From Anaerolineae bacterium (GTDB taxonomy: Bacteria > Chloroflexota > Anaerolineae > Aggregatilineales > Phototrophicaceae): a stretch of 64,000 bases of DNA. Below are positions 1-64,000 of this stretch, in pieces. The stretch's first letter is position 1. Every line of letters begins with the position of its first letter. Both the position numbers and the translations under genes were made by a program. The notes under the pieces are model-generated. The model was not told where the DNA came from. It did no database searches and saw nothing but the letters and a program-made list of their open reading frames with translations. The stretch lies in contig JALHNB010000004.1 of the NCBI GenBank assembly GCA_022843745.1, forward strand, positions 1 through 64,000, in the 5' to 3' direction.

Positions 1-2
1 GC

Positions 3-95
3 GTTAAAGTCCTGTGGCGCGGTTGGACACGCCTCCAGGACATTGCCCAAACTTGGTCTATTTTTCACCCTCCCCAAGATGTGGGTAATGTATAG
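3..95 (+). CDS. C-terminal fragment of an unidentified gene running in from upstream
   Basis: Reading from base 3, an open frame of about 30 codons runs to a TAG at 93-95. It has a protein-like composition rich in Trp, Arg and Gln (it contains LWRGWTRLQDIAQTW). It has no start inside the window, so it would be the 3' end of a gene cut by the window edge. The Trp/Arg-rich tail is reminiscent of the ends of some transposases, but that is only an impression. Bases 96-174 hold nothing I can name. Confidence 0.3.
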   Translation, partial: VKVLWRGWTRLQDIAQTWSIFHPPQDVGNV

Positions 96-174
96 CTCGC
101 TTGCGGAGAGGGGAGAAAATCCAGGTTCGAATGCGGGAAATGGCGATGGGGGTTGCCCCTGCGAGAACGGTTCG

Positions 175-1134
175 CTATATCGCCGTCCAGAACGAGTCGG
201 AGAGGTATTTATAGCCGTTATCCGGGAACAAGGTCACGATAACCGCTGGCTCACCTGCTTCTGCTAATTCTTCGGCGACACGCAGCGCGGATACCATCGC
301 TGCCCCGGCGCTGATACCAACCAGATAGCCTTCTTCACGTGCCAAACGCCGCGTCATCACATACGTTTCTTCCGTACTAGCCGTGATTTCACGATCTGCA
401 AGACCCGCATCATAAATACCCGGCTTGATCGCTGTCGGGATATGCTTCAAGCCTTCCAGACCATGAAAAGCCGAGTCGGGCTGCATCGAAATAATTTGCA
501 CATCCGGGTTATATTCTTTGAGGCGGCGACCTGTTCCCATCAATGTACCTGTCGTACCCAGCCCAGCCACAAAATGTGTGACCGTACCGTTGGTTTGCTC
601 CCAGATTTCGACTCCTGTGGTGTGATAATGCGCCTGCCAGTTGGCGGGATTATTGTACTGATTGGCGTAAAAATATTTGTCCGGCTCATTTGCAACCAAT
701 TCGCGTACCGCCACAATTGCGCCATCCGAGCCTTCCAGCGGATCGGTCAGCACCAGTTCCGCGCCGTAAAGCCGTATGATGGCAAGGCGTTCCGGGCTGG
801 CGTTACCGGGGACAAACAACTTGATTTTGTAGCCTTTCGCTGCGCCGATCATGGCATAAGCGATTCCCGTATTGCCGCTGGTGCTATCGACAAGCGTTTT
901 GCCACTGCGGAACTCGCCTGCCAGTTCTGCCTGCTTGATGATGTTGTAGGCAGCACGATCTTTGACGCTGCCGCCGGGGTTCGTCCACTCGGCTTTGGCG
1001 TAAATGGCGATATTTTCCGGCAAATGGGCTGTGATGTGCCTGAAGCTGATAAGCGGCGTATTGCCGATTTGCTGTTCAAGTGTGACCGCTGATGCCGTGA
1101 CCTTCTGGCGTGTAGGATTGGATAGGGCGACCAT
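175..1134 (-). CDS. cysM: PLP-dependent cysteine synthase (O-acetylserine sulfhydrylase), CysM-like
   Basis: Makes L-cysteine from O-acetylserine and sulfide (CysM types can also use thiosulfate) in the cytoplasm. Visible motifs are NPGGSVKDR with the PLP-binding lysine near residue 45, TSGNTGIA (phosphate/substrate loop) and GISAGAA near the C-terminus. The NPGGSVKDRAA and AMIGAAKGY variants resemble CysM more than CysK. Length (319 aa) is normal for the family. The start is placed at the ATG at 1134 because a GAGG lies 6 bases upstream. A longer reading to 1242 would run through the leader terminator and is unlikely. The gene has its own promoter (1394-1423) and a T-box-like leader, which suggests control by charged tRNA-Cys. 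Confidence 0.9.
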   Translation of the reverse strand: MVALSNPTRQKVTASAVTLEQQIGNTPLISFRHITAHLPENIAIYAKAEWTNPGGSVKDRAAYNIIKQAELAGEFRSGKTLVDSTSGNTGIAYAMIGAAKGYKIKLFVPGNASPERLAIIRLYGAELVLTDPLEGSDGAIVAVRELVANEPDKYFYANQYNNPANWQAHYHTTGVEIWEQTNGTVTHFVAGLGTTGTLMGTGRRLKEYNPDVQIISMQPDSAFHGLEGLKHIPTAIKPGIYDAGLADREITASTEETYVMTRRLAREEGYLVGISAGAAMVSALRVAEELAEAGEPAVIVTLFPDNGYKYLSDSFWTAI

Positions 1135-1194
1135 TTTTCCTCTATGTGATTCGTTTTTTATCAGGATTATCAGGATGAACAGCCTATAAACAAT

Positions 1195-1239
1195 AAAAAA
1201 GCGCGAAACATCCACTATCTCAGGGACGTTTCCACGCTT
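1195..1239 (-). terminator. Leader terminator with T-box-like sequence upstream of cysM
   Basis: On the minus strand a GC-containing hairpin (5' arm AAGCG then GAAACGTCC, 3' arm GGATGTTTC then GCGCTT) is followed by a run of T. It lies between the cysM promoter and the cysM start, so it would stop transcription early. The 5' arm contains GCGTGGAAACGTCCCT, close to the conserved T-box 3' element (UGGN followed by A-C-G). The UGGA at 1231-1234 would pair with a tRNA ending UCCA. tRNA-Cys has U at the discriminator position, which fits the downstream cysteine gene. Confidence 0.6.
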
Positions 1240-1388
1240 CAAAATTGTCTTCGGCTTTTACAGGCTTATGGATAATCGTTTGAAGCTGTGGTTAACGCCC
1301 CAGCTTCAGACAGACACCAGCCAACATCATTTTATACATATTGAACTCGGTTGATTTTTGACTGCGACTTTGCAGCTTTTTGACTGCG
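1240..1388 (-). promoter_or_regulatory. 5' part of a probable T-box leader (tRNA-Cys-sensing) for cysM
   Basis: The region from the predicted transcript start to the terminator is about 190 nt long and has no ORF. It contains a strong hairpin (GAAGCTG...CAGCTTC, minus strand, around 1281-1306) that could be the stem III of a T-box leader. A UGC (Cys codon) followed by A lies near the 5' end, as a specifier would. A complete Stem I is not obvious by eye, and the 5' end contains two direct copies of a 14-base unit (TTTTTGACTGCGAY on the plus strand, 1355-1390). A simple attenuator is the alternative. Confidence 0.45.
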
Positions 1389-1393
1389 ATTTA

Positions 1394-1423
1394 AGTGTAA
1401 ACGAACGCGCATCGCTTTGTCAA
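1394..1423 (-). promoter_or_regulatory. Sigma-70 type promoter of cysM
   Basis: On the minus strand there is TTGACA (1418-1423), an 18-base spacer, then TACACT (1394-1399). This is a near-consensus -35/-10 pair. The predicted start of transcription is about 1387, giving a leader of about 250 nt to the cysM ATG, interrupted by the terminator at 1195-1239. Confidence 0.7.
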
Positions 1424-1569
1424 CGGATTCCGCGCTCTTTCCAATAGACACTCACAATACGCAAAGTCTTACGGTGTATCTGAAAGTTAACATTTGAAAA
1501 AGCTTAACGAAAATCAATTTAAAAAGGCTTTGATGTATCATTTGAGAGTCAATATTTAAAAGGTTGTTG

Positions 1570-1995
1570 ATGGAAAACAAAAATGACATCATTCAAGGCG
1601 CGGGTGTGCATCATATTGCAGTACAGGCGCGTGATTGGGAGCAGTCACGGCATTTCTACGAGGAAATATTAGGGATGCCATATGTAAGCACCATCGAAAC
1701 GCCTACCGAAAAATTCGCGTTTTTCAACATCGGTAATGGCAGCTATATCGAGTTATTTCACCCGAACGAATCAACGCCAGCACCCGACAGCCGCGCCGCC
1801 AATGACCCAGTGACACATTTCGCGCTGACCACCACCAACCTTAACGAAGTGATTGAACGGGTACGGGCAGCCAATGTTAAAATTACGGTTGAGCCATTCA
1901 GCATCGTGCTTGGGAACTGGGATACGACTGTTGCGTTTTTCGAAGGGCCAAATGGCGAGAGCATTGAGCTGTTTCAGGTGAACGCGGTCATTTAA
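1570..1995 (+). CDS. VOC/glyoxalase-fold protein
   Basis: A 141-residue single-module vicinal-oxygen-chelate protein. It begins with a short N-terminal tail and then has the typical start HHIAVQARDWEQSRHFYEEI. Later come a metal-site-like Glu in YIELFHP and the closing GPNGESIELFQ, which fits two beta-alpha-beta-beta-beta units. Such proteins include glyoxalase I, epimerases and dioxygenases; the substrate here is unknown. The start is the ATG at 1570 with AAAAGG upstream; two TTG codons just before it (1564, 1567) are in frame but too close to the ribosome site. It is divergent from cysM and has its own upstream region. Confidence 0.75.
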   Translation: MENKNDIIQGAGVHHIAVQARDWEQSRHFYEEILGMPYVSTIETPTEKFAFFNIGNGSYIELFHPNESTPAPDSRAANDPVTHFALTTTNLNEVIERVRAANVKITVEPFSIVLGNWDTTVAFFEGPNGESIELFQVNAVI

Positions 1996-2168
1996 GCTTG
2001 AGGTGTTTCAGGTAATCGCCACAATTTAAGCTGGATTTAAAGATATTTAGGTTGCCAATAACCATGCACTTTACAAGAGGTGCTACTGTGATGACAGCGA
2101 TAAAAATTGCAATCGTCGATCCGACGACAACGAAAAAATCGCAGTAGTCTATCTTAAGTAGAGGAGAA

Positions 2169-3008
2169 ATGGTTCAAATGCGTAAGTTTATTGTAATTGG
2201 CATCATGATATTCGCTGCGTTAACCGCCGCCGTGAACGTCATTTTTGCGCAAAGCACCAGCGAAACAGATACAACTGCGTGGCTGGGTGTCGCGCTTGCC
2301 GAAAATGACGGTCAAGTTGTGATTGCACAGGTTCAGCCGGATTCGCCCGCAGATGCTGCTGGTCTGCTGGCGGATGATGTGATTGTGACGTTCAATGGTG
2401 AAGCGGTGAGTTCTGCCAGCGACCTGAGCGACAAAGTAAAAGCCGCTGCATCAGGCGATACGGTAGAGATTGAAATCCTGCGCGATGACGAATCGCAGAC
2501 CATCGAAGTGACCCTGGGAAGCGCACCAACCAGAGGTTCGCGCGGGCCGTTGGGACTCAGCGCTGAGGAAGCTATTGATCCGCTGACCTTCGCTGAACGA
2601 CTGTTGAACGCCGACCTGGAAACAGCCGATGGTGGCTACACAGTTGTCGATGTGCTGGTCAATATCAATCCCTTCACCCTGGAAGAAGGCGATCTCGTAA
2701 CAGCGCTTAACGGGCAGAATATCACTGAGTTGGATTTATCGACGCTGCGTGATACGATGCCACAGATGGATCAACCCGCATTGACGCTCTCGGTGACACG
2801 TGCTGGTGAGGAAATCACCCTCGAAAGCGCGATGATCGGACGCGGTTTCGGTTTTGGCCCCGGCAACCGTGATGGTTTTGGACGCGGCCCCGGTGGACAG
2901 GATGGGCGCGGCCCCGGCAGTCGGGGCGGCTCAGATCGTCCCGATGCGCCACCTGCACCGCCAGTACCGGATGACGCAAGTGCCGATGCGCCTGCGGGAC
3001 AACCGTAA
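2169..3008 (+). CDS. Secreted PDZ-domain protein with Gly/Arg/Pro-rich tail
   Basis: A 279-residue exported protein. Residues 1-28 are a signal peptide ending ...IFAQ. A PDZ domain follows at about 38-118 (WLGVALAENDGQ, SPADAAGLLADDVIVTFNGE), of the kind that binds exposed C-termini in HtrA-type proteases. A second, weaker PDZ-like segment follows (residues about 130-220). The last 60 residues are low complexity: Gly-Phe-Gly/Pro-Gly-Asn repeats, then Pro-Ala-Asp. No protease domain is present. The next gene (3075) is an HtrA protease, so this may be an accessory substrate-recognition factor; that is inferred from proximity. AGGAG at 2162-2166 serves either the ATG at 2169 or the one at 2178. 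Confidence 0.75.
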   Translation: MVQMRKFIVIGIMIFAALTAAVNVIFAQSTSETDTTAWLGVALAENDGQVVIAQVQPDSPADAAGLLADDVIVTFNGEAVSSASDLSDKVKAAASGDTVEIEILRDDESQTIEVTLGSAPTRGSRGPLGLSAEEAIDPLTFAERLLNADLETADGGYTVVDVLVNINPFTLEEGDLVTALNGQNITELDLSTLRDTMPQMDQPALTLSVTRAGEEITLESAMIGRGFGFGPGNRDGFGRGPGGQDGRGPGSRGGSDRPDAPPAPPVPDDASADAPAGQP

Positions 3009-3015
3009 TTAACAA

Positions 3016-3048
3016 AACCTGCATGGAGAAAGTGTCTCCATGCAGGTT
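3016..3048 (+). terminator. Hairpin between PDZ gene and htrA
   Basis: A perfect 14-bp stem (AACCTGCATGGAGA with its complement) with a 5-base loop lies eight bases after the PDZ stop codon. The T tract after it is weak (CATTTAT). It could be a terminator, or an mRNA-stabilising hairpin that lets some transcript through to htrA 27 bases further on. Confidence 0.65.
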
Positions 3049-3074
3049 CATTTATATCAACAGGAGTATTGAAA

Positions 3075-4172
3075 ATGTTTTTGCACCGCCGAATGATGCG
3101 ACTATTTATCGTCAGCTTGATTTTGGTTTTAGTGATGATCGGCGCAAATATCAGCGGCGGTCTTTTCAGTTATTCGTCTGTCTCCGCACAGCAGATTGGC
3201 GACTTCAACACCTACACTCAGATTTATCAGCGAGTCAGTCCCTCTGTGGTCGCGATTCAGGTCACGGTTACGGGGCGCAATGGTCGTGTCATTGGCAGCA
3301 GCACTGGCTCTGGTTTCGTGATCGACACCGAGGGGCATATTGTCACGAATAACCACGTTGTCGATGAAGCCAGCTTTATTGAAGTCGAATTTTATGATGG
3401 GACATTAGCAGAAGGCCGGGTTGTCGGTCTTGATCCGGATTCTGATCTGGCGGTGATTGACGTGAATATTCCCACTGAGAAGTTATTCCCAATCGCATTT
3501 GGCGACTCGAATGCACTGGTGGTTGGGCAGCCCGTTGTAGCAATTGGCAGCCCATTTGGTCAGGACTGGACGCTGACAACAGGCATCGTCAGCGGGCTTA
3601 ACCGGGTGCTGGAAGGCTTAACCGTTTACTCCATCGGTGGCGTTATTCAAACAGATGCCGCGATCAACCCCGGCAACAGTGGCGGGCCGCTGCTTAATCT
3701 CAATGGGCAAATTATTGGCGTGAATTCGCAAATTGCCACCGAGTCAGGCAGCAATTCCGGTGTCGGGTTCGCTATTCCCAGCAATCTGGTTCAGCGTGTC
3801 GCCAGAGAACTTATCCAGAGTGGCTCGGTTAATTACAGCTATATCGGCATATCCGGTCTGGATGTGACTCTCTCCATCATTCGAACACTCAATCTGCCAG
3901 ATAACACGCGCGGGATTGTGGTCAGCCAGGTGATAGCAGGCGGCCCCGCGTCCCAAGGAGGCCTGCGCACTTCAGAACTCACGAATAATACGAACAGTGC
4001 CGCAAATGTGGATGTCATTACAGCCATCAACGGAATAGCGGTCAAAGGCATGAATGAATTGGTTTCTTACCTTGCAGGCCAGACCATTCCGGGGCAAACC
4101 GTGACGCTCACGATCCTGCGCGATGGTGCGCAGCTCATTAATCTGCCTGTTGTGCTTAGTTCGCGTCCCTGA
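3075..4172 (+). CDS. htrA: HtrA/DegP-family secreted serine protease
   Basis: An envelope quality-control protease, 365 aa. Residues 1-38 form a signal/anchor sequence. The trypsin-like domain shows the full catalytic triad: His in TNNHVV, Asp in DSDLAVI and Ser in GNSGGPL. One PDZ domain at the C-terminus (about 255-360) carries the binding loop after YIGISG. One PDZ makes it DegS/HhoA-like rather than DegP-like. The start is the ATG at 3075 with AGGAG 8 bases upstream; an in-frame TTG at 3069 is too close. It lies directly downstream of a separate PDZ protein, and the two probably act together at the cell surface. Confidence 0.92.
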   Translation: MFLHRRMMRLFIVSLILVLVMIGANISGGLFSYSSVSAQQIGDFNTYTQIYQRVSPSVVAIQVTVTGRNGRVIGSSTGSGFVIDTEGHIVTNNHVVDEASFIEVEFYDGTLAEGRVVGLDPDSDLAVIDVNIPTEKLFPIAFGDSNALVVGQPVVAIGSPFGQDWTLTTGIVSGLNRVLEGLTVYSIGGVIQTDAAINPGNSGGPLLNLNGQIIGVNSQIATESGSNSGVGFAIPSNLVQRVARELIQSGSVNYSYIGISGLDVTLSIIRTLNLPDNTRGIVVSQVIAGGPASQGGLRTSELTNNTNSAANVDVITAINGIAVKGMNELVSYLAGQTIPGQTVTLTILRDGAQLINLPVVLSSRP

Positions 4173-4215
4173 AAATTCAATGGCAGTAAAATTACCTGAG
4201 TAAGGTAGGCCAGAA

Positions 4216-4258
4216 AACAATATCCCTCGAAACCATTGCTGATATGAGGGATATTGTT
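4216..4258. terminator. Bidirectional terminator between htrA and the acidic repeat protein
   Basis: A perfect 13-bp stem (AACAATATCCCTC and its complement) closes a 17-base loop between two convergent genes. A/T-rich flanks on both sides suit termination from either direction. Confidence 0.7.
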
Positions 4259-4282
4259 GCAATATGTTAAACGAAGTGAAGA

Positions 4283-5281
4283 TTACTCTTTAATGGTCAG
4301 GCTGCTGAGAATCAGCAGGCTATCATCAATGATGTCTGATGGAATGTCATCATCGCCATCTACCGGATAAATTTTCCCATAGATGAATGAGCCATCTTCC
4401 AGATACATCGTCACGAAAACCACTGGATAGCTTTCGCCTTCAAAATTATCCGTAAAATCAACACGAACGATGTCTAAATCATTAAATGTTGTTTCTTCGG
4501 CAGCTACATCGTCAAACGTGATATCTTCATCTGCCGTGAAGAATACAGCTTCCGTCGCGCCAATCAGATCATCTGACGGTATATCCTGCTCTTCAAGGTC
4601 TTCTGGAAAATAAAAGTCGAAATTCAGGTTGTAGTTGCCGTTAAAAAAGTAAGCAAGGTTATCGTCATTGTGGTCAAAATCCCAAGCCTCTGGTATAGAG
4701 AATTCGTATCCCTTTATAGGTTCAACCGTTTTAAGGTCTGCTTCGATAGTGGACAAACTGCTGAGGATGAACAAGCTATCATCAATGATGTCTGATGGAA
4801 TGTCATCATCACCCTCTACCGGATAAATCTTTCCGTAGATAAATGACCCATCGTCCATATACATCGTCACAAAAACCACTGGATAATTTTGACCATCGAA
4901 AGTATCCGTAAAATCAATGCGAATAATATCCAGATCGTCAAAAGTCGTTTCTTCTACATCCACATCATCGAACGTGATGTCTTCATCCACTGTGTAGAAT
5001 ACAGCTTCCGTCGCCCCAATCAGATCATCGAACGGTATCTCCTGCTCTTCAAGGTCTTCTGGAAAATAAAAGTCGAAATCAAGGTTATGGTCGCCATTAA
5101 AGAAGTAGGCGAAATTCTCATCATTGTAATCATAATCCCAACCCTCCGGCATGGAAAATTCGTATCCATCCACCGGTTCGACAACCGTCAAATCTTCATC
5201 CTGCGCAAATACGGTTCCGATGCTCATCAAACTGAAAACTGTTATCAACAGGAAAAAAATTGACGACTTTGTTCTATACAT
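4283..5281 (-). CDS. Secreted acidic protein made of two near-identical 152-residue repeats
   Basis: A 332-residue exported protein of unknown function. Residues 1-26 are a signal peptide (cleavage after VFAQ). The rest is two tandem copies of one domain of about 150 residues, starting at VVEPVDGYEFSMPEGWDY and again at TVEPIKGYEFSIPEAWDF. The copies also match strongly in DNA (period 456 bp), so the duplication is recent. Both are extremely rich in Asp and Glu, with recurring aromatic motifs (AYFFNG, FDFYFPEDLEEQ, PVVFVTMY, GSFIYGKIYP). The fold looks like a beta sandwich similar to PsbP/Mog1-type or DUF1795-like proteins, but I cannot assign a family. TAGGAG supports the start. Composition is AT-richer than its neighbours. 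Confidence 0.75.
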   Translation of the reverse strand: MYRTKSSIFFLLITVFSLMSIGTVFAQDEDLTVVEPVDGYEFSMPEGWDYDYNDENFAYFFNGDHNLDFDFYFPEDLEEQEIPFDDLIGATEAVFYTVDEDITFDDVDVEETTFDDLDIIRIDFTDTFDGQNYPVVFVTMYMDDGSFIYGKIYPVEGDDDIPSDIIDDSLFILSSLSTIEADLKTVEPIKGYEFSIPEAWDFDHNDDNLAYFFNGNYNLNFDFYFPEDLEEQDIPSDDLIGATEAVFFTADEDITFDDVAAEETTFNDLDIVRVDFTDNFEGESYPVVFVTMYLEDGSFIYGKIYPVDGDDDIPSDIIDDSLLILSSLTIKE

Positions 5282-5459
5282 GGGTTTAACTCCTACGCAA
5301 ATAAGTGAGGGTAATAGCGCTCAAAATATCCTATAACAGGACAAGCTATCCAAGCGTTGATATTCCGCTCTAGCGTTGGCACAAAGGAGGTCTAATCCGA
5401 AGTTTGGCGTTTGAAGTTATCCCGGAGAATTTTGCGGTAAATAACACAGACAACTACAT

Positions 5460-7328
5460 CTAATCTAAGAGTGACCAATCCGTTATATTGCGCAGTATCT
5501 CCAGACGAAAGGCTGTCGGCCAGGCAACCAACCATTGTGAAACCTCAGAAGGGTTTCGTCCCCAGCGGGTATGATAAAAGCCTTCGTCCTGACCGCCAAC
5601 CGGACGTATTTTCCCCATCACGGTCAACGCTCCGTCAGATACGCCGATCATCCCATTCGCCCATAAAGCCAATGCTCGTTGTTTCCAGATGTCATTGCCT
5701 GTCAGTTCAGCCAGCTTGAGCAGCCCAGGAACATATGAAAGCCCATAGGGGTCTTGATGATGATGCTGGGTCGAAACCGACGTTCCGCCAAAAGTATCAT
5801 AATCCAGCTCCTGAAGCACAACTCCCTCCGGATAGTGAACGGTATGATGCCATTGCCATGTAGACAGATAATAAGCGGCATGTTCAGCCCACTTGAGATA
5901 TTGGGGATCAGCAGTGAGTTCATAGAGCGTAAGCCCAGACCGCAGCAGTGGCATTGACGATTCTTTGTCGATGCAGTGGGTATCTAATGCACCTGCCGCT
6001 GTGAATCCATCATTCAGCAAACCGAGCATGTAAAAGTGGAAGGCGCGTTCGGCTGTGCGGAGGTAATCCGCATGATTGGCAATCTGGTAGGCATCGAGGA
6101 GTGCTTGTATCAGGAAACAGCCGGTTGTCCCATCCGTCGCCACACAGACCCCATCACCGCTCCAGGCGCGACCAAGATTACCATCTTCGAATTGATGTGC
6201 CACGAAAAAATCACAGATGTCTAATGCAATTTGCTGATAATTCGGGCGTTCGATGCCGCACCGTTGGCTGAGTTGGTAGGCTTCGAAGAAGTAGTGCGCT
6301 GATGCGCCAAGATTGCAACCATCCTGAACCTCTTCCCGCTGTGCCTCGGATGTGCCGCTACGCGCCAAATGGCAGCGGAACAAGCCGTTCGGAAGCGGTG
6401 CATGAGTCGCCCAGCTATCGAGCGCCATCAGCCCTCGTTCCAACGAAGACTGAGTGCCGCTGCGGAGATAATCGTAGAGCAAAGCGTTTGCCAGCGATGC
6501 ATTTTGCCCACACCAGCCGATCTCATGTCGGTCATGCTGTGACCAGTGATCGTTTTCCCACCACAACCCCATAGAGAAGCCACAGAATTCATCGTCCGCA
6601 GTCCAAAGGCTTTCCTTCGCGTACTCTATTCCCCACTTCCAAATGGTTTCGCTGGAAAACCGAGGCTGATGCCGGTAGTTATGCTGTTTCCAGGCAATAT
6701 CCAACATTCTACGCCACGCCTGTCGCGGTTTGTGAACTGGCGTGAACACAAGATAAGCGACAATGGTGACTTTTTCTCCTGCCTCAAGCGAAAGCCTACT
6801 GGTATAAGGTGCGCTATAGCGATCACGCATGATATAAACCTGGGGTGTTTCAATCTCAGGCAGGACAAGACGATGGATCGTCTCATTATCAGAAGGGATG
6901 AGCGCACAAGAACCTTCAAATCCTTCCTGCGCGAACAGGGCAACCGACCAATTCATATTCTCGCTGTAGGTTCCGCCACTAACGGCTACTCGATGGTAAG
7001 CGAAAGTCCAGGGTTCCCCTTCAAGCGTGAAGCCTTTAATATCCTGTCCTGGTCCCCAGGGATTGCCATTGTAAGAAACAGAAGGGATCATTCCATAGGT
7101 CATCGGCTGCGGAACGATAAATTCCATCGTTAGCTGAACATCGTGTATGGATGCCAAACCGTAGAAGCTGCGAATCCAACAAAACACGCCGTCTTCGGTT
7201 TCTTTAACTTCATCGTCAACACGAATCTGATCGTGGGCATACGGCTCGATAACGCCGATGAATTGTTCGTTCGCATATAAGGCCTTGCCCTGCAACTCAT
7301 CTTTCCACGCAAACTGGCTGACACTCAT
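5460..7328 (-). CDS. Glycosidase-like protein with a C-terminal alpha/alpha-toroid (function unknown)
   Basis: A 622-residue protein without a signal peptide. The N-terminal third (about 1-205) is beta-rich, like a galactose-mutarotase/supersandwich domain. From about 215 to 615 the protein is a series of helical pairs with many Trp, Tyr and His residues (GLWWENDHWSQHD, YLSTWQWHHTVHYPEG), the layout of six-hairpin glycosidases, lyases and epimerases. I do not recognise a family signature and see no assured catalytic pair. A sugar-polymer-processing role is inferred from fold only. The start at 7328 has GGAG upstream on the minus strand. It is transcribed toward the acidic repeat protein, with about 180 bases between them that hold nothing I can name. 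Confidence 0.6.
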   Translation of the reverse strand: MSVSQFAWKDELQGKALYANEQFIGVIEPYAHDQIRVDDEVKETEDGVFCWIRSFYGLASIHDVQLTMEFIVPQPMTYGMIPSVSYNGNPWGPGQDIKGFTLEGEPWTFAYHRVAVSGGTYSENMNWSVALFAQEGFEGSCALIPSDNETIHRLVLPEIETPQVYIMRDRYSAPYTSRLSLEAGEKVTIVAYLVFTPVHKPRQAWRRMLDIAWKQHNYRHQPRFSSETIWKWGIEYAKESLWTADDEFCGFSMGLWWENDHWSQHDRHEIGWCGQNASLANALLYDYLRSGTQSSLERGLMALDSWATHAPLPNGLFRCHLARSGTSEAQREEVQDGCNLGASAHYFFEAYQLSQRCGIERPNYQQIALDICDFFVAHQFEDGNLGRAWSGDGVCVATDGTTGCFLIQALLDAYQIANHADYLRTAERAFHFYMLGLLNDGFTAAGALDTHCIDKESSMPLLRSGLTLYELTADPQYLKWAEHAAYYLSTWQWHHTVHYPEGVVLQELDYDTFGGTSVSTQHHHQDPYGLSYVPGLLKLAELTGNDIWKQRALALWANGMIGVSDGALTVMGKIRPVGGQDEGFYHTRWGRNPSEVSQWLVAWPTAFRLEILRNITDWSLLD

Positions 7329-7400
7329 GTCATTGTTTCTCCATATACGACCACTGCCACATTCAGGTTTTCCTTATGTGAACATAGCACAAGAAAACAA

Positions 7401-7424
7401 AAACCACCCGAAACTGGATGGTTT
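7401..7424 (-). terminator. Terminator downstream of tRNA-Val
   Basis: On the minus strand AACCATCC - 6-base loop - GGGTGGTT is followed by TTTTTG. It lies 30 bases after the 3' end of tRNA-Val and in front of the glycosidase-like gene. Confidence 0.65.
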
Positions 7425-7453
7425 TACGTTTTTTTATATACGATACCGGAGTG

Positions 7454-7526
7454 TGGGCAATATAAGACTCGAACTTATAACCCCTCCCACGTCAAAGGAG
7501 TGCTCTGCCAATTGAGCTAATTGCCC
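7454..7526 (-). tRNA. tRNA-Val (anticodon GAC)
   Basis: A full cloverleaf can be folded on the minus strand. The acceptor stem is GGGCAAT/ATTGCCC and the D arm is GCTC/GAGC. The anticodon stem CTCCT/GGGAG has the loop TTGACGT (anticodon GAC, reading GUC/GUU Val codons), the variable loop has 5 bases, and the T arm ATAAG/CTTAT has the loop TTCGAGT. Length is 73, with discriminator base A. The 3' CCA is not encoded. Confidence 0.93.
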
Positions 7527-7606
7527 GGTTGTTAATGACCATAAGTATATCGAATTTGGCTGAGTTTGCAAGAGTTATTCTCAGGCGTCCTTCAGGTTTT
7601 ATGACT

Positions 7607-7921
7607 CTATTTGCTGCTTTCCGCTGGAGCAAAAAAGACGAGCAAAACCAGATCTTCTTCAATCTCCTTGAAACAATGCACCGCGTGAGCTGGAACAAAA
7701 ATGATCGTACCTGCTTGAACAGGCTGTGTTTCACCTTCGACTTCGATCTTCGCCTTACCGCTGACTACATAATACGATTCATCTTCATTGTGAGGCGATT
7801 GCGGGTCGATCCCGCCTGCTGACAATTTATACATCCCCATGCTCATCGCCTGGATTCGTAAGAATTCACCATAACTGCGATTCTGTTCTGCCGCCAAATT
7901 TTCAGCCTGCCATATTTGCAT
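7607..7921 (-). CDS. Small single-domain cupin protein
   Basis: A 104-residue cupin (double-stranded beta-helix). Cupin motif 1 is seen as PQSPHNEDESYYVVSGKAKI (metal ligands His and Glu). Motif 2 is seen as GTIIFVPAHAVHCF (third His). Such proteins bind a divalent metal and may be isomerases, dioxygenases or sensory domains. No substrate can be proposed. AAGGTG upstream supports the ATG at 7921. It is alone on its strand after tRNA-Val. Confidence 0.75.
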   Translation of the reverse strand: MQIWQAENLAAEQNRSYGEFLRIQAMSMGMYKLSAGGIDPQSPHNEDESYYVVSGKAKIEVEGETQPVQAGTIIFVPAHAVHCFKEIEEDLVLLVFFAPAESSK

Positions 7922-7934
7922 TTAAACACCTTTT

Positions 7935-7998
7935 GGATAGCATCATCAAGTAAATACTTATCTTCGGGATAGCATCATCGAATCAATATTTATGATGA
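7935..7998. repeat. Two-copy tandem repeat, period 32 bp
   Basis: Two adjacent 32-base units, each beginning GGATAGCATCATC, at 7935 and 7967; the remainder differs at several sites. They sit directly upstream of the cupin start. This is one of several such short tandem repeats in this window. Confidence 0.7.
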
Positions 7999-8239
7999 TC
8001 TTTCATCAAAACAAGAGCTAAGTTCTATATCCATTACAGACTTTACAATGTCACATCTTAAAAATCCCAGGTTAACACATGAGGGCATAAATTCCTGATG
8101 TCAAATTTGTCGGAAATAGCCAAAAACCATAGAGTAAAACGTGATACAATAAATAATCACAATTCTTAATCGCGCCTTTCTTGACTTTCCAGATGCAATT
8201 CCGTAAGATAACAGCAGTTATAAACCCAGGAGACAAACG
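7999..8239 (+). promoter_or_regulatory. Intergenic region with a possible extended -10 promoter for the DUF1269-like gene
   Basis: The 318-base gap between the cupin and the next gene holds the tandem repeat above and an AT-rich stretch. GTGATACAAT at 8141-8150 fits an extended -10 (TGnTACAAT). No good -35 is seen at the right distance. Nothing else recognisable was found in the gap. Confidence 0.35.
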
Positions 8240-8773
8240 ATGACTGGCGAAACTATCGTAGCCATTTTTCCATCGCGCGTGATTTTGACCAAAGCGTTAG
8301 ACCGCATTATGGAATTGGATTATCTGAATATACGCTACGCTGCGATTGTCGCCAAAGCTAACAGTGGTGAGGTCGTTATTCTGGATGATGATATTAGCGC
8401 CAATGAGGGTGGAATTGCTGGCGGCACACTCGGCGCAGCCATGACCGCGTTCAGCCTGATGCAGCTTGGGGCGCTCACGTTGCCCGGTGTTGGGCCGATT
8501 ATCGCGCTCGGTACAGGGCTGCTGGCAGGTGGATTGCTGGGCGGTGTAACAGGACGTTTAGCGGCTAATCTGATGGATTTTGATTACAAAAATTATCAGG
8601 TTAAAACCCTGGCTTCCGAGCTTCAGGCTGGACATCCGGCGCTGGTGTTAGAAGTTGATAATAGCCTGGATATTTTACCCCAGCTACGCAAAGACCTCGC
8701 ACCCTACCGCGCTGAAGTTGTCGAAGAACTTCACGAAGCTCAATTCGCCGTGCATAAGGTTGCCAGACATTAA
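8240..8773 (+). CDS. DUF1269-like protein with a glycine-rich hydrophobic centre
   Basis: A 177-residue protein. The N-terminus (1-55) is an alpha/beta segment (VAIFPSRVILTKALDRIMEL). The centre (about 60-112) is a Gly/Ala/Leu-rich hydrophobic stretch that could form two short membrane helices or a hairpin. The C-terminus (120-177) is alpha/beta again and ends in a helix. This A-hydrophobic-B layout is typical of DUF1269, whose function is unknown. CAGGAG 8 bases upstream supports the ATG. It is followed by the GT39-type gene on the same strand, with 69 bases between them. Confidence 0.6.
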   Translation: MTGETIVAIFPSRVILTKALDRIMELDYLNIRYAAIVAKANSGEVVILDDDISANEGGIAGGTLGAAMTAFSLMQLGALTLPGVGPIIALGTGLLAGGLLGGVTGRLAANLMDFDYKNYQVKTLASELQAGHPALVLEVDNSLDILPQLRKDLAPYRAEVVEELHEAQFAVHKVARH

Positions 8774-8842
8774 CATCCCCGCTTTATCCCGCTACAATGT
8801 TATACACTCGACTTACCATATGGATGGCAAAGTTTAATTTGT

Positions 8843-10819
8843 ATGCTTCGTGTTGGCAATTTCGATTCTGATACCGCATCTTTGAATTCCCCAAAAATCA
8901 TCTGGCCCAAACGTTGGTGGTGGTTTATCTTAGCCCTTATTCTGATCTTGGGCGGCACGCTTCGTTATACGGGCTATAACTTCAGCTTGCCTTACATCGA
9001 TCACCCGGACGAACCCAATTTTAACCTCGCCGCACAAATGACGATTGATTATGGCTCACCTAAGCCGATGAATCTGGATGCCTATCCGCCCGGTATCATC
9101 GCGGTGAATTATGTGCTGCTGCGATTTTTCCATAATCCAGCCGAGCCACCTTCGTCCATGATAGGTACAGTGCGCCTTATCTCGATTACATTTAACCTCG
9201 GCATCGGCTTGATAATCGCCCTCCTGGGCTATCAAATCGCCACGCCGCTTGCTGGGCTTCTCGGTGCGGGGTTATGGATGATCGTGCCGATGATCGTCGA
9301 GTACAGCCGCTACGCTACTGCTGATAATTTCATCGCATTTTTTACGCTGGCGGCGCTGTGGGCTGTCATCATCAGCGTGAAATATGATCGCGATGGTTGG
9401 GCGACAGCCGGGATCGTACTGATTATGCTCGCGATTGTGTTCAAATATCAGGCGCTTTTTGTATCCCCACTCATTCTTGCAGCCCCTCTATGGCGACTAC
9501 GGTATGCTGTTCCTACAACACGCCGACGGATTCTAAAAAATTTCGCCGCAAACTTTGTTTATTTAAGTTTGTTTTTTGCATGGCTCGTGCTGCTTACGCC
9601 GATGCTTAACGCAAACCAAATCCCTAATTGGGTTGCACAAACCGATAGATCGACGCTCCCTACGCTGACAACCATTGATCACAATTTACAGATTACACTT
9701 GCCGCAATTGCAGCCACAATCCTGATTCCTGGTATTGCCGGGCTGATCGTATTCGTCATCCAGCGCTTCCGGCAGGGCTTGTTTGGCGTGATTCTCGTTG
9801 GCGCGGGCGGCATATTATGGTTTATCGGCGTCAGTTTTTACGGGCAGCAGAGCTTTCGTCAGTTTGTAGCGCTTGCCGCGTTGATAATTTTGCTCTGCGG
9901 AGTAGGCTTTAGCGTCTGGGAAGCTGTTCTGCAAAATCTTCTCCTCAGATTTGACCCTTCTGGCAGAATTGCTAAATGGAGGCCGTTAGCAGGTTCGATA
10001 GTTGTCGTGAGTGTAATCGTGCTAAATTTGCCAAGCATTCAGGCGTCGGTTGCAAATGCTACTAATCATACCTTGCGAGACCGCCGCAACGATCTCGCCA
10101 ATTGGATGGACACAACGCTCACCCCCGGCCCGTATATCGCCATCGAGGCCAATCATAAAACGTTTAATCGGGATTGGGGCGGCTATACAGGAATCAATCA
10201 ATTTCCCTTTGCGGAATGGGCAGATTTGACGTCCCGATCTATTGATGAATGGCGCGAAAAAGGCATCCTGTACGCAATTCTGGGTGTCAATACCTACCGG
10301 GAAATCAAAGACCCGCAGTACCTCGACCAAACGCTTTTACTAAAAACGTATCCCCCATCCCGACGTTATCGCGGCCCGGATATGGTCGTGCTTCGTTTGT
10401 ATCCGATTCAGAATCATGCTGAAGGGACTCTCGGCAGCGTGAATCTGAATGGTTATGACATTGACAAGCCAGAAATATCGCCCGGTGAAACGATGAATTT
10501 CACCTTATACTGGCAGGCCTCACAGCCTACCGATGTAGAATATGTCGTTTTTAACCATCTTCTTCCTCATGCTTCGACTGATTTAATCGCTCAGGTGGAT
10601 GGCCCGCCTATGCCGGACATACGTCGTCCATCGACAACCTGGAATGATCCCCAGGAAGTCCTGGTTAGCCGCCCCTTTTCACTGACCATCCCCATAAATA
10701 CCCCTCCTGGCGAGTATCAGTTGTTAAGTGGTTTTTATCGGCGGGACACCTCGGCGCGGCTGCTCTCGCCAGATGGTCAGGATTATTTACGCATTACAAC
10801 CATTTCAGTAACCGAATAG
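8843..10819 (+). CDS. GT39/PMT-like membrane glycosyltransferase
   Basis: A 658-residue multi-pass membrane enzyme expected to transfer sugar from a polyprenyl-phosphate donor on the outer face of the membrane. The first helix at about 28-48 is followed by an extracytoplasmic loop with the acidic motif YIDHPDEPNFNLA, which matches the catalytic Asp/Glu loop of GT39/ArnT-type enzymes. About ten further hydrophobic segments run to residue about 395. The C-terminal 260 residues are soluble and end in a beta-sandwich-like domain (about 530-658) of a kind seen on Chloroflexota glycosyltransferases. Acceptor unknown. Confidence 0.75.
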   Translation: MLRVGNFDSDTASLNSPKIIWPKRWWWFILALILILGGTLRYTGYNFSLPYIDHPDEPNFNLAAQMTIDYGSPKPMNLDAYPPGIIAVNYVLLRFFHNPAEPPSSMIGTVRLISITFNLGIGLIIALLGYQIATPLAGLLGAGLWMIVPMIVEYSRYATADNFIAFFTLAALWAVIISVKYDRDGWATAGIVLIMLAIVFKYQALFVSPLILAAPLWRLRYAVPTTRRRILKNFAANFVYLSLFFAWLVLLTPMLNANQIPNWVAQTDRSTLPTLTTIDHNLQITLAAIAATILIPGIAGLIVFVIQRFRQGLFGVILVGAGGILWFIGVSFYGQQSFRQFVALAALIILLCGVGFSVWEAVLQNLLLRFDPSGRIAKWRPLAGSIVVVSVIVLNLPSIQASVANATNHTLRDRRNDLANWMDTTLTPGPYIAIEANHKTFNRDWGGYTGINQFPFAEWADLTSRSIDEWREKGILYAILGVNTYREIKDPQYLDQTLLLKTYPPSRRYRGPDMVVLRLYPIQNHAEGTLGSVNLNGYDIDKPEISPGETMNFTLYWQASQPTDVEYVVFNHLLPHASTDLIAQVDGPPMPDIRRPSTTWNDPQEVLVSRPFSLTIPINTPPGEYQLLSGFYRRDTSARLLSPDGQDYLRITTISVTE

Positions 10820-10877
10820 CCCTCGGTCAGGTACAATGTATGATATAGTTTATTCGGTATGAGCTGAAGGAATTTTC

Positions 10878-11558
10878 ATGTCCGAAGAACACATTCGCCG
10901 AGCTGTTGCCGATGCGGTGCGCCGCCAGCTTAATCAATCCACACACAGCAGCAAAACGATTATAGATGCCGATGTGGTGAACAGTGTGCCAGAAGGCGGA
11001 GTGTTGTCGCTGTCTGCTGGCGCGATTCTGACCCCCTTAGCGCAGACGGCTGTACTGAAACGTAAAATCAAGCTGATTACCGAGTCCGAAAATGCGCCCA
11101 AAGGGGATCGCACCATCGCGATTGGCGCGGATCACGGCGGCTATCCGATGAAAGAAATGCTCAAAACGATGCTGCAAGGGCAGTATATTGTCACAGACTG
11201 TGGCACGAACAGCCCGGAGAGCGTCGATTATCCCGATTTCGCGCTGGCGGTTGCCCAACTGGTCAGCAGCGGGCGGGCATGGCGCGGCATCATGATCGAC
11301 GGCGCGGGCATCGGCTCGTGCATGGTCGCCAATAAAGTACCGGGTGTACGCGCGGCTCTATGCTACGATCAGGCATCGGCCTCCAACAGCCGTGAACACA
11401 ATGATGCCAATTTATTGACACTCGGCGCGGGATTGATCGGCAACAATCTGGCAAAACTGATTGTCGAAACCTGGCTGACAACCGATTTTGGCGGCGGGCG
11501 ACATGCCAAGCGAGTCGAAAAAATTATGGCAATTGAAAAACGCTATCGGGAATCGTGA
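10878..11558 (+). CDS. rpiB: RpiB-family sugar-phosphate isomerase with BMC-type N-terminal extension
   Basis: A 226-residue protein. The RpiB/LacAB fold starts at about residue 74 (IAIGADHGGYPMKEMLK) and shows the family signature DCGTNSPESVDYPDFA and the GIMIDGAGIGSCMVANK loop; it should interconvert ribose 5-phosphate and ribulose 5-phosphate or a related pair. Residues 1-73 are extra. Residues 1-20 form a short amphipathic helix (charged Arg/Glu face, Ala/Val/Ile face) like known BMC encapsulation peptides. A small module (GGVLSLSAGAILTPLAQ) like those in other BMC-associated enzymes follows. First gene of the BMC operon; the deoC ATG follows one base after its stop. Confidence 0.88.
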   Translation: MSEEHIRRAVADAVRRQLNQSTHSSKTIIDADVVNSVPEGGVLSLSAGAILTPLAQTAVLKRKIKLITESENAPKGDRTIAIGADHGGYPMKEMLKTMLQGQYIVTDCGTNSPESVDYPDFALAVAQLVSSGRAWRGIMIDGAGIGSCMVANKVPGVRAALCYDQASASNSREHNDANLLTLGAGLIGNNLAKLIVETWLTTDFGGGRHAKRVEKIMAIEKRYRES

Positions 11559-11559
11559 T

Positions 11560-12480
11560 ATGGCAAAACAACTGACAAGCACTCAACTCGATAAACTGGT
11601 CAACGAAATTACGCAGCAGGTGATGTCGCGGCTGAAAACCGACGGCACAGCCGCGCCGACTGCGCACGATCCGAACTGCTGCGCACATGACGATGACGGA
11701 CGCTGCGTAAAGCATTGCAGTGATCGCGTACAGACGGTCATCAATAGCGGCGCGGGACGCATTACTTCCAGCCTGGGTTATATCCCGCGCGACCTCAGCG
11801 TTGCCAGATTTATTGACCACACACTGCTCAAGCCGGATGCCAGCGCGGAAGAAGTCGCGCAGCTTTGTCGCGAGGCACGTGAATATCACTTTGCGTCGGT
11901 GTGCATCAACAGCGCTTATGTGCCGCTGTGCCGCGATCTGCTCAAGGGCAGCGATGTCGCCGTTTGTACCGTTGTCGGCTTCCCGCTGGGTGCATCACCG
12001 CCGGAAGTGAAAGCCTATGAAGCGCAGTTGGCGATTCAAAACGGCGCAAACGAAATCGACATGGTGATGAACATCGGTGCGCTGAAAAGTCGCGATTTAA
12101 AGGCGCTGCACCGCGACATCGCGACAGTGGTCGCTACCTGCCATGCGAATAATGTCATCTGCAAAGTGATTCTCGAAACCTCAAAATTGGACGATGAAGA
12201 AAAAGTCATCGCCTCGCAGATTTGCAAAATCGCCGGGGCAGATTTTGTCAAAACCAGCACCGGATTCGGCGGGGGCGGCGCAACAGTAGGCGATGTGGCT
12301 CTGATGCGCAAAGTGGTCGGCGCGGACATCGGTGTAAAGGCATCCGGCGGCGTGCGAACATTGGATGATGCGCAGGCGATGGTCAAAGCCGGGGCGACAC
12401 GCATTGGAGCAAGCGCGGGTGTGGCGATTGTGAAGGCCGAACGGGGCGAAAAGGCTGCTACAACCGGTAAGGGTTATTAA
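11560..12480 (+). CDS. deoC: Deoxyribose-phosphate aldolase with N-terminal targeting helix and Cys-rich linker
   Basis: A 306-residue class I aldolase that splits 2-deoxyribose 5-phosphate into acetaldehyde and glyceraldehyde 3-phosphate. The catalytic domain begins near residue 85 (ARFIDHTLLKPDAS). It shows CTVVGFPLG, NEIDMVMNIG, the region KVILETSKL and the Schiff-base lysine in DFVKTSTGFGGGGAT, followed by KASGGVRT. Residues 3-23 (QLTSTQLDKLVNEITQQVMS) form an amphipathic helix typical of BMC encapsulation peptides. Residues 40-56 hold a CC-x6-C-x3-C cluster, possibly metal binding. The start at 11560 is coupled to rpiB. Acetaldehyde is volatile and reactive, a classic reason for enclosing the reaction in a shell. 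Confidence 0.92.
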   Translation: MAKQLTSTQLDKLVNEITQQVMSRLKTDGTAAPTAHDPNCCAHDDDGRCVKHCSDRVQTVINSGAGRITSSLGYIPRDLSVARFIDHTLLKPDASAEEVAQLCREAREYHFASVCINSAYVPLCRDLLKGSDVAVCTVVGFPLGASPPEVKAYEAQLAIQNGANEIDMVMNIGALKSRDLKALHRDIATVVATCHANNVICKVILETSKLDDEEKVIASQICKIAGADFVKTSTGFGGGGATVGDVALMRKVVGADIGVKASGGVRTLDDAQAMVKAGATRIGASAGVAIVKAERGEKAATTGKGY

Positions 12481-12484
12481 GTTC

Positions 12485-13306
12485 ATGCCCGAATCTGCCA
12501 CTATTCTCGACGATAATCTGCCACTGACCGTCGATTCGCTTGCCGAGCAGTTCGCGGCTTGCGGATTGGCAGCGGGACAAACGGTTCTCGTCCATAGCAG
12601 CATGAGCAAAATGGGCTGGATTACGGGTGGCCCTGTTGCCGTGATTCAAGCGCTTTTGCGTGTATTGACCCCTTTCGGCACACTTATGATGCCTGCCCAT
12701 ACCTCCGCCAACACCGACCCAGCGCATTGGCAGCATCCGCCTGTACCACAAAGCTGGTGGCCGGTTATCTATCAGCACAGCCCGGCTTTCGACCCTGCCA
12801 TCACGCCGACGCGCGAAATGGGCGTGATCGCTGAACTCTTTCGCACCTGGCCGGGAGCAATACGCAGCGGTCATCCGATTGGTTCGTTCGCAGCGCTGGG
12901 AGCAAACGCCGCTTACCTGACCGCGAATCACAATCTAGAAGATATGTTCGGGGATCGTTCGCCTATTGGCAAGTTATACGAACTCGATGGCAATATTTTG
13001 CTCCTCGGTGTCAATCACGAAAATAACACCTCGCTGCATCTCGCTGAATATCGCGCCAACTGGCCGGGTAAGGGCAGCATTCACGAAGGCACAGCGATGT
13101 TCGTCAACGGCGTGCGCCAATGGGTCAAGTTCGATACCCTCCGGCTGGAAACCGACGATTTCAACCAGATTGGCGATTCTTATGAAGCGAAAAATGGCAT
13201 CCCGCGCCACAAAGTCGGACAGGCAGAGGTCCGATTTTTGAAACAACGTCCATTAGTCAATTACGGGGTAGAATGGATGGAGAAAAATCGTGCAGTGGAT
13301 AAATGA
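12485..13306 (+). CDS. AAC(3)-fold N-acetyltransferase in the BMC operon
   Basis: A 273-residue member of the aminoglycoside 3-N-acetyltransferase (antibiotic_NAT/YokD) family. These enzymes transfer acetyl from acetyl-CoA to amines. Visible family features are VLVHSSMSKMGWITGGP, GTLMMPAHT, RSGHPIGSFAALG, SPIGKLYELDGNILLLG and the His/Glu region NHENNTSLHLAEY. It lies four bases after deoC and overlaps the next gene by 17 bases, so it is inside the BMC operon. A real antibiotic-resistance role is not implied; in this setting an amino-sugar or a shell-pathway metabolite is an equally possible substrate. No encapsulation-type helix is evident at its N-terminus. Confidence 0.8.
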   Translation: MPESATILDDNLPLTVDSLAEQFAACGLAAGQTVLVHSSMSKMGWITGGPVAVIQALLRVLTPFGTLMMPAHTSANTDPAHWQHPPVPQSWWPVIYQHSPAFDPAITPTREMGVIAELFRTWPGAIRSGHPIGSFAALGANAAYLTANHNLEDMFGDRSPIGKLYELDGNILLLGVNHENNTSLHLAEYRANWPGKGSIHEGTAMFVNGVRQWVKFDTLRLETDDFNQIGDSYEAKNGIPRHKVGQAEVRFLKQRPLVNYGVEWMEKNRAVDK

Positions 13307-13862
13307 TCTTTATCGCCGGAGCTATGGGAACGAGGAAACGCCCGATTTTCGAATCGGCTTTGTCGTCGGGATCGTGGGTGGTCTGGTCGGTGCAATCGCC
13401 ATGCTTTATTATGAGCGCAGCATCACGCCCGGTGTCACCGATCCGCCCGAAAACGCCGAAATCGCGCCGCCGTTGGTGAAACAATATCGAAACGGTGAAA
13501 GCGCATCGGTAGCCTGGGGTCGAATTTTGTTTAAGTTTTTGATGGGACACGAACCTGTCTTTGGCGAGACGAAAATCCAGCTTGGCACGTTTGTGCAATT
13601 GGCCTATGGCATGGCGATGGGCGCAGCCTACGGCGGGACGCGCACGACGACACGCTGGCGTGATCTGGCAAGCGGCTTTTTCTATGGCATCCGGCTGTGG
13701 CTGGGGGAGACACTTGGGTTATCCTTGTTTGGTCTGCGGGCAGACCCACGTTCGTTTTCGCTGCGGCAGCATCTGTGGCGATTGAGCCGCCAGTGGGTTT
13801 ACAGCTTTACGACTACCGCCGTGACGCGCATTCTCTATCGACTGGTCACGACGAAAAAATGA
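13290..13862 (+). CDS. Membrane protein in the BMC operon (YagU/DUF1440-like impression)
   Basis: A 190-residue protein with one clear hydrophobic helix at about 22-42 (GFVVGIVGGLVGAIAMLYYE) and two weaker ones at about 102-120 and 125-145 (LGTFVQLAYGMAMGAAYGG; LASGFFYGIRLWLGETLG). The arrangement recalls the YagU/DUF1440 inner-membrane family, but I would not assert it. The start overlaps the end of the acetyltransferase gene, so the two are translationally coupled. It may tether or supply the compartment, or be an unrelated passenger. Confidence 0.55.
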   Translation: MQWINDLYRRSYGNEETPDFRIGFVVGIVGGLVGAIAMLYYERSITPGVTDPPENAEIAPPLVKQYRNGESASVAWGRILFKFLMGHEPVFGETKIQLGTFVQLAYGMAMGAAYGGTRTTTRWRDLASGFFYGIRLWLGETLGLSLFGLRADPRSFSLRQHLWRLSRQWVYSFTTTAVTRILYRLVTTKK

Positions 13863-13888
13863 TGATTGGTCTGTTACAATAGTCAATA

Positions 13889-13947
13889 TACCGTTGAAAG
13901 CTCCGGCTGACAGCAAAAAATACCGCTGAAAGCTCTGGCTGACAGCA
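13889..13947. repeat. Two-copy direct repeat, period 32 bp, in front of the BMC-H gene
   Basis: The 27-base unit starting TACCGYTGAAAGCTCYGG occurs at 13889 and 13921 with two mismatches, separated by five A residues. It lies between the membrane-protein stop and the AAGGAG of the BMC-H gene. It could be a regulator site, an RNA-processing site or a simple slippage duplication. Confidence 0.75.
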
Positions 13948-13975
13948 CATCTCTTCATTTAAGGAGTTTACGAAA

Positions 13976-14284
13976 ATGGCAGAAGCACTCGGAATGATCG
14001 AAACCAAATCCTTCGCGGCGCTGGTGGAAGCGGCTGACGCGATGGTGAAAGCGGCGCGTGTCGAACTGGTCAGCTATGAAAAGACCGGCGGCGGACTCGT
14101 GACGGCTATCGTGCGCGGCGACGTGGCGGCGGTTAAGGCGGCAGTCGAAGCAGGCGTGCGCAGTGCCGAAAAAGTTGGCGAAATCGTGGCTGTCCACGTG
14201 ATTCCGCGCCCGCACGTCAATGTGGATGCGGTTCTCCCGCTGGGACGCGCCGACGAAGGCAAAGCGGGTATGGCAAAGGAATAG
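13976..14284 (+). CDS. BMC-H shell hexamer protein
   Basis: A 102-residue single-domain bacterial microcompartment shell protein (Pfam BMC, PF00936). It shows the signature [20 protein letters not shown], the conserved Lys/Tyr-Glu edge segment [32 protein letters not shown] and the exit [15 protein letters not shown]. Hexamers of such proteins tile the flat facets of polyhedral shells, with a central pore for substrate passage. AAGGAG is 10 bases upstream of the ATG. It is followed after two bases by the pentamer gene. It is the only hexamer gene in the window; larger shells usually have several BMC-H plus BMC-T paralogues. Confidence 0.95.
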
Positions 14285-14286
14285 TC

Positions 14287-14586
14287 ATGCTGCTGGCAAA
14301 GGTCATCGGAACAGTCGTCGCCAGCGCCAAAAGTGAGCGCGTGGACGGCCTGAAAATGCTCATCCTCCAACCGCTTGACCTCGACGGTAAAGCGAAGGGT
14401 AATTACGTGGTGGCCTTTGACGCGGTGGGCGCGGGTGACGGCGAGGTGGTGCTGTATGTCACTGGCAGCAGCGCCCGCCAGACCCCCACCACCGATGGTC
14501 GCCCCGCTGACGCGACGATTTTCGCGATTGTCGATACGTGGGATGTGGGCGGCACGGTGAAGTATGAAAAGGCCACAAGCGAGTAA
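14287..14586 (+). CDS. BMC-P shell vertex protein (EutN/CcmL family)
   Basis: A 99-residue pentamer-forming shell protein that caps the twelve vertices of a microcompartment. It matches the family throughout: MLLAKVIGTVVASAKSERVD at the start, LKMLILQPLDLDGK, the conserved AFDAVGAGDGEVVLYVTGSS and IFAIVDTWDVGG near the end. It starts two bases after the BMC-H stop, so the two shell genes are surely co-translated. Together they could make a minimal closed shell. The next gene (TIR-HEAT) starts 20 bases on but is different in base composition. Confidence 0.95.
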   Translation: MLLAKVIGTVVASAKSERVDGLKMLILQPLDLDGKAKGNYVVAFDAVGAGDGEVVLYVTGSSARQTPTTDGRPADATIFAIVDTWDVGGTVKYEKATSE

Positions 14587-14605
14587 GGACTGAGGGGGTT
14601 CGGCG

Positions 14606-15433
14606 TTGGCGCACGTTTTCATTTCGTATCATCATAGTGATTTTGATTTTGTAGAAATCATGAATCATAAGCTTGAAGAGGCAGGGTTTAATACTTGGAT
14701 GTATCAAGATGGCCTGCAAGCTGGTGAAGATTGGCGTGAAACAATTGATGATGCAATTATCAGATCGTCTTTTGCTCTAATTGTTATCATGACACCTGAA
14801 GCAAAAGCATCTGAATATGTGACCTATGAATGGTCTTGCGCTTGGGGTGCGGGGATTAAAGTAGTGCCAGTATTGCTTAAAACCACCAAACTTCATCCAC
14901 GATTAGAGGCGTTTCAATATGAAGACTTCACCAACAGACTACGCCCTTGGGACAAGCTCATCAAACGTTTAAAAGAGATAGAAACAAGCTACAGGGATGC
15001 AACGCAGACACAGATTCCAATATCCACCCCCTTACCTTTAAAGCAAGCTATAGATGACGCGGTAGTACAATTATTAGTGGATATACGCAGCGATGACCCT
15101 TACTATAAAAGGCAAGCGATTAAAGCATTAGGCGCAATGGGAAGCCATATTGCTATACCTAATCTCATCATTGCTTTATATGATGCGGTTTCCTATGTGC
15201 GGAAAGCCGCCGCAGAAACGCTAGGCATGTTAGGCAATTCTATAGCTATACCGGGATTGATAGATGTTTTACACACCGATGATATCTACGAGGTACAAGA
15301 AGCTGCCGCTGATGCCCTAGTAAAAATTGGCAAATTTGAAGCCATAGAAGTTGTCGAAAAGTGGCGGCAGAGGCAGGCAAGCTATAACGATTTTGCACCT
15401 CCACCTGATGATACGGATGATGTTCCGTTCTGA
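14606..15433 (+). CDS. TIR-domain protein with HEAT repeats
   Basis: A 275-residue protein. Residues 1-130 form a TIR domain (VFISYHHSDFDFVEIM at the start, GEDWRETIDDAIIRSSFALIVIM, then a Glu in ASEYVTYEW at the place of the catalytic Glu of TIR NAD-hydrolases). Residues about 150-265 contain two or three HEAT/PBS-lyase-type helical repeats (DPYYKRQAIKALGAMGSHIA; EVQEAAADALVKIGK). Bacterial TIR proteins often work in phage defence or as NADases; here no partner (SIR2, Thoeris ThsB-like or STING gene) is adjacent. The start is a TTG at 14606 with GAGGGGG upstream; no ATG fits the domain start. The gene is AT-richer than the BMC genes, which suggests acquisition. Confidence 0.8.
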   Translation: MAHVFISYHHSDFDFVEIMNHKLEEAGFNTWMYQDGLQAGEDWRETIDDAIIRSSFALIVIMTPEAKASEYVTYEWSCAWGAGIKVVPVLLKTTKLHPRLEAFQYEDFTNRLRPWDKLIKRLKEIETSYRDATQTQIPISTPLPLKQAIDDAVVQLLVDIRSDDPYYKRQAIKALGAMGSHIAIPNLIIALYDAVSYVRKAAAETLGMLGNSIAIPGLIDVLHTDDIYEVQEAAADALVKIGKFEAIEVVEKWRQRQASYNDFAPPPDDTDDVPF

Positions 15434-15477
15434 AAAACTAATTCTCAATCATTATTAAAGCATAAAAACTAATCTCT

Positions 15478-15789
15478 ATGGTCACAAATATTTCCCTCGA
15501 ACAAACTCAAATTGCTGAATTCAGCGAGCGCCATAAAATCCGCAAACTCGCCTTGTTCGGCTCAGTTTTGCGCGATGATTTCAAGTCAGATAGCGATGTG
15601 GATGTTTTGGTCGAATATGAGCCGGATGCCCATACCACACTCTTTGACGTTGCCGCTCAAGAAATGGAATTGCGCGAGATCATCGGGCGAAAAGTCGATT
15701 TGCGGACTGCCGAAGATTTGAGTCGCTACTTCCGCGATAAAGTGGTGAGTACAGCCGAGAAAATCTATGAACGAAGCTGCCCCGATTAG
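15478..15789 (+). CDS. MNT-type minimal nucleotidyltransferase (orphan antitoxin-like)
   Basis: A 103-residue protein with the complete minimal nucleotidyltransferase signature: LALFGSVLRDDFKSDSDVDV (GS-x10-D-x-D) and a third acidic residue in RKVDLRTAEDL. In MNT-HEPN systems such proteins AMPylate and neutralise a HEPN RNase encoded next door. No HEPN gene follows here; only a 26-codon out-of-frame ORF overlaps its end. It lies 44 bases after the TIR-HEAT gene on the same strand. It is either the remnant of a toxin-antitoxin pair or a stand-alone nucleotidyltransferase. Confidence 0.85.
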   Translation: MVTNISLEQTQIAEFSERHKIRKLALFGSVLRDDFKSDSDVDVLVEYEPDAHTTLFDVAAQEMELREIIGRKVDLRTAEDLSRYFRDKVVSTAEKIYERSCPD

Positions 15790-15998
15790 CCTCAAAACCG
15801 CCAAATTTAAACCCCGTCACAAACCAGAGTTAACCCGCATTTCTTAAACTTTATCTACAGAATTTTGTAGTTTTTACAACACAACACTTCTCACTTAATC
15901 CCCTGCGTAGATTTTCGTGGACGCCTGCGGTTACTATTCCCCCATGAGGCGATTTTTCGCTCGAACATCAATCCCATTACACACCCAGAGGTAACAGG
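15790..15998. other. Gene-free stretch after MNT gene
   Basis: About 210 bases without a convincing ORF. It contains a small inverted repeat ACAGAATTTTGT (near 15855) and gene debris leading into the siderophore-binding-protein remnant. No promoter or RNA gene was recognised. Confidence 0.4.
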
Positions 15999-16130
15999 AT
16001 GGGCGGCGATGTCTGGTTGTTCGGCGGGCCGCTGTCGGCAAAACTCATTGTCAATACCGTGCTGGACGCGATGGGCATCCAATTGCCCGAAGCCGAGGCC
16101 ACACCTGAGACCATCGAAGCCGCTCGTTAG
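15999..16130 (+). pseudogene. 3' remnant of a siderophore-binding-protein gene
   Basis: A 43-codon open frame ends with TAG at 16128-16130. Its translation (GGDVWLFGGPLSAKLIVNTV..., then EAEATPETIEAAR) looks like the extreme C-terminus of a ferric-siderophore ABC substrate-binding protein, where VGxxxW-x-GGPLSA and a terminal helix are typical. The intact binding-protein gene at 16391 ends in a similar way (VGAHWARGNTYLLANAILDD, EATPEATAES). Upstream the frame closes with TGA at 15945-15947, so the rest of the gene is gone. Confidence 0.6.
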
Positions 16131-16390
16131 CCGGAGAAAGACAACAGATCATGATGACGACACAAGAATTGAGATAAAATCAAATGAGACACTCAATCCG
16201 GCGATGTGATGTTCGTTTATTATTCGCATACGCTAATTAAGGCCCCGAAATCTTAAACGCGAAGAACGAATATCCTGAATTACCGCAAATCAGTGCGGCA
16301 AAACGGATCGCCGATTCTCTGTCTCATTTTCATTTTGAAGATGCTGAAGCACTCTGAAGCATCGAATTAGCCAAAAGGACAACAGCAATT
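16131..16390 (+). promoter_or_regulatory. Upstream region of the siderophore importer operon
   Basis: About 260 bases between the remnant and the binding-protein gene. AT-rich, with a short repeat around 16340-16366 (GATGCTGAAGCACTCTGAAG, then CATC) that can pair GATGCT with AGCATC. It would be the place for an iron-responsive promoter, but I see no clear Fur or DtxR/IdeR box. AAAGGACAAC before the ATG at 16391 is the ribosome site. Confidence 0.35.
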
Positions 16391-17449
16391 ATGCCTAAGC
16401 GAACACTCACAACACTACTACTCACTTTTTTCGCGCTGATAGCCATCATGCCTGCCGCCGCGCAGGAAGCCAACGAATGTGAACCCGGCTTCCGTCTGTT
16501 CGATCATGAACTGCTGGCAACCGACCCGGTGTGTATTCCTGAAAATCCGCAGCGAATCGCATCATTTGAAAACGCGGCCACCGAACTGCTCCTGTTTACC
16601 GATAAAGAAATTGTCGGCACTTTTGGCGCATTCACAAAAGACGAACTTAGTGCCTCGCTGCCTACACTGGCCGATAAATTAGCACCGATTACAGGTTTTG
16701 AATGGCCGCTCAATCTCGAACTCCTGCTCGAAACGTCACCTGATCTGATTGCCGCCTACGAAAACGAAACCATGCCCTACGATCAATTGAGCCAGATCGC
16801 GCCAACCGTGATCTTCGCAGCGGGCATCGCTGAGGGAGACTGGAAGACGGCTGCCGAATTCTGGAGCGAGGTTTTTAACGTTCAGGACATCTATCAGGAG
16901 ATGCTTGCTACCTACGAAGCACGTATTGCCGAATTGCAGGCAGCACTGGGTGAAGATCGTGGCGATACCGAGGTTTCCCTGGTGCTTGCCAGTTCCTATT
17001 TCAACCTGATTTACACAGCAGAAGCCCCCATGAGTTTCATTTTGCAGGACCTCGGATTGGGCCGTCCGGCTTCGCAGGCCCTCAACAGTGAGGAATCGCT
17101 GGCACAGTATGAAAACACAACTTTCGCCTATCTCTCCGACGAAACCTTGAACCTGGCGGATGGTGATGTGATTTTCCTGTTTACCTTCCCCTCACTCGAT
17201 ACCACCGCCAGCGACCAATATCTCAAAGATTTTCAAGCTAACCTGTTATGGCAGAGCCTCAACGCCGTCAAAAATGGGAAATCCTATCAGGTTGGCGCTC
17301 ATTGGGCGCGTGGCAATACCTATTTACTCGCCAATGCCATTCTGGACGATCTTTTCGAATATCTGGCCGATACCGAACCGACAATTCCTAATCCTATCGA
17401 AGCATTCGCTAATGCGGAAGCCACACCTGAGGCGACTGCTGAATCGTAA
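16391..17449 (+). CDS. fecB: Ferric-siderophore ABC transporter, substrate-binding protein
   Basis: A 352-residue exported binding protein of the FecB/FepB (cluster A-II) class that captures ferric siderophores and delivers them to the FecCD permease. Signal peptide 1-25 ends AAAQ; there is no lipobox cysteine, unusual for a monoderm-like relative. The mature part starts with PENPQRIASFENAATELLL, typical of this class, and has two lobes joined by one long helix. The last 25 residues are an Ala/Thr/Glu-rich tail. It is the first gene of a tight five-gene operon. The gene name is by family; the true siderophore is unknown. Confidence 0.9.
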   Translation: MPKRTLTTLLLTFFALIAIMPAAAQEANECEPGFRLFDHELLATDPVCIPENPQRIASFENAATELLLFTDKEIVGTFGAFTKDELSASLPTLADKLAPITGFEWPLNLELLLETSPDLIAAYENETMPYDQLSQIAPTVIFAAGIAEGDWKTAAEFWSEVFNVQDIYQEMLATYEARIAELQAALGEDRGDTEVSLVLASSYFNLIYTAEAPMSFILQDLGLGRPASQALNSEESLAQYENTTFAYLSDETLNLADGDVIFLFTFPSLDTTASDQYLKDFQANLLWQSLNAVKNGKSYQVGAHWARGNTYLLANAILDDLFEYLADTEPTIPNPIEAFANAEATPEATAES

Positions 17450-17452
17450 AAT

Positions 17453-18496
17453 ATGACGGCTCAAGCAAAACCAATTTCCAAAAACACCACCCGTATCCTC
17501 GGCAGCCGCGCCTTGCTGCTGCCGGGGCTGGTGATAGGCATTATCCTGCTTATCCTGTGTCTGCTGTGGAGCATTACGCTCGGCGCAGCGGACATCAACA
17601 CGCAAACCGTCTATGATGCGCTGTTCGCTTTTGATGAGACGAGCTTCCAGCACCTCATCATCCAGACGGTGCGGCTGCCGCGTGTGCTGGCAGGCGTGAT
17701 CGTCGGCGCGGCGCTGGCTGTATCCGGGGCAATCATGCAAGGCCTGACCCGTAATCCCCTGGCAGACAGCGGCATCCTCGGTATTAACAGCGGCGCAGCC
17801 TTTGCCGTCGTTATGGCTGTTTTTCTGCTTGGCAATCCACCGCTATCGACCTATGCGTTTTTTGGCTTTATCGGTGCGGGCGTGGCGGCGATACTGGTTT
17901 ACGCGCTCGGCTCGATGGGACGTGGCGGCACAACCCCACTCAAATTGACGTTGGCAGGCGTCATTTTGTCAGCATTTGTGTCAGCTTTTACGACGGCTAT
18001 TTTGCTGGGCGACCAGGAAACGCTCGACAAAATCCGCTTCTGGACAGCCGGTTCGCTGGCGGGGCGCGAAATGCCGCTGGTGCTGCAAACCGCCCCGTAT
18101 ATCCTGGTTGGTTTATTCGGATCACTGGTCATCAGCCGCCAGATCACGACCATCAGCCTCGGCGAAGATGTTGCGAAGGGTTTGGGACAAAATACAGCCT
18201 GGGTGCGCGGGATCGCCGCAATTATGGTCATCCTCCTGGCAGGTGGCGCAGTCGCGTTGGCCGGGCCGATTGGCTTCGTCGGCCTGATCGTGCCGCATGT
18301 GGTTCGTTTTATCGTTGGTGTGGATTATCGCTGGGTTGTGCCGTATTCGGCGGTTCTGGGCGCAATTCTAGTGACTGTTGCCGATGTAGGGGCGCGTATC
18401 ATCATCCGTCCGCAGGAACTCCCGGTAGGTGTGATGATGGCCTTTGTCGGTGCGCCATTTTTCATCTGGCTTGCGCGCTGGAAGGTGAAACGCTAA
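17453..18496 (+). CDS. fecC: Ferric-siderophore ABC permease, FecC-type
   Basis: A 347-residue FecCD-family permease with about ten membrane helices. It shows the family motifs [56 protein letters not shown] (coupling helix region) and the C-terminal [19 protein letters not shown]. It pairs with the next gene product to form a heterodimeric channel. The start is three bases after the fecB stop; its stop overlaps the ATG of fecD by one base. Confidence 0.93.
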
Positions 18497-19569
18497 TGGC
18501 TGCTCAACACGAACTCAAATCAACCTGGATCACAATTCGCCCGCGCTGGCTGTCATTCCGCCTGGATAAGCGCGTACCGAAAATCGCGGTACTGATATTG
18601 GCCTTCACGTTTATCACGCTGGTATTCAGCATCAGCTACGGCGAATACGATATTTCGCCCTATGAAGTCGTCCGCACGATCCTCAACATCAATCAGGATC
18701 ATCCAGATTATGCCAATTACAAGCTGGTTGTTCATACCTTCCGGCTGCCCCGCATCGTATTAGCATTTCTTGTTGGCGCGGCACTGGCGACATCCGGCAC
18801 ATTGATGCAGGGTATCACGCGCAACCCACTTGCCGATCCTTATCTGATTGGTGTCAGCGGCGGCGCAAGTCTGGCAGCCGTTACTATCATCGTCTGGGTG
18901 CGTGATGTGCCAATAGGCGTTTTGCCCTGGGCGGCGTTTGTCGGCGCGGGGTTAACGGCGCTTGCGATTTATACCCTGGCGTGGAAAGGCGGAAAAAGCA
19001 CCCCCATCCGCCTGATTCTCATCGGCATCGCGCTGGAATCGGTCTTGGGTGCGGTGACGACGGTGATGCTCCTGTTCGGCAATATCAACGATGTGCAGCA
19101 GGCTTATGTCTGGCTGAGTGGCAGCGTCTACGGGCGAAATTGGGAACATGTAAAAGCGCTTGGAAGCTGGATGGTGGTTTTTATCCCGGCGGCATTTTTA
19201 CTGGCGCGTCAGCTTAACACGCTTGGCCTGGGTGACGACACCGCAAAAGGGCTGGGGCTGCGGGTCGAGTGGCAGCGTGGCCTGCTCATGCTCATCAGCG
19301 TGGCGTTGGCGGCAGCAGCCGTCGCCGTCGCCGGGACAATCGGTTTTGTCGGGCTGGTCGCGCCGCATATCGCGAGGCGATTGGTCGGGCCGCTGCACGA
19401 AGGCCTGCTTCCGGTGAGCGCTTTATTTGGCGGTGCGCTGCTGGTGCTGGCGGATTTAATCGGACGATGGGCGATTGCGCCCTCGGAACTCCCTGTCGGC
19501 ATTGTCACCGCGATGATCGGCGCACCCTACTTTTTGTATCTGTTTTATCGCAACCGGAATCAACAATGA
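18496..19569 (+). CDS. fecD: Ferric-siderophore ABC permease, FecD-type
   Basis: A 357-residue FecCD-family permease, the second half of the channel. Motifs: [76 protein letters not shown]. The first 30 residues are a basic cytoplasmic lead before helix 1. It is coupled to fecC by TAATG and to the ATPase gene by an ATGA overlap (19566-19569). Confidence 0.93.
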
Positions 19570-20411
19570 GTCAACTAAACGCACATAATCTGACCCTGGC
19601 CTATGAAAACGCCCTGATTATCGAAGGCATGGAGCTGACCATCCCGGATGGCAAAATTACCGCGTTGGTTGGCCCCAACGGCTGCGGCAAATCGACCCTC
19701 CTGCGCGGCATCTCGCGATTATTAAAACCGCGTGGGGGCAATGTGCTGTTGGAAAGCCAGGACATCTGGAAACTGCCAACCAAAGAGCTGGCAAAACGGC
19801 TGGGCATCCTCCCACAAGGGCCTGTCGCGCCAGAGGGTTTGACTGTGCATGAGCTGGTTGCGCAGGGGCGCTATCCCCATCAAAGCTGGTTGCAGCAGTG
19901 GTCGCCAGAGGACGAACGCATTACGCACGAAGCACTCGAAATTACGAATGTCACCGAATTTGCAGATCGTCCGGTTGACACACTCTCCGGAGGCCAGCGC
20001 CAACGTGCCTGGATCGCCATGACATTAGCGCAGGACAGCGACATTATTCTGCTGGATGAACCGACGACCTTTCTCGACCTGGCTTATCAGATCGAAGTGC
20101 TTGACCTGCTGCATGAATTGAACGTCGAACGCGGAAAAACCATCGTCATGGTGCTGCACGATTTGAATCAAGCCTGCCGCTATGCCGATTATCTGATCGC
20201 GATACGTGGGGGGCAAATTAACGCCCAAGGTGAGCCGTCTCTGGTTGTCACTGAAAATCTGGTACGCGAGGTGTTCGGCATCGACTGCAAGATTATCCCA
20301 GACCCGGTGACGAATACGCCTCTGGTCGTGCCCGTAGGAAAAGCCAGGAAAGGCCGCCTGCATCTACCATCCCTGAACGGCAAACACGCCGAACCTGTTC
20401 AAAATCCATAA
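19566..20411 (+). CDS. fecE: Ferric-siderophore ABC transporter ATPase
   Basis: A 281-residue ATP-binding subunit (FecE/FepC type). Walker [11 protein letters not shown]-loop region LGILPQGP, signature [13 protein letters not shown], Walker [16 protein letters not shown]-loop [10 protein letters not shown]. The start ATG overlaps the fecD stop (ATGA). An upstream in-frame extension back to 19269 is a shadow of fecD. The C-terminal 30 residues past the family end are basic and without known role. Confidence 0.95.
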
Positions 20412-20421
20412 TGAGGGTGTC

Positions 20422-21429
20422 ATGAGCGCCGAAAAAACCGCTGTCAAAGCTTACTGCAATGTAATGGCGATCCAAAAAGGACTTGACCCCGCTGGACATG
20501 CTGGTGATTTTGAAGATTCGATTGTTCTCGAAATTCCCCTGCCCTGGAAAAACAGCATCTATTCCAAAGCCGGAACACTGCCGCAGGAAATCCTTGACCT
20601 TTTCGCAATCTGGCTGAAAAATTATCATGACGGAAAAGGCTATCCGCACCGATTGCTCATGGTCGCGCCGGATGTCGCCTATACCCGTCCGGGATACCGC
20701 CGGGTTATGTTTTATAGCCGACAGCCCGGCGGATTCGCGCAATTTGATAAGATTGAATATCAGGTTCCCGAAGATCAAGTGGGCGCACTATCGTGGGCAT
20801 TGTACGAAGCCAAGGATGAGTTGCCGCGTTTCGATTCTTATCGCGTGCCGGAAGCTGATGCCATTCGTGATGTGATGGTCTGCACACATGGGACGGTTGA
20901 TGTCGCCTGTGCGAAATTTGGCTATCCACTCTTTAAGCACCTGCATAAAACCTACGCATCCGACGTGCTGCGTGTGTGGCGCGTCAGTCACTTCGGTGGG
21001 CATGTTTTCGCACCAACCCTGATTGATATGCCACTTGGTCACTATTGGGCGTATGTCGAGGAAGCGCAAGCCTCACAGATCATCCAGCGAAACGGTGATG
21101 TGCGTGATCTGCGTGGACATTATCGCGGCTGGGCAGGGTTGGAAGGCAGCTTTTTACAGGTAGCGGAACGCGAAATGTGGCAATGTGAAGGCTGGGACTG
21201 GTTCACTTATCCCAAATCCGGGCAGATCATTACCCAGGATGTCAACTCAGAAGACCCCAAGTGGGGCGAAATCCAGATCGACTACACCTCCCCGGCGCAG
21301 CACGGCACTTATCGCGCCAGAGTCGAGATGCACAACCCGATCAATGTCTTTCCGAGTACCGATTCCGAGAAAGAATATGCCTATCCGCAATATGTTGTCA
21401 CCGATTTGCGGAAAGTCGATAAGCCATAA
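20422..21429 (+). CDS. Sucrase/ferredoxin-like (Suc_Fer) thioredoxin-fold [2Fe-2S] protein
   Basis: A 335-residue cytoplasmic protein of the Suc_Fer-like family (PF06999). The C-terminal half has the two-cysteine cluster segment VMVCTHGTVDVACAKFG and the His motif SHFGGHVFAPTLID, which in this family bind a [2Fe-2S] cluster. It is ten bases after the importer ATPase gene, so it belongs to the siderophore operon. A role in reducing or releasing iron from the imported ferric siderophore is a reasonable inference from position and redox fold. No enzymatic activity on sucrose should be read into the family name. Confidence 0.8.
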   Translation: MSAEKTAVKAYCNVMAIQKGLDPAGHAGDFEDSIVLEIPLPWKNSIYSKAGTLPQEILDLFAIWLKNYHDGKGYPHRLLMVAPDVAYTRPGYRRVMFYSRQPGGFAQFDKIEYQVPEDQVGALSWALYEAKDELPRFDSYRVPEADAIRDVMVCTHGTVDVACAKFGYPLFKHLHKTYASDVLRVWRVSHFGGHVFAPTLIDMPLGHYWAYVEEAQASQIIQRNGDVRDLRGHYRGWAGLEGSFLQVAEREMWQCEGWDWFTYPKSGQIITQDVNSEDPKWGEIQIDYTSPAQHGTYRARVEMHNPINVFPSTDSEKEYAYPQYVVTDLRKVDKP

Positions 21430-21431
21430 AA

Positions 21432-21472
21432 TTTCCCGGTATCTATGAACACCTATCATAAATACCGGGAAA
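21432..21472. terminator. Terminator between siderophore operon and VOC gene
   Basis: A perfect 11-bp stem (TTTCCCGGTAT and its complement) with a 19-base loop sits between two convergent genes, three bases after the Suc_Fer stop. The A/T flanks allow it to work in both directions. Confidence 0.75.
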
Positions 21473-21488
21473 ACTGAGAACATCAACC

Positions 21489-21857
21489 TTACTGCGGCGG
21501 TTGATGCAGGCCGACCTGATTGCCTTCGGTGTCCTGGACAATCGCCATCACACCCTGCTCACCAATATCCGTTCGTGGCAGCAAAATTTTGCCGCCGGCT
21601 GATTCGACCCGTTTGAGTGCGCCATCGAGATCGCTGCCGACATTGAGGTAAATGACAATGCCTGTGTTGCTCGGCGTGTAGTGGGGATTCATCACTACCG
21701 CACCAGCAACCGCTTCTTCATCGGCCTGGAAAAAGCCATGTTTAATCTCTCCAAATTCGCCCTTGCGCAGTTCTTTGCCGACAACGCGGCTGTAAAATTC
21801 AACGACACGGTCAAAATCGACGGCGGGGATTTCAAACCAGGTAATCGCGTTAAACAT
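21489..21857 (-). CDS. VOC/glyoxalase-fold protein
   Basis: A 122-residue single-module VOC protein: NAITWFEIPAVDFDRVVEFY at the start, NTGIVIYLNVGSDLDGALKR in the middle, closing VQDTEGNQVGLHQPP. Often annotated as glyoxalase/bleomycin-resistance/dioxygenase; substrate unknown. AGGAG on the minus strand supports the ATG at 21857. It lies 64 bases after a WYL regulator on the same strand, which may control it. Confidence 0.8.
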   Translation of the reverse strand: MFNAITWFEIPAVDFDRVVEFYSRVVGKELRKGEFGEIKHGFFQADEEAVAGAVVMNPHYTPSNTGIVIYLNVGSDLDGALKRVESAGGKILLPRTDIGEQGVMAIVQDTEGNQVGLHQPPQ

Positions 21858-21921
21858 TTTGTATGCTCCTGTGTGTGGTTTTTATCGACATTTATCAGCA
21901 TACAGGAGGCGTGTGACACCA

Positions 21922-22881
21922 TTATGGCAACAGCGATTCGTAGTTTTGCAAAATTGCGTGAGCTTCTTCAATCAAACGTTGGCGCAGGCTTTCCGGCTCA
22001 AGAACGCGCACATTTCTTCCCCACTTCAACAGCCAATCGAGTAAGTCGGTTTCATGACGTGTTTTAAACGTCACGATCAACCCTTCCGCACAATCCTCTG
22101 TACTCACAGCATAAAATGATGGTTCTTCCAGCACCCAACGGGCGACATTGGGACTGAATAAAGCGCGAACGATAAGATTGAGATTACCAAATTCCTCGCG
22201 CTGACTATCAAAATCAATCGGGCGAATAAATGTCTTATCCAACAGTTTGAGATGCTCGATTCGATCCAAACGGAAATGTCGAATGTCCTGGCGCAGATGG
22301 CAGTATGCGGTGAGATGCCATGCTTTCTCAACGTGAATCAAAGCATAGGGGTCGGCATCACGCATCGTAGTCTTCGCGTGGTCGGACGTGCCTGTGCTGC
22401 GGGCATGATATTCAAAGTGGATCGTCTTACGCTGGATAATGGCGCGGCGAATCTGCTGAAGTACACCGGGGTGAGTCGGCGCATCAAGCGGGTTTACCAG
22501 AATAAAACGCAGACCCATCTGCAAATCTCGCACTTCAGTGCGCAATTTCTCCGTCAGCACGGCCTCGATTTTGCGGACGGATGAACGCGCGGCAGCCTGA
22601 TATTGAGCATCAAAATTCTGTGCCATAAAATCGCTGCCCAGCAGCAAAACAATCGCTTCGTCCGTCGTGAAATTTAACGGCGGCAGAAAGTAGCCTTCCA
22701 TCAGCGAATAGCCTTGTCCCGGCGATGAAATAACCGGAACGCCCGATTCACCCAGGGCTTGCATATCGCGATAAATCGTTCGCTTGCTGATTTCAAAGTG
22801 CGCTGCCAGGTCTTCAGCGCGTAGCCAGCCTTTAGCTTGTAATTCGAGGACGATGGCAAGGAGGCGGTCTGTACGGTTCAT
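21922..22881 (-). CDS. HTH/WYL-domain transcriptional regulator
   Basis: A 319-residue YafY-type regulator. Residues 1-60 form a DeoR-like winged helix (RLLAIVLELQAKGWLRAEDL; FEISKRTIYRDMQALGESG). Residues about 135-215 form the WYL ligand-binding domain (FEYHARS, DPYALIHVEKAWHLTAYCH, RHFRLDRIEHL), followed by the WCX extension to the end. WYL proteins sense nucleic-acid or small-molecule ligands and often regulate DNA-damage or defence genes. The likely target is the VOC gene downstream and possibly itself. Confidence 0.9.
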   Translation of the reverse strand: MNRTDRLLAIVLELQAKGWLRAEDLAAHFEISKRTIYRDMQALGESGVPVISSPGQGYSLMEGYFLPPLNFTTDEAIVLLLGSDFMAQNFDAQYQAAARSSVRKIEAVLTEKLRTEVRDLQMGLRFILVNPLDAPTHPGVLQQIRRAIIQRKTIHFEYHARSTGTSDHAKTTMRDADPYALIHVEKAWHLTAYCHLRQDIRHFRLDRIEHLKLLDKTFIRPIDFDSQREEFGNLNLIVRALFSPNVARWVLEEPSFYAVSTEDCAEGLIVTFKTRHETDLLDWLLKWGRNVRVLEPESLRQRLIEEAHAILQNYESLLP

Positions 22882-22953
22882 AATGAAATCCTGAAAGTAA
22901 ACCCCTGCAAGAACGCAGCGTGCTGCGCCCCACGCGGATGAGATTCCCGGATT

Positions 22954-23058
22954 TTAACGCATAATCTCGTCTACAAAGCCATGCTTGACGCAGGTTTTAG
23001 CGTCGATCCAGAAATCGCGCGTCAGCATGGTGCGGATTTCGTTTGCCGAAAGCCAGGA
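22954..23058 (-). pseudogene. C-terminal fragment of a ClpP-like (phage or cellular) protease gene
   Basis: In the minus strand the last 34 codons before the TAA at 22954-22956 read LSANEIRTMLTRDFWIDAKT, then CVKHGFVDEIM. That closely resembles the C-terminal helix and AxxxxxxGfvDEi ending of ClpP/SppA-type serine proteases. The upstream part of the frame does not resemble ClpP and overlaps the chitinase start. No catalytic Ser or His region is present, so this is a dead fragment. Confidence 0.5.
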
Positions 23059-23128
23059 GTGCAATGCGACTATGCTACCTGCCAAAGTCCGGCTAAAATG
23101 CTTGTGGAAGCGATGAACAAGACATATT

Positions 23129-24334
23129 ATGAAAACACGACGATTTTTACTTTTGACTTTTTTGCTCATATTCTGGAATTTGCCCACTATGGCACAGGAT
23201 AACCCCCCTGATTATCGCGTTGTCGGCTATTATGCGAATTGGGCGCTCTATGGCGGATATGATGTGACGCATATCACCGCCGACAAGCTGACACATATCA
23301 ATTATGCGTTTGCGTTCATCTCGCCTGATGGTGATGTTGTTTTGAGCGACGAACAGGCCGACACCCAGTTTCTTTACCCGGAAGACTCCCCTGACCAGCC
23401 TCTAAAGGGCAATCTCCATCAACTCCAACTTCTCAAACAGCAAAATCCTGGCTTACAAACCTTGATTGCTATTGGCGGCTGGACAGGCTCGGCTAATTTT
23501 TCGGATGCGGCGCTGACTCCTGAGTCTCGCCTGCTGTTCGCACAGTCAGCAGTGGATTTTGTCACCCGCTATGGCTTCGATGGGGTTGATATTGATTGGG
23601 AATTTCCGACAGGCGGCGGGTTAGCTGGCAATATTGAGCGCCCCGAAGACCTGGAAAATTTCGTGCTGCTTTTGCAAGCACTGCGGGAGCAGTTAGACGC
23701 TCAAGGCTCACGCGATGGGAAAGAATATTTGCTGACGATTGCGCTGCCTGCCGCGCCGAGCGCTTATCGCCCCCTCGATTGGGAACGCATTCACCCGCTG
23801 CTCGATTGGGTCAACGTCATGAGCTATGACATGAACGGCTGGAATAACGTCACCGATTTTAACGCGCCTTTATACCCTGCCGCACCGGAATCTGTCGGTC
23901 AAATCGCGATTGCCCCGGCGATTACGGATTTGTTGGCGCAAAATATTCCGTCCGATAAGCTAGTGATGGGCTTGCCATTTTACGGCTATGTTTGGCATGG
24001 CGTTGAAAATACCAACAACGGCCTTTACCAGCCCTACACAGGCCGGGGAGCAAGCGCTTCGTCCAGCGACACGACGCTCACCTATCGGCAAATTGTCGAT
24101 CTTATTTCAGGCAGCTACACCCGCTTTTGGGATGATGCTGCAAAAGTCCCCTGGCTGTACGATGCAAATGGGCAGGTCATGATTTCATATGATGATGCTG
24201 AGTCGATTGCCGCCAAAGCCGCTTATGTGCGTGAACATCAACTCGGCGGCCTGATGATCTGGGAACTCAGCCTGGACACGCCCACATCTGACCTGCTCTC
24301 GGCGGTATATGAGGGTCTAAATCCAATTGAGTGA
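23129..24334 (+). CDS. Secreted GH18 chitinase-like glycosidase
   Basis: A 401-residue exported enzyme. Signal peptide 1-22 (ends TMAQ). One GH18 TIM barrel fills the rest: YRVVGYYANWALYGG at strand 1, TLIAIGGWTGS at strand 3 (SxGG-type motif) and the catalytic DGVDIDWEFP (DxxDxDxE, acid Glu last). Late barrel motifs are MSYDMNGWNN, LVMGLPFYGYVW and GLMIWELSLD. It should cleave chitin or other N-acetylglucosamine polymers. No separate chitin-binding module is visible. The gene stands alone. Confidence 0.92.
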   Translation: MKTRRFLLLTFLLIFWNLPTMAQDNPPDYRVVGYYANWALYGGYDVTHITADKLTHINYAFAFISPDGDVVLSDEQADTQFLYPEDSPDQPLKGNLHQLQLLKQQNPGLQTLIAIGGWTGSANFSDAALTPESRLLFAQSAVDFVTRYGFDGVDIDWEFPTGGGLAGNIERPEDLENFVLLLQALREQLDAQGSRDGKEYLLTIALPAAPSAYRPLDWERIHPLLDWVNVMSYDMNGWNNVTDFNAPLYPAAPESVGQIAIAPAITDLLAQNIPSDKLVMGLPFYGYVWHGVENTNNGLYQPYTGRGASASSSDTTLTYRQIVDLISGSYTRFWDDAAKVPWLYDANGQVMISYDDAESIAAKAAYVREHQLGGLMIWELSLDTPTSDLLSAVYEGLNPIE

Positions 24335-24461
24335 CTTGCATGTCGCAAAGCAATCCAACGAAAGCACCATTTGCGTACATAGAGAAGAACGGTCACAATA
24401 TTTTTGAAATTATTAAAAAACAGCTTGTGCGAAATCTCTTTACAAACCAAGGACAACAGTC

Positions 24462-25313
24462 ATGGATGTTAGGATGAAAAAATGCACTAAATGCAAAGTT
24501 GAATATCCAGCGACTAGAGAATACTTCTCGACACATAAGAAAACAAAAGATGGATTAGAAACAAGATGTCACGCTTGTATAAGAGAAAAAAATCGCTTAT
24601 ACCGTGAAAAAAACAATGAAAAAGAAAAAGCTCGCAAGAAAAAATGGCGGGAAGAAAATCCAGAAAAAGTAAAGGCATACAATAGTTGGTATCGAAATGA
24701 ATACCCTGAAAAAGTGCGCTTTATCCTTTCTCAATATCGCACTAAAAATAGAGAAAAATTATTAGAAGATGGTCGCCTATATCGCGAAGAAAATCGTGAT
24801 AAAGAACGAGCAAGAGGGCGAAAATATGCTGAGGAAAACCGAGAAAAGCACCTAAAAAATGGTAGGGAGTGGCGGTTAAAAAACCCTGATAGGGTACGTG
24901 AACTTGATCGGGAATGGAAAGAGAAAAATAAAGATAAAGCCTTAGTTATTAAACAACGCCGAATGGCTCGAAAACAAGGATTACCCGATACATTTACACC
25001 AGAAGATTATCAAAAGATGATGACCTATTGGGGAAGTCGCTGTGCAATATGTGAGCGCGAAGCACAGGAAGGTTTAATCATAGTTCCAGATCATTGGATT
25101 GCATTAAGCGATAAAAGATTAAATAATCCTGGAACTGTTCCTCAAAATATTCTCCCACTTTGTCATTCCGCTAAAGCCGGTATGCTTGGCTGCAATAACC
25201 TGAAATGGTCAAAAGATGGCAGCAAATGGCTGACCGAACTGTATGAAGATGAAGACGCTCAAATCATCAAATCAAAGATTGAACGTTATTTTAATTGGGT
25301 TCAAAATAAATAA
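24462..25313 (+). CDS. HNH-type endonuclease with N-terminal zinc finger and charged repeat region
   Basis: A 283-residue basic protein. Residues 6-45 are a two-CxxC zinc finger (KKCTKCKVEYPATREYF; ETRCHACIREKN) common at the start of phage and mobile HNH nucleases. Residues 45-165 are six or seven imperfect repeats with the core RExNREKxxxxxRxYRxEN, probably a long DNA-binding helix. The C-terminus (about 190-255) is an HNH-like fold: CAICERE, VPDHWIAL, NILPLCHSAKAGMLGCNN. The first His of the HNH motif is in DHW. It is strongly AT-rich compared with both neighbours, so likely a recent mobile insertion. AAGGAC upstream supports the ATG. Confidence 0.75.
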   Translation: MDVRMKKCTKCKVEYPATREYFSTHKKTKDGLETRCHACIREKNRLYREKNNEKEKARKKKWREENPEKVKAYNSWYRNEYPEKVRFILSQYRTKNREKLLEDGRLYREENRDKERARGRKYAEENREKHLKNGREWRLKNPDRVRELDREWKEKNKDKALVIKQRRMARKQGLPDTFTPEDYQKMMTYWGSRCAICEREAQEGLIIVPDHWIALSDKRLNNPGTVPQNILPLCHSAKAGMLGCNNLKWSKDGSKWLTELYEDEDAQIIKSKIERYFNWVQNK

Positions 25314-25321
25314 TTACAAGA

Positions 25322-25339
25322 AAATACTTTAAAGTATTT
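25322..25339. promoter_or_regulatory. 18-bp perfect palindrome upstream of the radical SAM gene
   Basis: AAATACTTTAAAGTATTT is fully self-complementary. It lies 9 bases after the HNH stop and 37 bases before the radical SAM ATG. It could be an operator for a dimeric regulator or a weak terminator. Confidence 0.4.
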
Positions 25340-25376
25340 GGCTATGGTCTAAATGTAAAAGCTATAGAGGTATATT

Positions 25377-26858
25377 ATGCGCGACACGGTGTTATTTTAT
25401 AATCCTGTCAGTACCAGTAAAGGCAAGCAGCGTCTACCCCTCTCCATCATGGCTGTCGCGGCGGTCATTCAGGACGATTACGATGTTGAATTTATCGACG
25501 GCAATCTGATCGACGACCCTGCCGACACCATCATCGAACGCGCCAAAGCGACGAAATCAAAACTGCTGGCTGTTACCTGTATGCCGGGGCCACAGATACG
25601 TCAGGCAGTGCCCGTTTGCAAAAAAGTGAAAGCCGAACTGCCCAATCTCACGATTCTGTGGGGCGGATATTTTGGGACGCAGCATTACGAAGTCGCGCTC
25701 AGGAGTGATTTTGTCGATTATGTGATTCAAGGGCAGGGTGAAGCGCCATTCCGCCAATTTGTCGATTTACTCCATAACGGTGGTGGGCTGCATGAAATTC
25801 CATCGCTGGCTTATAACGACAACGGTATCGTCAAGGTCAATCCGCGCGCGGCCAATGTGCCGATGGACAATCTTCCCTGGTTTCCCTATGACCAGATCGA
25901 CGTGGCGCGTTATGTCGGCAGAAGCTATCTGGGAACGCGCGTCCTGAACCACAACACCTCGTTTGGGTGTCCTTTTGCGTGCTCGTTCTGTGCGGTTGTC
26001 GCGCTCAGTAATCGGCGCTGGCTGCCGGAAAGCGCCAAGCGTGTCGCGGACATCGTGACCAACATGCAGGACAAATGGAATATCAACGGCCTCGAATTCC
26101 ACGATATGGATTTTTTTGTTCAGGAACATCGGACGGCTGAATTTTCTGAGCGCATTGCTGGCAAGGGTATTAGCTGGTGGGGGTTGGGGCGTGTCGATAC
26201 GCTGATGAGCTATAGCGACGACACCTGGGAGAAAATGAGACGCAGCGGCGCGAAAATGATTTTCATGGGTGCGGAGTCCGGCGACGATGAAACGCTCAAG
26301 CGCATGAATAAAGGCGGCAAAGCCAGCACGAGCATGACATTGGCGCTGGTTGAACGCATGAAACATTATGGCATCGTGCCAGAACTCTCGTTTGTCCTCG
26401 GCAACCCACCCGACCCCGCCGAAGACATCGAATCGACGATCCGCTTTATCCGCAAAATCAAGCAGATCAACCCGGCGACGGAATTGGTGCTGTATATCTA
26501 CACGCCTGTGCCGCAGGAAGGCAGCATTTTGCTGGACGAGGCGACTCGTCTCGGCTTCCGCTTCCCGGAAACGCTGGAAGCATGGGCCAGCCCGGAGTGG
26601 GCGAAATTTTCGATGCGCCGCGACCCCAGCACACCCTGGTTCAAGGACACCACGCGCCGCCGGGTGCGCAATTTTGAGTCGGTCATCAACGCCTATTACC
26701 CCACCGTCACCGATATTCGGCTGCAAGGGCAATGGAAACGCTGGCTGCGGATGCTTAGTGGTTGGCGCTACAAAATGGAATATTACGACTGGCCCTATGA
26801 ATTAAAGGCGCTTCAGCGGGTCGTTCATTATCGCAGGCCGGAGACAACAGGATTTTAG
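25377..26858 (+). CDS. B12-binding-domain radical SAM protein
   Basis: A 493-residue enzyme. Residues 1-140 form a Rossmann-like cobalamin-binding domain (LPLSIMAVAAVIQDDYDVEF, ILWGGYFGTQHYE, VIQGQGEAPF). The usual DxHxxG B12 ligand is not evident, as in many members of this class. The radical SAM core at about 185-400 has the [4Fe-4S] motif GCPFACSFCAV (CxxxCxxC) and the GAESGDDETLKRMNKG segment. Members methylate unactivated carbons or build lipids and natural products; no pathway is deducible here. The C-terminal 90 residues are basic and Trp-rich. Stand-alone gene. Confidence 0.85.
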   Translation: MRDTVLFYNPVSTSKGKQRLPLSIMAVAAVIQDDYDVEFIDGNLIDDPADTIIERAKATKSKLLAVTCMPGPQIRQAVPVCKKVKAELPNLTILWGGYFGTQHYEVALRSDFVDYVIQGQGEAPFRQFVDLLHNGGGLHEIPSLAYNDNGIVKVNPRAANVPMDNLPWFPYDQIDVARYVGRSYLGTRVLNHNTSFGCPFACSFCAVVALSNRRWLPESAKRVADIVTNMQDKWNINGLEFHDMDFFVQEHRTAEFSERIAGKGISWWGLGRVDTLMSYSDDTWEKMRRSGAKMIFMGAESGDDETLKRMNKGGKASTSMTLALVERMKHYGIVPELSFVLGNPPDPAEDIESTIRFIRKIKQINPATELVLYIYTPVPQEGSILLDEATRLGFRFPETLEAWASPEWAKFSMRRDPSTPWFKDTTRRRVRNFESVINAYYPTVTDIRLQGQWKRWLRMLSGWRYKMEYYDWPYELKALQRVVHYRRPETTGF

Positions 26859-26889
26859 ATTGTCAGTCGCCTCATCGGTTTATATCAGG

Positions 26890-26919
26890 TTGCCAGCACG
26901 CGCCTAATCAGGTTATACT
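26890..26919 (+). promoter_or_regulatory. Promoter of the cytochrome c lipoprotein gene
   Basis: TTGCCA (26890-26895), 18-base spacer, TATACT (26914-26919): a good sigma-70 match 47 bases before the ATG. Confidence 0.6.
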
Positions 26920-26966
26920 AGGCATATTTGTTCACAACTTCACAAGAATTGCCTGAGAGTATCAGA

Positions 26967-27599
26967 ATGAAACATTTTCTCCGCGCACTACCGATTGTTT
27001 TAGCCTGTTTGTTAGCCGCTTGCGGCAGCGTCGCCACACCCGAATGGGCTGCCGATGTTCAGGAGACCCAGGTCGCTCTGGCAGCGACATCCGCCTATGA
27101 AACATCTATCGCGCCGACGGCCACAGCTACGGAACCGCCTACCGCGACACCTGTTGAGCCAACCGCCACACCGATTCCGCCGACAGAAGTGCCAACCGAT
27201 ACGCCAGAACTGCCGACTTTAACCTTTACACCGACAGCCATTCCGACTCAAGCCGCAGCAGGCGCTAGCGTCGCTGGCGATCCGGTGAACGGTGATACGC
27301 TGTTTCATGAACTCCGTGCGGAAGTCGGTTTTGCCTGCGCCACCTGCCACAACCCTGCTTCCACGCAGCGTTTGATCGGCCCCGGTTTGCAGGGTATTGG
27401 CGAACGCGCGGCTACCCGTGTCGAGGGCCAAACCGCAGTCGAATACATTCACAACTCGATTTTGCATCCGAATGATTTCATCGCACCTTCCGAAGATGGC
27501 GGCCCCGCCTATCCTTCGAACCTGATGCCACAGATTTATGAGCAGGTCTTCACAGAGCAGCAGTTGAACGACATCATCGCCTATTTGCTCACCCTCTAA
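26967..27599 (+). CDS. Cytochrome c lipoprotein
   Basis: A 210-residue surface lipoprotein. Lipobox LLAAC with the lipid-bearing Cys at residue 19. A Pro/Thr-rich linker (about 45-95, repeats of PTATPxPPTxxP) spaces the domain off the membrane. A single class-I cytochrome c domain (about 110-210) has heme site CATCH and a probable distal ligand Met in NLMPQIY. The closing helix is LNDIIAYLLTL. It likely carries electrons outside the membrane; partner oxidase or reductase is not in the window. The start at 26967 is chosen because the signal peptide begins there, although the frame is open to 26928. Confidence 0.85.
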   Translation: MKHFLRALPIVLACLLAACGSVATPEWAADVQETQVALAATSAYETSIAPTATATEPPTATPVEPTATPIPPTEVPTDTPELPTLTFTPTAIPTQAAAGASVAGDPVNGDTLFHELRAEVGFACATCHNPASTQRLIGPGLQGIGERAATRVEGQTAVEYIHNSILHPNDFIAPSEDGGPAYPSNLMPQIYEQVFTEQQLNDIIAYLLTL

Positions 27600-27645
27600 A
27601 TCAAAATAGGGCGCTATAGGCTAAACATTAACGAATAATGGTGAA

Positions 27646-27669
27646 GGGCGCGCGGCTGTGCGCCCCTAC
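27646..27669. repeat. Short GC-rich inverted repeat (intergenic repeat family)
   Basis: A hairpin GGGCGC...GCGCCC followed by CTAC. On the other strand it reads GTAGGGGCGCACAGCCGCGC, similar to the end of the larger inverted-repeat element at 54951-55137 (GTAGGGGCGACCC). It lies between the cytochrome gene and a convergent kinase gene and may also serve as terminator. Confidence 0.5.
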
Positions 27670-27728
27670 AGATGCGTTCGAGGATGAAGTCTTAACTTAA
27701 CAGGTATGCTCTGCCGGATCGCCCCTGT

Positions 27729-29570
27729 TTACGCGGGAATGGTAAAATAAAATGTCGTTCCCTTATCCACTTCAGACTCCGCCCAGATGCGTCCGCCGTG
27801 CAGTTCAACCGCCTTCTTGCAGATTGCCAGACCGATGCCTGTGCCGGGATATTGGCTGCGGTCATGCAGGCGTTGAAAAATGATAAAGATGCGTTCCAGG
27901 TACTGCGTCTCCATACCGATGCCATTATCCCGCACTGAAAAGAGCCAATGGCCGTTTTCGCGTTTGGCTCCAATGTGAACTTCCGGCTTGCGCGTACTCC
28001 GATATTTGATCGCATTACTAATCAGATTCTGGAAAAGTTGCAGGATAAGCTGCTCATCACCTTTGATTTGCGGCAGCGGATCGTGCGTCACGCTGGCCTC
28101 GGCTTCGCTAATCGTAACCTCCAGAAATTTACTCGCTTCGTCAAGCACTTTCTGGCAATCAACCATTGTGAAGTCACGTGGCTGAGTTTCAACACGCGAG
28201 TAAATGAGCAGGTCGTTAATCAGGCTTTTCATGCGTACCGCGCCATCGACGGCAAAACCGATAAATTCGTGGGCATCCTCATCCAGCTTATCCGCGTAAC
28301 GGGTTTCGAGCAGTTGCAGATACAGGCTCACCATCCGAAGCGGCTCCTGTAGGTCATGAGATGCCACATAAGCAAATCGCCCAAGCTCCTGGTTTGAACG
28401 TTGGAGCGCAAGGGTACGTTCCTGAACTTTTCTCTCCAGATCTTCGGTATAACGGTGTAGTTCATCGAGCATGGCGTGGTTTTCGAGAAGAATCGCTGTT
28501 TGCTGGGCGAAGATCGTGACCAGGCTCAGATCATCATCGACAAACAGCGAACCATTCTCCAGAAAAACCATCACTAAACCCAATGGCCGATCACTTGTCG
28601 CGATGGGGACAAGCAACAAAGTCTCTGTCTCAAGCGTTTCCATCAAACGAACATCTTCGCTGCTCAGACCAGTCGATTTGTAGACCGCAAGGGATTCCTG
28701 TTTTCGCCACGCCTCCTGAACAATACCCCCCAAATACAAACTCGGTGATGAGAGCGATTTAGAGCTTTTTTGAATCGCGAGCTGCTGCTTCTCTTTATCC
28801 AGAAGCGCCACCGCAACGACTTCTGTTCCCATCGCTCGGCTCACCGACTGGTAGAGTTGATCGACAATTTCATCCAGCGTTTGATCGCGTGATTTTTGGA
28901 CATGCTGAAGATAATCGCGCAGTTCGGCAAGCTGCCAGGATTGACGAAGCCAGCGTGGCGGCGCAAAACCCAGATAGTAGGCGAGTATGAGCAGTATCGC
29001 TAAAAACTGGATGAGTGGGAGCAAGACAGGTGCAGTGTCCGGTAGAAAGGTTCTCACGCCTGCCAGTAAAAGCACGACCACCAGCAAGCCGGAACCCGCA
29101 GCGGTAAAGCGAAGGCGTTGGCGGACAACACCAACGCTGGAAAAAGCACCTTGCACAAAAGCGAACACCGCATAGCCATCAATAGCGACAAAATAAATAA
29201 TGAGGGCAAGCGTCACCAGAGGGGGCAGAGGCGTTTCAGCGAACAGCAGCAGCACCCACGAGACGACCATGCCAAACAGCGCACCTCTCAGAATCGCAGG
29301 TGAAACCGGGCGGAAATAGCGAACGAGGCGAACCAACAGATAGGGTTGAGCAAGCAGCGCGATCTGGCTGATTTTTGACAATTCCGGCAGGGGCGATCCA
29401 GTAAGTGATCTCACTGCCTGAATCAGGCTGCCACAGCCCAGGCAGAGAATCACCAAAAAAATATCGCGACGTATTTTGTCTCGATGCAGTAAATAATCTC
29501 GCAACGTAAGAATAATGAGCAGAATGAAAAAATAACGAGATAACAGAGACAAAAACTCGTTCAAGGCCAT
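27729..29570 (-). CDS. Membrane sensor histidine kinase with GAF domain
   Basis: A 613-residue kinase. Residues about 5-210 hold six or seven membrane helices, probably the sensor. A GAF domain follows at about 235-370 (GTEVVAVALLDKEKQQLAIQ). A coiled coil leads into the HisKA domain with phosphoacceptor VASHDLQEPLRMVSLYLQLL. The HATPase domain shows N box QLFQNLISNAIKYRS, G1 DNGIGMETQYLERIF and G2 GTGIGLAICKKAVELHGG. It is of the phytochrome-like (HDLQEPLR) subclass. No response regulator is adjacent on this strand; the second kinase gene lies upstream, 133 bases away. Confidence 0.9.
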   Translation of the reverse strand: MALNEFLSLLSRYFFILLIILTLRDYLLHRDKIRRDIFLVILCLGCGSLIQAVRSLTGSPLPELSKISQIALLAQPYLLVRLVRYFRPVSPAILRGALFGMVVSWVLLLFAETPLPPLVTLALIIYFVAIDGYAVFAFVQGAFSSVGVVRQRLRFTAAGSGLLVVVLLLAGVRTFLPDTAPVLLPLIQFLAILLILAYYLGFAPPRWLRQSWQLAELRDYLQHVQKSRDQTLDEIVDQLYQSVSRAMGTEVVAVALLDKEKQQLAIQKSSKSLSSPSLYLGGIVQEAWRKQESLAVYKSTGLSSEDVRLMETLETETLLLVPIATSDRPLGLVMVFLENGSLFVDDDLSLVTIFAQQTAILLENHAMLDELHRYTEDLERKVQERTLALQRSNQELGRFAYVASHDLQEPLRMVSLYLQLLETRYADKLDEDAHEFIGFAVDGAVRMKSLINDLLIYSRVETQPRDFTMVDCQKVLDEASKFLEVTISEAEASVTHDPLPQIKGDEQLILQLFQNLISNAIKYRSTRKPEVHIGAKRENGHWLFSVRDNGIGMETQYLERIFIIFQRLHDRSQYPGTGIGLAICKKAVELHGGRIWAESEVDKGTTFYFTIPA

Positions 29571-29703
29571 GATATGTCACCTGGAATAGATAAGTATTCC
29601 CCCATATCTGCCCGATAACCTCATTCCAAGCAAGATGAGTGACATTATACCCAATATCCCAGATATATATCTACAAAATGGTTCGATAACATTTCGATAT
29701 CGT

Positions 29704-31944
29704 TTAGTGCAGACGGTTGAGTTTGGTGGTCTCGATCCGCACCGTTTCGCCTTCCAGATCGGCACCCAGACCGGGAATCTCCAGCCCTACAGATGCGGTC
29801 AGCGGGATTGTAAAATAAACCGCCGTCCCCACCCACTGCTTGCTTTTAATCGTCAGAACACCGCCATGCGCTTCAAAAATCTGCTTGGCGGAAGTTAAGC
29901 CCTGGCCTGTCCCTGGTACACGGATAGCACGGCCTTCTTTGGTCGCAGGGTTGCCGCGATAAAAGCGCGTCAGCACATTCGGCAATTCATCCGGCCTGAT
30001 GCCAACGCCGTTATCGCGAACCCGCATATGGGCGCGGCCTTCCGAAATATCGTCACGAATTTCGAGCGTCAGTGCGCCGCCCGGTGTCGTGTATTTGATG
30101 GCATTGTCGATAATATTGCCAATGGCCCAACGCAAACGGCGCTCATTGCCCAGCACATGCAAGCCTGCTTTTTCGATAATCACGTGCAGCGTGAGGTTAT
30201 TGGCCTGGGCAATCTGCCGCCATTCATTGGCAACCGACCACACCAGCGTATCCAGCGGAATCGGACGCTGGCGCTGTTCCGGCATATCGCGCAGATTGGT
30301 ATCGGCCAATTCGCGCATTTCCACGACCATCTTTTGCAGGGCGACGGCATGGCGCGTGATTTCACGGGCAAATTCGGACATGGGGCTACGTTGGCCTGGG
30401 TTCGAAAAGGCGGATAGGGGCTGCTGAATTTCCTGCGCGATCTGCGTGAGGATTTTGTCGCGGGCGCGTTCCCGGCGCACATCGGTGGTAATATCGCGGA
30501 TCACGACAACTGTACCGACCCGCTGCCCGGTCAATGTCATGACGGCGGCGGCCTGGGCACTCAACATCTTGCCGTCCATGTCAATATGCTGCGGGCTGCC
30601 GAGCGAATAAAGGCCGGGTGCGAGCGCTGGCCCCAACACATCGGTGACATGCGCGATGAGTTCGTGCAAATCCGGGCTGTGCGAAATTTGCTGTGAGCCA
30701 ATCAGTGTCTTGGCTTTGTCGTTCATCAGGATCACGCGACCATTCGAATCCTGCACGAGGATACCATCCGGCAGCGATTCGAGAACAGCCAATAAATGCG
30801 TCGTTTCGCGGCGCTGGCGGCGTAAATCGCCCCGCAAAATATCCTGTCGCTCCTGGACATAATCGGCATATTGGTCAAGTGCCTGTCCCATCGTGCCAAT
30901 CTCATCCGTCGCTTTCATGCCCGTGCGTGCTGTCATGTCGCCGGATGCGAGTGCCTCAGCCGCCTGTGTGATGCGGTTCATGCGCACAATCAGAATATTC
31001 ACGCCGATAAACAGGCTAACCACGACTACCGCCGCGACGGTTGCCAGCATCAGACTGGTCAATTGCCGTCCCATCTCCGTCGCGAAGGGAACATTATCCG
31101 GCATGACAACACCAATCACGCCGAGGATATTCGGGCCAAATGCAAATGGAAAATAAGCACCCTGGTAAAGCATCGAGCCGATACGCAAAGATTGCGCAGG
31201 AATATTCTGGACAGCCCGTGCCGCCTGATCGAACAGAACGTCATCAAGCGCTAGTGCGGAGAAAGTCGATACATCCGGCGCAAATGTCGTTTGCATCAAC
31301 GTGCCGTCCGGCCCATAGAGCGCCACATCAGCGATTGCGCTGCCATGAACTTCCGCGACGATGCGGTCAATTTGCTGCCCCACCAGCGCGACTCCGACAA
31401 GTTCGTTATCCGGGTTAACCGGAACAGCGGTATAGAGCAAAATACCTTCAGTGGTGCGCATCAATCCACTCGCACCGATGTAGCCATCCTCCACCACCGA
31501 TGCGATGATAACTTCGTTGCTTAAGTCGGTTTCTGTGCTGATGGCGTAATCGGTCACATCAGGCGCGGCAACCCGTTGAATCCCTACAATTTCCACTCCC
31601 CGCGCATCGGTAACAATGATGCTGTCCAGTCCGGCACGGCTGGCAATCGCTTCCATCGCTGGATAGAGCGCACTCGCCTGTCCATTGGCAATGGCTTCCG
31701 GTACGCCGATGGTAAACGCGACACCCTGCGCCTCGGTGCGCTGCCGTTCATAAAGCGCGGCAATACGCTGCGAAACGGCGCGGCTGCTTTCCATCAGGAT
31801 ATTCGTCTGCGAGACGGCGAAATCTCCACTCAGGCTATTGGCGAGAAAATATGCGCCAACCATCGCGATAATCAGAACGGCTATAAAAAGCGGAAGCACA
31901 ATGCGCCAGCGCAGCGACACAAAACGCGCTTGTTTTGCTTGCAT
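29704..31944 (-). CDS. Membrane sensor kinase-like protein lacking the phosphoacceptor histidine
   Basis: A 746-residue protein. Membrane helix at about 13-33, a large extracytoplasmic dCache/sCache-like sensor (35-295), second helix about 300-325, HAMP, a coiled coil, and a PAS domain (about 390-480). A HisKA-like region and an intact HATPase follow (NIIDNAIKYTTPGG, DNGVGIRPDEL, GTGQGLTSAKQIFEAHGG). Where other kinases have SHELRTPL this one reads AQEIQQPL, so His is replaced by Gln (codon CAG). It may be a regulatory pseudokinase or use another residue. The start is the ATG at 31944; a TTG three codons earlier overlaps the ribosome site. Confidence 0.85.
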   Translation of the reverse strand: MQAKQARFVSLRWRIVLPLFIAVLIIAMVGAYFLANSLSGDFAVSQTNILMESSRAVSQRIAALYERQRTEAQGVAFTIGVPEAIANGQASALYPAMEAIASRAGLDSIIVTDARGVEIVGIQRVAAPDVTDYAISTETDLSNEVIIASVVEDGYIGASGLMRTTEGILLYTAVPVNPDNELVGVALVGQQIDRIVAEVHGSAIADVALYGPDGTLMQTTFAPDVSTFSALALDDVLFDQAARAVQNIPAQSLRIGSMLYQGAYFPFAFGPNILGVIGVVMPDNVPFATEMGRQLTSLMLATVAAVVVVSLFIGVNILIVRMNRITQAAEALASGDMTARTGMKATDEIGTMGQALDQYADYVQERQDILRGDLRRQRRETTHLLAVLESLPDGILVQDSNGRVILMNDKAKTLIGSQQISHSPDLHELIAHVTDVLGPALAPGLYSLGSPQHIDMDGKMLSAQAAAVMTLTGQRVGTVVVIRDITTDVRRERARDKILTQIAQEIQQPLSAFSNPGQRSPMSEFAREITRHAVALQKMVVEMRELADTNLRDMPEQRQRPIPLDTLVWSVANEWRQIAQANNLTLHVIIEKAGLHVLGNERRLRWAIGNIIDNAIKYTTPGGALTLEIRDDISEGRAHMRVRDNGVGIRPDELPNVLTRFYRGNPATKEGRAIRVPGTGQGLTSAKQIFEAHGGVLTIKSKQWVGTAVYFTIPLTASVGLEIPGLGADLEGETVRIETTKLNRLH

Positions 31945-32066
31945 AGGAATCAAACCTGTAACAAATTACGTTCTTCATTTTCATTATATGCGACATTATG
32001 AAAAAAACGCATCTAGCCTGTTAGTGCTAGAGGGGGTAATAAATTTCCAACGCATAAAACGTAAAG

Positions 32067-33053
32067 CTAACATGTTGGGTAGCCGCGACTCTCGAATGTC
32101 AGGGGGTCTACAGGCGCGTCGTTGATGCGCGTCTCATAATGGACATGTGGACCATTGCTGTTGCCTGTGCTGCCACTCCAACCGATGACATCGCCCTGGC
32201 GCACGAATTGCCCGACAGAGACATTCACGGATGTTTGATGACCATAATAGGTGCTGAATGCGCCATTTTTGATCGCGACAACGTTGCCATAGCCGATATT
32301 GTTCCAGCCTGCCTCGACAATAGTTCCGCTGTGCGTGGCGCGAAGGGGTGTCCCCTCTGGAACGCCTATATCAATGCCAATGTGAAACTGGTGAAAACGC
32401 TGGGTGAGAACACCAGATGTTGGCAGCCCAGCCGGGGCGCAGTCGGCAGTTTGCGATACAGGGGGTGGCGCTGTGGGATTCACGACCACCACTTCGGTAG
32501 GCTCTGCCGGAGGCTGAACGGTCACATCCGGCACCTGGGGAATTGGCACTTCGACAGGCGCTTCACCCACTGGTGGGGGTACAGCCGTCGGCACAACCGC
32601 AATGATTACAGGCGGCTGCGGAATCTGCGTGGCGGGGATTGCCACCGGGGGGATCGCTGTCGCGGGAATAGCCGTCGGCGGAATTGGCGTAGGCGTAGCC
32701 GTCGGTGAAGGTGACGGCGTTGGCGTGTCCGTTGGCAACTCAGCAACGATATTGCTCGGCAGATAGGCGCCGACAGGTTGAATATCCTTGCCCAGTGCGT
32801 CTAGCGGGATCACCCCGTAACTCGGCTGGCGATTATCGAGATAGGGGACAATTGCGGGATCAATCTGCGCAAAACGCGCGACGGGCGTTCCAGGCAGCGG
32901 CGGACGCGCTGTAACCAGAATTTGAGTCGCCAGTAAACGGGGTTCGCCACGCTCGATACCCAGCAGCCCGGCAACATAAACCAGCCCACTCATCAGCAGG
33001 ATCGATACCACAATAAAAAGACTAACCAGCGCATAACGTTTGAAAACACCCAT
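32067..33053 (-). CDS. Membrane-anchored M23 metallopeptidase with Pro-rich linker
   Basis: A 328-residue cell-wall endopeptidase (LytM/M23). One N-terminal membrane helix (about 8-30). Residues 105-205 are a long Pro/Thr/Ala/Val linker. The M23 domain (about 215-325) has metal-binding HIGIDIG (HxGxD; the usual HxxxD spacing) and GPHVHYE (HxH), so it should be active. It cuts peptide cross-links of peptidoglycan or activates other wall hydrolases. The single anchor and long spacer suggest action at a distance from the membrane. Stand-alone gene downstream of a divergent PHP gene. Confidence 0.9.
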   Translation of the reverse strand: MGVFKRYALVSLFIVVSILLMSGLVYVAGLLGIERGEPRLLATQILVTARPPLPGTPVARFAQIDPAIVPYLDNRQPSYGVIPLDALGKDIQPVGAYLPSNIVAELPTDTPTPSPSPTATPTPIPPTAIPATAIPPVAIPATQIPQPPVIIAVVPTAVPPPVGEAPVEVPIPQVPDVTVQPPAEPTEVVVVNPTAPPPVSQTADCAPAGLPTSGVLTQRFHQFHIGIDIGVPEGTPLRATHSGTIVEAGWNNIGYGNVVAIKNGAFSTYYGHQTSVNVSVGQFVRQGDVIGWSGSTGNSNGPHVHYETRINDAPVDPLTFESRGYPTC

Positions 33054-33148
33054 AGCTTACATTGTATGTGAATCGGCATTTTCCAACACGATATTAATAA
33101 ATATCTTGATTAATCTTAAGACCATCCTTTTAAACTAATACGTCTAAT

Positions 33149-33205
33149 AAATGTTGTATTGAATGATAAATCATGTATCGAACAACAAATGATGTGTCGA
33201 GGTAA
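33149..33205 (+). repeat. Three-copy tandem repeat, period 19 bp, carrying the ribosome site of the PHP gene
   Basis: Units at 33149, 33168 and 33187 share the pattern AAAT-nnn-GTnTnGA. In the third copy the variable end reads GAGGTAA, which provides the Shine-Dalgarno sequence for the GTG at 33209. Confidence 0.6.
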
Positions 33206-33208
33206 AAC

Positions 33209-33946
33209 GTGAGCGAAACCAATATCATGATGGGCAGAGCCGATCTCCACATGCACACAACAGCAAGCGATGGCGCGGCAACCGTGCAGGAGCTTTTGGA
33301 TTATGTGGCTAAAAAAGGGACACTGGATGTCATTGCCATTACCGATCATGACGTTCTCGACTCCAGTTTGTGGGCATACGAACGCCGCGAACAATACCCG
33401 TTCGAGATTATTCCTGGCCTTGAAGTCACCAGCGCGGAAGGCCATGTCCTGGGCTTGTGGGTCACGCGGCCTGTTCGAAGTGGGATGTCCCTGGCGGAAA
33501 CGGCGACAGCGATCCACGATCAGGGTGGTTTAGCGATTCTCGCGCATCCTTTTGAAATCCTTGTAAGCCCTGCCGCCGCATGGCGTTACCTCTGGCATCC
33601 AGAGGTGTTAATAAATGCGGAAATAGATGGATTGGAAGTTCACAATGCCGGAACACCCACACCGGGAAATAATTGGATGGCGCGGCGGGTGGCTCAAAAA
33701 CTCAAGCTGCCTATACTGGGCAACAGCGATGCCCACTCGCTTACCTCGATTGGCTGTGGCATTACCCGCTTCACAGGTCGCACGGCGGCTGACCTGCGCG
33801 ATGCCCTGGTACATGGCGAAACGATCGCTGAAGGCACATCATGGCCGATGATCGACTACTTGAGAATCTGCTCCGGTTCGACCCGGAGGATATTGTACGC
33901 ATTTTTGGCGACCAATACGCGCTCAATCCACCCGACCCGCTCATAG
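33209..33946 (+). CDS. PHP-domain phosphoesterase
   Basis: A 245-residue metal-dependent phosphoesterase (PHP superfamily, as in TrpH/YciV-type RNases or 3',5'-nucleotidases). Metal ligands appear in order: DLHMHTTASDG, ITDHD, Glu in PGLEV, LAHPFE, GNSDAHS. The GTG start at 33209 has GAGG 6 bases upstream; an ATG at 33227 is the alternative. The last 35 residues are encoded in the region that overlaps the next gene by 106 bases and do not look like normal family sequence, so either the overlap is real or the gene end is frameshifted. First of a PHP-GT4-MgsA operon. Confidence 0.8.
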   Translation: MSETNIMMGRADLHMHTTASDGAATVQELLDYVAKKGTLDVIAITDHDVLDSSLWAYERREQYPFEIIPGLEVTSAEGHVLGLWVTRPVRSGMSLAETATAIHDQGGLAILAHPFEILVSPAAAWRYLWHPEVLINAEIDGLEVHNAGTPTPGNNWMARRVAQKLKLPILGNSDAHSLTSIGCGITRFTGRTAADLRDALVHGETIAEGTSWPMIDYLRICSGSTRRILYAFLATNTRSIHPTRS

Positions 33947-35154
33947 AACTCGCGCCAGTCAAGCGGGTTGCGATTATCGCCGAGGCTTTTTTGCCAAAGG
34001 TCGATGGGGTCTCAAAAACTGCCTTTTTAACGTTACGCTATTTGCAGCAGACAGGGCGCGAAGTGCTGGTTTTTGCGCCGGATACCGCCCCCTCGGCGAT
34101 TGGCGACAGCCAGGTTATCGCGCTGCCGTCATTAGGGATGCGTTCTGCGCCAGAAACGCGGATCGCGCTGCCTTCGCTGTCTGTCTCCAGCTATCTGGAA
34201 GATTTTCAGCCAGACCTCATCCATATGTTCAGCCCGGCGCTGCTTTCCATGAGTGGGATGCTGGCAGGGCGACTGCGTAATATCCCGGTTATCGCCAATT
34301 ACCAGACCGATTTACCCGCCTACAGCCAACATTATGGCCTGAATATTTTTTCCAGCGCCGTCCGCGAATGGCTGCGCTATCTTCACAACGGCTGTCACCT
34401 GACTCTCGCGCCGTCGCAGTTCACGCTCAATCAGCTTCGCGCATCGGGCTATCATCGCTTACGCATATGGGGGCGGGGTGTTGATCTCAACGCATTCAAC
34501 CCGAAACACTGCACCGAAGAGTGGCGCGAACGCCTTCTCAATGGTCGTGACCCCGACTCACTCATCTGCATCTACGTCGGGCGGCTTGCCAACGAAAAAC
34601 GAGTCGATCTGCTGCTGGAAGTCGCGCGGACTCCCGGTATCGCCTTGACCATCATCGGCGATGGTGCGCTGCGGGGTGAACTGGAATCGCTTTTTGCCGG
34701 GACTGATACCTATTTTATGGGCTACCTGTTCGGAGAAGACCTTTCCCGCGCCTACGCCAGTGCCGATGTTTTCACATTTACTGGCCCCAGCGAAACGTTC
34801 GGTCAGGTGGTACAGGAAGCAATGGCCTCCGGGCTGCCAACCGTAGTTATCAATCAAGGCGCGGTGGGTGATCTGGTGATTGAGGGCGAAACTGGATACA
34901 CTTGCCCCGATGATCCCTTTGCCTTTGCTGAAGCCGTTAATATCCTGCGGGATAACGCCGCCCTGCGCGAACAAATGGCCTTTAAAGTACGTATGATTGC
35001 CCAGCAGCACCCCTGGGAAAAAATCATGCCCCAGCTTGAGGGTCATTACCGTGAAGCCATCGAGTTAAATCAGCGCTTTGCAGGCATTTATCGCCCTGAG
35101 CCGGGTCTGCATTTATCGTCATGGTTTCAGTGGGGGAACAAATATGAACGATGA
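33841..35154 (+). CDS. GT4-family glycosyltransferase
   Basis: A 437-residue retaining glycosyltransferase (GT-B fold). N-terminal domain begins VKRVAIIAEAFLPKVDGVSK at residue 41. Acceptor-side motif NYQTDLPAYSQHYG. Donor domain shows CIYVGRLANEKRVDLLLEVA and the EX7E-type segment GPSETFGQVVQEAMASGLP. This subclass includes SqdX/MgtA-like lipid glycosyltransferases such as sulfoquinovosyl- and mannosyl-transferases. Residues 1-40 are an unusual extension encoded within the end of the PHP gene. The stop TGA overlaps a mini-ORF (35144-35197) that leads to mgsA. Confidence 0.88.
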   Translation: MADDRLLENLLRFDPEDIVRIFGDQYALNPPDPLIELAPVKRVAIIAEAFLPKVDGVSKTAFLTLRYLQQTGREVLVFAPDTAPSAIGDSQVIALPSLGMRSAPETRIALPSLSVSSYLEDFQPDLIHMFSPALLSMSGMLAGRLRNIPVIANYQTDLPAYSQHYGLNIFSSAVREWLRYLHNGCHLTLAPSQFTLNQLRASGYHRLRIWGRGVDLNAFNPKHCTEEWRERLLNGRDPDSLICIYVGRLANEKRVDLLLEVARTPGIALTIIGDGALRGELESLFAGTDTYFMGYLFGEDLSRAYASADVFTFTGPSETFGQVVQEAMASGLPTVVINQGAVGDLVIEGETGYTCPDDPFAFAEAVNILRDNAALREQMAFKVRMIAQQHPWEKIMPQLEGHYREAIELNQRFAGIYRPEPGLHLSSWFQWGNKYER

Positions 35155-35202
35155 ACAAAATTGGGGCGCAAATATGAACGATAGACGGGGGAAATAAACA
35201 TG
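35131..35202 (+). repeat. Tandem ribosome-site/ATG modules, period 30 then 26 bp
   Basis: A run of G, a short A-rich spacer and ATG is repeated with ATGs at 35144, 35174 and 35200. The first two units share CAAATATGAACGAT exactly. The third unit is the mgsA start. The first ATG opens a 17-codon mini-ORF ending at 35197, three bases before the mgsA ATG, and overlaps the GT4 stop. Could be a translation-coupling device or a decayed duplication of the start region. Confidence 0.6.
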
Positions 35203-35580
35203 AGCGCTGAACGAAAAACGCTGGCATTGATCGCCCATGATGGCAAAAAGGCCGATATGGTAGCCTTCGCGCTGGCACATAAATCGGTGTTAGAGCGTTA
35301 CGAATTGGTGGCAACGCGCACAACGGGCGAAATTTTGCGCGATAAATGCGGCCTGAAAGTCGAGTTGATGCTCTCTGGCCCGCTGGGCGGCGATGCGCAG
35401 ATTGCCGCGCGGGTCGCCATACGTGATATCGAGGCCGTGTTTTTCTTCGTCGATCCGCTTGGCAAGCATCCGCATGATCCCGATATTCAAGGCCTGCTGC
35501 GTATCTGCAACGTCCATGACATCCCGCTGGCAACCAACGCCGCCACCGCCAGCTATATTATTTCAACTCGCGCCCTGTAA
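35200..35580 (+). CDS. mgsA: Methylglyoxal synthase
   Basis: A 126-residue enzyme that converts dihydroxyacetone phosphate to methylglyoxal and phosphate, a bypass of lower glycolysis under phosphate limitation. Family motifs: LALIAHDGKKADMV (with catalytic Asp nearby), TRTTGEIL, LMLSGPLGGDAQIAARVA, FFFVDPLGKHPHDPDI and NAATASYII. Length is normal. It is the last gene of the PHP-GT4 operon. Two VOC-fold genes in the window (1570, 21489) are glyoxalase relatives, but nothing links them to this gene directly. Confidence 0.95.
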   Translation: MSAERKTLALIAHDGKKADMVAFALAHKSVLERYELVATRTTGEILRDKCGLKVELMLSGPLGGDAQIAARVAIRDIEAVFFFVDPLGKHPHDPDIQGLLRICNVHDIPLATNAATASYIISTRAL

Positions 35581-35604
35581 TTTATTCGCCTGATGCTTTA
35601 TAAA

Positions 35605-36930
35605 TCATTCCCCCTGCGGAAGCGAACGCAATTGCAGGTAATCTTGAATGCTCTCTGAGATGCACTGCCCCTGACGCAGCCCACCCTCAATCGCCGCACG
35701 GTAATGGATGCCGCCGTAAAGTCGTGAAATTGCGGCTTCGCTGGCTGCTGCCTGGAACGACGTAAACGAGCGATCATCCAGACCATGTTTTCTACCACTC
35801 TCATCTGTAAACGCCACTGTGCCAAACAGATAGGTCAGCACATCACCTGCCGCACCGGATACAACCGAATGCCCGGACGGATATTCTGGAAAGCCGGGGG
35901 AGGCGATCATCGAATTCCAATTTGGCTCAATATAGGTCTGAATGTAAGTGACAGGGCGCAGCAAATTAAACTCATACTTCAACGACCATGCCGATATGAA
36001 CGAATCGCCGAGCGCAACGCCCACCAGCGCGTACATATGGGCAGCGCGTTCCAGCTTCAGATCAAGCAGATCGACAAGCTGATTTTCGATCAGCACCCAA
36101 TGTCCGGCGGGTGTTCCGGTTTCTCCCGGCGTATCGACCCAAAAACGAGCGATGTCTTTTTGCTCATCGGTGAGGTTATCCCCCACGTTTTTGACTTCCA
36201 GCGCCTGAAGATAAAATGTCGAATCTTCCTCGCTGCTGAAGGGCATCGTAGATTCAACCGCGCAGGCATCGGCATCCGAAAGCACGAATGGGCGAATCTC
36301 TCCCCAGAATGGCTCGACTGCCTTTTGACCATCTCTGGTATAGACCCAATAAGAGGGATCGCCTGTCGGTATCTCCCATACCAGATCACGCGTTTCAGCA
36401 AAATTATCGCCTGCCACCCAATCGAGAATGACCTTGCCGACCTCATCGCCGAATTTTAACGAGCGCGCCACGACATCCTCATCCACCTCGCGTTCACGTG
36501 CGGTGGTCTGGTTTTGACGCAGTGTTGAGATCGCGCGGGAGGACTCGTCGGGCAGGATACCGCTAAGGACAGTTGCCAGCGCCGCGTTCGCCGCCGAAGC
36601 CCAATCATAAACTTCGTCCACATCCGCATAGGGCGTATCCGGCAAATCGTTAAGCTGTCCGCTGAGTGAAAAGCTGGTGGGCATTCCTGGCAGAACAGCC
36701 TGATACAGGGTGACACCCGCATAGGCGTAGAGTCGCGAGGCAGCCGGGGCGGAAATTCCGTGTTCTTCAATCTGATCGTAAAGCAATTCCATCCACTTGA
36801 CGGCGACATCAGCATCCAGCTCCGCCGCTGGAATAAAAGTTGTTCCATCCTGCGCACTGACATGAATCGAAAAACTCAAAAAAGAGACAAGCAAAATAAA
36901 AATAAAAAGGCGAGGTCGTTTAAGCGACAT
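35605..36930 (-). CDS. Secreted vanadium-haloperoxidase-like (PAP2-superfamily) protein
   Basis: A 441-residue exported protein. Signal peptide 1-26 (ends VSAQ). An all-helical body follows. The vanadate/phosphate site is recognisable as NLLRPVTYI, YPSGHSVVSGAAG and LYGGIHYRAAIEGG (two His and an Arg of the site). The full vanadium-chloroperoxidase-like layout supports haloperoxidase over simple PAP2 phosphatase, but substrate and halide specificity cannot be read from sequence. Convergent with mgsA, 24 bases apart. Confidence 0.85.
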   Translation of the reverse strand: MSLKRPRLFIFILLVSFLSFSIHVSAQDGTTFIPAAELDADVAVKWMELLYDQIEEHGISAPAASRLYAYAGVTLYQAVLPGMPTSFSLSGQLNDLPDTPYADVDEVYDWASAANAALATVLSGILPDESSRAISTLRQNQTTAREREVDEDVVARSLKFGDEVGKVILDWVAGDNFAETRDLVWEIPTGDPSYWVYTRDGQKAVEPFWGEIRPFVLSDADACAVESTMPFSSEEDSTFYLQALEVKNVGDNLTDEQKDIARFWVDTPGETGTPAGHWVLIENQLVDLLDLKLERAAHMYALVGVALGDSFISAWSLKYEFNLLRPVTYIQTYIEPNWNSMIASPGFPEYPSGHSVVSGAAGDVLTYLFGTVAFTDESGRKHGLDDRSFTSFQAAASEAAISRLYGGIHYRAAIEGGLRQGQCISESIQDYLQLRSLPQGE

Positions 36931-37073
36931 TATTTTGAGCCTTTGCGTTAGGGGCTATTTATTTCATTATATATTGAGAATTTATGGTGACGAACCAGCG
37001 TCAGGGCTATTTCCGCCTGCCGATTAACCAACGCTTACCCTTTACGCCCGATTATTTATCTTTTGCGCTCAGT

Positions 37074-38042
37074 TTACCCTTTGCGCTCGGCCTGACGCAC
37101 TGCGAGATTGAGGATCCAATCGGTAGCGGCGGCCTGAAGCATCGAGAAAACCAGAAGTGCCAGCCCGAAGAAAATGCCGTAGGGAATGGTCGCCCACATT
37201 TCGCCATAAAAACCGAGGTTGAGGAATGCCAGTCCCCAATCACCCAGCGCCGCAAACCCGCCAACCAGAAGCCACGCGCCCAGGCCACTCGCGTCCAGAC
37301 TGCCATCGACAAATTGAGTCGCCGCCAGCGCCAACGCCCCGACGATCAGGAGTCGCGCCAGCACGATCAGAATTTGCGCGATCACGGCATACGTCCGCTG
37401 TTGAAAAACTGCCGCGATCAGCAGCCCCAACGCCGCATCAAAACCGACTCCCGTCAGTGGCAGCAGCAACCCGGCAGTCATAAAAAAGGCCAATAATACC
37501 GCCGCGACAGGCAGTGAAACTTCTGGGGTAACTCCATTAATCAGCAAATCCAGATAGCGTCCCTGAAACGCGGTCAGATCAACCAGAATACCCGCAATCA
37601 AAATCACGCGCAGGCCGAGCAGGATCGCCAGAACAGGCCGCATTCGGTAAAAAACAGATGCCCATCGCGTTCGCAGGGTCAGTTCCGCCCCGGCTTCTGT
37701 CGCCCGCAGATTATCCCAGGTCTGGCGGCGCTTTTCTTCGCTGATAACGCCCCCGGTCAACAGAATCGTCGAGATCCGCATCCCCACCTGCACGACCAAA
37801 AGCGGCCAGAAAACAACCGCTAATACCTGCTCGGTCAGGTTTTGGCCCGCTGGCTGGCGCAGGAAATTGGTGGCGATCAGATAGCCGCCAGACGCCAAAC
37901 CCAGCGCCAACAAAATAATCCACAATGCGCGAAAATATTGAGCACGTTTGGATAAACGCGGCGCTCGGCTCAACTCATAGCGCAGAATAGGATGACTCCG
38001 ACTGGCCCAACCCGGTAACTGAACCGCGAGACGCTGTATCAT
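37074..38042 (-). CDS. Multi-pass membrane protein, ABC-2-permease-like impression
   Basis: A 322-residue integral membrane protein with about seven hydrophobic segments. A cytoplasmic loop (about 100-130: ISEEKRRQTWDNLRATEAGA) resembles the elbow/coupling region of ABC-2-type exporter permeases, where a Glu-x-Arg-x-x-x-Thr-Trp motif is common. No ATPase gene is near. It is the last gene of the AddAB operon, 56 bases from addA, in a spacer made of three 25-bp repeats. Function unknown. Bases 36931-37073 hold nothing else I recognise. Confidence 0.6.
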   Translation of the reverse strand: MIQRLAVQLPGWASRSHPILRYELSRAPRLSKRAQYFRALWIILLALGLASGGYLIATNFLRQPAGQNLTEQVLAVVFWPLLVVQVGMRISTILLTGGVISEEKRRQTWDNLRATEAGAELTLRTRWASVFYRMRPVLAILLGLRVILIAGILVDLTAFQGRYLDLLINGVTPEVSLPVAAVLLAFFMTAGLLLPLTGVGFDAALGLLIAAVFQQRTYAVIAQILIVLARLLIVGALALAATQFVDGSLDASGLGAWLLVGGFAALGDWGLAFLNLGFYGEMWATIPYGIFFGLALLVFSMLQAAATDWILNLAVRQAERKG

Positions 38043-38045
38043 GAG

Positions 38046-38120
38046 CTTTTACCCGACTAAACGACTAATGCTTTTATTCGACTAAACGACCAATGTTTTT
38101 ATTCGATTAAACTACCGATA
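38046..38120. repeat. Three-copy tandem repeat, period 25 bp, including the addA stop codon
   Basis: Copies at 38046, 38071 and 38096. The first pair match at 22 of 25 bases, the second pair at 20 of 25. On the minus strand the first unit encodes the last residues of AddA (I-G-S-L-I-E-stop), and the two downstream units keep the same reading pattern (I-G-R-L-V-E-stop, I-S-R-L-V-G). The gene end has been duplicated twice. Confidence 0.8.
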
Positions 38121-41100
38121 AACCCTTCGAGATTCTCCAGCGCAGACTCCCATTGCTTTGATTCAATGGGGATCGTTTGATTGTAGCGAATATAATGAAT
38201 ATACACTTGTAATTTATCTGCGTCCAATTTTAATAATTGAAGCTGTTTGATGACCGCTTCAGCATATGCTCCAACCTGAAGATGATAGCGCTGTGCGTGA
38301 TCTTCAACGGCTGCGCGATCCTTCGCACCATTGAGAACGTGGCTCGTCTTATAATCGACAATCACCCATGTGCCATCCGCACGCTGAATGAGCAGGTCGA
38401 TGACACCATGAATGATGCGTTTTTCGGTCTTATAAATAAATGGCAGTTCTCGATAAAATTTGCGCGATTCTTTTACCCATTTGTGAATCGGACTTCCTTG
38501 AAACCTGCCCAAAAGTTCATGCGCTTTTTGCACCGCCTGCCAATGTTCAACTGCATCAACGACACCTTGTTTCCAGGCATAACTTTCAAGCTGTTGTTCG
38601 AGATTTTCATTCTCGCCGAAAAAATCCCACCAGTGCAGCGCTTCGTGGACGATTTCGCCGATCACGCGCCCCATTTTGCTGCGTGTATGCTTCACGGAAT
38701 CAATGTGGGACGGCGCATCGTGCAGCAAATCGCGGCGAAAACGCTGGCGAAAATAGGGATTTTCCGGATTAAAGGCCGCGCCAATATCGCCCAAATTCGT
38801 CACCGAGAGATGCCGCGCGACGGCGGTGCGCTCGACCAGCACATCAGCCATTAACGGCGGCTGGATGGCTGCGCCCCCCGGCTGAACGCTGTCCCAGGCC
38901 GACTTTTCTTCGCGCTCCTCAAAATCTTCCGGCGGTGTCACCGAAATGTTCAGGCGTATTGATCCCCAATCGCGCAGAACAGGATTTTCGCCCGCTTGCT
39001 GAAGTTCCTGATGCAAATCGAGCGCTTCCAACATCCAGTTCAGCCAGTCGCCTGTTTTCCGTGTTCCATTTTTACTTTGCGAAATCTGACCGCTCACGAT
39101 CAAGGTATCCTGAGCGCGGGTGGCGGCGACGTAGAGCAGGCGCTTGCGTTCAGCGATTTCGCGCATCTCGCGGAGGCGAGTGGCTTGCCGATAATTAAAC
39201 GGGCTAACCTGTTTATCTTCTTCAGAATCATAGATTTTGCAGGCCAGGCCGCCACGCGGATCGTGGATGAGCAGGCCACCGTCACGACTGCCGCGCTCCC
39301 ATGACGCATCAACCAGCACGACAACAGGAAATTCCAGCCCCTTGCTGGCGTGGACAGTCATGAGAGTCACTGCGCCCTCGACCTCAACCAGCGCCTCGCC
39401 TTCGCGCACTTCACGCGCACTCAGATCGCTCAGATATTGCGAGAACGCGCCGAGCGTGACTTTGCCGCTGCTTTCGGCTTTGTCGAGTAGTTTTTCGATA
39501 TTCCCCCGGCGGCGTGCGCCATCGGTCAGCCCCGTAAGAGTCGCCAGATAACCGGTGTGCGCCAATGCTACGCGCAGCAGTTCGGAGATGGTCACACGCC
39601 CCGCCATCGCCCGCAAATGGTAGAGGCAGTCACGGGCAAAAATGACCAGATTTTGCTCATCAGGCGGAACTGCTTGAGCCACATCCAGCGCATCCCAGAG
39701 CGTCAAGCGTTCACCATCCAGGCCACGCACCAACCGCAGCGCCAGCAGCGCGTCATCGCTGAGTCCGAAAAGCGGTGAACGCAGCGCACTTGCCAGCGAT
39801 AAGTTATCAGCAGGATTGTAGAGCGCTCGTAATAAATTGAGCAAATCCCAGACTTCCTGACGGCTGTAATAACCCCGTCCGGCTACCGTCACGAACGGCA
39901 AACCCTGCGCTTTAAAAACATCCTCGTACACCGTGATATTGCTGGTCGATTGAAACAGCAGGGCGATGTCGTCATACTGCATGGGGCGAACGCCGTGAAC
40001 ACGATCAAAAACCGGCGTTTCCGACTCGACCATTGACCGCAAGCGAGTCGCGATTTCAAAGGCTTCCCATCGGCGGCTGGCCTCGGCTGAAATGCCATAT
40101 TTTTCATCCGGGTTTTTAGCGGCATCTTTATCCACAAGCCAGAATTCCAGCGCGGGATTATCGGCTGGCGGAGTCAGGCGATGAGCGTCCATCGCTTCGC
40201 CCAAGTCAATCTGATATTCGTAGACCGGGCTGGCGGGATCACGAGTCAGAATGCGCTCGAACAGGCTGTTAAAACAGCTTACAAGCGGCTGGTGCGCCCG
40301 GAACGAACGCGACAACATCACCTCGGAATCACCGCCCCAGATTTCCGTAAGCGTTCGCCGCACACCACCGAAAACGCTTACATCCGCGCCGCGAAAAGCA
40401 TAGATGCTCTGTTTTTGATCGCCGACCACGAACAAGCATCCCGGCACAGCGGGGTCAGCCAGCCCGCGCACAATCTCCCACTGCGCGCTATTGGTATCCT
40501 GAAACTCATCGACCAGCACATGCTTGAATTCCGTATTCTGATAGCGTCCGCGTACCGTTGCGTGATTGGTGAGTAAATCACACGTCACTCGCTCCAGATC
40601 ATTAAAATCGAGCGCTGCCTGCTCTTGTTTGGCTTCACGATAGGCAGCCTGAATGCGCTGGATAAGGCCGTACCAGAGGGGCAGCAAAAGCGCGGCTTTT
40701 TCTTCCACTGCGCCGGGGGGATCGCCTATTATTTCCAATAATTTTTTAGCCGACTCGCGAATTAGTTTGAGCGCCGCTTTCGACTCATCCAGAACATCTC
40801 TACCGCCCCAACTGGCCGAGCTGCCGACATTCACTTTGATACCGTCCGCCAACCCGCGCAGAGAATCCAGACATATCTGCACCGAAACATCGCCAGAGAA
40901 TAGCTCTATCCAGCGATGACAATCTTCCCAGATAAGCGTCAATTTATCGCCAGCAGGCCAGACCCCAGGAGGCCGCCACGTTGTCGATGCCAGAAAATCG
41001 GCGTTCTGTTTGAGGATGGTGATTTCGTGTGCGGCGCTCTGCTCCCATGCCGCCTGCCAATGCGCGAAAAGATCACCCGATATTTCGATTAATTCGCTTT

Positions 41101-41623
41101 CGACAAAATTTTTGAGGGCATCGCGCAAACTTTTGGTGTCATACTCGCCAAATAACTGTGCCGCTGGATGGCCTTCATCGACCACCGCCTGCAACTGATC
41201 GTCAATGACGCTTTCCAGCAGAATACTGGCATCCACATCGTCCAGCACGACAAAATCCGGGTCGAGTCCGGCTTCGGCAGCATTGGCACGTAGAATCGTC
41301 GCGCACAAGCCGTGAATTGTGTCGATACGAGCGCTGTCCATGCTGGCGATTCGGTCTGACCAGATGCGCTGTTCGTTGATACTTTGAGTCCGCGTAAGTC
41401 GATCTTCAAGCGCCTGTCGCACACGATCCCGCATTTCCTGCGCGGCTTTGCGCGTAAACGTGATCGCCACCAGCGCGTTTAACGACCATTCGGGATGTTG
41501 ATCGAGCAGCGAGAGATAACGCTCCACCAGCACGCGCGTCTTGCCCGATCCCGCCCCGGCGACGACGACTAGATTTTTATGATGTTGGTAGATGGCTCTG
41601 TGCTGCGCGGGGGTTAGATTCAT
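38099..41623 (-). CDS. addA: AddA: UvrD-family helicase/RecB-like nuclease subunit
   Basis: An 1174-residue subunit of the AddAB double-strand-break resection enzyme. Helicase motifs: Walker A AGAGSGKTRVLVERY, Ia ITFTRKAAQEM, II VDEFQDTN, III VVGDQKQSIYAFRGAD, V TVHASKGLEFPVVVL and VI YVAATRAQD. The C-terminal PD-(D/E)xK nuclease is seen at VIDLL..., then WVIVDYKTSH. The start is ATG at 41623. With AddB it would process broken ends for RecA loading. It is separated from addB by a methyltransferase gene, unusual because addB-addA are normally adjacent. Confidence 0.95.
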   Translation of the reverse strand: MNLTPAQHRAIYQHHKNLVVVAGAGSGKTRVLVERYLSLLDQHPEWSLNALVAITFTRKAAQEMRDRVRQALEDRLTRTQSINEQRIWSDRIASMDSARIDTIHGLCATILRANAAEAGLDPDFVVLDDVDASILLESVIDDQLQAVVDEGHPAAQLFGEYDTKSLRDALKNFVESELIEISGDLFAHWQAAWEQSAAHEITILKQNADFLASTTWRPPGVWPAGDKLTLIWEDCHRWIELFSGDVSVQICLDSLRGLADGIKVNVGSSASWGGRDVLDESKAALKLIRESAKKLLEIIGDPPGAVEEKAALLLPLWYGLIQRIQAAYREAKQEQAALDFNDLERVTCDLLTNHATVRGRYQNTEFKHVLVDEFQDTNSAQWEIVRGLADPAVPGCLFVVGDQKQSIYAFRGADVSVFGGVRRTLTEIWGGDSEVMLSRSFRAHQPLVSCFNSLFERILTRDPASPVYEYQIDLGEAMDAHRLTPPADNPALEFWLVDKDAAKNPDEKYGISAEASRRWEAFEIATRLRSMVESETPVFDRVHGVRPMQYDDIALLFQSTSNITVYEDVFKAQGLPFVTVAGRGYYSRQEVWDLLNLLRALYNPADNLSLASALRSPLFGLSDDALLALRLVRGLDGERLTLWDALDVAQAVPPDEQNLVIFARDCLYHLRAMAGRVTISELLRVALAHTGYLATLTGLTDGARRRGNIEKLLDKAESSGKVTLGAFSQYLSDLSAREVREGEALVEVEGAVTLMTVHASKGLEFPVVVLVDASWERGSRDGGLLIHDPRGGLACKIYDSEEDKQVSPFNYRQATRLREMREIAERKRLLYVAATRAQDTLIVSGQISQSKNGTRKTGDWLNWMLEALDLHQELQQAGENPVLRDWGSIRLNISVTPPEDFEEREEKSAWDSVQPGGAAIQPPLMADVLVERTAVARHLSVTNLGDIGAAFNPENPYFRQRFRRDLLHDAPSHIDSVKHTRSKMGRVIGEIVHEALHWWDFFGENENLEQQLESYAWKQGVVDAVEHWQAVQKAHELLGRFQGSPIHKWVKESRKFYRELPFIYKTEKRIIHGVIDLLIQRADGTWVIVDYKTSHVLNGAKDRAAVEDHAQRYHLQVGAYAEAVIKQLQLLKLDADKLQVYIHYIRYNQTIPIESKQWESALENLEGFIGSLIE

Positions 41624-41641
41624 AAATAGACTCTCAAGGGG

Positions 41642-42436
41642 TTAACCTTCTGTTCGCGCAACGACAGCCACCCAGGATTGGGCGAAAAGCCCTGGCGACT
41701 GATGGCCGAACGTTCGCATGGCGGCGACCATTTCCGCTGTATCCGGCATATTTGCCCAATTGATTTTGGCGCGTTCTTCCGCTGAAGCATTCTCGATGCG
41801 TAGCGCCAGATATTCGGCAATAGTTTCCAGATTTTCGTAGCATTCGTAATAGGCAGTGAGTTCGATTTGAGAAAATCCAGCTTCATCGGCGAACGTGCCA
41901 AGCTGTCTACCTACATAGGGATCACCACCGTTGTTGATTTGCAGTTCTTTATAGAAACGGACAGCGGCTTCCAATATGGGATTAGAGGGCGAGATCAAAA
42001 AGCCACCCCAGTCCGGGCTGCAAATGCCCACAACTCCGCCCGGTTTCAATACACGCCGAATTTCCTGAAATGCGTTGAGGGGTGACTTAAGATGTTCGAT
42101 AACCGCATGGGCAAATACCGCATCAAAAACAGCGGCTTCAAAAGGTATGGTGTAGATATTTCCGACTCTAAAATCGAGATTTTCCAGACCTTCGCGTTCA
42201 GCCTGAGCTTTTGCCAGGGCAACCTGGCTTTCGCCCACATCAATACCGCTGACATGCCCCGGATTGACAACTTGCGCCAGCCCAACCGTAATCGTACCAG
42301 GGCCGCAGCCGCAGTCGAGTAAATTCATTCCTGATTTCAAGTAGGGCAGGAAAAAAGCTGCATGAGTCGCTGCCCGACGATTTGCCATAAAGTTGCTGGC
42401 ATTGGGTACATAACCCGGTGTGTAAGTCTCGTTCAA
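41642..42436 (-). CDS. Class I SAM-dependent methyltransferase between addB and addA
   Basis: A 264-residue Methyltransf_11-type enzyme. SAM-binding motif I LLDCGCGPGTITVGLAQ, acidic motif II GIDVGESQ, motif post-II DLDFRVGNIYTIPFE-like, motif IV AVFAHAVIEHLKSP, and RRVLKPGGVVGI. The C-terminal 100 residues form a cap helix domain. Acceptor unknown (a metabolite rather than DNA is likely since no target-recognition domain is present). It starts 11 bases after the addB stop and ends 18 bases before addA, so is co-transcribed with the recombination genes. Confidence 0.85.
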   Translation of the reverse strand: MNETYTPGYVPNASNFMANRRAATHAAFFLPYLKSGMNLLDCGCGPGTITVGLAQVVNPGHVSGIDVGESQVALAKAQAEREGLENLDFRVGNIYTIPFEAAVFDAVFAHAVIEHLKSPLNAFQEIRRVLKPGGVVGICSPDWGGFLISPSNPILEAAVRFYKELQINNGGDPYVGRQLGTFADEAGFSQIELTAYYECYENLETIAEYLALRIENASAEERAKINWANMPDTAEMVAAMRTFGHQSPGLFAQSWVAVVARTEG

Positions 42437-42447
42437 TCGAACCTCGT

Positions 42448-45400
42448 CTAAATTTCTGGTTTACGGCGGTGGGTAGTGCTCATTCGGCAGAATTGCGAAT
42501 ATTCACAGTAATGGGTGCAGCGACCTTCCTGGACTTTGGTCGCCTGTGTGACAAAATCGCCTTTGCGTCCGGCAGCGATGTTGAGTCCAATCGACTTTTC
42601 AGCCTCGGCAAGAATTTCGTGGCCTTCATCATCCAGCCGCAGGTCACCGCTGGCTTTCTGGGTGCGGATATGCCAGAACAAACCACCCGCGACATGAGTC
42701 GGCGGGTTCGGGTCATTCTGGGCGGCGAGGATATATTCAGCAGCGCGTAAATAAACCATCATCTGGAAATTGCGCCCGATTTTAATTTCCTCAACGGGAA
42801 TCGTCGTGCCGCCTGTTTTGTAATCAATCACGATCACGCTGTTGCCGATGCGATCCATTCGGTCAATATAGCCGTGCAGATGCAGCGTTTCGTTTTTTCC
42901 GTCCACGCTGATCGGTATCCTGACGGTAGCACCGCCATCCGTGCCGAATGGCGCTTCCAGCAGATAGGGTTGGCGCGGCGCATTGCCAAATTTTTTCGCG
43001 ATCCCACCTTCATCGGAAAAATCCTGTCGAAGCAATTGTTCCAGACGGCGTAAAAGCAGCTTTTTTTCCTGTTCCCACTTGGCTGAGTCGCGGAAGCCGA
43101 GGTTATCCGGCGCTTTCGTCAGCACGGACGGCGCAGTTTCGCGCAAAATCGTCAGCGCTTCGTCGGCATACTCCGGCTCGATGAACAAGCCGCGGCGGGC
43201 GATTTCGCGGTAGGTGCGCTCCAGAATCTCGTGATTGATTGTCCCCAGAGCAGCGGCATTGAGCGCTTCTTCTGGCTCCTCCAATGCTTCCAGTTTCAGG
43301 AAGCGTTTCGCAAAAAATCGAAATCCACAAATGCCATAATCGTTAAGCTGGCTGGCGCTCCACAGACGTTCCTCGTTTAATTGGCTGGCAACATAAGCGA
43401 TCAAATTTGGGTCAGATAGTCGCCCTGAGTAGCGATCATGCGGCTGGTAGCGGGATGCGCGGCTCAATTCGATCAAGCGTGCGCGGTGGATATGACCCCA
43501 TTGGTCAGGATGCGCGGTCATAACCCAGTTATAGAGTGCCAATATTTCACTGGAAGGCTTCAAAGAATTCTCTTTACTCAAGCCCTCCGCTACCGCCAGC
43601 ATCGCCTCGTCGCGCGAAATCACGTCACCTGCACCAACAACAGCACCGATTCCGATCCGTGTGGTTCCAATATCGCTGAAAACGGCTGCCGCACCGCGCC
43701 ATAGATGGCTGGCAATCCAGGGTACACCGTCCTGCACCGTAGGCCGTGAGAGAGTCAGCGATTCCTGAGCGAGGCTAATCAGTTCATAAAACAGGCCATC
43801 ATCGGCGGAACGTTCGGCCTGCGTTTCCAACGGGATGCCTAATGCCTGCCGTTCAGTATCCAGATAAAGCGGGTCTTCGGCTACCTGTGCCGGGAAAATC
43901 CCTTCGGAGAGGCCGGGGATAAAGACGTGTTTGTGCGGCAAACCACGTGCATCCGTCACCGTTGTAACCAGCACACGACCAGACCGTACTGCACCCTGAT
44001 TCATCGCCGTATTATTCACAGCCGTTTGGATTTCCAGCAAAAATGCCGTGCGCTCGATCTCGCCCGATTCACCCAATGATTTCAAAAGTGCCTGACCGGA
44101 GAGCAGCGTGCGCAAAATACGTTTTAATTCGTGCATCGCCGCCAGGTCGCGCTCGACCACACCCTGCGCTGACTGCTGCTTGATCTGATGCGGCATATCC
44201 AGCGAAAAAACGGATTCGGCTGGATTTTCATCCCTGCCATCATCAAGATTCGTCTCGTTGTCCAGGCCGATGAGGTTATCCAGCCAATAAATATAATTTT
44301 CCAATGTCGTCCGCGCAGGCGGAGTCACCGCATCGAAAAAATTCGTCAAAATCCTCCGCAGTGAAGTGGCCTGTGCGACCTCTAAAATGGCATCTTCCGG
44401 CTCATCCTGGTCGTCATCTTCTACTTGCCGGGGATGAGTCGCCCGTGCAACAGCTTCCAACCATAAGGTGCGCCCGGATGTGACGATAAATGTCTGGCTG
44501 ATACGCTCCAATTGGTCAATCTGCGCCGCATCCAGTTCCGGTATACGGAAGTAGGGCGAACGCAGCACGTCGAACAAATCACGGCGGCGAAAATCAGACG
44601 TGTGTAAATTCACCAGATTGAACAGCATAATCACGGCTGGATTTTGCGCAATCGAATCGCCGCGATGCAGCGTTAGTGGCACACCATAAACGCGGCCTAT
44701 CGTGTCGAAATGATGGGCATAGCGCTGCCAGTCGCGCAGCGTGATTAAAATATCATCGGGTTGGCAACGCTGAGAGAGCAGCAGGCGCTTAATCTGTCGC
44801 AGTACAGCAGCGGATTCGCGGGCAGGGTCAGGTGCTTCGATCAACGCCACATACCCCTCAGCAGATTCCCGTGCGCTCCCCGGCTGAAAAATAGCGTCGA
44901 GCAAATGGCGCAAAGCGGGATGGCGGCGTTCCACGAACGTGGGTGTCCATTCCGTGATGATCGGAGGCGTTTGAGCAGAATCAGTGAGACGTTTAAGCGC
45001 TTTTTTGAAACGCCTGCCTATCGTTTCTTCACGCCCTGGAACGGTGGTTAGTGTAATTAAGGCTTTTTGCGCTCGTTCAGCCAATAACATCAGAAGTTGA
45101 GCTTGCAGCGGCGTAAACTGGTCATAGCCATCGACAATCAGCAAATCGACTTTCCGGCCTATATCTGGTTTAAATCGTTGCAAAACATCGAGTGCCAGCC
45201 AGCCCTCACCTTCACGATCAACCACCGCATTATCAATAAGCCGCTGCTGGTAGATGCTGTAAATCAGCGAGAGTTCCTGATCTTTGGCGGATTGCGATTG
45301 ATGAGCGGCCTCTAAAAATTCGTCGTGGGTGATAACATTTTGCTTGAGTTCGTAAATAAATTCGGCCACGATCCGCACGAATCCGGGCGTTTGAGAAATC

Positions 45401-45744
45401 GCGCCGTAGAGTGGCAGTTTCCCTTCACGCTGGAGCTGTTCCAGAATAGTGCGCAAAAGGCCAAAACGTGCGGGGTCGTCCAGCTTGCGCGGTGGCTGCT
45501 GAGCCAGATTGAGAAGGCGGTGATAAAGCTGGTAAAACGTGAAGAATTCGACATTAAAATAGACTTGCTGGCTGCTGTAGTGTTCGGCTAAACGCTGCCG
45601 GAAAGCATCTTCCTGGCGTTTGCCGGATACCAGCACCCATACCTGCGCAAAAGGTTGTTGAATCGTCGTAACCAACCGTTGAAGCGCGATTTCCGTTTTG
45701 CCTGTTCCTACCGGAGCCAGCAGAATCTCAACGGTCATCGACAT
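42448..45744 (-). CDS. addB: AddB: helicase-like/nuclease subunit with Fe-S cluster
   Basis: A 1098-residue partner of AddA. A degenerate helicase N-terminus carries Walker A APVGTGKTEIALQRL. The C-terminal nuclease domain shows VIVIDYKTGG. The four cysteines of the AddB iron-sulfur cluster are present: one in YGICGFRFF and three in CTHYCEYSQFC. Other conserved segments are VFIPGLSEGIFPA and TVQDGVPW. The start codon overlaps the upstream NERD gene stop by one base (TAATG), so both are translationally coupled. Confidence 0.93.
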   Translation of the reverse strand: MSMTVEILLAPVGTGKTEIALQRLVTTIQQPFAQVWVLVSGKRQEDAFRQRLAEHYSSQQVYFNVEFFTFYQLYHRLLNLAQQPPRKLDDPARFGLLRTILEQLQREGKLPLYGAISQTPGFVRIVAEFIYELKQNVITHDEFLEAAHQSQSAKDQELSLIYSIYQQRLIDNAVVDREGEGWLALDVLQRFKPDIGRKVDLLIVDGYDQFTPLQAQLLMLLAERAQKALITLTTVPGREETIGRRFKKALKRLTDSAQTPPIITEWTPTFVERRHPALRHLLDAIFQPGSARESAEGYVALIEAPDPARESAAVLRQIKRLLLSQRCQPDDILITLRDWQRYAHHFDTIGRVYGVPLTLHRGDSIAQNPAVIMLFNLVNLHTSDFRRRDLFDVLRSPYFRIPELDAAQIDQLERISQTFIVTSGRTLWLEAVARATHPRQVEDDDQDEPEDAILEVAQATSLRRILTNFFDAVTPPARTTLENYIYWLDNLIGLDNETNLDDGRDENPAESVFSLDMPHQIKQQSAQGVVERDLAAMHELKRILRTLLSGQALLKSLGESGEIERTAFLLEIQTAVNNTAMNQGAVRSGRVLVTTVTDARGLPHKHVFIPGLSEGIFPAQVAEDPLYLDTERQALGIPLETQAERSADDGLFYELISLAQESLTLSRPTVQDGVPWIASHLWRGAAAVFSDIGTTRIGIGAVVGAGDVISRDEAMLAVAEGLSKENSLKPSSEILALYNWVMTAHPDQWGHIHRARLIELSRASRYQPHDRYSGRLSDPNLIAYVASQLNEERLWSASQLNDYGICGFRFFAKRFLKLEALEEPEEALNAAALGTINHEILERTYREIARRGLFIEPEYADEALTILRETAPSVLTKAPDNLGFRDSAKWEQEKKLLLRRLEQLLRQDFSDEGGIAKKFGNAPRQPYLLEAPFGTDGGATVRIPISVDGKNETLHLHGYIDRMDRIGNSVIVIDYKTGGTTIPVEEIKIGRNFQMMVYLRAAEYILAAQNDPNPPTHVAGGLFWHIRTQKASGDLRLDDEGHEILAEAEKSIGLNIAAGRKGDFVTQATKVQEGRCTHYCEYSQFCRMSTTHRRKPEI

Positions 45745-46493
45745 TAACGATCATAAATCAGAGCAACAACCGAGTCGACCAGCGCTTGGCTGATTCGCTC
45801 TTTCGCCAGGTAATTGTCTTGTAGTTGGTCAAACAGGCGCGTGAGATGCGCTACGGGGACAGTCGGTTCCTTGACCATAATTTCCACTTGCGATTCGTCT
45901 TTGGTGAAGACGACCACGCCATAGACAGGCACATCACCCAATCCATGTCGTGTTAGAAACGTGCGAAGGGCTTTGATGTCCACAATACCTTCTTCAGTTG
46001 GGCTGATACGCGCCGGGAGATATTCGCCTCTGGCGTTTTTTTGCAGCCAACTGGCCTTTTCGTTGGCGAATTGTCCGCTGTTATCGACAATGCGGAACAC
46101 CAGCGCACCCGGAGGCCCCGCCATCACCCCATCAATATAGCCCAGGCCAGCCTTCTTGATGTTACGAACAAACCAATAGCGATTATCCAGTTCCTGATAA
46201 CGGCTGAGGTAATCCCCCGTAATGCGAGCGAGGTCGTTATCGGTGCGGGTGAAATATGCACGCACGCCCATCGCCAATCCACCCAACGCCACCAGAGCAC
46301 CACCCCAGAATAAGAAGCCGCGCAAAACGTTGTAAAACGGAAATGCCGAATTTCCTGGCACCGCCAGCGGGATCGCGTACATTGCTAGACCAATAACGGT
46401 GATAAACACACCAATAGCGATCACAACAAACGCCAATTGCAATAACTGCCGAGACCGCCGCGCTAAGGCACCCGATGGGGCAACATTGTTCAT
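45744..46493 (-). CDS. Two-helix membrane protein with NERD-like domain
   Basis: A 249-residue protein. Two membrane helices at about 15-42 and 55-82, then a cytoplasmic domain. The soluble part (about 105-235) resembles the NERD (nuclease-related) domain: YIDGVMAGPPGALVFRIVDN, with YLPARISP and GVVVFTKDESQVE further on. The canonical catalytic acids are not all evident (E-x-K replaced by FRIVDN), so catalysis is doubtful. The position between a response regulator and AddB, with overlap into addB, suggests a role linked to DNA ends at the membrane; this is inference. Confidence 0.65.
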   Translation of the reverse strand: MNNVAPSGALARRSRQLLQLAFVVIAIGVFITVIGLAMYAIPLAVPGNSAFPFYNVLRGFLFWGGALVALGGLAMGVRAYFTRTDNDLARITGDYLSRYQELDNRYWFVRNIKKAGLGYIDGVMAGPPGALVFRIVDNSGQFANEKASWLQKNARGEYLPARISPTEEGIVDIKALRTFLTRHGLGDVPVYGVVVFTKDESQVEIMVKEPTVPVAHLTRLFDQLQDNYLAKERISQALVDSVVALIYDR

Positions 46494-46502
46494 AGAGTGC
46501 CT

Positions 46503-46934
46503 CTATTTCTTGTTTGGGATCAGCTTTGAACGCCGCTTGGCAATAACGTCTTCTAGAATTTTTTGCAGTTCGTTAAACTTCGGCAGCGGCTTATACAACA
46601 ATTCATCTGCATCAGCCTGCGCAATTATGGCTTTTTCTTCGTCGCCTGTCAGCTTGTAGGCGGTGCTGAAGACAATCGCAATTTGTCCCAATATCGGGCT
46701 TTGACGCAGCCGTTCCCCGACCATCGCGCCATTAATCGCTCCTGGCAGGCGAATATCCAGCAGCGCAAGTTCCGGCAGTTCACCCCGGAAACGCCCGTTA
46801 TCGACATCTTCTATCCAGGCTACTGCCTCTTCGCCATCAACAAAGGCGACCCCTTCGATCCCCCACATTTCGAACATTGCCAGTAAAATTTCGTAAATAT
46901 CCGGCTCATCTTCGACTACCATCCATGTAGACAA
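46503..46934 (-). CDS. Single-domain response regulator at head of the AddAB operon
   Basis: A 143-residue receiver domain: acidic pair VVEDEPDIYE, phosphoacceptor Asp in LALLDIRLPG, Thr/Ser switch FSTAY and Lys in LLYKPLP. No output domain. I place the start at the TTG at 46934, because GAGGAG lies six bases upstream and this gives the same length (143) as its paralogue at 47224. The frame remains open to 47012. Its stop is nine bases from the NERD gene start, so it leads the RR-NERD-addB-MT-addA operon. Which kinase drives it is unknown; the one at 47653 is divergent and near. Confidence 0.85.
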   Translation of the reverse strand: MSTWMVVEDEPDIYEILLAMFEMWGIEGVAFVDGEEAVAWIEDVDNGRFRGELPELALLDIRLPGAINGAMVGERLRQSPILGQIAIVFSTAYKLTGDEEKAIIAQADADELLYKPLPKFNELQKILEDVIAKRRSKLIPNKK

Positions 46935-47040
46935 TGTAAACTCCTCATCGTATGCGCGTGCATCTCCTACATACACAAATATAATAGATTTCTCACGCCA
47001 AATAAGCAACAACTCTAGTTTATCATTAATTCTCTGATGT

Positions 47041-47058
47041 TATGACCACAAGGTCATA
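47041..47058. promoter_or_regulatory. Small perfect hairpin in the divergent RR spacer
   Basis: TATGACC-ACAA-GGTCATA, a 7-bp stem with 4-base loop, in the 289-base region between two divergent response-regulator genes. Possible operator or structured leader. Nothing else recognised in this spacer. Confidence 0.35.
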
Positions 47059-47223
47059 CCAGATTCCAAGACTCCTCCATTCATGAACCTACCCGAGCCA
47101 AACCAGAACCCACTCCACGATGCAAGAAGGCTGCAATTGTGAATTCCACATAAAGAAACCGCTTATCAACACTTTTCGAATCTACAATAAAAGGTGCGTC
47201 TATTTACTGATGGAGTTGTTATT

Positions 47224-47625
47224 GTGATGTGGTTGATTGCTGAAGATGAAATGGATATACGCCATCTGGTCGAAACACTGTGCCAGGCTTGGGGCTACAA
47301 GGCGATGTCATTTGAAAATGGAACAAACGTCTGGGAATGGCTGGATGAGGTCGAAGCCGGACGCTATCATGGCCCACTGCCCGATTTTGCATTGATGGAT
47401 ATTCGGATGCCCGGTAAAAGAGGCGATGAACTGGCCTATCGGATGCGTTCTATTCCTGCCATACAAAATATCCCCGTTATCCTGATGACCGCGTTTTCGT
47501 TAAATCAGAATCAGCGTGACGATATGCTGAAATATGGCGTAGACGAAATCATCAACAAACCCCTCCCGGATTTTGACGTGCTGTATGCAAAAATACACGA
47601 TGTCATGTACACTAAACAGCAGTAG
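47224..47625 (+). CDS. Single-domain response regulator
   Basis: A receiver-only regulator of about 133 residues: LIAEDEMDIRHLVETL, phosphoacceptor Asp in FALMDIRMPG, switch Thr in ILMTAFS and Lys in IINKPLP. It is clearly a paralogue of the divergent regulator at 46503, including the insert EVEAGRYHGPLPD. The start is GTG at 47224 (GGAG 8 bases upstream) or the ATG right after it at 47227; earlier in-frame starts have no ribosome site. A PAS kinase gene follows 27 bases on, probably its partner. Confidence 0.85.
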   Translation: MMWLIAEDEMDIRHLVETLCQAWGYKAMSFENGTNVWEWLDEVEAGRYHGPLPDFALMDIRMPGKRGDELAYRMRSIPAIQNIPVILMTAFSLNQNQRDDMLKYGVDEIINKPLPDFDVLYAKIHDVMYTKQQ

Positions 47626-47652
47626 TCGGAGTAGAAAATTGCTCGAAGTGAC

Positions 47653-48906
47653 ATGACCAGTAACCAGCAGCCCTCCAATCCCGAAGATGTCGGCGGCGTT
47701 CTAACGCGCGTGAATCGGCTCGGCACAGCCACCGAACGTTTGTTCAGCCGTTTATATACTTCGCTCAACCGTCGCTCCAAATTGCAGCAGGAGGAAATGG
47801 AAAAGGTCTACGCCGTCAGCCGCCGCAATAAACAGCTTGTTGAAGTTGTCAAAAAGCGTGAAGGCGAGATCGAACGGCTCAACGGTATCCTCGCCACCAT
47901 TGGCGAAGGCATTATCATGCAGGATAACGAGGGGCGCATTATCCTGGTCAATACGGCGGCGCGCAACCTGCTTGGCAGCCAGAAAGCCTTTTGGGAAAGC
48001 GAACTTGGCAGCCTCTTTGATGCCTACCGCGATGTCACAAAGCTCGATTCCGAACTGATGCCACTGGGCGAACCCACCCGCGTACAAATCAACAACCGCA
48101 TTTTAGGGGCGCAGATCGCCGCCGTCGCCAACAGCGAAGGTGAGCGCCTGGGTACGATGATCGTCCTGCGGGATGTGACACGCGACACGCTGTCAGATCG
48201 CCTCAAAGATCAATTTGTTACCGCCATCTCCCACGAACTGCGCACACCGATGGCAGCGATCAAGGGCATGAGTGAGGTAATCCTGGGGCAAAAAGAAGGC
48301 GCACCCATCAACCGCCGCTTTCTAGAAACCATAGGCCGCAACGTCGATATTCTGGATCGGATGATCGTCGAACTGCTCGACATCTCCGAGATGAGCGCCA
48401 ATGCCTTCAGCGTTCGCGAAGATTTAATCAGCGTCGAATCGCTGATCGAAGGTGTGATTCGGGGGGTTATGCCGGAAGTCACCCGCGCCGACCTTGATGT
48501 CTCATTTATGGCACGTGATACTGGACGTTTATATGTGAATGGCGACGACCAACGGCTGCGCTGGGCGATTATGCACCTGCTCCAGAACAGTATTCGTTAC
48601 ACACTTCCCAAAGGTCATATTCTGATTACGGCTCGCCTGGAGCAAGAGGAAAACATTGCCATCCAGGTTGTCGATACGGGAGTCGGCATTTCAGAAAAAG
48701 ACCTGCCCCATATTTTTGAGCGCTTCTACCGGGGCGAACCACGCACCAGCACTGGCAAATTACTCGACCCGCGCGGTCTGGGACAAGGGCTTTTCATTGC
48801 CCGCAAAGTCACTGAAGCCCATCGTGGTTATCTGAGCGTCCATAGCACACCCGGCAATGGCAGTATTTTTACGCTGGTGCTTCCAGCCACTTCTCCGCAA
48901 ACCTAA
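47653..48906 (+). CDS. Soluble PAS-domain sensor histidine kinase
   Basis: A 417-residue kinase with no membrane helix. N-terminal coiled coil (about 35-75), PAS domain (about 75-180: ILATIGEGIIMQDNEGRIIL), HisKA with intact phosphoacceptor AISHELRTPMAAIKGMSEV. HATPase has N box LRWAIMHLLQNSIRYTLP, G1 DTGVGISEKDLPHIF and G2 GLGQGLFIARKVTEAHRG. Very similar in its C-terminal half to the His-less kinase at 29704 (same FYRG, GQGL pattern). Likely partner of the receiver protein encoded just upstream. Confidence 0.92.
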   Translation: MTSNQQPSNPEDVGGVLTRVNRLGTATERLFSRLYTSLNRRSKLQQEEMEKVYAVSRRNKQLVEVVKKREGEIERLNGILATIGEGIIMQDNEGRIILVNTAARNLLGSQKAFWESELGSLFDAYRDVTKLDSELMPLGEPTRVQINNRILGAQIAAVANSEGERLGTMIVLRDVTRDTLSDRLKDQFVTAISHELRTPMAAIKGMSEVILGQKEGAPINRRFLETIGRNVDILDRMIVELLDISEMSANAFSVREDLISVESLIEGVIRGVMPEVTRADLDVSFMARDTGRLYVNGDDQRLRWAIMHLLQNSIRYTLPKGHILITARLEQEENIAIQVVDTGVGISEKDLPHIFERFYRGEPRTSTGKLLDPRGLGQGLFIARKVTEAHRGYLSVHSTPGNGSIFTLVLPATSPQT

Positions 48907-48945
48907 TTTGCGTCTCTAATACAAACACAATTTGCATCTCTCTAG
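48898..48945. repeat. Two-copy tandem repeat, period 24 bp, spanning the kinase stop codon
   Basis: Units at 48898 and 48922 both begin CAAAC, then share AATTTGCRTCTCT; the first contains the TAA stop of the PAS kinase. About 17 of 24 bases are identical. Confidence 0.55.
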
Positions 48946-48960
48946 GACTAATCGTTACAA

Positions 48961-48990
48961 TCCTGAATGACAAAAATTTATATTCAGGAG
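48961..48990 (+). promoter_or_regulatory. Hairpin that covers the ribosome site of the GH57 branching-enzyme gene
   Basis: TCCTGAAT (48961-48968) pairs perfectly with ATTCAGGA (48982-48989). The 3' arm contains the AGGAG used for the GTG at 49001. If it forms in the mRNA it would hide the ribosome site. Confidence 0.5.
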
Positions 48991-49000
48991 TAGACGTTTC

Positions 49001-50659
49001 GTGGGCGTATTAGGCGCATTTACATTCGTTTTACACAGCCATATCCCCTATGCTCGGTTGGCAGGACGCTGGCCGCATGGCGAGGAATGGATTCACGAAG
49101 CAGCCAGCGAAACTTATATTCCCCTCCTGCAAACTCTCTATGACCTCAAGGAAGACGGCGTAAATTTTCGTCTCACCCTCGGGCTGACACCTGTTTTGGC
49201 TGAACAGTTGGCCGATCCGCTGGTTCTGGAGCATTTCACGCAGTATCTCGACAGCCGCATTACAGCAGCGCAGCAGGACATGATCTATTTTGAACGTCCT
49301 GAAACCGCTGACGGACACCTGCGTTATCTGGCAAACTGGTACAAAGAATCTTACGAAAAAATCAAAACAGATTTCGAGGTGCGTTTTAATCGCGATCTGA
49401 TCGGGGCGTTCCGCCGCTTGCAGGACGAAGGTTATATCGAAATCATCACCAGCGCGGCGACTCACGCTTATCTGCCGCTGCTTGGACACGACAGCGCGAT
49501 CAACGCCCAGATCAAAGCAGGCATCAGCAGCTACAAGCGTTTACTAGGCCGCCAACCGACTGGAATCTGGCTGCCGGAATGCGCTTACCGTCCCGGCATC
49601 GAGCATTTCCTGGCCGCAAATGATCTCAAAGTCTTTTTTAGCGAAGCGCACACTATCACAGGTGGCAAGCCAGTGGGCGTGGCGGCTGGCGGGATTATCG
49701 GCCCATATCACACAATTCAAGAACGTTATGTGATGCCACCGCAAAGAGATGCTCCGGAGCGCCCAACCTCAACCTTTTTGCCTTATTATGTCAGCGATAC
49801 GCGCCCAGACGCGGAACAACATTCTGGTGTCGCGGTGATCGGGCGCAATAATCGCAGCGGGACTCAGGTATGGAGCGCAGAAGTAGGCTATCCTGGCGAT
49901 GAAGATTATCGCGAATTTTATCGAAAAGCCGGGACGAGTGGCCTTTATTATTGGCGTGTCACCGATAAGAAAATCGGCCTGGGTATGAAAGACACCTATC
50001 ATCCCGATTGGGCGGCTTATAAAACTGACCAACACGCCGAGCATTTCGCCCATCTGATCGGCGATATGCTGCGCGATTTCCATAACAGCACTGGCAAATA
50101 TGGCCTCGTCCTGTCCAGCTATAATACCGAGTTATTTGGTCACTGGTGGTATGAAGGGGTAAGCTGGCTGGGCAAAGTGCTGCGCCACCTGGCGCAAGAC
50201 CCCAATGTCGAACTTACGACAGCCTCACGCCATGTTGTCCAGCACCCGCCGGAAGAAGTTTTGAGCCTTTCCGAAGGTTCATGGGGTGCAGGTGGTACGC
50301 ATTTTACGTGGGATAATCACGAGACTCATTGGATGTGGCAGCCAATCCACGAAGCCGAAGCGCGTATGGAGTCTTTTGCCACCCGCTTCACCGAACCGTC
50401 AAATGACGAGCAGATCACACTCAACCAGGCTGCGCGTGAACTCCTGCTGCTGCAAAGTTCCGATTGGCCGTTCCTGATTACCAGCGGGCAGGCGCGGGAA
50501 TATGCCATTCAGCGCTTTAACCAACATCTGGAACGTTTTGAAAAGCTGGCGGACAGCCTGGATCAGGGGAAACCCAAACGCGACCTGGCTGACGAATATT
50601 GGGAACTCGATAAAATTTTCCCCGATATGGACTATCGATGGTTCATAACACCATCTTAA
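49001..50659 (+). CDS. GH57 1,4-alpha-glucan branching enzyme
   Basis: A 552-residue cytoplasmic enzyme that makes alpha-1,6 branches in glycogen. GH57 signature segments: FVLHSHIPYARLAGRWPHGE at the start, TSAATHAYLPLL, GIWLPECAYRPG with the nucleophile Glu, FSEAHTI, and SYNTELFGHWWYEG. The C-terminal helical domain typical of GH57 branching enzymes (DUF1957) is present (VVQHPPEEVLSLSEGSWGAG, LLLQSSDWPFLITSGQA). GTG start with AGGAG upstream inside a hairpin. First gene of a glycogen operon with glgA, glgC and a second GH57. Confidence 0.92.
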   Translation: MGVLGAFTFVLHSHIPYARLAGRWPHGEEWIHEAASETYIPLLQTLYDLKEDGVNFRLTLGLTPVLAEQLADPLVLEHFTQYLDSRITAAQQDMIYFERPETADGHLRYLANWYKESYEKIKTDFEVRFNRDLIGAFRRLQDEGYIEIITSAATHAYLPLLGHDSAINAQIKAGISSYKRLLGRQPTGIWLPECAYRPGIEHFLAANDLKVFFSEAHTITGGKPVGVAAGGIIGPYHTIQERYVMPPQRDAPERPTSTFLPYYVSDTRPDAEQHSGVAVIGRNNRSGTQVWSAEVGYPGDEDYREFYRKAGTSGLYYWRVTDKKIGLGMKDTYHPDWAAYKTDQHAEHFAHLIGDMLRDFHNSTGKYGLVLSSYNTELFGHWWYEGVSWLGKVLRHLAQDPNVELTTASRHVVQHPPEEVLSLSEGSWGAGGTHFTWDNHETHWMWQPIHEAEARMESFATRFTEPSNDEQITLNQAARELLLLQSSDWPFLITSGQAREYAIQRFNQHLERFEKLADSLDQGKPKRDLADEYWELDKIFPDMDYRWFITPS

Positions 50660-50669
50660 ACAACTTACG

Positions 50670-50723
50670 ATTAAATAGATGACCTGTATTGAATAAATGA
50701 TCTGGATTAAATAGACGACCTGA
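50670..50723. repeat. Three-copy tandem repeat, period 18 bp, after the branching-enzyme gene
   Basis: Units at 50670, 50688 and 50706 follow the pattern ATTRAATARAYGAYCTGN. They begin 10 bases after the GH57 stop. The spacer to glgA is otherwise AT-rich without features. Confidence 0.75.
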
Positions 50724-50821
50724 AAATTAGACATAAGCATCACGCCGAGAAGGATGTGTAAATTGAAAAACCTACAACTATCCGCTTATAACTCAGTCCT
50801 GATTTTACGAGGCGTGTGACG

Positions 50822-52270
50822 ATGAACATCCTATTCGCCAGTGCAGAAGCCGCGCCATTCGCCAAAACCGGCGGTCTGGCCGATGTCGTCGGTTCGCTGC
50901 CCAAAGCGCTGCGCCAGATCAACATTGACGCGCGAGTGATTATGCCCATGTACGGCCTGATCGACTACAACCGCTATCACCTGACCTATTTATTTTCATT
51001 CCAGTTCCCACGCCGGACAGGGACAATCAATGTCCATGTTCACACGACCACTTACGACGGCGTTCCCTTCTATTTCGTCCAGGCATGGCCGTTTTTCGGG
51101 CAAGAAAATGCGATTTATCAGGGGTGGGACAACGATGTGCCGCGTTTTATCTTCTTTAATCAGGTCGCGATGGCTGTTGCCTGGGAACTGCGGCAGCAGA
51201 CGGGTTGGTTCCCCGATGTGTTCCACGTCAATGATTGGCACACAGGCCTGATCCCATTTTTCCTGCACGAAAGCCGTTTCGACCCGATATGGGGCAAAGT
51301 TGGCTCGGTTATGACCATTCATAACATGGCCTACCAGGGCGAACACATTGGAGGCTGGATGTGGGAGCTAGGCATTCCGGGTCGCAATCATCCCGATCTG
51401 GTCTACCAGGATTTGACCGACAATACGCTGGCAACTGGCATCGCCTATTCGGATCGGGTAACAACTGTCAGCCCGCGCTATGCGATTGAAATTCAATATC
51501 CCTACATGGGCTATGGGCTTTATGGGTTGGTGCGCACGCGCGTCAATAAGCTGGTTGGGATTTTGAATGGCATTGACCAGGAACGCTGGAATCCTGAAAC
51601 CGACCCACTCATTACGTCGCATTTTAACGCCGACAATTTCAAAGAACTGCGTCCGGCCAATAAACGCGAATTGCAAATTAACTGCGGCCTGCCTGTGCGT
51701 AACGATGTGCCACTCATCGGCCTTGTCAGCCGTCTTGACGCGCAAAAAGGGCTTGATCTGGCAATTCCTGCCTTGCGCCGTCTGTTAAGTACCACTGATG
51801 TGCAGTTTGTCGGGCTGGGAACGGGCAGCGAGGATTTAAATTATGAATTGTGGCGCATCGGACAGGATTTCCCGCTGCGCTGTCGGACATTCGTCGCGCA
51901 CAACCTGGAAATCGCCCAACGCATTTATGCCGGATGTGACATTTTCCTCATGCCCAGCCATTTTGAACCCTGCGGCATGGGGCAGATGATCGCGATGCGC
52001 TACGGTGCGCTGCCGCTGGTGCGCGAAACAGGCGGGCTGGCGGATACCGTTGCCAACTACGACAATGGCCCAGCAGATGTGGGTACAGGCTTCGTTTTTA
52101 ACTGGACACAATCCGATGCGCTTTTCAACACGATGAACTGGGCGTTGGACACCTATCGTAACCGTCCCGAGGCCTGGCAGCGGATGCAGGAACGCGGGAT
52201 GCGAACGGATTTTAGCTGGGATAAGAGCGCACGTGAGTATACTGACCTTTACCAAGAAATTATTGACTGA
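50822..52270 (+). CDS. glgA: Glycogen synthase (ADP-glucose, GT5)
   Basis: A 482-residue enzyme that elongates alpha-1,4-glucan from ADP-glucose. Family motif FAKTGGLADVVGSLP (donor binding Lys) near the N-terminus, HVNDWHTGLIPFFL, VMTIHNMAYQGEH, GLVSRLDAQKGLDLAI and FLMPSHFEPCGMGQMIAMRYG with the catalytic Glu. The ATG at 50822 has GAGG 9 bases upstream; a GTG at 50816 is too near. Stop is followed after 11 bases by glgC, the enzyme that makes its donor. Confidence 0.95.
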   Translation: MNILFASAEAAPFAKTGGLADVVGSLPKALRQINIDARVIMPMYGLIDYNRYHLTYLFSFQFPRRTGTINVHVHTTTYDGVPFYFVQAWPFFGQENAIYQGWDNDVPRFIFFNQVAMAVAWELRQQTGWFPDVFHVNDWHTGLIPFFLHESRFDPIWGKVGSVMTIHNMAYQGEHIGGWMWELGIPGRNHPDLVYQDLTDNTLATGIAYSDRVTTVSPRYAIEIQYPYMGYGLYGLVRTRVNKLVGILNGIDQERWNPETDPLITSHFNADNFKELRPANKRELQINCGLPVRNDVPLIGLVSRLDAQKGLDLAIPALRRLLSTTDVQFVGLGTGSEDLNYELWRIGQDFPLRCRTFVAHNLEIAQRIYAGCDIFLMPSHFEPCGMGQMIAMRYGALPLVRETGGLADTVANYDNGPADVGTGFVFNWTQSDALFNTMNWALDTYRNRPEAWQRMQERGMRTDFSWDKSAREYTDLYQEIID

Positions 52271-52281
52271 GGGAGAACAAC

Positions 52282-53547
52282 TTGAAGATTAAAGCCGTTA
52301 TTTTAGCAGGTGGAGAAGGTACGCGCCTGAGCATTCTGACCAGCAAGCGCGCCAAACCCGCAGTTCCATTCGCTGGGAAATATCGCATTATCGACTTCAC
52401 CTTGAGCAACTGTGTGAACTCCAATATTTTTGATGTGCTGATCCTGACGCAGTATCGACCACACAGCCTCAACGATCATATTGGCCTGGGTCGTCCCTGG
52501 GACCTTGACCGCAGCTTCACAGGCGGTGTTCAGATTTTGCAGCCCTATAAAGGCCGTTTCGATACCGATTGGTATGCTGGCACCGCCGATGCCGTCTCCC
52601 AGAATCTCAATTTTGTCCGGCGAGGTCGCCCTGATTACGTCCTGATCCTCTCCGGCGATCACATCTACGAGATGGATTATGACGTGATGGTGCAGTTCCA
52701 TCGCGAGAAAAAGGCGGATGTCACCGTCTGTACAATTCGCGTACCATTGGACGAAGCCAGTCGCTATGGGATCGTCGATGTGGATGACGATTATCGGGTG
52801 CGCGAATTTGTGGAAAAACCAGCGAATCCCCCTGGCAACCTCGCCAGTATGGGCGTTTATATCTTCAATTATGCCGTATTGGAAAAGATGCTGACCGAAG
52901 ATCAGATGCTCAAAGGCTCGAATCATGACTTTGGTAAGGACATTTTACCGCGCATGGTCATCGAAAATATGAATGTTTTTGCCTATCCTTATGGTGGGTA
53001 TTGGATTGATGTGGGAACGATTGATGCCTTCTGGGAAGCCCATATGGATTTGCTGGCATCGCCGCCGTCGCTGAATCTGAATGATCGAACCTGGATTATC
53101 CACACCCGCAGCGAGGAACGCCCACCCGTTCAAATTCACGCGGGAGCAATCGTGCGAGACAGCCTGATTACCGATGGCTCGGTGATCGCTGAGGGCGCGG
53201 TGGTCGAGCGTTCAGTATTATCGCCAGGAGTTTACGTTGGCCCGAACGCCATTGTGCGTGAATCGATCATCCTGACCGATACCTATGTCGAAGCGGGAGC
53301 AGTCGTTGAACGCTGCATCATCGACAAAATCGCTGTGATCGGCCATAACGCGCATGTCGGCAGCATTCAGGATGTGGGCGACCTGGGAATCACCTGTGTG
53401 GGCAAAAATACCCATGTCCCAGCCGGGTACACCGTCGGGCGTGATGTCGTTCTGGGGACGGATTTGCGGTTGGAAGATTTTGCAGAATATGCGGATCGCA
53501 CCGTACCGCACGGCACAACGATAGGATTTTCAAGTAAAAAGAAATAA
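52282..53547 (+). CDS. glgC: Glucose-1-phosphate adenylyltransferase
   Basis: A 421-residue enzyme that makes ADP-glucose from ATP and glucose 1-phosphate, the committed step of glycogen synthesis. Nucleotidyltransferase domain: VILAGGEGTRLSILTSKRAK, PFAGKYRIIDFTLSN, WYAGTADAVSQN, ILSGDHIYEMDY and FVEKPANPP. The C-terminal left-handed beta helix with hexapeptide repeats covers about 290-400 (VRDSLITDGSVIAEGAVVER). TTG start with GGGAG six bases upstream. It is coupled to the next GH57 gene by an AAGGAGG that overlaps its TAA. Confidence 0.95.
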   Translation: MKIKAVILAGGEGTRLSILTSKRAKPAVPFAGKYRIIDFTLSNCVNSNIFDVLILTQYRPHSLNDHIGLGRPWDLDRSFTGGVQILQPYKGRFDTDWYAGTADAVSQNLNFVRRGRPDYVLILSGDHIYEMDYDVMVQFHREKKADVTVCTIRVPLDEASRYGIVDVDDDYRVREFVEKPANPPGNLASMGVYIFNYAVLEKMLTEDQMLKGSNHDFGKDILPRMVIENMNVFAYPYGGYWIDVGTIDAFWEAHMDLLASPPSLNLNDRTWIIHTRSEERPPVQIHAGAIVRDSLITDGSVIAEGAVVERSVLSPGVYVGPNAIVRESIILTDTYVEAGAVVERCIIDKIAVIGHNAHVGSIQDVGDLGITCVGKNTHVPAGYTVGRDVVLGTDLRLEDFAEYADRTVPHGTTIGFSSKKK

Positions 53548-53558
53548 GGAGGCGTGGT

Positions 53559-54944
53559 GTGTCAAAATTTGACCACGATTTTTTATGTTTGTATGGGCAT
53601 TTCAGCCAGCCTCGCCGGGGAAACCCTTTAACGGGGATTATCGGGTCTGAAGAAGAGGCCGCGCCCTATCACAATTGGAACGAGCGCATCACCAATATGT
53701 GTTACAGGCCGAATGCCGAAACCGACAATTATCGTCAGATCAGCTTTAGCTTTGGCGAACCGCTGTTGGAATGGCTGCAACGCCGCGCACCAGAGGTTTA
53801 TCAAAAAATCATCGCCAGCGACCAGGGACAGAACGCACTCGCGACAGCTTTTAACCATACCATTCTGCCATTGGCACGCAAGCGGGATAAACGCACCCAG
53901 ATTCTTTGGGGTATTGCCGCCTTTGAGCATCAATTTGGGCGCAAGCCATTGGGTTTCTGGCTGCCGGAGATGGCTGTCGATAGTGAAACGCTGGGGCTGT
54001 TGGCGGATGCTGGCATTCGGTATACGCTGTTGGCACAGCAGCAGATTCGCAATCTCCAGCCTAATGATGGCGCTGGCCCATATCTGGTCGAACTCCCGCG
54101 AGGCCGGAGCATCGGCGTTTTCGTGCGGGACGATGGCCTCTCCAGCGAAATCTCGTTCAATATTCACAATCTCGGCGGCGCAGGAAAATGGGTGCGCAAC
54201 GTTTTACTGCCGATGCGGAATAAAACGCGAGGCCGATTGCTGCTGATGGCAACGGCGGGCGAAACCTTCGGTCATCATTACGCGGGCGAAGAGCAATTTT
54301 TGCACTGGCTGGTCAACCACGAAGCACCGTCCATTGGCTTCCAGATGACCACGCTCGATGAATTTTTCACAGCACATGAACCGACCACGAAAATCCAGAT
54401 TGAGGAACCGAGCAGTTGGAGCGATCATCCAGGGTTAGTGAATTGGGCAACCGGACAGCCCACCGGTAAAGGCGATACCACCTGGCGTGGAGCGCTGCGC
54501 CGGGCATTAGATAACACTGCCAGCGAACTGGACAGCGCTTATGAAAATGCGACACGCATCCACAATCTCGATGCCTGGGAACTGCGCGATCAATACGCGC
54601 CAGTTTTGTTGGGGAAAATATCGGCTGAAGAATTTCTGGCGGAATACGCACCAGATATTAAAAATACAGAGGCCATCCGGCAGTTGTTGGTCGCTCAGGA
54701 ACTTATGCAGCGCAGCTATAACAGCTATACCTTCACCGACGATCATCTGGACGGCAGCCAGATACGCTATGCCATCGCCTGCGCGGCGGCGGCATTGGCA
54801 ACTGCACAGCGCGTCACCAAGCAGGACATCGCCGAGCGTTTCGTTTCCGATTTAGCGGTAGTGACTTCGGGGTCGATCACAGGGACAGCGATTTTACGTA
54901 GTGTCGTCGAAGAATTGAGTCTGACACTGGAAACCGCAGACTAA
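53559..54944 (+). CDS. Second GH57 enzyme (amylopullulanase/alpha-amylase type, DUF3536-like C-terminus)
   Basis: A 461-residue GH57 protein distinct from the branching enzyme. N-terminal LCLYGHFSQPRRGNPLTG, YRPNAETDN, HTILPLA, GFWLPEMAVDS (probable nucleophile Glu), and TAGETFGHHYAGEEQF. The C-terminal 160 residues look like DUF3536 (GVDTTW-type segment, helical end). Members act on alpha-glucan as amylase-like hydrolases or transferases; exact activity is not clear. GTG start, with strong AAGGAGG six bases upstream. Last gene of the glgA-glgC operon. Confidence 0.85.
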   Translation: MSKFDHDFLCLYGHFSQPRRGNPLTGIIGSEEEAAPYHNWNERITNMCYRPNAETDNYRQISFSFGEPLLEWLQRRAPEVYQKIIASDQGQNALATAFNHTILPLARKRDKRTQILWGIAAFEHQFGRKPLGFWLPEMAVDSETLGLLADAGIRYTLLAQQQIRNLQPNDGAGPYLVELPRGRSIGVFVRDDGLSSEISFNIHNLGGAGKWVRNVLLPMRNKTRGRLLLMATAGETFGHHYAGEEQFLHWLVNHEAPSIGFQMTTLDEFFTAHEPTTKIQIEEPSSWSDHPGLVNWATGQPTGKGDTTWRGALRRALDNTASELDSAYENATRIHNLDAWELRDQYAPVLLGKISAEEFLAEYAPDIKNTEAIRQLLVAQELMQRSYNSYTFTDDHLDGSQIRYAIACAAAALATAQRVTKQDIAERFVSDLAVVTSGSITGTAILRSVVEELSLTLETAD

Positions 54945-54950
54945 ACGTAG

Positions 54951-55137
54951 GGGCGACCCGGCGGGTCTCAGGCATCAAAATAAGTCTTAATGGTGCAAAT
55001 TGTATGTCTTCTGACCCCTTCCGTCTGCCTGCGGCAGCCTCCTCCCCCGAATTCGGGGGAGGTTGGGTGGGGGTTTATGAGCGAGAAATCGCTTCCATTG
55101 AGGTCTATCTTGATGCTTGAGACCCGGCGGGTCGCCC
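54951..55137. mobile_element. Non-coding inverted-repeat element (MITE-like), about 187 bp
   Basis: Terminal inverted repeats of about 33 bases: the left arm starts GGGCGACCCGGCGGGTCTCA and the right arm ends with the near-complement (three to four mismatches). Inside lie a 22-bp perfect palindrome centred on GAATTC (55041-55062) and a smaller CTGCC/GGCAG hairpin. No transposase is encoded. It occupies the spacer after the glycogen operon and may have been placed by a transposase elsewhere. A related short piece is at 27646-27669. Confidence 0.7.
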
Positions 55138-55149
55138 ATTTTGCGGATT

Positions 55150-55446
55150 TTAGGTCACGACGACTGAGTTATCGCCGCTGAATGGATTAGGTACATACTT
55201 ATCTGCTTCCCAATCATTATGCCATTCGCTCTGGTCGATCAGATAACGGAACTGGAATTCTTTGCCTGATTCAAGCTCCAGCATAACGGTAAAACGATCA
55301 TCTTTCAGCTTTTTCATCGGTGTTGAATGTTCATCCCATTTGTTAAAATCCCCAACCAGATGAACCGTTTCTGCTTTGACTGCCGCTGGCAGATAAAATG
55401 TCACTTTACAAATTGGCTTGCTCTTTAGATACTGCTTTTTCAACAT
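55150..55446 (-). CDS. Small CBM48/AMPK-beta-type glycogen-binding protein
   Basis: A 98-residue protein that is almost only one E-set carbohydrate-binding domain (CBM48): KVTFYLPAAVKAETVHLVGD, FNKWDEHSTPM, then KEFQFRYLIDQSEWHNDWEA. The pattern of FNxW and FRYxxD is the same as in AMPK-beta glycogen-binding domains. It likely brings proteins or itself to glycogen. It is encoded on the strand opposite to the glycogen genes, between the second GH57 and the phosphorylase. AGGAG supports the start. Confidence 0.85.
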   Translation of the reverse strand: MLKKQYLKSKPICKVTFYLPAAVKAETVHLVGDFNKWDEHSTPMKKLKDDRFTVMLELESGKEFQFRYLIDQSEWHNDWEADKYVPNPFSGDNSVVVT

Positions 55447-55634
55447 ACCAAACTCCTCTTACATGGGATCATTAGACCCTATTTTAACATAATAGCCCGT
55501 TAGATAAAGCGTTATTTATGCTAAAAAATTTAAGAAACGTCTATTAAGTGTTGCCAACATCTACGGAATCAAGCTATGCTTGGCAAGATAATCGTGCAAT
55601 TATCCACTATCTCGATTAAATTCGGGGGGGCTAG

Positions 55635-58208
55635 ATGATAAAACCTGTCGCAACCATTAACGTAGTGCCCAATTTACCTGAACCGCTGAACCGATTACAG
55701 GAGTTAGCTTATAATCTTCGTTGGGCGTGGGATCAAGAAACTACCGCGCTTTTTCGCCGCCTCGATCCCGATCTGTGGCGAGCCACCGAACATAACCCGG
55801 TCTGGATGTTGGGACTTCTGGGTCAGGATCGGCTCACCGCCGCCGCTGAAGACCCCTCTTTCCTGGCGCATCTCAATCGCGTCTGTGCTGCTTTCGATGA
55901 GTACATGAAAGCCGATAACACCTGGTATCAAGGTCAATACACCGACCTCAAAAAACCAACCATCGCTTATTTCTCGATGGAATTTGGCCTCGCCGAATGC
56001 CTGCAAAGTTATTCCGGCGGCCTGGGTGTCCTCAGCGGCGATCATCTGAAAAGTGCCAGCGACCTGGGACTGCCGTTGGTCGGTGTCGGCTTGCTCTATC
56101 AGGAAGGCTATTTTCACCAGTATCTGAATGCGGACGGCTGGCAGCAGGAATCCTATCCGATTAACGACTATGCCAATCTACCCGTGACGCTCCAGCGTGA
56201 CGCAAATGGCGATCCGATCAAAATCAGTGTACCCATGCCAGGGCGCGAATTATTCGCTGTCATCTGGAAAGTTCAGGTTGGGCGCATCCCGTTATACCTG
56301 CTCGACAGCAATATCCCCGATAATGCCCGTGCTGAAGATCGCGACTTGACAGATCGCCTTTACGGTGGGGACAAGCGAACCCGTATTCGTCAGGAAATCC
56401 TCGTGGGCATTGGCGGCATTCGCGCCTTAGAAGCCCTGAAGCTGCGCCCAAGCATCTGCCACATGAACGAAGGCCATTCGGCATTTCTGGCGCTGGAACG
56501 CATCCGGCAGTTGATGGTTGAAAATAACCTGAATTTCTCTCAGGCCAAAGAGATCGCTACCGCCAGCCAGATTTTCACCACCCATACCAACGTTCCGGCA
56601 GGTCTGGAGCGTTTCGGCTTCGATCTTATGGATGAGCATTTTACAGAATATTCTCGCAGCCTGGGTTTGTCGCGCGACGAATTTTTGAATTTGGGACGTG
56701 AGAGCATGGGCGATTATGACCTGTTCTCAATGGCGGTACTCGCGCTCAAGCTTTCCTCCGCTTCGAACGGCGTCGCCCAACTGCATGGTCTGGTTTCCCG
56801 CGAAATGTGGCGCTGGCTTTATCCCCAGGTTCCACAGGATGAAATTCCGCTTCAGGCCATCACCAACGGCATTCATGTGCAAACCTGGATCAGCCAGGAA
56901 ATGAGTACGTTATTTGATCGCTATCTCGACCCCGCCTGGCGCGATGAAGTCTGGCGGCCAGAAATCTGGGAGGCCGTGAACCAGATTCCTGATGCCGAAC
57001 TCTGGCGCACACACGAACGCCGCCGCGAACGATTGGTCGCTTTCGCCCGCACCCGTCTCGGCGCACAGTTGGAAAATCGTGGTATGCCGCGCACAGCCAT
57101 TGAAGAAGCCAATGAAGTCTTGAATCCCGATGCGTTGACCATTGGTTTCGCCCGCCGTTTCGCGACTTATAAACGCGCGACCCTGATTTTCCGCGATATT
57201 GAGCGCCTGAAACGTATCCTCAATGACGCTGAACGTCCGGTGCAGATTATCTTCGCGGGGAAAGCCCATCCACACGATAACGCTGGCAAGGAATATATCC
57301 GCCAAATCGTGAATATGGCGCGTACCGCAGACCTGCGCCATAAGATCGTTTTCCTCGAAAACTATGATATGAATATCGCGCGCTATCTGGTGCAGGGCGT
57401 TGACGTGTGGTTGAATAATCCACGCCGTCCGAAAGAGGCCAGCGGCACCAGCGGCATGAAGACCATCTATAACGGCGGCCTGAATTTCAGCATTCTTGAC
57501 GGCTGGTGGGCAGAAGGCTATAACCCATCGCTCGGCTGGTCGATTGGCAATGGCGAAGAATACCCCGAACACGAAGCCGAACATCAGGACTATATCGAAA
57601 GTCAGGCGTTCTACAACGTACTGGAACAGGATATTGTCCCGCTTTTCTACACACGGGGGCGTGACAATTTCCCGCGTGAGTGGATCGCGCGAGTCAAAAA
57701 CTCGATGCAGACACTTGCGCCATTTTTCAATACGCATCGCATGGTTCAGGAATATACCAGCCGCTACTACGTTCCGGTCTACAGCCGAGCGCTCGAAATG
57801 TCAGAATCCAACATGCGTCGCGGGCTGGCCTATGGCGAATGGCGTGCCAATCTGGAACGCGCCTGGAAGACCATTCAAATTCGAAACGTCAAAATTTCCG
57901 ATAATCAGGTGAAGGTCGGGAAAGAATTTGAAGTCGAGGCGGTGGTTCAACTGGGGCAGCTTACGCCCAAAGATGTGCGTGTGCAGCTTTATTACGGTCA
58001 GCTCAATACGCATGGCGAATTCATGAACAATGGTGAAACGATTGATATGGAGTCGATGGGCAACAACAGCGATGGCACCTATCGTTACAAAACTCGTGTC
58101 ACCTACCATACCAGCGGTGAGCGTGGGCTATCCGTGCGTGTCCTGCCGAATCATGAATATTTACCTGCGTTGATCCAGCCTGGGTTGATTACCTGGGCTA
58201 AAACTTAA
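55635..58208 (+). CDS. glgP: Alpha-glucan (glycogen) phosphorylase, DUF3417 type
   Basis: An 857-residue GT35 enzyme that degrades glycogen to glucose 1-phosphate. N-terminal DUF3417 domain (about 10-115: LPEPLNRLQELAYNLRWAWD). Catalytic domain: SMEFGLAECLQSYSGGLGVL, HMNEGHSAFLALER, THTNVPAGLERF, FARRFATYKRATLIF, and the PLP-region EASGTSGMKTIYNGGLN. The C-terminal extension 740-857 is a beta-sandwich. The GGGGGGG before the ATG is the ribosome site. It has a clear terminator downstream. Completes the synthesis/branching/degradation set of this region. Confidence 0.94.
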   Translation: MIKPVATINVVPNLPEPLNRLQELAYNLRWAWDQETTALFRRLDPDLWRATEHNPVWMLGLLGQDRLTAAAEDPSFLAHLNRVCAAFDEYMKADNTWYQGQYTDLKKPTIAYFSMEFGLAECLQSYSGGLGVLSGDHLKSASDLGLPLVGVGLLYQEGYFHQYLNADGWQQESYPINDYANLPVTLQRDANGDPIKISVPMPGRELFAVIWKVQVGRIPLYLLDSNIPDNARAEDRDLTDRLYGGDKRTRIRQEILVGIGGIRALEALKLRPSICHMNEGHSAFLALERIRQLMVENNLNFSQAKEIATASQIFTTHTNVPAGLERFGFDLMDEHFTEYSRSLGLSRDEFLNLGRESMGDYDLFSMAVLALKLSSASNGVAQLHGLVSREMWRWLYPQVPQDEIPLQAITNGIHVQTWISQEMSTLFDRYLDPAWRDEVWRPEIWEAVNQIPDAELWRTHERRRERLVAFARTRLGAQLENRGMPRTAIEEANEVLNPDALTIGFARRFATYKRATLIFRDIERLKRILNDAERPVQIIFAGKAHPHDNAGKEYIRQIVNMARTADLRHKIVFLENYDMNIARYLVQGVDVWLNNPRRPKEASGTSGMKTIYNGGLNFSILDGWWAEGYNPSLGWSIGNGEEYPEHEAEHQDYIESQAFYNVLEQDIVPLFYTRGRDNFPREWIARVKNSMQTLAPFFNTHRMVQEYTSRYYVPVYSRALEMSESNMRRGLAYGEWRANLERAWKTIQIRNVKISDNQVKVGKEFEVEAVVQLGQLTPKDVRVQLYYGQLNTHGEFMNNGETIDMESMGNNSDGTYRYKTRVTYHTSGERGLSVRVLPNHEYLPALIQPGLITWAKT

Positions 58209-58213
58209 TCCCA

Positions 58214-58250
58214 ATTATGCCGGGGCGAAAGGTGATTTTGCCCCGGTAAT
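58214..58250 (+). terminator. Terminator of the phosphorylase gene
   Basis: CCGGGGC (58220-58226) pairs with GCCCCGG (58240-58246), extended by ATTA/TAAT, and is followed by a T-rich tail. It starts six bases after the stop codon. Confidence 0.85.
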
Positions 58251-58373
58251 TTTTACTTGTCGTGGCGTTTATCGCTCAAATCAAAAAACCGTGAGATAAT
58301 CACATCGTAAATAAAGCAATAATTCACAAAAATAAATAAAACATTGGTTGCATCACATTTAGAACTGGTGGTA

Positions 58374-58402
58374 AACTTGAAGTTGTAATACTCATTCAAG
58401 TT
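58374..58402. promoter_or_regulatory. Inverted repeat upstream of the CheY-like gene
   Basis: AACTTGAA (58374-58381) and TTCAAGTT (58395-58402) form an 8-bp inverted repeat with a 13-base centre, about 100 bases before the response-regulator ATG. It may be an operator. The remaining spacer is AT-rich. Confidence 0.4.
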
Positions 58403-58502
58403 AATCTTAATCTTTGAAAAAGCTGTACGCAAATAGCGCATAGACGAATAACGAACATTATGTGGCACAGGCAGCGGCCAACATAACCTTGGAGGCTTGT
58501 GA

Positions 58503-58886
58503 ATGAAGAAACAAATTCTGGTCGTGGATGACGAAATTGGTGCTCTCACGCTCATTGGAATTATGCTTGAGCGCGGCGGATTCAGCGTGCTGAAGGCCAA
58601 GGATGCCAAAAGTGCGCTTGCTGTTCTGGACACCAATACGCCTGATCTGATTATCCTGGACGTTATGATGCCGGGAATGAATGGTATTGAACTCTGTCGT
58701 GTGATCCGTGAACGGCAGGACACCGGCCAGACGCCTGTCTTGATTCTATCAGCGCGTGGCGATGCTGAAAGTATCATGCGCGGTATCGAAGCCGGGGCGA
58801 ATGATTATCTTCCCAAGCCGATCCTCCATCATGATCTGGTCGCGAAAGTTCGCTTGATGCTGGGGCAAAACACAACCGAGGTTTAG
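58503..58886 (+). CDS. CheY-like single-domain response regulator
   Basis: A 127-residue receiver: ILVVDDEIGALTLIGIMLER (acidic pocket), phosphoacceptor in LIILDVMMPGMNG, Ser switch LILSARGD and Lys in DYLPKPI. No output domain. GGAGG upstream. It is alone, with no kinase next to it; the orphan kinases at 27729 and 29704 are possible partners. It is closer to canonical PleD/CheY receivers than the two regulators near 47 kb. Confidence 0.93.
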   Translation: MKKQILVVDDEIGALTLIGIMLERGGFSVLKAKDAKSALAVLDTNTPDLIILDVMMPGMNGIELCRVIRERQDTGQTPVLILSARGDAESIMRGIEAGANDYLPKPILHHDLVAKVRLMLGQNTTEV

Positions 58887-58908
58887 CTTCCGTTCCTTAT
58901 TCGTCGTC

Positions 58909-58948
58909 ATGCAAAAGCGTGCCTAGTTATGCAAAAGCGTGCCTATAG
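58909..58948. repeat. Two-copy tandem repeat, period 20 bp
   Basis: ATGCAAAAGCGTGCCTA occurs perfectly twice, at 58909 and 58929, in the spacer between two convergent genes. Confidence 0.8.
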
Positions 58949-58965
58949 GGGTGCGCTTTGATTTT

Positions 58966-61377
58966 TTACGCCACTCCGTACAATGCCCTGTAAATTGTGT
59001 AAAAACCATAGATTCTCTGGACATAGCCGCGTGTGCTATCAATCGTGATGCTGTTCATAAAGAGATCATGATCGCCGCCCGATAATTCCAGCCAGCTTAT
59101 CGCCCGCCCAGGCCCAGCGTTATAACCTGCCAGCGCCGCCGTCGCGTTGTTATCGAAGCGCGTCAACTGTTCCTCCAGGTAATATGCGCCAAACTCGATC
59201 CCTGCATAAGGCCGAAACAGATCGCTGTGCTGGTAATCCGGCCAATTGATCTGCGCCGCGATGTATTCGGCTGTGCCAGGGATCACCTGCGTCAAGCCTT
59301 TTTCCCCGGCTGCGGCTGTCGCATGAGTATTGAATAAACTCTCATGACGGATCAGCGAAAAAAGCAGCAGTGGGTCAATGCCACGCTTCTGGGTAATGTC
59401 TAACACCACATCGAGATAATACGACGGGTAGCGAAGCCGAGCGATATAAGGTGGCGCATCCAGCGTGCCGACTCCCGCCTTGAGGATAATATTTGCAGCC
59501 GCGAAAATCGAGGAATAGTACGCACCGCTTCCCCGCAGGAACAGCGCGAGTTGGAAAGAGGCGACTCCATCATCCTTGACGGCCCCAATCAACTCCGCAT
59601 ACTCTGCCTCAGCTTCATCATAAGCCGCCATCGCCCACAATTCACGCCCGCGAATCAGGCGCGGGTCAGCTTCCAGCGCAGGGGAAAGCCGCCACAAATC
59701 ACCTTCCTGCGTCACCGAAAATTTTTCACGCAGCCATGCTTCAGCCTGCGCGAGTTCCGCCGCTTCATCAAACTGAAATTTGTATTGTGCTGGCGGCGCA
59801 AAGGGCTGCTGCCCACTGATTAAATCGCGGGCGCGGGCGCTGAAATAGCCATCCGGCGCAGCGGTCACAGCTTCATTCAATGCTTGCTGCGCTAAATTAG
59901 CGTCGCCACGCTGTAACGCCAGCCTGCCGACCCACAAATATGCCGATGCCCGATCATCGCCGGTCTCCGTGCTGGCGACACGGCTGAACAACTGCTCGGC
60001 ACGTGCCAATTCGTTGAGGTTATAAGCTGCCGTCGCCGCCAGCATCAGTCCGCTTTTGGCTTGCTCCGTGTCGGGGTATGCGTTCGCCAATCGCTCGAAT
60101 GTGATTCGCGACTGTTCGGGTTCGCTGTTTGTGCCGTAAAGATAACCCACACGCCACAATGCCTCAGCCGCTTCTGGCAAATAATCGTAATTATCGGCGA
60201 TGAACGAATAACGCTCAATCGCGCCGGGAATATCACCTGCGAGAAATTTCGTCCGCCCCTGTTCTAGGAGTGCCATGCCAAAAGCCGGGTCTTGCGGATA
60301 TTGGTCGATGATCGTCTGGAAAGCGGTATCTGCCGCCGTCGGGTTGCCGATCTCACGATAGGAACGCCCCAAGAGCAGATGGAGTTCCGCAGGGACATCC
60401 GCCAGTGGGCGCTCTGTCGTATAAATATTTAAGGCTTCGACAGCGCCTTCATAATCGCCATAAAGGAAACTCACGCGCCCAACCGCAAAATTATCCAGTT
60501 CACGCCCGTTTGTCAGCAGAATCTTCATCGCCTGATAACCTTCAGGGCGGTCAGGATATGTCTCAAAAATGGCCTGCATCCGCGCCAGCCCATTTTCCAG
60601 ATCGCCGCTGTCTACTACCGCTTGTGCGGCGGCAAAAGCAATCGTGGCACGGTAAGGCGCATTCGTCGCCACAGCCAGAATCGCGTCATACTGCGCAATG
60701 GCATCGCTCAAACGTCCAGCGGTCAGGTCGAGTTGAGCGATCTTTTCACGCAGCGTCAACTGAGGGACAAGCGTGCGATTGGCGTTGGCTGCCTGCGTGT
60801 AGCTTGCCAATGATGATTCAAGCTGCCCCAGCGCCAACTGCGCATCACCGATACGTTCCTGCGCGTAGCTGTCGATCAGGCCAGGACGCATGGCGATATA
60901 CTGCTGAAAATCGGCAATCGCTTCTGCCCAGCGCGATAATCCCAGATAGGCATCTCCGCGCAAAAAATAGGCCTGAGCGATTCGCACATCCTGGGGATAC
61001 TGCGTGATAAACGTCGTCATGCCCTCGGCGGCATTCGTAAATAAGCCCTCACGCAGCGCGGCTTGTCCTAATCCAAAGGCTGCCGCAGCACTCACATCCG
61101 GCGGCGCACCCTGCGCGAGAACGGTTTGGTAGGCATGAACCGCGTTTTCATAATAACCGTTGAGGAGGTATTGGTCAGCCAACTGCTGCACGATTTCCGG
61201 CGGCGTGGTCGCAGTCGGCGGCAGAGTCGGCATCGGCGTTTCAGTCGGTGGCAGAGTCGGAGTCAGCGTACCTTCCGGCGTTGCCGTGACGTAGATCACG
61301 TTCGATTCCTGGTTGAGATTACACGCGCTGATCGCGAATAACAGTACCAGAGTTAGGGTCGTAATTTTTCTATTCAT
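58966..61377 (-). CDS. Lipoprotein TPR/lytic transglycosylase (Slt type)
   Basis: An 803-residue surface lipoprotein. Lipobox AISAC with Cys at residue 19. A Thr/Pro-rich spacer is followed by a long array of tetratricopeptide repeats (about 60-600; e.g. AQAYFLRGDAYLGLSRWAEA). The C-terminal SLT domain (about 650-790) has the catalytic Glu in SLIRHESLFNTHATAAAGEK, GLTQVIPGTAEYIA and ALAGYNAGPGRA. It should cleave glycan strands of peptidoglycan to 1,6-anhydro ends. The start is placed at 61377, where the signal peptide begins; the frame is open 39 bases further. Confidence 0.9.
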   Translation of the reverse strand: MNRKITTLTLVLLFAISACNLNQESNVIYVTATPEGTLTPTLPPTETPMPTLPPTATTPPEIVQQLADQYLLNGYYENAVHAYQTVLAQGAPPDVSAAAAFGLGQAALREGLFTNAAEGMTTFITQYPQDVRIAQAYFLRGDAYLGLSRWAEAIADFQQYIAMRPGLIDSYAQERIGDAQLALGQLESSLASYTQAANANRTLVPQLTLREKIAQLDLTAGRLSDAIAQYDAILAVATNAPYRATIAFAAAQAVVDSGDLENGLARMQAIFETYPDRPEGYQAMKILLTNGRELDNFAVGRVSFLYGDYEGAVEALNIYTTERPLADVPAELHLLLGRSYREIGNPTAADTAFQTIIDQYPQDPAFGMALLEQGRTKFLAGDIPGAIERYSFIADNYDYLPEAAEALWRVGYLYGTNSEPEQSRITFERLANAYPDTEQAKSGLMLAATAAYNLNELARAEQLFSRVASTETGDDRASAYLWVGRLALQRGDANLAQQALNEAVTAAPDGYFSARARDLISGQQPFAPPAQYKFQFDEAAELAQAEAWLREKFSVTQEGDLWRLSPALEADPRLIRGRELWAMAAYDEAEAEYAELIGAVKDDGVASFQLALFLRGSGAYYSSIFAAANIILKAGVGTLDAPPYIARLRYPSYYLDVVLDITQKRGIDPLLLFSLIRHESLFNTHATAAAGEKGLTQVIPGTAEYIAAQINWPDYQHSDLFRPYAGIEFGAYYLEEQLTRFDNNATAALAGYNAGPGRAISWLELSGGDHDLFMNSITIDSTRGYVQRIYGFYTIYRALYGVA

Positions 61378-61429
61378 ACTGCAAATTGTACCATGTGAGC
61401 ATAACGAATCAGGCAATGCTTAACCAACG

Positions 61430-61539
61430 TTAAGCCGACGGTGGGGCAAAATCGCCGGAAAATCAGGGCATTCCACAGACCGCATTAAGCCGACGGCGGG
61501 ACAAGATCGCCGGAGAGCCAGGGCATCCCATAGCCGACA
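61430..61539. repeat. Two-copy tandem repeat, period 55 bp, duplicating the end of the next gene
   Basis: Units at 61430-61484 and 61485-61539 both start TTAAGCCGACGG and stay about 80 percent identical. The second unit is the real C-terminal coding end of the minus-strand gene below (reading GMPWLSGDLVPPSA-stop). The first unit is a degenerated copy of it directly downstream, now with an in-frame stop at the Trp position. Confidence 0.85.
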
Positions 61540-61958
61540 ACTAGGTGTCCGGCCTCTGCCAAAGTTTTCCCCATTTGCTCAGTGCTGGCGAATGTCCACC
61601 AGTGATCGCCGGAGGGCAAAATCGCAACACCAAAATCATCCACGACCAATGCGCTCAACGTCCGGCGGGCATAATGCGGGTGACGGCTGGGTGTGATAGC
61701 CGAGGGCTGATCGCTGCGAACCAGAATCACGCGGAAACGCGACGGTGCGCCGGAAGACCACTGGCTGTCAGTGTAGTTGAGCAGTTGGAACTCAATAAAG
61801 CCGTAAAGCTTATCATCCAGCGCTTTTGCAAATCGAAATAAGCCACCTGCCTGCTGTACAGGGCTGTCTTCAAGCGCATAGCCTGCCGCACCAAACGCCT
61901 GCCCGACAACAGTCATGAGAATGAGCCGAAAATATTCGTGTGGAGATTGAGAATTCAT
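61485..61958 (-). CDS. Conserved-looking hypothetical protein
   Basis: A 157-residue soluble protein I do not recognise. It starts with a helix (EYFRLILMTVVGQAFGAAGY), then an alpha/beta part with FIEFQLLNYTDSQWSSG, RFRVILVRSDQPSA and a strand VVDDFGVAILPSGDHWW. No signal peptide, no membrane helix, no known catalytic motif. It lies upstream of the transglycosylase on the same strand (107 bases) and may be co-transcribed with it. Its 3' end is duplicated (see the repeat). Confidence 0.65.
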   Translation of the reverse strand: MNSQSPHEYFRLILMTVVGQAFGAAGYALEDSPVQQAGGLFRFAKALDDKLYGFIEFQLLNYTDSQWSSGAPSRFRVILVRSDQPSAITPSRHPHYARRTLSALVVDDFGVAILPSGDHWWTFASTEQMGKTLAEAGHLVVGYGMPWLSGDLVPPSA

Positions 61959-62096
61959 ATGTGATTACCCTACTGATGATGTACTGGAGTATAACGCTGA
62001 CCCCAGTGCTCTAGTCAAACACCGGAAAATATATTAAGATGTTCATAACGAAATTCAACACCTGATACCAGTTTTAATGGGATAGAAATTACGACA

Positions 62097-63557
62097 ATGA
62101 AAACAAAATCATCTATCAGGTCTTCTACAACAAAAATCGCACCCTTCATATTTTTGCTGGCTTTGTATATTTCGCCAGTTTTAGCGGCAGCGTTCGATTG
62201 CCCGGAAATCGCGCAAACGGCTTTGCAGAGGACGGATACGCTTTGCGCGGATACAGGCCGCAATAGTGCCTGTTATGGCCACGATCTCCTCGAAGCCCAG
62301 CCACAGCCTAATGTCGATATGTTCACGTTTAATCAACCCGGCCAAAAAGTTGACGTTGCCCAGATTCGCTCCTTACGCCTCTCGCCCATGAACATCACCG
62401 ATCAGGTGTGGGGCGTGGCGCTGATGCGCTTACAGGCCAGTTTACCCGCATCGCAGCCCGAAGACGTAACCATGCTCATTTTTGGCTCTGTAGAGGTCGA
62501 AAATGCCGTTATGCCCGCGACCAGCCAAACAATGACCGTCACAGCCCCTCAAAATATCAACGTTCGCAGCGATCCGTCTCCGACTTCAGCCGTGATCGGG
62601 ACATTGCCGTCCGGCGCGACGGTGACAGCGCTCGAACGCCTGCCGGATAATTCCTGGCTGCGCGTTCAGATGCCCAACGATGCCAATGTGACGGGTTGGG
62701 TATCCGCGTCGCTGTTGTCTGGTGACGTAGAAACACTCAATATCGCCCAGGCCAACGCCCCCTATTTACAATCGATGCAGTCCTTCTATTTTAAGAGCAG
62801 TGATGACGCAGCAGCCTGCCAGGATATTCCCACCAGCGGCCTTTTGATCCAGACACCCGAAGGCGCAGGCAAAGTCCGACTGTGGATCAACGAAGTCAAA
62901 TTCCAGATCGGCTCGACAGTTTTCCTGGAAGCGCAGCCCGGTGGTGAAATGACCATCCAGACGCTGGAAGGTGAAGCACTGGTCGAGACAGGCGGTGTGA
63001 CTCAGCGGGTTATGGCTGGCACACAGGCGCAAATCCAGATGAGTGAAAATTTGCAGCCGCTTTCATCGCCCAGTTTCCCTGAGCCTTATACGATGGATGC
63101 CGTACAAACGCTGCCCGTCGATCACTTAACCGATCAGATTACGATTGAGCCGCCGCTGACTCGTGAAGAAATTCAGGAGAGCATCGCCCAGGAAAATTCA
63201 ACAACTGACACCACCACTGACGATAGCAATAGCACGCCCCCTGCGAATGACACATCGGGTTCTGACGATAATTGCCCCGGCAATAGCTGCAATGCTCCTG
63301 GTCGTAATGATAATTGCCCCGGCAACAGTTGCAACGCGCCAGGTCGTAATGATGATTGCCCCGGCAATAGCTGCAATGCTCCTGGTCATGACGACAGTGA
63401 TAACGGCAATGGAAACGGAAACGGTAATGGCGGTGGTCAGGATAATGGCAATGGAAATGGTGGCGGCGACCAGGGTGATAACGACGACCAGAACGAAGAC
63501 GAGGGCGGCCTGTTAGATTGGCTTGGCGATATTTTGGACAAATTGCCCGTCTTGTAA
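62097..63557 (+). CDS. Secreted SH3b-domain protein with Cys repeats and Asn/Gly-rich tail
   Basis: A 486-residue exported protein. Signal peptide 1-31. N-terminal domain (about 33-145, CxxxxxxA...CYGHDLLEAQPQ, WGVALMRLQASLP) is common to Chloroflexota surface proteins. Bacterial SH3 domain at about 155-210 (NINVRSDPSPTSAVIGTLPS, WVSASLLSG). A FecR-like beta part follows (about 255-345: TIQTLEGEALVETGG). Then come three tandem copies of a 14-residue unit (DNCPGNSCNAPGRN, residues about 390-432) and an Asn/Gly/Asp-rich tail. Probably wall- or surface-bound. Stand-alone gene. Confidence 0.75.
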   Translation: MKTKSSIRSSTTKIAPFIFLLALYISPVLAAAFDCPEIAQTALQRTDTLCADTGRNSACYGHDLLEAQPQPNVDMFTFNQPGQKVDVAQIRSLRLSPMNITDQVWGVALMRLQASLPASQPEDVTMLIFGSVEVENAVMPATSQTMTVTAPQNINVRSDPSPTSAVIGTLPSGATVTALERLPDNSWLRVQMPNDANVTGWVSASLLSGDVETLNIAQANAPYLQSMQSFYFKSSDDAAACQDIPTSGLLIQTPEGAGKVRLWINEVKFQIGSTVFLEAQPGGEMTIQTLEGEALVETGGVTQRVMAGTQAQIQMSENLQPLSSPSFPEPYTMDAVQTLPVDHLTDQITIEPPLTREEIQESIAQENSTTDTTTDDSNSTPPANDTSGSDDNCPGNSCNAPGRNDNCPGNSCNAPGRNDDCPGNSCNAPGHDDSDNGNGNGNGNGGGQDNGNGNGGGDQGDNDDQNEDEGGLLDWLGDILDKLPVL

Positions 63558-63568
63558 TTTCTTTAACT

Positions 63569-63871
63569 TCACGGTTCGATATTGGTCGCGATGCCGTAAA
63601 TGCAGTGAGCGCCTACCCAGCCGTTCGTCCCGCCGCGATTATTGCCGATTAAAAATCGCGCTCCATTGATGGCCTTAATCAGGTGAAGATAAACGTGGCC
63701 TTTCACCTTGACGAGAACAATATCCCCGACGGCTAATTTGTCGGTGCTACAAGGTTCTAATGTGACCAGAGCACCATCATCCACCTTGCCCTTCATCGAA
63801 TGCCCTCTGGGGCGGATTTTGGCGGATTCGCCCCGCTGCAAGGCTTCAATCGCGTGTGTAGCCCAATTCAT
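63569..63871 (-). CDS. S24/S26-like peptidase (LexA/signal-peptidase fold)
   Basis: A 100-residue protein. The segment IRPRGHSMKGKVDDGALVTL contains the Ser of the S24/S26 SxxK/M motif (GHSM). AVGDIVLVKVKGHVYLHLI matches the region that holds the catalytic Lys in LexA and signal peptidases. No HTH and no membrane helix, so not LexA or a normal signal peptidase; similar tiny proteins are annotated as phage-repressor-like S24 peptidases. It starts four bases after the YyaL-type gene on the same strand. Confidence 0.7.
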   Translation of the reverse strand: MNWATHAIEALQRGESAKIRPRGHSMKGKVDDGALVTLEPCSTDKLAVGDIVLVKVKGHVYLHLIKAINGARFLIGNNRGGTNGWVGAHCIYGIATNIEP

Positions 63872-63875
63872 GATC

Positions 63876-64000
63876 TCACTTTTTCAATAATTCGCGGGTT
63901 TCTTCCACCGTCGTCACCGGCATTTTACAGGCGAAATTGCGGCACACATACACCGTTGGCTTGCCACTCCGCATCGTGCGATAACTCAGCAGGGGAATGA
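63876..64000 (-). CDS. C-terminal end of a DUF255/YyaL-type thioredoxin-domain protein (partial)
   Basis: The minus-strand frame entering at the window end reads ...GKPTVYVCRNFACKMPVTT and stops at 63876-63878. That ending (YVCxNFxCxxPVTxxEELR) is characteristic of the C-terminus of the YyaL/SPATA20 family: a thioredoxin-like domain followed by an alpha/alpha six-hairpin domain. Only about 40 residues are in the window. It is cut by the window edge. Confidence 0.75.
   Translation of the reverse strand, partial: IPLLSYRTMRSGKPTVYVCRNFACKMPVTTVEETRELLKK

Follow-up and report, generated by a model that had tools for sequence, protein, structure and literature searches.

Why should the end of a gene, stop codon included, be found three times in a row ahead of the next gene of its operon? 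That is the situation on the minus strand of the window (the 64 kb of contig C4 analysed here), where the array at 38045-38119, a 25-bp unit present 2.9 times with 87% similarity, stretches from the final 21 nt of an addA-like gene, stop included, to 2 bp short of the gene that follows. Tandem Repeats Finder (TRF) delimits it as 38045-38116 (period 25, 2.9 copies, 87% matches, score 102), and both this result and the minus-strand reading agree with an earlier note on the same DNA, which had claimed a three-copy gene-end repeat at addA. The features concerned are:

38099..41623, minus strand: addA-like helicase-nuclease gene, 1174 aa (open reading frame; matches addA_Gpos with E=1e-126, short of the curated cut-off; has family orthologues)
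38095..38119, minus strand: copy 1, the native addA end (ATC GGT AGT TTA ATC GAA TAA) plus 4 nt of spacer
38070..38094, minus strand: copy 2, extra, GRLVE*, stop at 38074-38076
38045..38069, minus strand: copy 3, extra, SRLVG*, stop at 38049-38051, the unit finishing 2 bp short of the start codon that follows
37074..38042, minus strand: next operon gene, 322 aa, ATG at 38040-38042 (open reading frame)

Structure of the addA junction

Read on the minus strand, copy 1 is GGTAGTTTAATCGAATAA followed by AAACATT and encodes GSLIE*, copy 2 is GGTCGTTTAGTCGAATAA followed by AAGCATT and encodes GRLVE*, and copy 3 is AGTCGTTTAGTCGGGTAA followed by AAGC and encodes SRLVG*; TC and the ATG start codon of the downstream gene come next. 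The three readable ends that had been pointed out are thus confirmed by translation, and a readable peptide is what is to be expected when one copy stays coding. Describing the unit as the last 25 bases of addA was right as to inclusion of the stop (38099-38101), but only 18-21 nt of it are addA, the remainder being 4-7 nt of spacer. Since 25 is 1 modulo 3, the stop of each copy falls in another frame. All differences among the copies are non-synonymous, and a genome-wide search finds the unit at this one locus. For the 322-aa gene downstream there is no match in Pfam or NCBIfam.

The gap between addA and that gene is 56 nt (38043-38098), or ~6 nt plus two 25-bp units. In the closest relatives G023, G047 and G041 it is 0 to ~6 nt, with the next gene 3 nt past the addA stop in G023; in G047, G041 and others the two genes overlap or lie a few nt apart. 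Nearest within the family are G023, G008 and G026, whose AddA is 60-63% identical, and the named AddA relatives are Anaerolineae and Aggregatilineales MAGs. Two further junctions of the window can be compared similarly. Between a glycosyltransferase gene and an MGS-domain gene there are 45 nt here versus ~7 (G008), ~10 (G026) and ~19 nt (G023), and what is repeated there is the downstream gene's Shine-Dalgarno/ATG region; the spacer upstream of a glycogen/starch-synthase gene is long here and short in G023, with its array explaining just part of the length. The addA junction is a concrete case of operon junctions lengthening by duplication of a gene end, stop included, with the gene unharmed. 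In G002, of a distant genus (L036), the orthologous addA end has an independent 10-11 bp array of ~4 copies in which the stop is repeated (CGCTATTAG).

Repeats in the window and across the genome

Eight other sites had been listed with the addA one, and their features are as follows:

7935..7993, no strand assigned: array, period 32, 1.8 copies, in a divergent spacer
13888..13947, no strand assigned: array of 1.9 copies with period 32, upstream of a BMC-shell gene
33147..33200, no strand assigned: weak, gapped array before an open reading frame at 33209
35133..35200, plus strand: imperfect ~30 bp copies of the MGS-domain gene's Shine-Dalgarno/ATG region (gene at 35200-35580), with the stop of the glycosyltransferase gene inside the first copy
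48898..48941, plus strand: weak array, period 24-25, at a histidine-kinase gene end
50669..50722, plus strand: 18-bp unit, three times, in the spacer upstream of the glycogen/starch-synthase gene
58909..58945, no strand assigned: array, period 20, 1.9 copies
61430..61530, no strand assigned: array of 1.8 copies with period 55 that overlaps the end of a called gene

At all nine sites, chosen beforehand, the best self-offset score exceeded that of all 300 local shuffles, and most of the periods given for the eight were right; four of them (33149, 35131, 48898 and 50670), however, are weak or gapped and lie under the genome-wide cut-off. At that cut-off the 64-kb window holds 6 arrays, all but one within spacers, with 0 in five third-order shuffles.

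How representative is the window? The source genome (Chloroflexota, 7.96 Mb in 117 contigs, 98.6% complete, the one genome of its genus in the set compared) was sampled by an ungapped self-similarity scan at offsets of 12-70, later 12-120, with genes called by our own simple hexamer caller. In 1.264 Mb at the stricter cut-off, 137 kb of spacer yielded 60 arrays (0.44/kb) and shuffled spacers 0; coding DNA yielded 18 in 1.13 Mb (0.016/kb), and five family relatives together 5 in 123 kb of spacer. With the sample enlarged to 1.664 Mb and the cut-off loosened, there were 82 arrays in 175 kb of spacer versus 0 in shuffles, and scaling these 82 from 1.66 Mb to 7.96 Mb gives an estimated ~400 genome-wide. 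The suggestion of a spacer repeat density above random is therefore upheld: rather than being no higher than in random sequence, the density is far above it and about ten times that of relatives. Within coding regions the array periods are mostly multiples of 3, and periods divisible by 3 are the usual pattern of protein repeats.

Two preferred steps

Once dispersed and low-complexity cases were removed, 67 arrays remained, of which 21 have periods of 19-25 bp, 0 of 26-27, 2 of 28-29, 40 of 30-35 and 4 above. The distribution is bimodal, at 19-25 and at 30-35 with a peak at 31-33, and the 30-35 class is specific to this genome. Exact 9-mers recur at a distance of 32-34 at 7.5 per 100k here versus 0.6 in controls, and the 31-33 peak of the 9-mer spectrum is absent from the controls; peaks near 8-10, 14-16 and 20-22 bp are common to this genome and relatives. 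Spacers of G008, G041, G027 and G047 and of Anaerolineae loci (L002-L014, L065-L084, L129-L142) have the 8-10, 14-16 and 20-22 bp peaks and not one at 31-33 bp.

Could the genome nevertheless be unremarkable, its repeats being ordinary minisatellite-like ones at the level of most bacteria? In many prokaryotes the intergenic regions have an excess of close direct repeats (PMC4060949), and the shorter peaks shared with relatives are what such a view would lead one to anticipate. It is set against the ~10-fold excess over five family relatives, a 31-33 bp peak missing from controls and a scan of 50 kb of E. coli K-12 that found no arrays, and is the least probable of the explanations considered here.

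Nor do the units point to a common sequence. Nearly all lack a second locus in the 1.66 Mb sample, and among the arrays no common motif stands clearly over the null (the best gapped trinucleotide pair scores 5.0 versus a null maximum of 4.6). Only three arrays clearly match a dispersed family and a few others show a weak match or one close by; a dispersed repeat, REP or MITE family was rejected bar these few, the addA unit being single-copy. Dispersed short REP-like elements, often as inverted pairs, are present at many sites, as at G000 C1:30884, C1:150316 and C2:142092 (L090, L095, L115).

Placement relative to genes

Arrays occur at 0.49/kb in divergent spacers, 0.39/kb in same-direction spacers and 0.15/kb in convergent ones, the last being array-poor (3/66, P about 0.03). 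Of the 36 arrays in same-direction spacers, 21 reach or overlap the upstream stop versus 11.3 expected (P=0.0002), and only 3 overlap the downstream start versus the same expectation of 11.3 (P=0.0004), with the reservation that gene starts rest on our own caller and stops are more certain. The whole stop codon of the upstream gene is contained in 19 arrays. A preference for gene ends, as had been proposed, is thus evident in same-direction spacers but not in convergent ones, and since the latter have gene ends only and are array-poor, it is not gene ends in themselves that are targeted.

Arrays are often 10-45 bp upstream of a start codon. It may be asked whether they are selected regulatory direct repeats, i.e. 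pairs of protein-binding sites that precede a gene and are held by selection two or three helical turns (~21 or ~32 bp) apart. The clustering of periods at 19-25 and 30-35, the position before starts, and divergent and same-direction spacers being richer than convergent ones are all consistent with this. Yet the units share no motif, are nearly all unique and do not resemble operators; the 19 arrays holding an entire upstream stop are awkward for it; and the 21-bp peak is found in relatives also, though that at 32 bp is not. Helical phasing was itself tried and dropped, given that 21-bp peak in relatives and a phase test that failed to separate 10.5 from 10-12 bp. We regard selected binding sites as unlikely.

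Age and coding state of the extra copies

Copies within arrays differ by ~9% within the scored core and by more at the edges. Divergence of that order in the core argues that most arrays are old, and the active process that the earlier note had envisaged is not borne out. An RNA role, also raised there, fares no better: a search of the window with Rfam gave nothing except one tRNA, and the arrays have no motif in common.

Are the extra copies constrained as protein? In stop-overlapping arrays, copies 1 and 2 differ 19, 16 and 45 times at the three codon positions, and 45 of the 80 differences are synonymous, where 30% would be predicted if both copies were neutral and ~43%, assuming an omega of 0.15, if one were coding and the other neutral. 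Between copies 2 and 3 and later, both non-coding, 11 of 27 differences are synonymous versus a neutral expectation of 9.2. Protein-level constraint on the extra copies was rejected because the third-position excess is seen between copies 1 and 2 and not between 2 and 3; it arises mostly because one copy stays coding. Judged from these comparisons, the gene-proximal copy appears constrained and the extra copies look neutral and drifting, with a modest synonymous excess left over, 45/80 being somewhat above the 43% of the one-coding, one-neutral model.

Some arrays differ synonymously only (VVCSIMARVPRR*, PMKDTPA*, PSIETLSH* and SEAARYILDV* among the stop-overlapping pairs). These, and the 45/80 overall, are what might be looked for had a diverged allele been recombined in, with the join leaving the old allele's end as a second copy. 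Such gene-replacement scars would leave unaccounted for the arrays away from genes, those with three or four copies, and the fixed periods; heterogeneity between arrays is marginal (P=0.03) and the addA copies have non-synonymous differences exclusively, all of which makes this origin very improbable. Four gene-end copies in succession, GIKPHLDE*, GIQPHLDV*, GIKPHLDK* and NIKPHLDE*, are found at L050:1974-2058 and adjoining sequence (G000:C7), with a period of 31, each having its own stop and neighbours being out of frame.

How the duplications may have arisen

The reading that we favour, and hold to be rather probable, is that the arrays are old products of recurrent short tandem duplication, kept where both flanking genes survive and drifting thereafter. 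Strand slippage or template re-pairing was probably the cause, and a copying error favouring ~21- and ~32-base steps probably what left the duplications. In replication or repair the growing strand would re-pair one unit back, and a stretch of ~19-35 bp would be copied twice. A duplication wholly within a gene would usually break it; one reaching from inside the gene past its stop would leave the native end intact and displace the extra copy into the spacer, and with the native end spared, selection would let spacer and gene-end duplications persist. At addA, a duplication across the tight operon junction (the addA end with its stop and the handful of bases that separate it from the next start) would have been amplified to ~3 copies, the gene-proximal one remaining coding and the extra ones drifting, and the array would be one of an estimated 400 unrelated duplications genome-wide.

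Not everything fits recurrent slippage comfortably. Plain slippage would not be expected to give so sharp a peak at 31-33 bp and hardly any periods of 26-28, and convergent spacers, as the least constrained, should not be array-poor (3/66). Neither the PolA flap-nuclease domain nor MutS has been lost: genes with a PolA 5'-exonuclease domain and a MutS domain are present, as in relatives, and so the obvious repair losses fail to explain the array excess.

A measured step, and duplications without a common sequence, could be had if breaks staggered by ~21 or ~32 bp, or pairs of nicks that far apart, were filled in and joined, in which case the step would be determined by the enzyme that cuts. 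The trimmed edges of the copies at first resembled the short filler that such joining might leave, with 1-9 unmatched nt between perfect pairs. On inspection of flanks and simulation, filler was dropped in favour of mostly edge trimming; simulated divergence with small indels largely reproduces the trimmed edges and filler is therefore unnecessary, though perfect pairs are still more trimmed than simulated ones (0.89 versus <=0.74). Ku-dependent end joining was rejected, Ku being found in 0 of 61 family genomes, this one included, with detection in the B. subtilis positive control. Break fill-in we consider distinctly improbable. Also unlikely is a process of the lineage that would duplicate spacer DNA in ~21 and ~32 bp steps, about two or three turns of the helix, with a protein or replication intermediate and not the sequence fixing the step, and reshape operon junctions throughout the genome.

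Relation to known repeats

Bacterial intergenic minisatellites, the VNTR loci of MLVA typing, have units of tens of bp in spacers and few copies, and those of MIRU type sometimes span a stop codon. The present arrays are likewise tandem, with units of tens of bp in spacers and few copies, and as head-to-tail units of 10-60 bp with similarity beyond chance they count as intergenic tandem duplications or minisatellites; their units differ in being almost all locus-unique, mostly in ~2-3 copies, with periods of 19-25 and 30-35 bp.

Borg elements (PMC9879509) have pervasive, independently arisen tandem direct repeats that can begin in the ends of open reading frames. Borg units are A-rich and recent and are also found within open reading frames, in contrast to the diverged copies and nearly array-free coding regions here. 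Base composition of the units is that of spacers, and A enrichment of Borg type is absent (A 0.290 in units versus 0.289 in spacers). In Beggiatoaceae, hundreds of intergenic direct-repeat sets of the heptamer TAACTGA occur in one genome, many just before starts (PMC4679880); there one heptamer is common to all, here there is no common sequence and the periods are longer. A survey of close direct repeats (cd10g50) across prokaryotes reports no preferred spacing in the section consulted (PMC4060949), unlike the specific 31-33 bp excess of this genome. Within the parts consulted of PMC4060949, PMC4679880 and PMC9879509, the yield of a limited open-access literature search, locus-unique duplications with two preferred steps are not reported.

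The addA array is an ordinary kind of event, and the interest lies in a density particular to this lineage and in the preference for 31-33 bp. Should the 31-33 bp step prove real and mutational, what causes it can be put to the test; a selected step would instead indicate paired sites of a class so far overlooked. As a simple statistic, the period spectrum could show which lineages have a strong short-duplication bias and whether the step is physically set.

Repeats of other sorts are also present in the window: a 456-bp tandem duplication (1.9 copies, 83%) at 4302-5167, within an open reading frame without a Pfam match, and in-frame 42-bp repeats at 63267-63387 in an SH3-domain protein.
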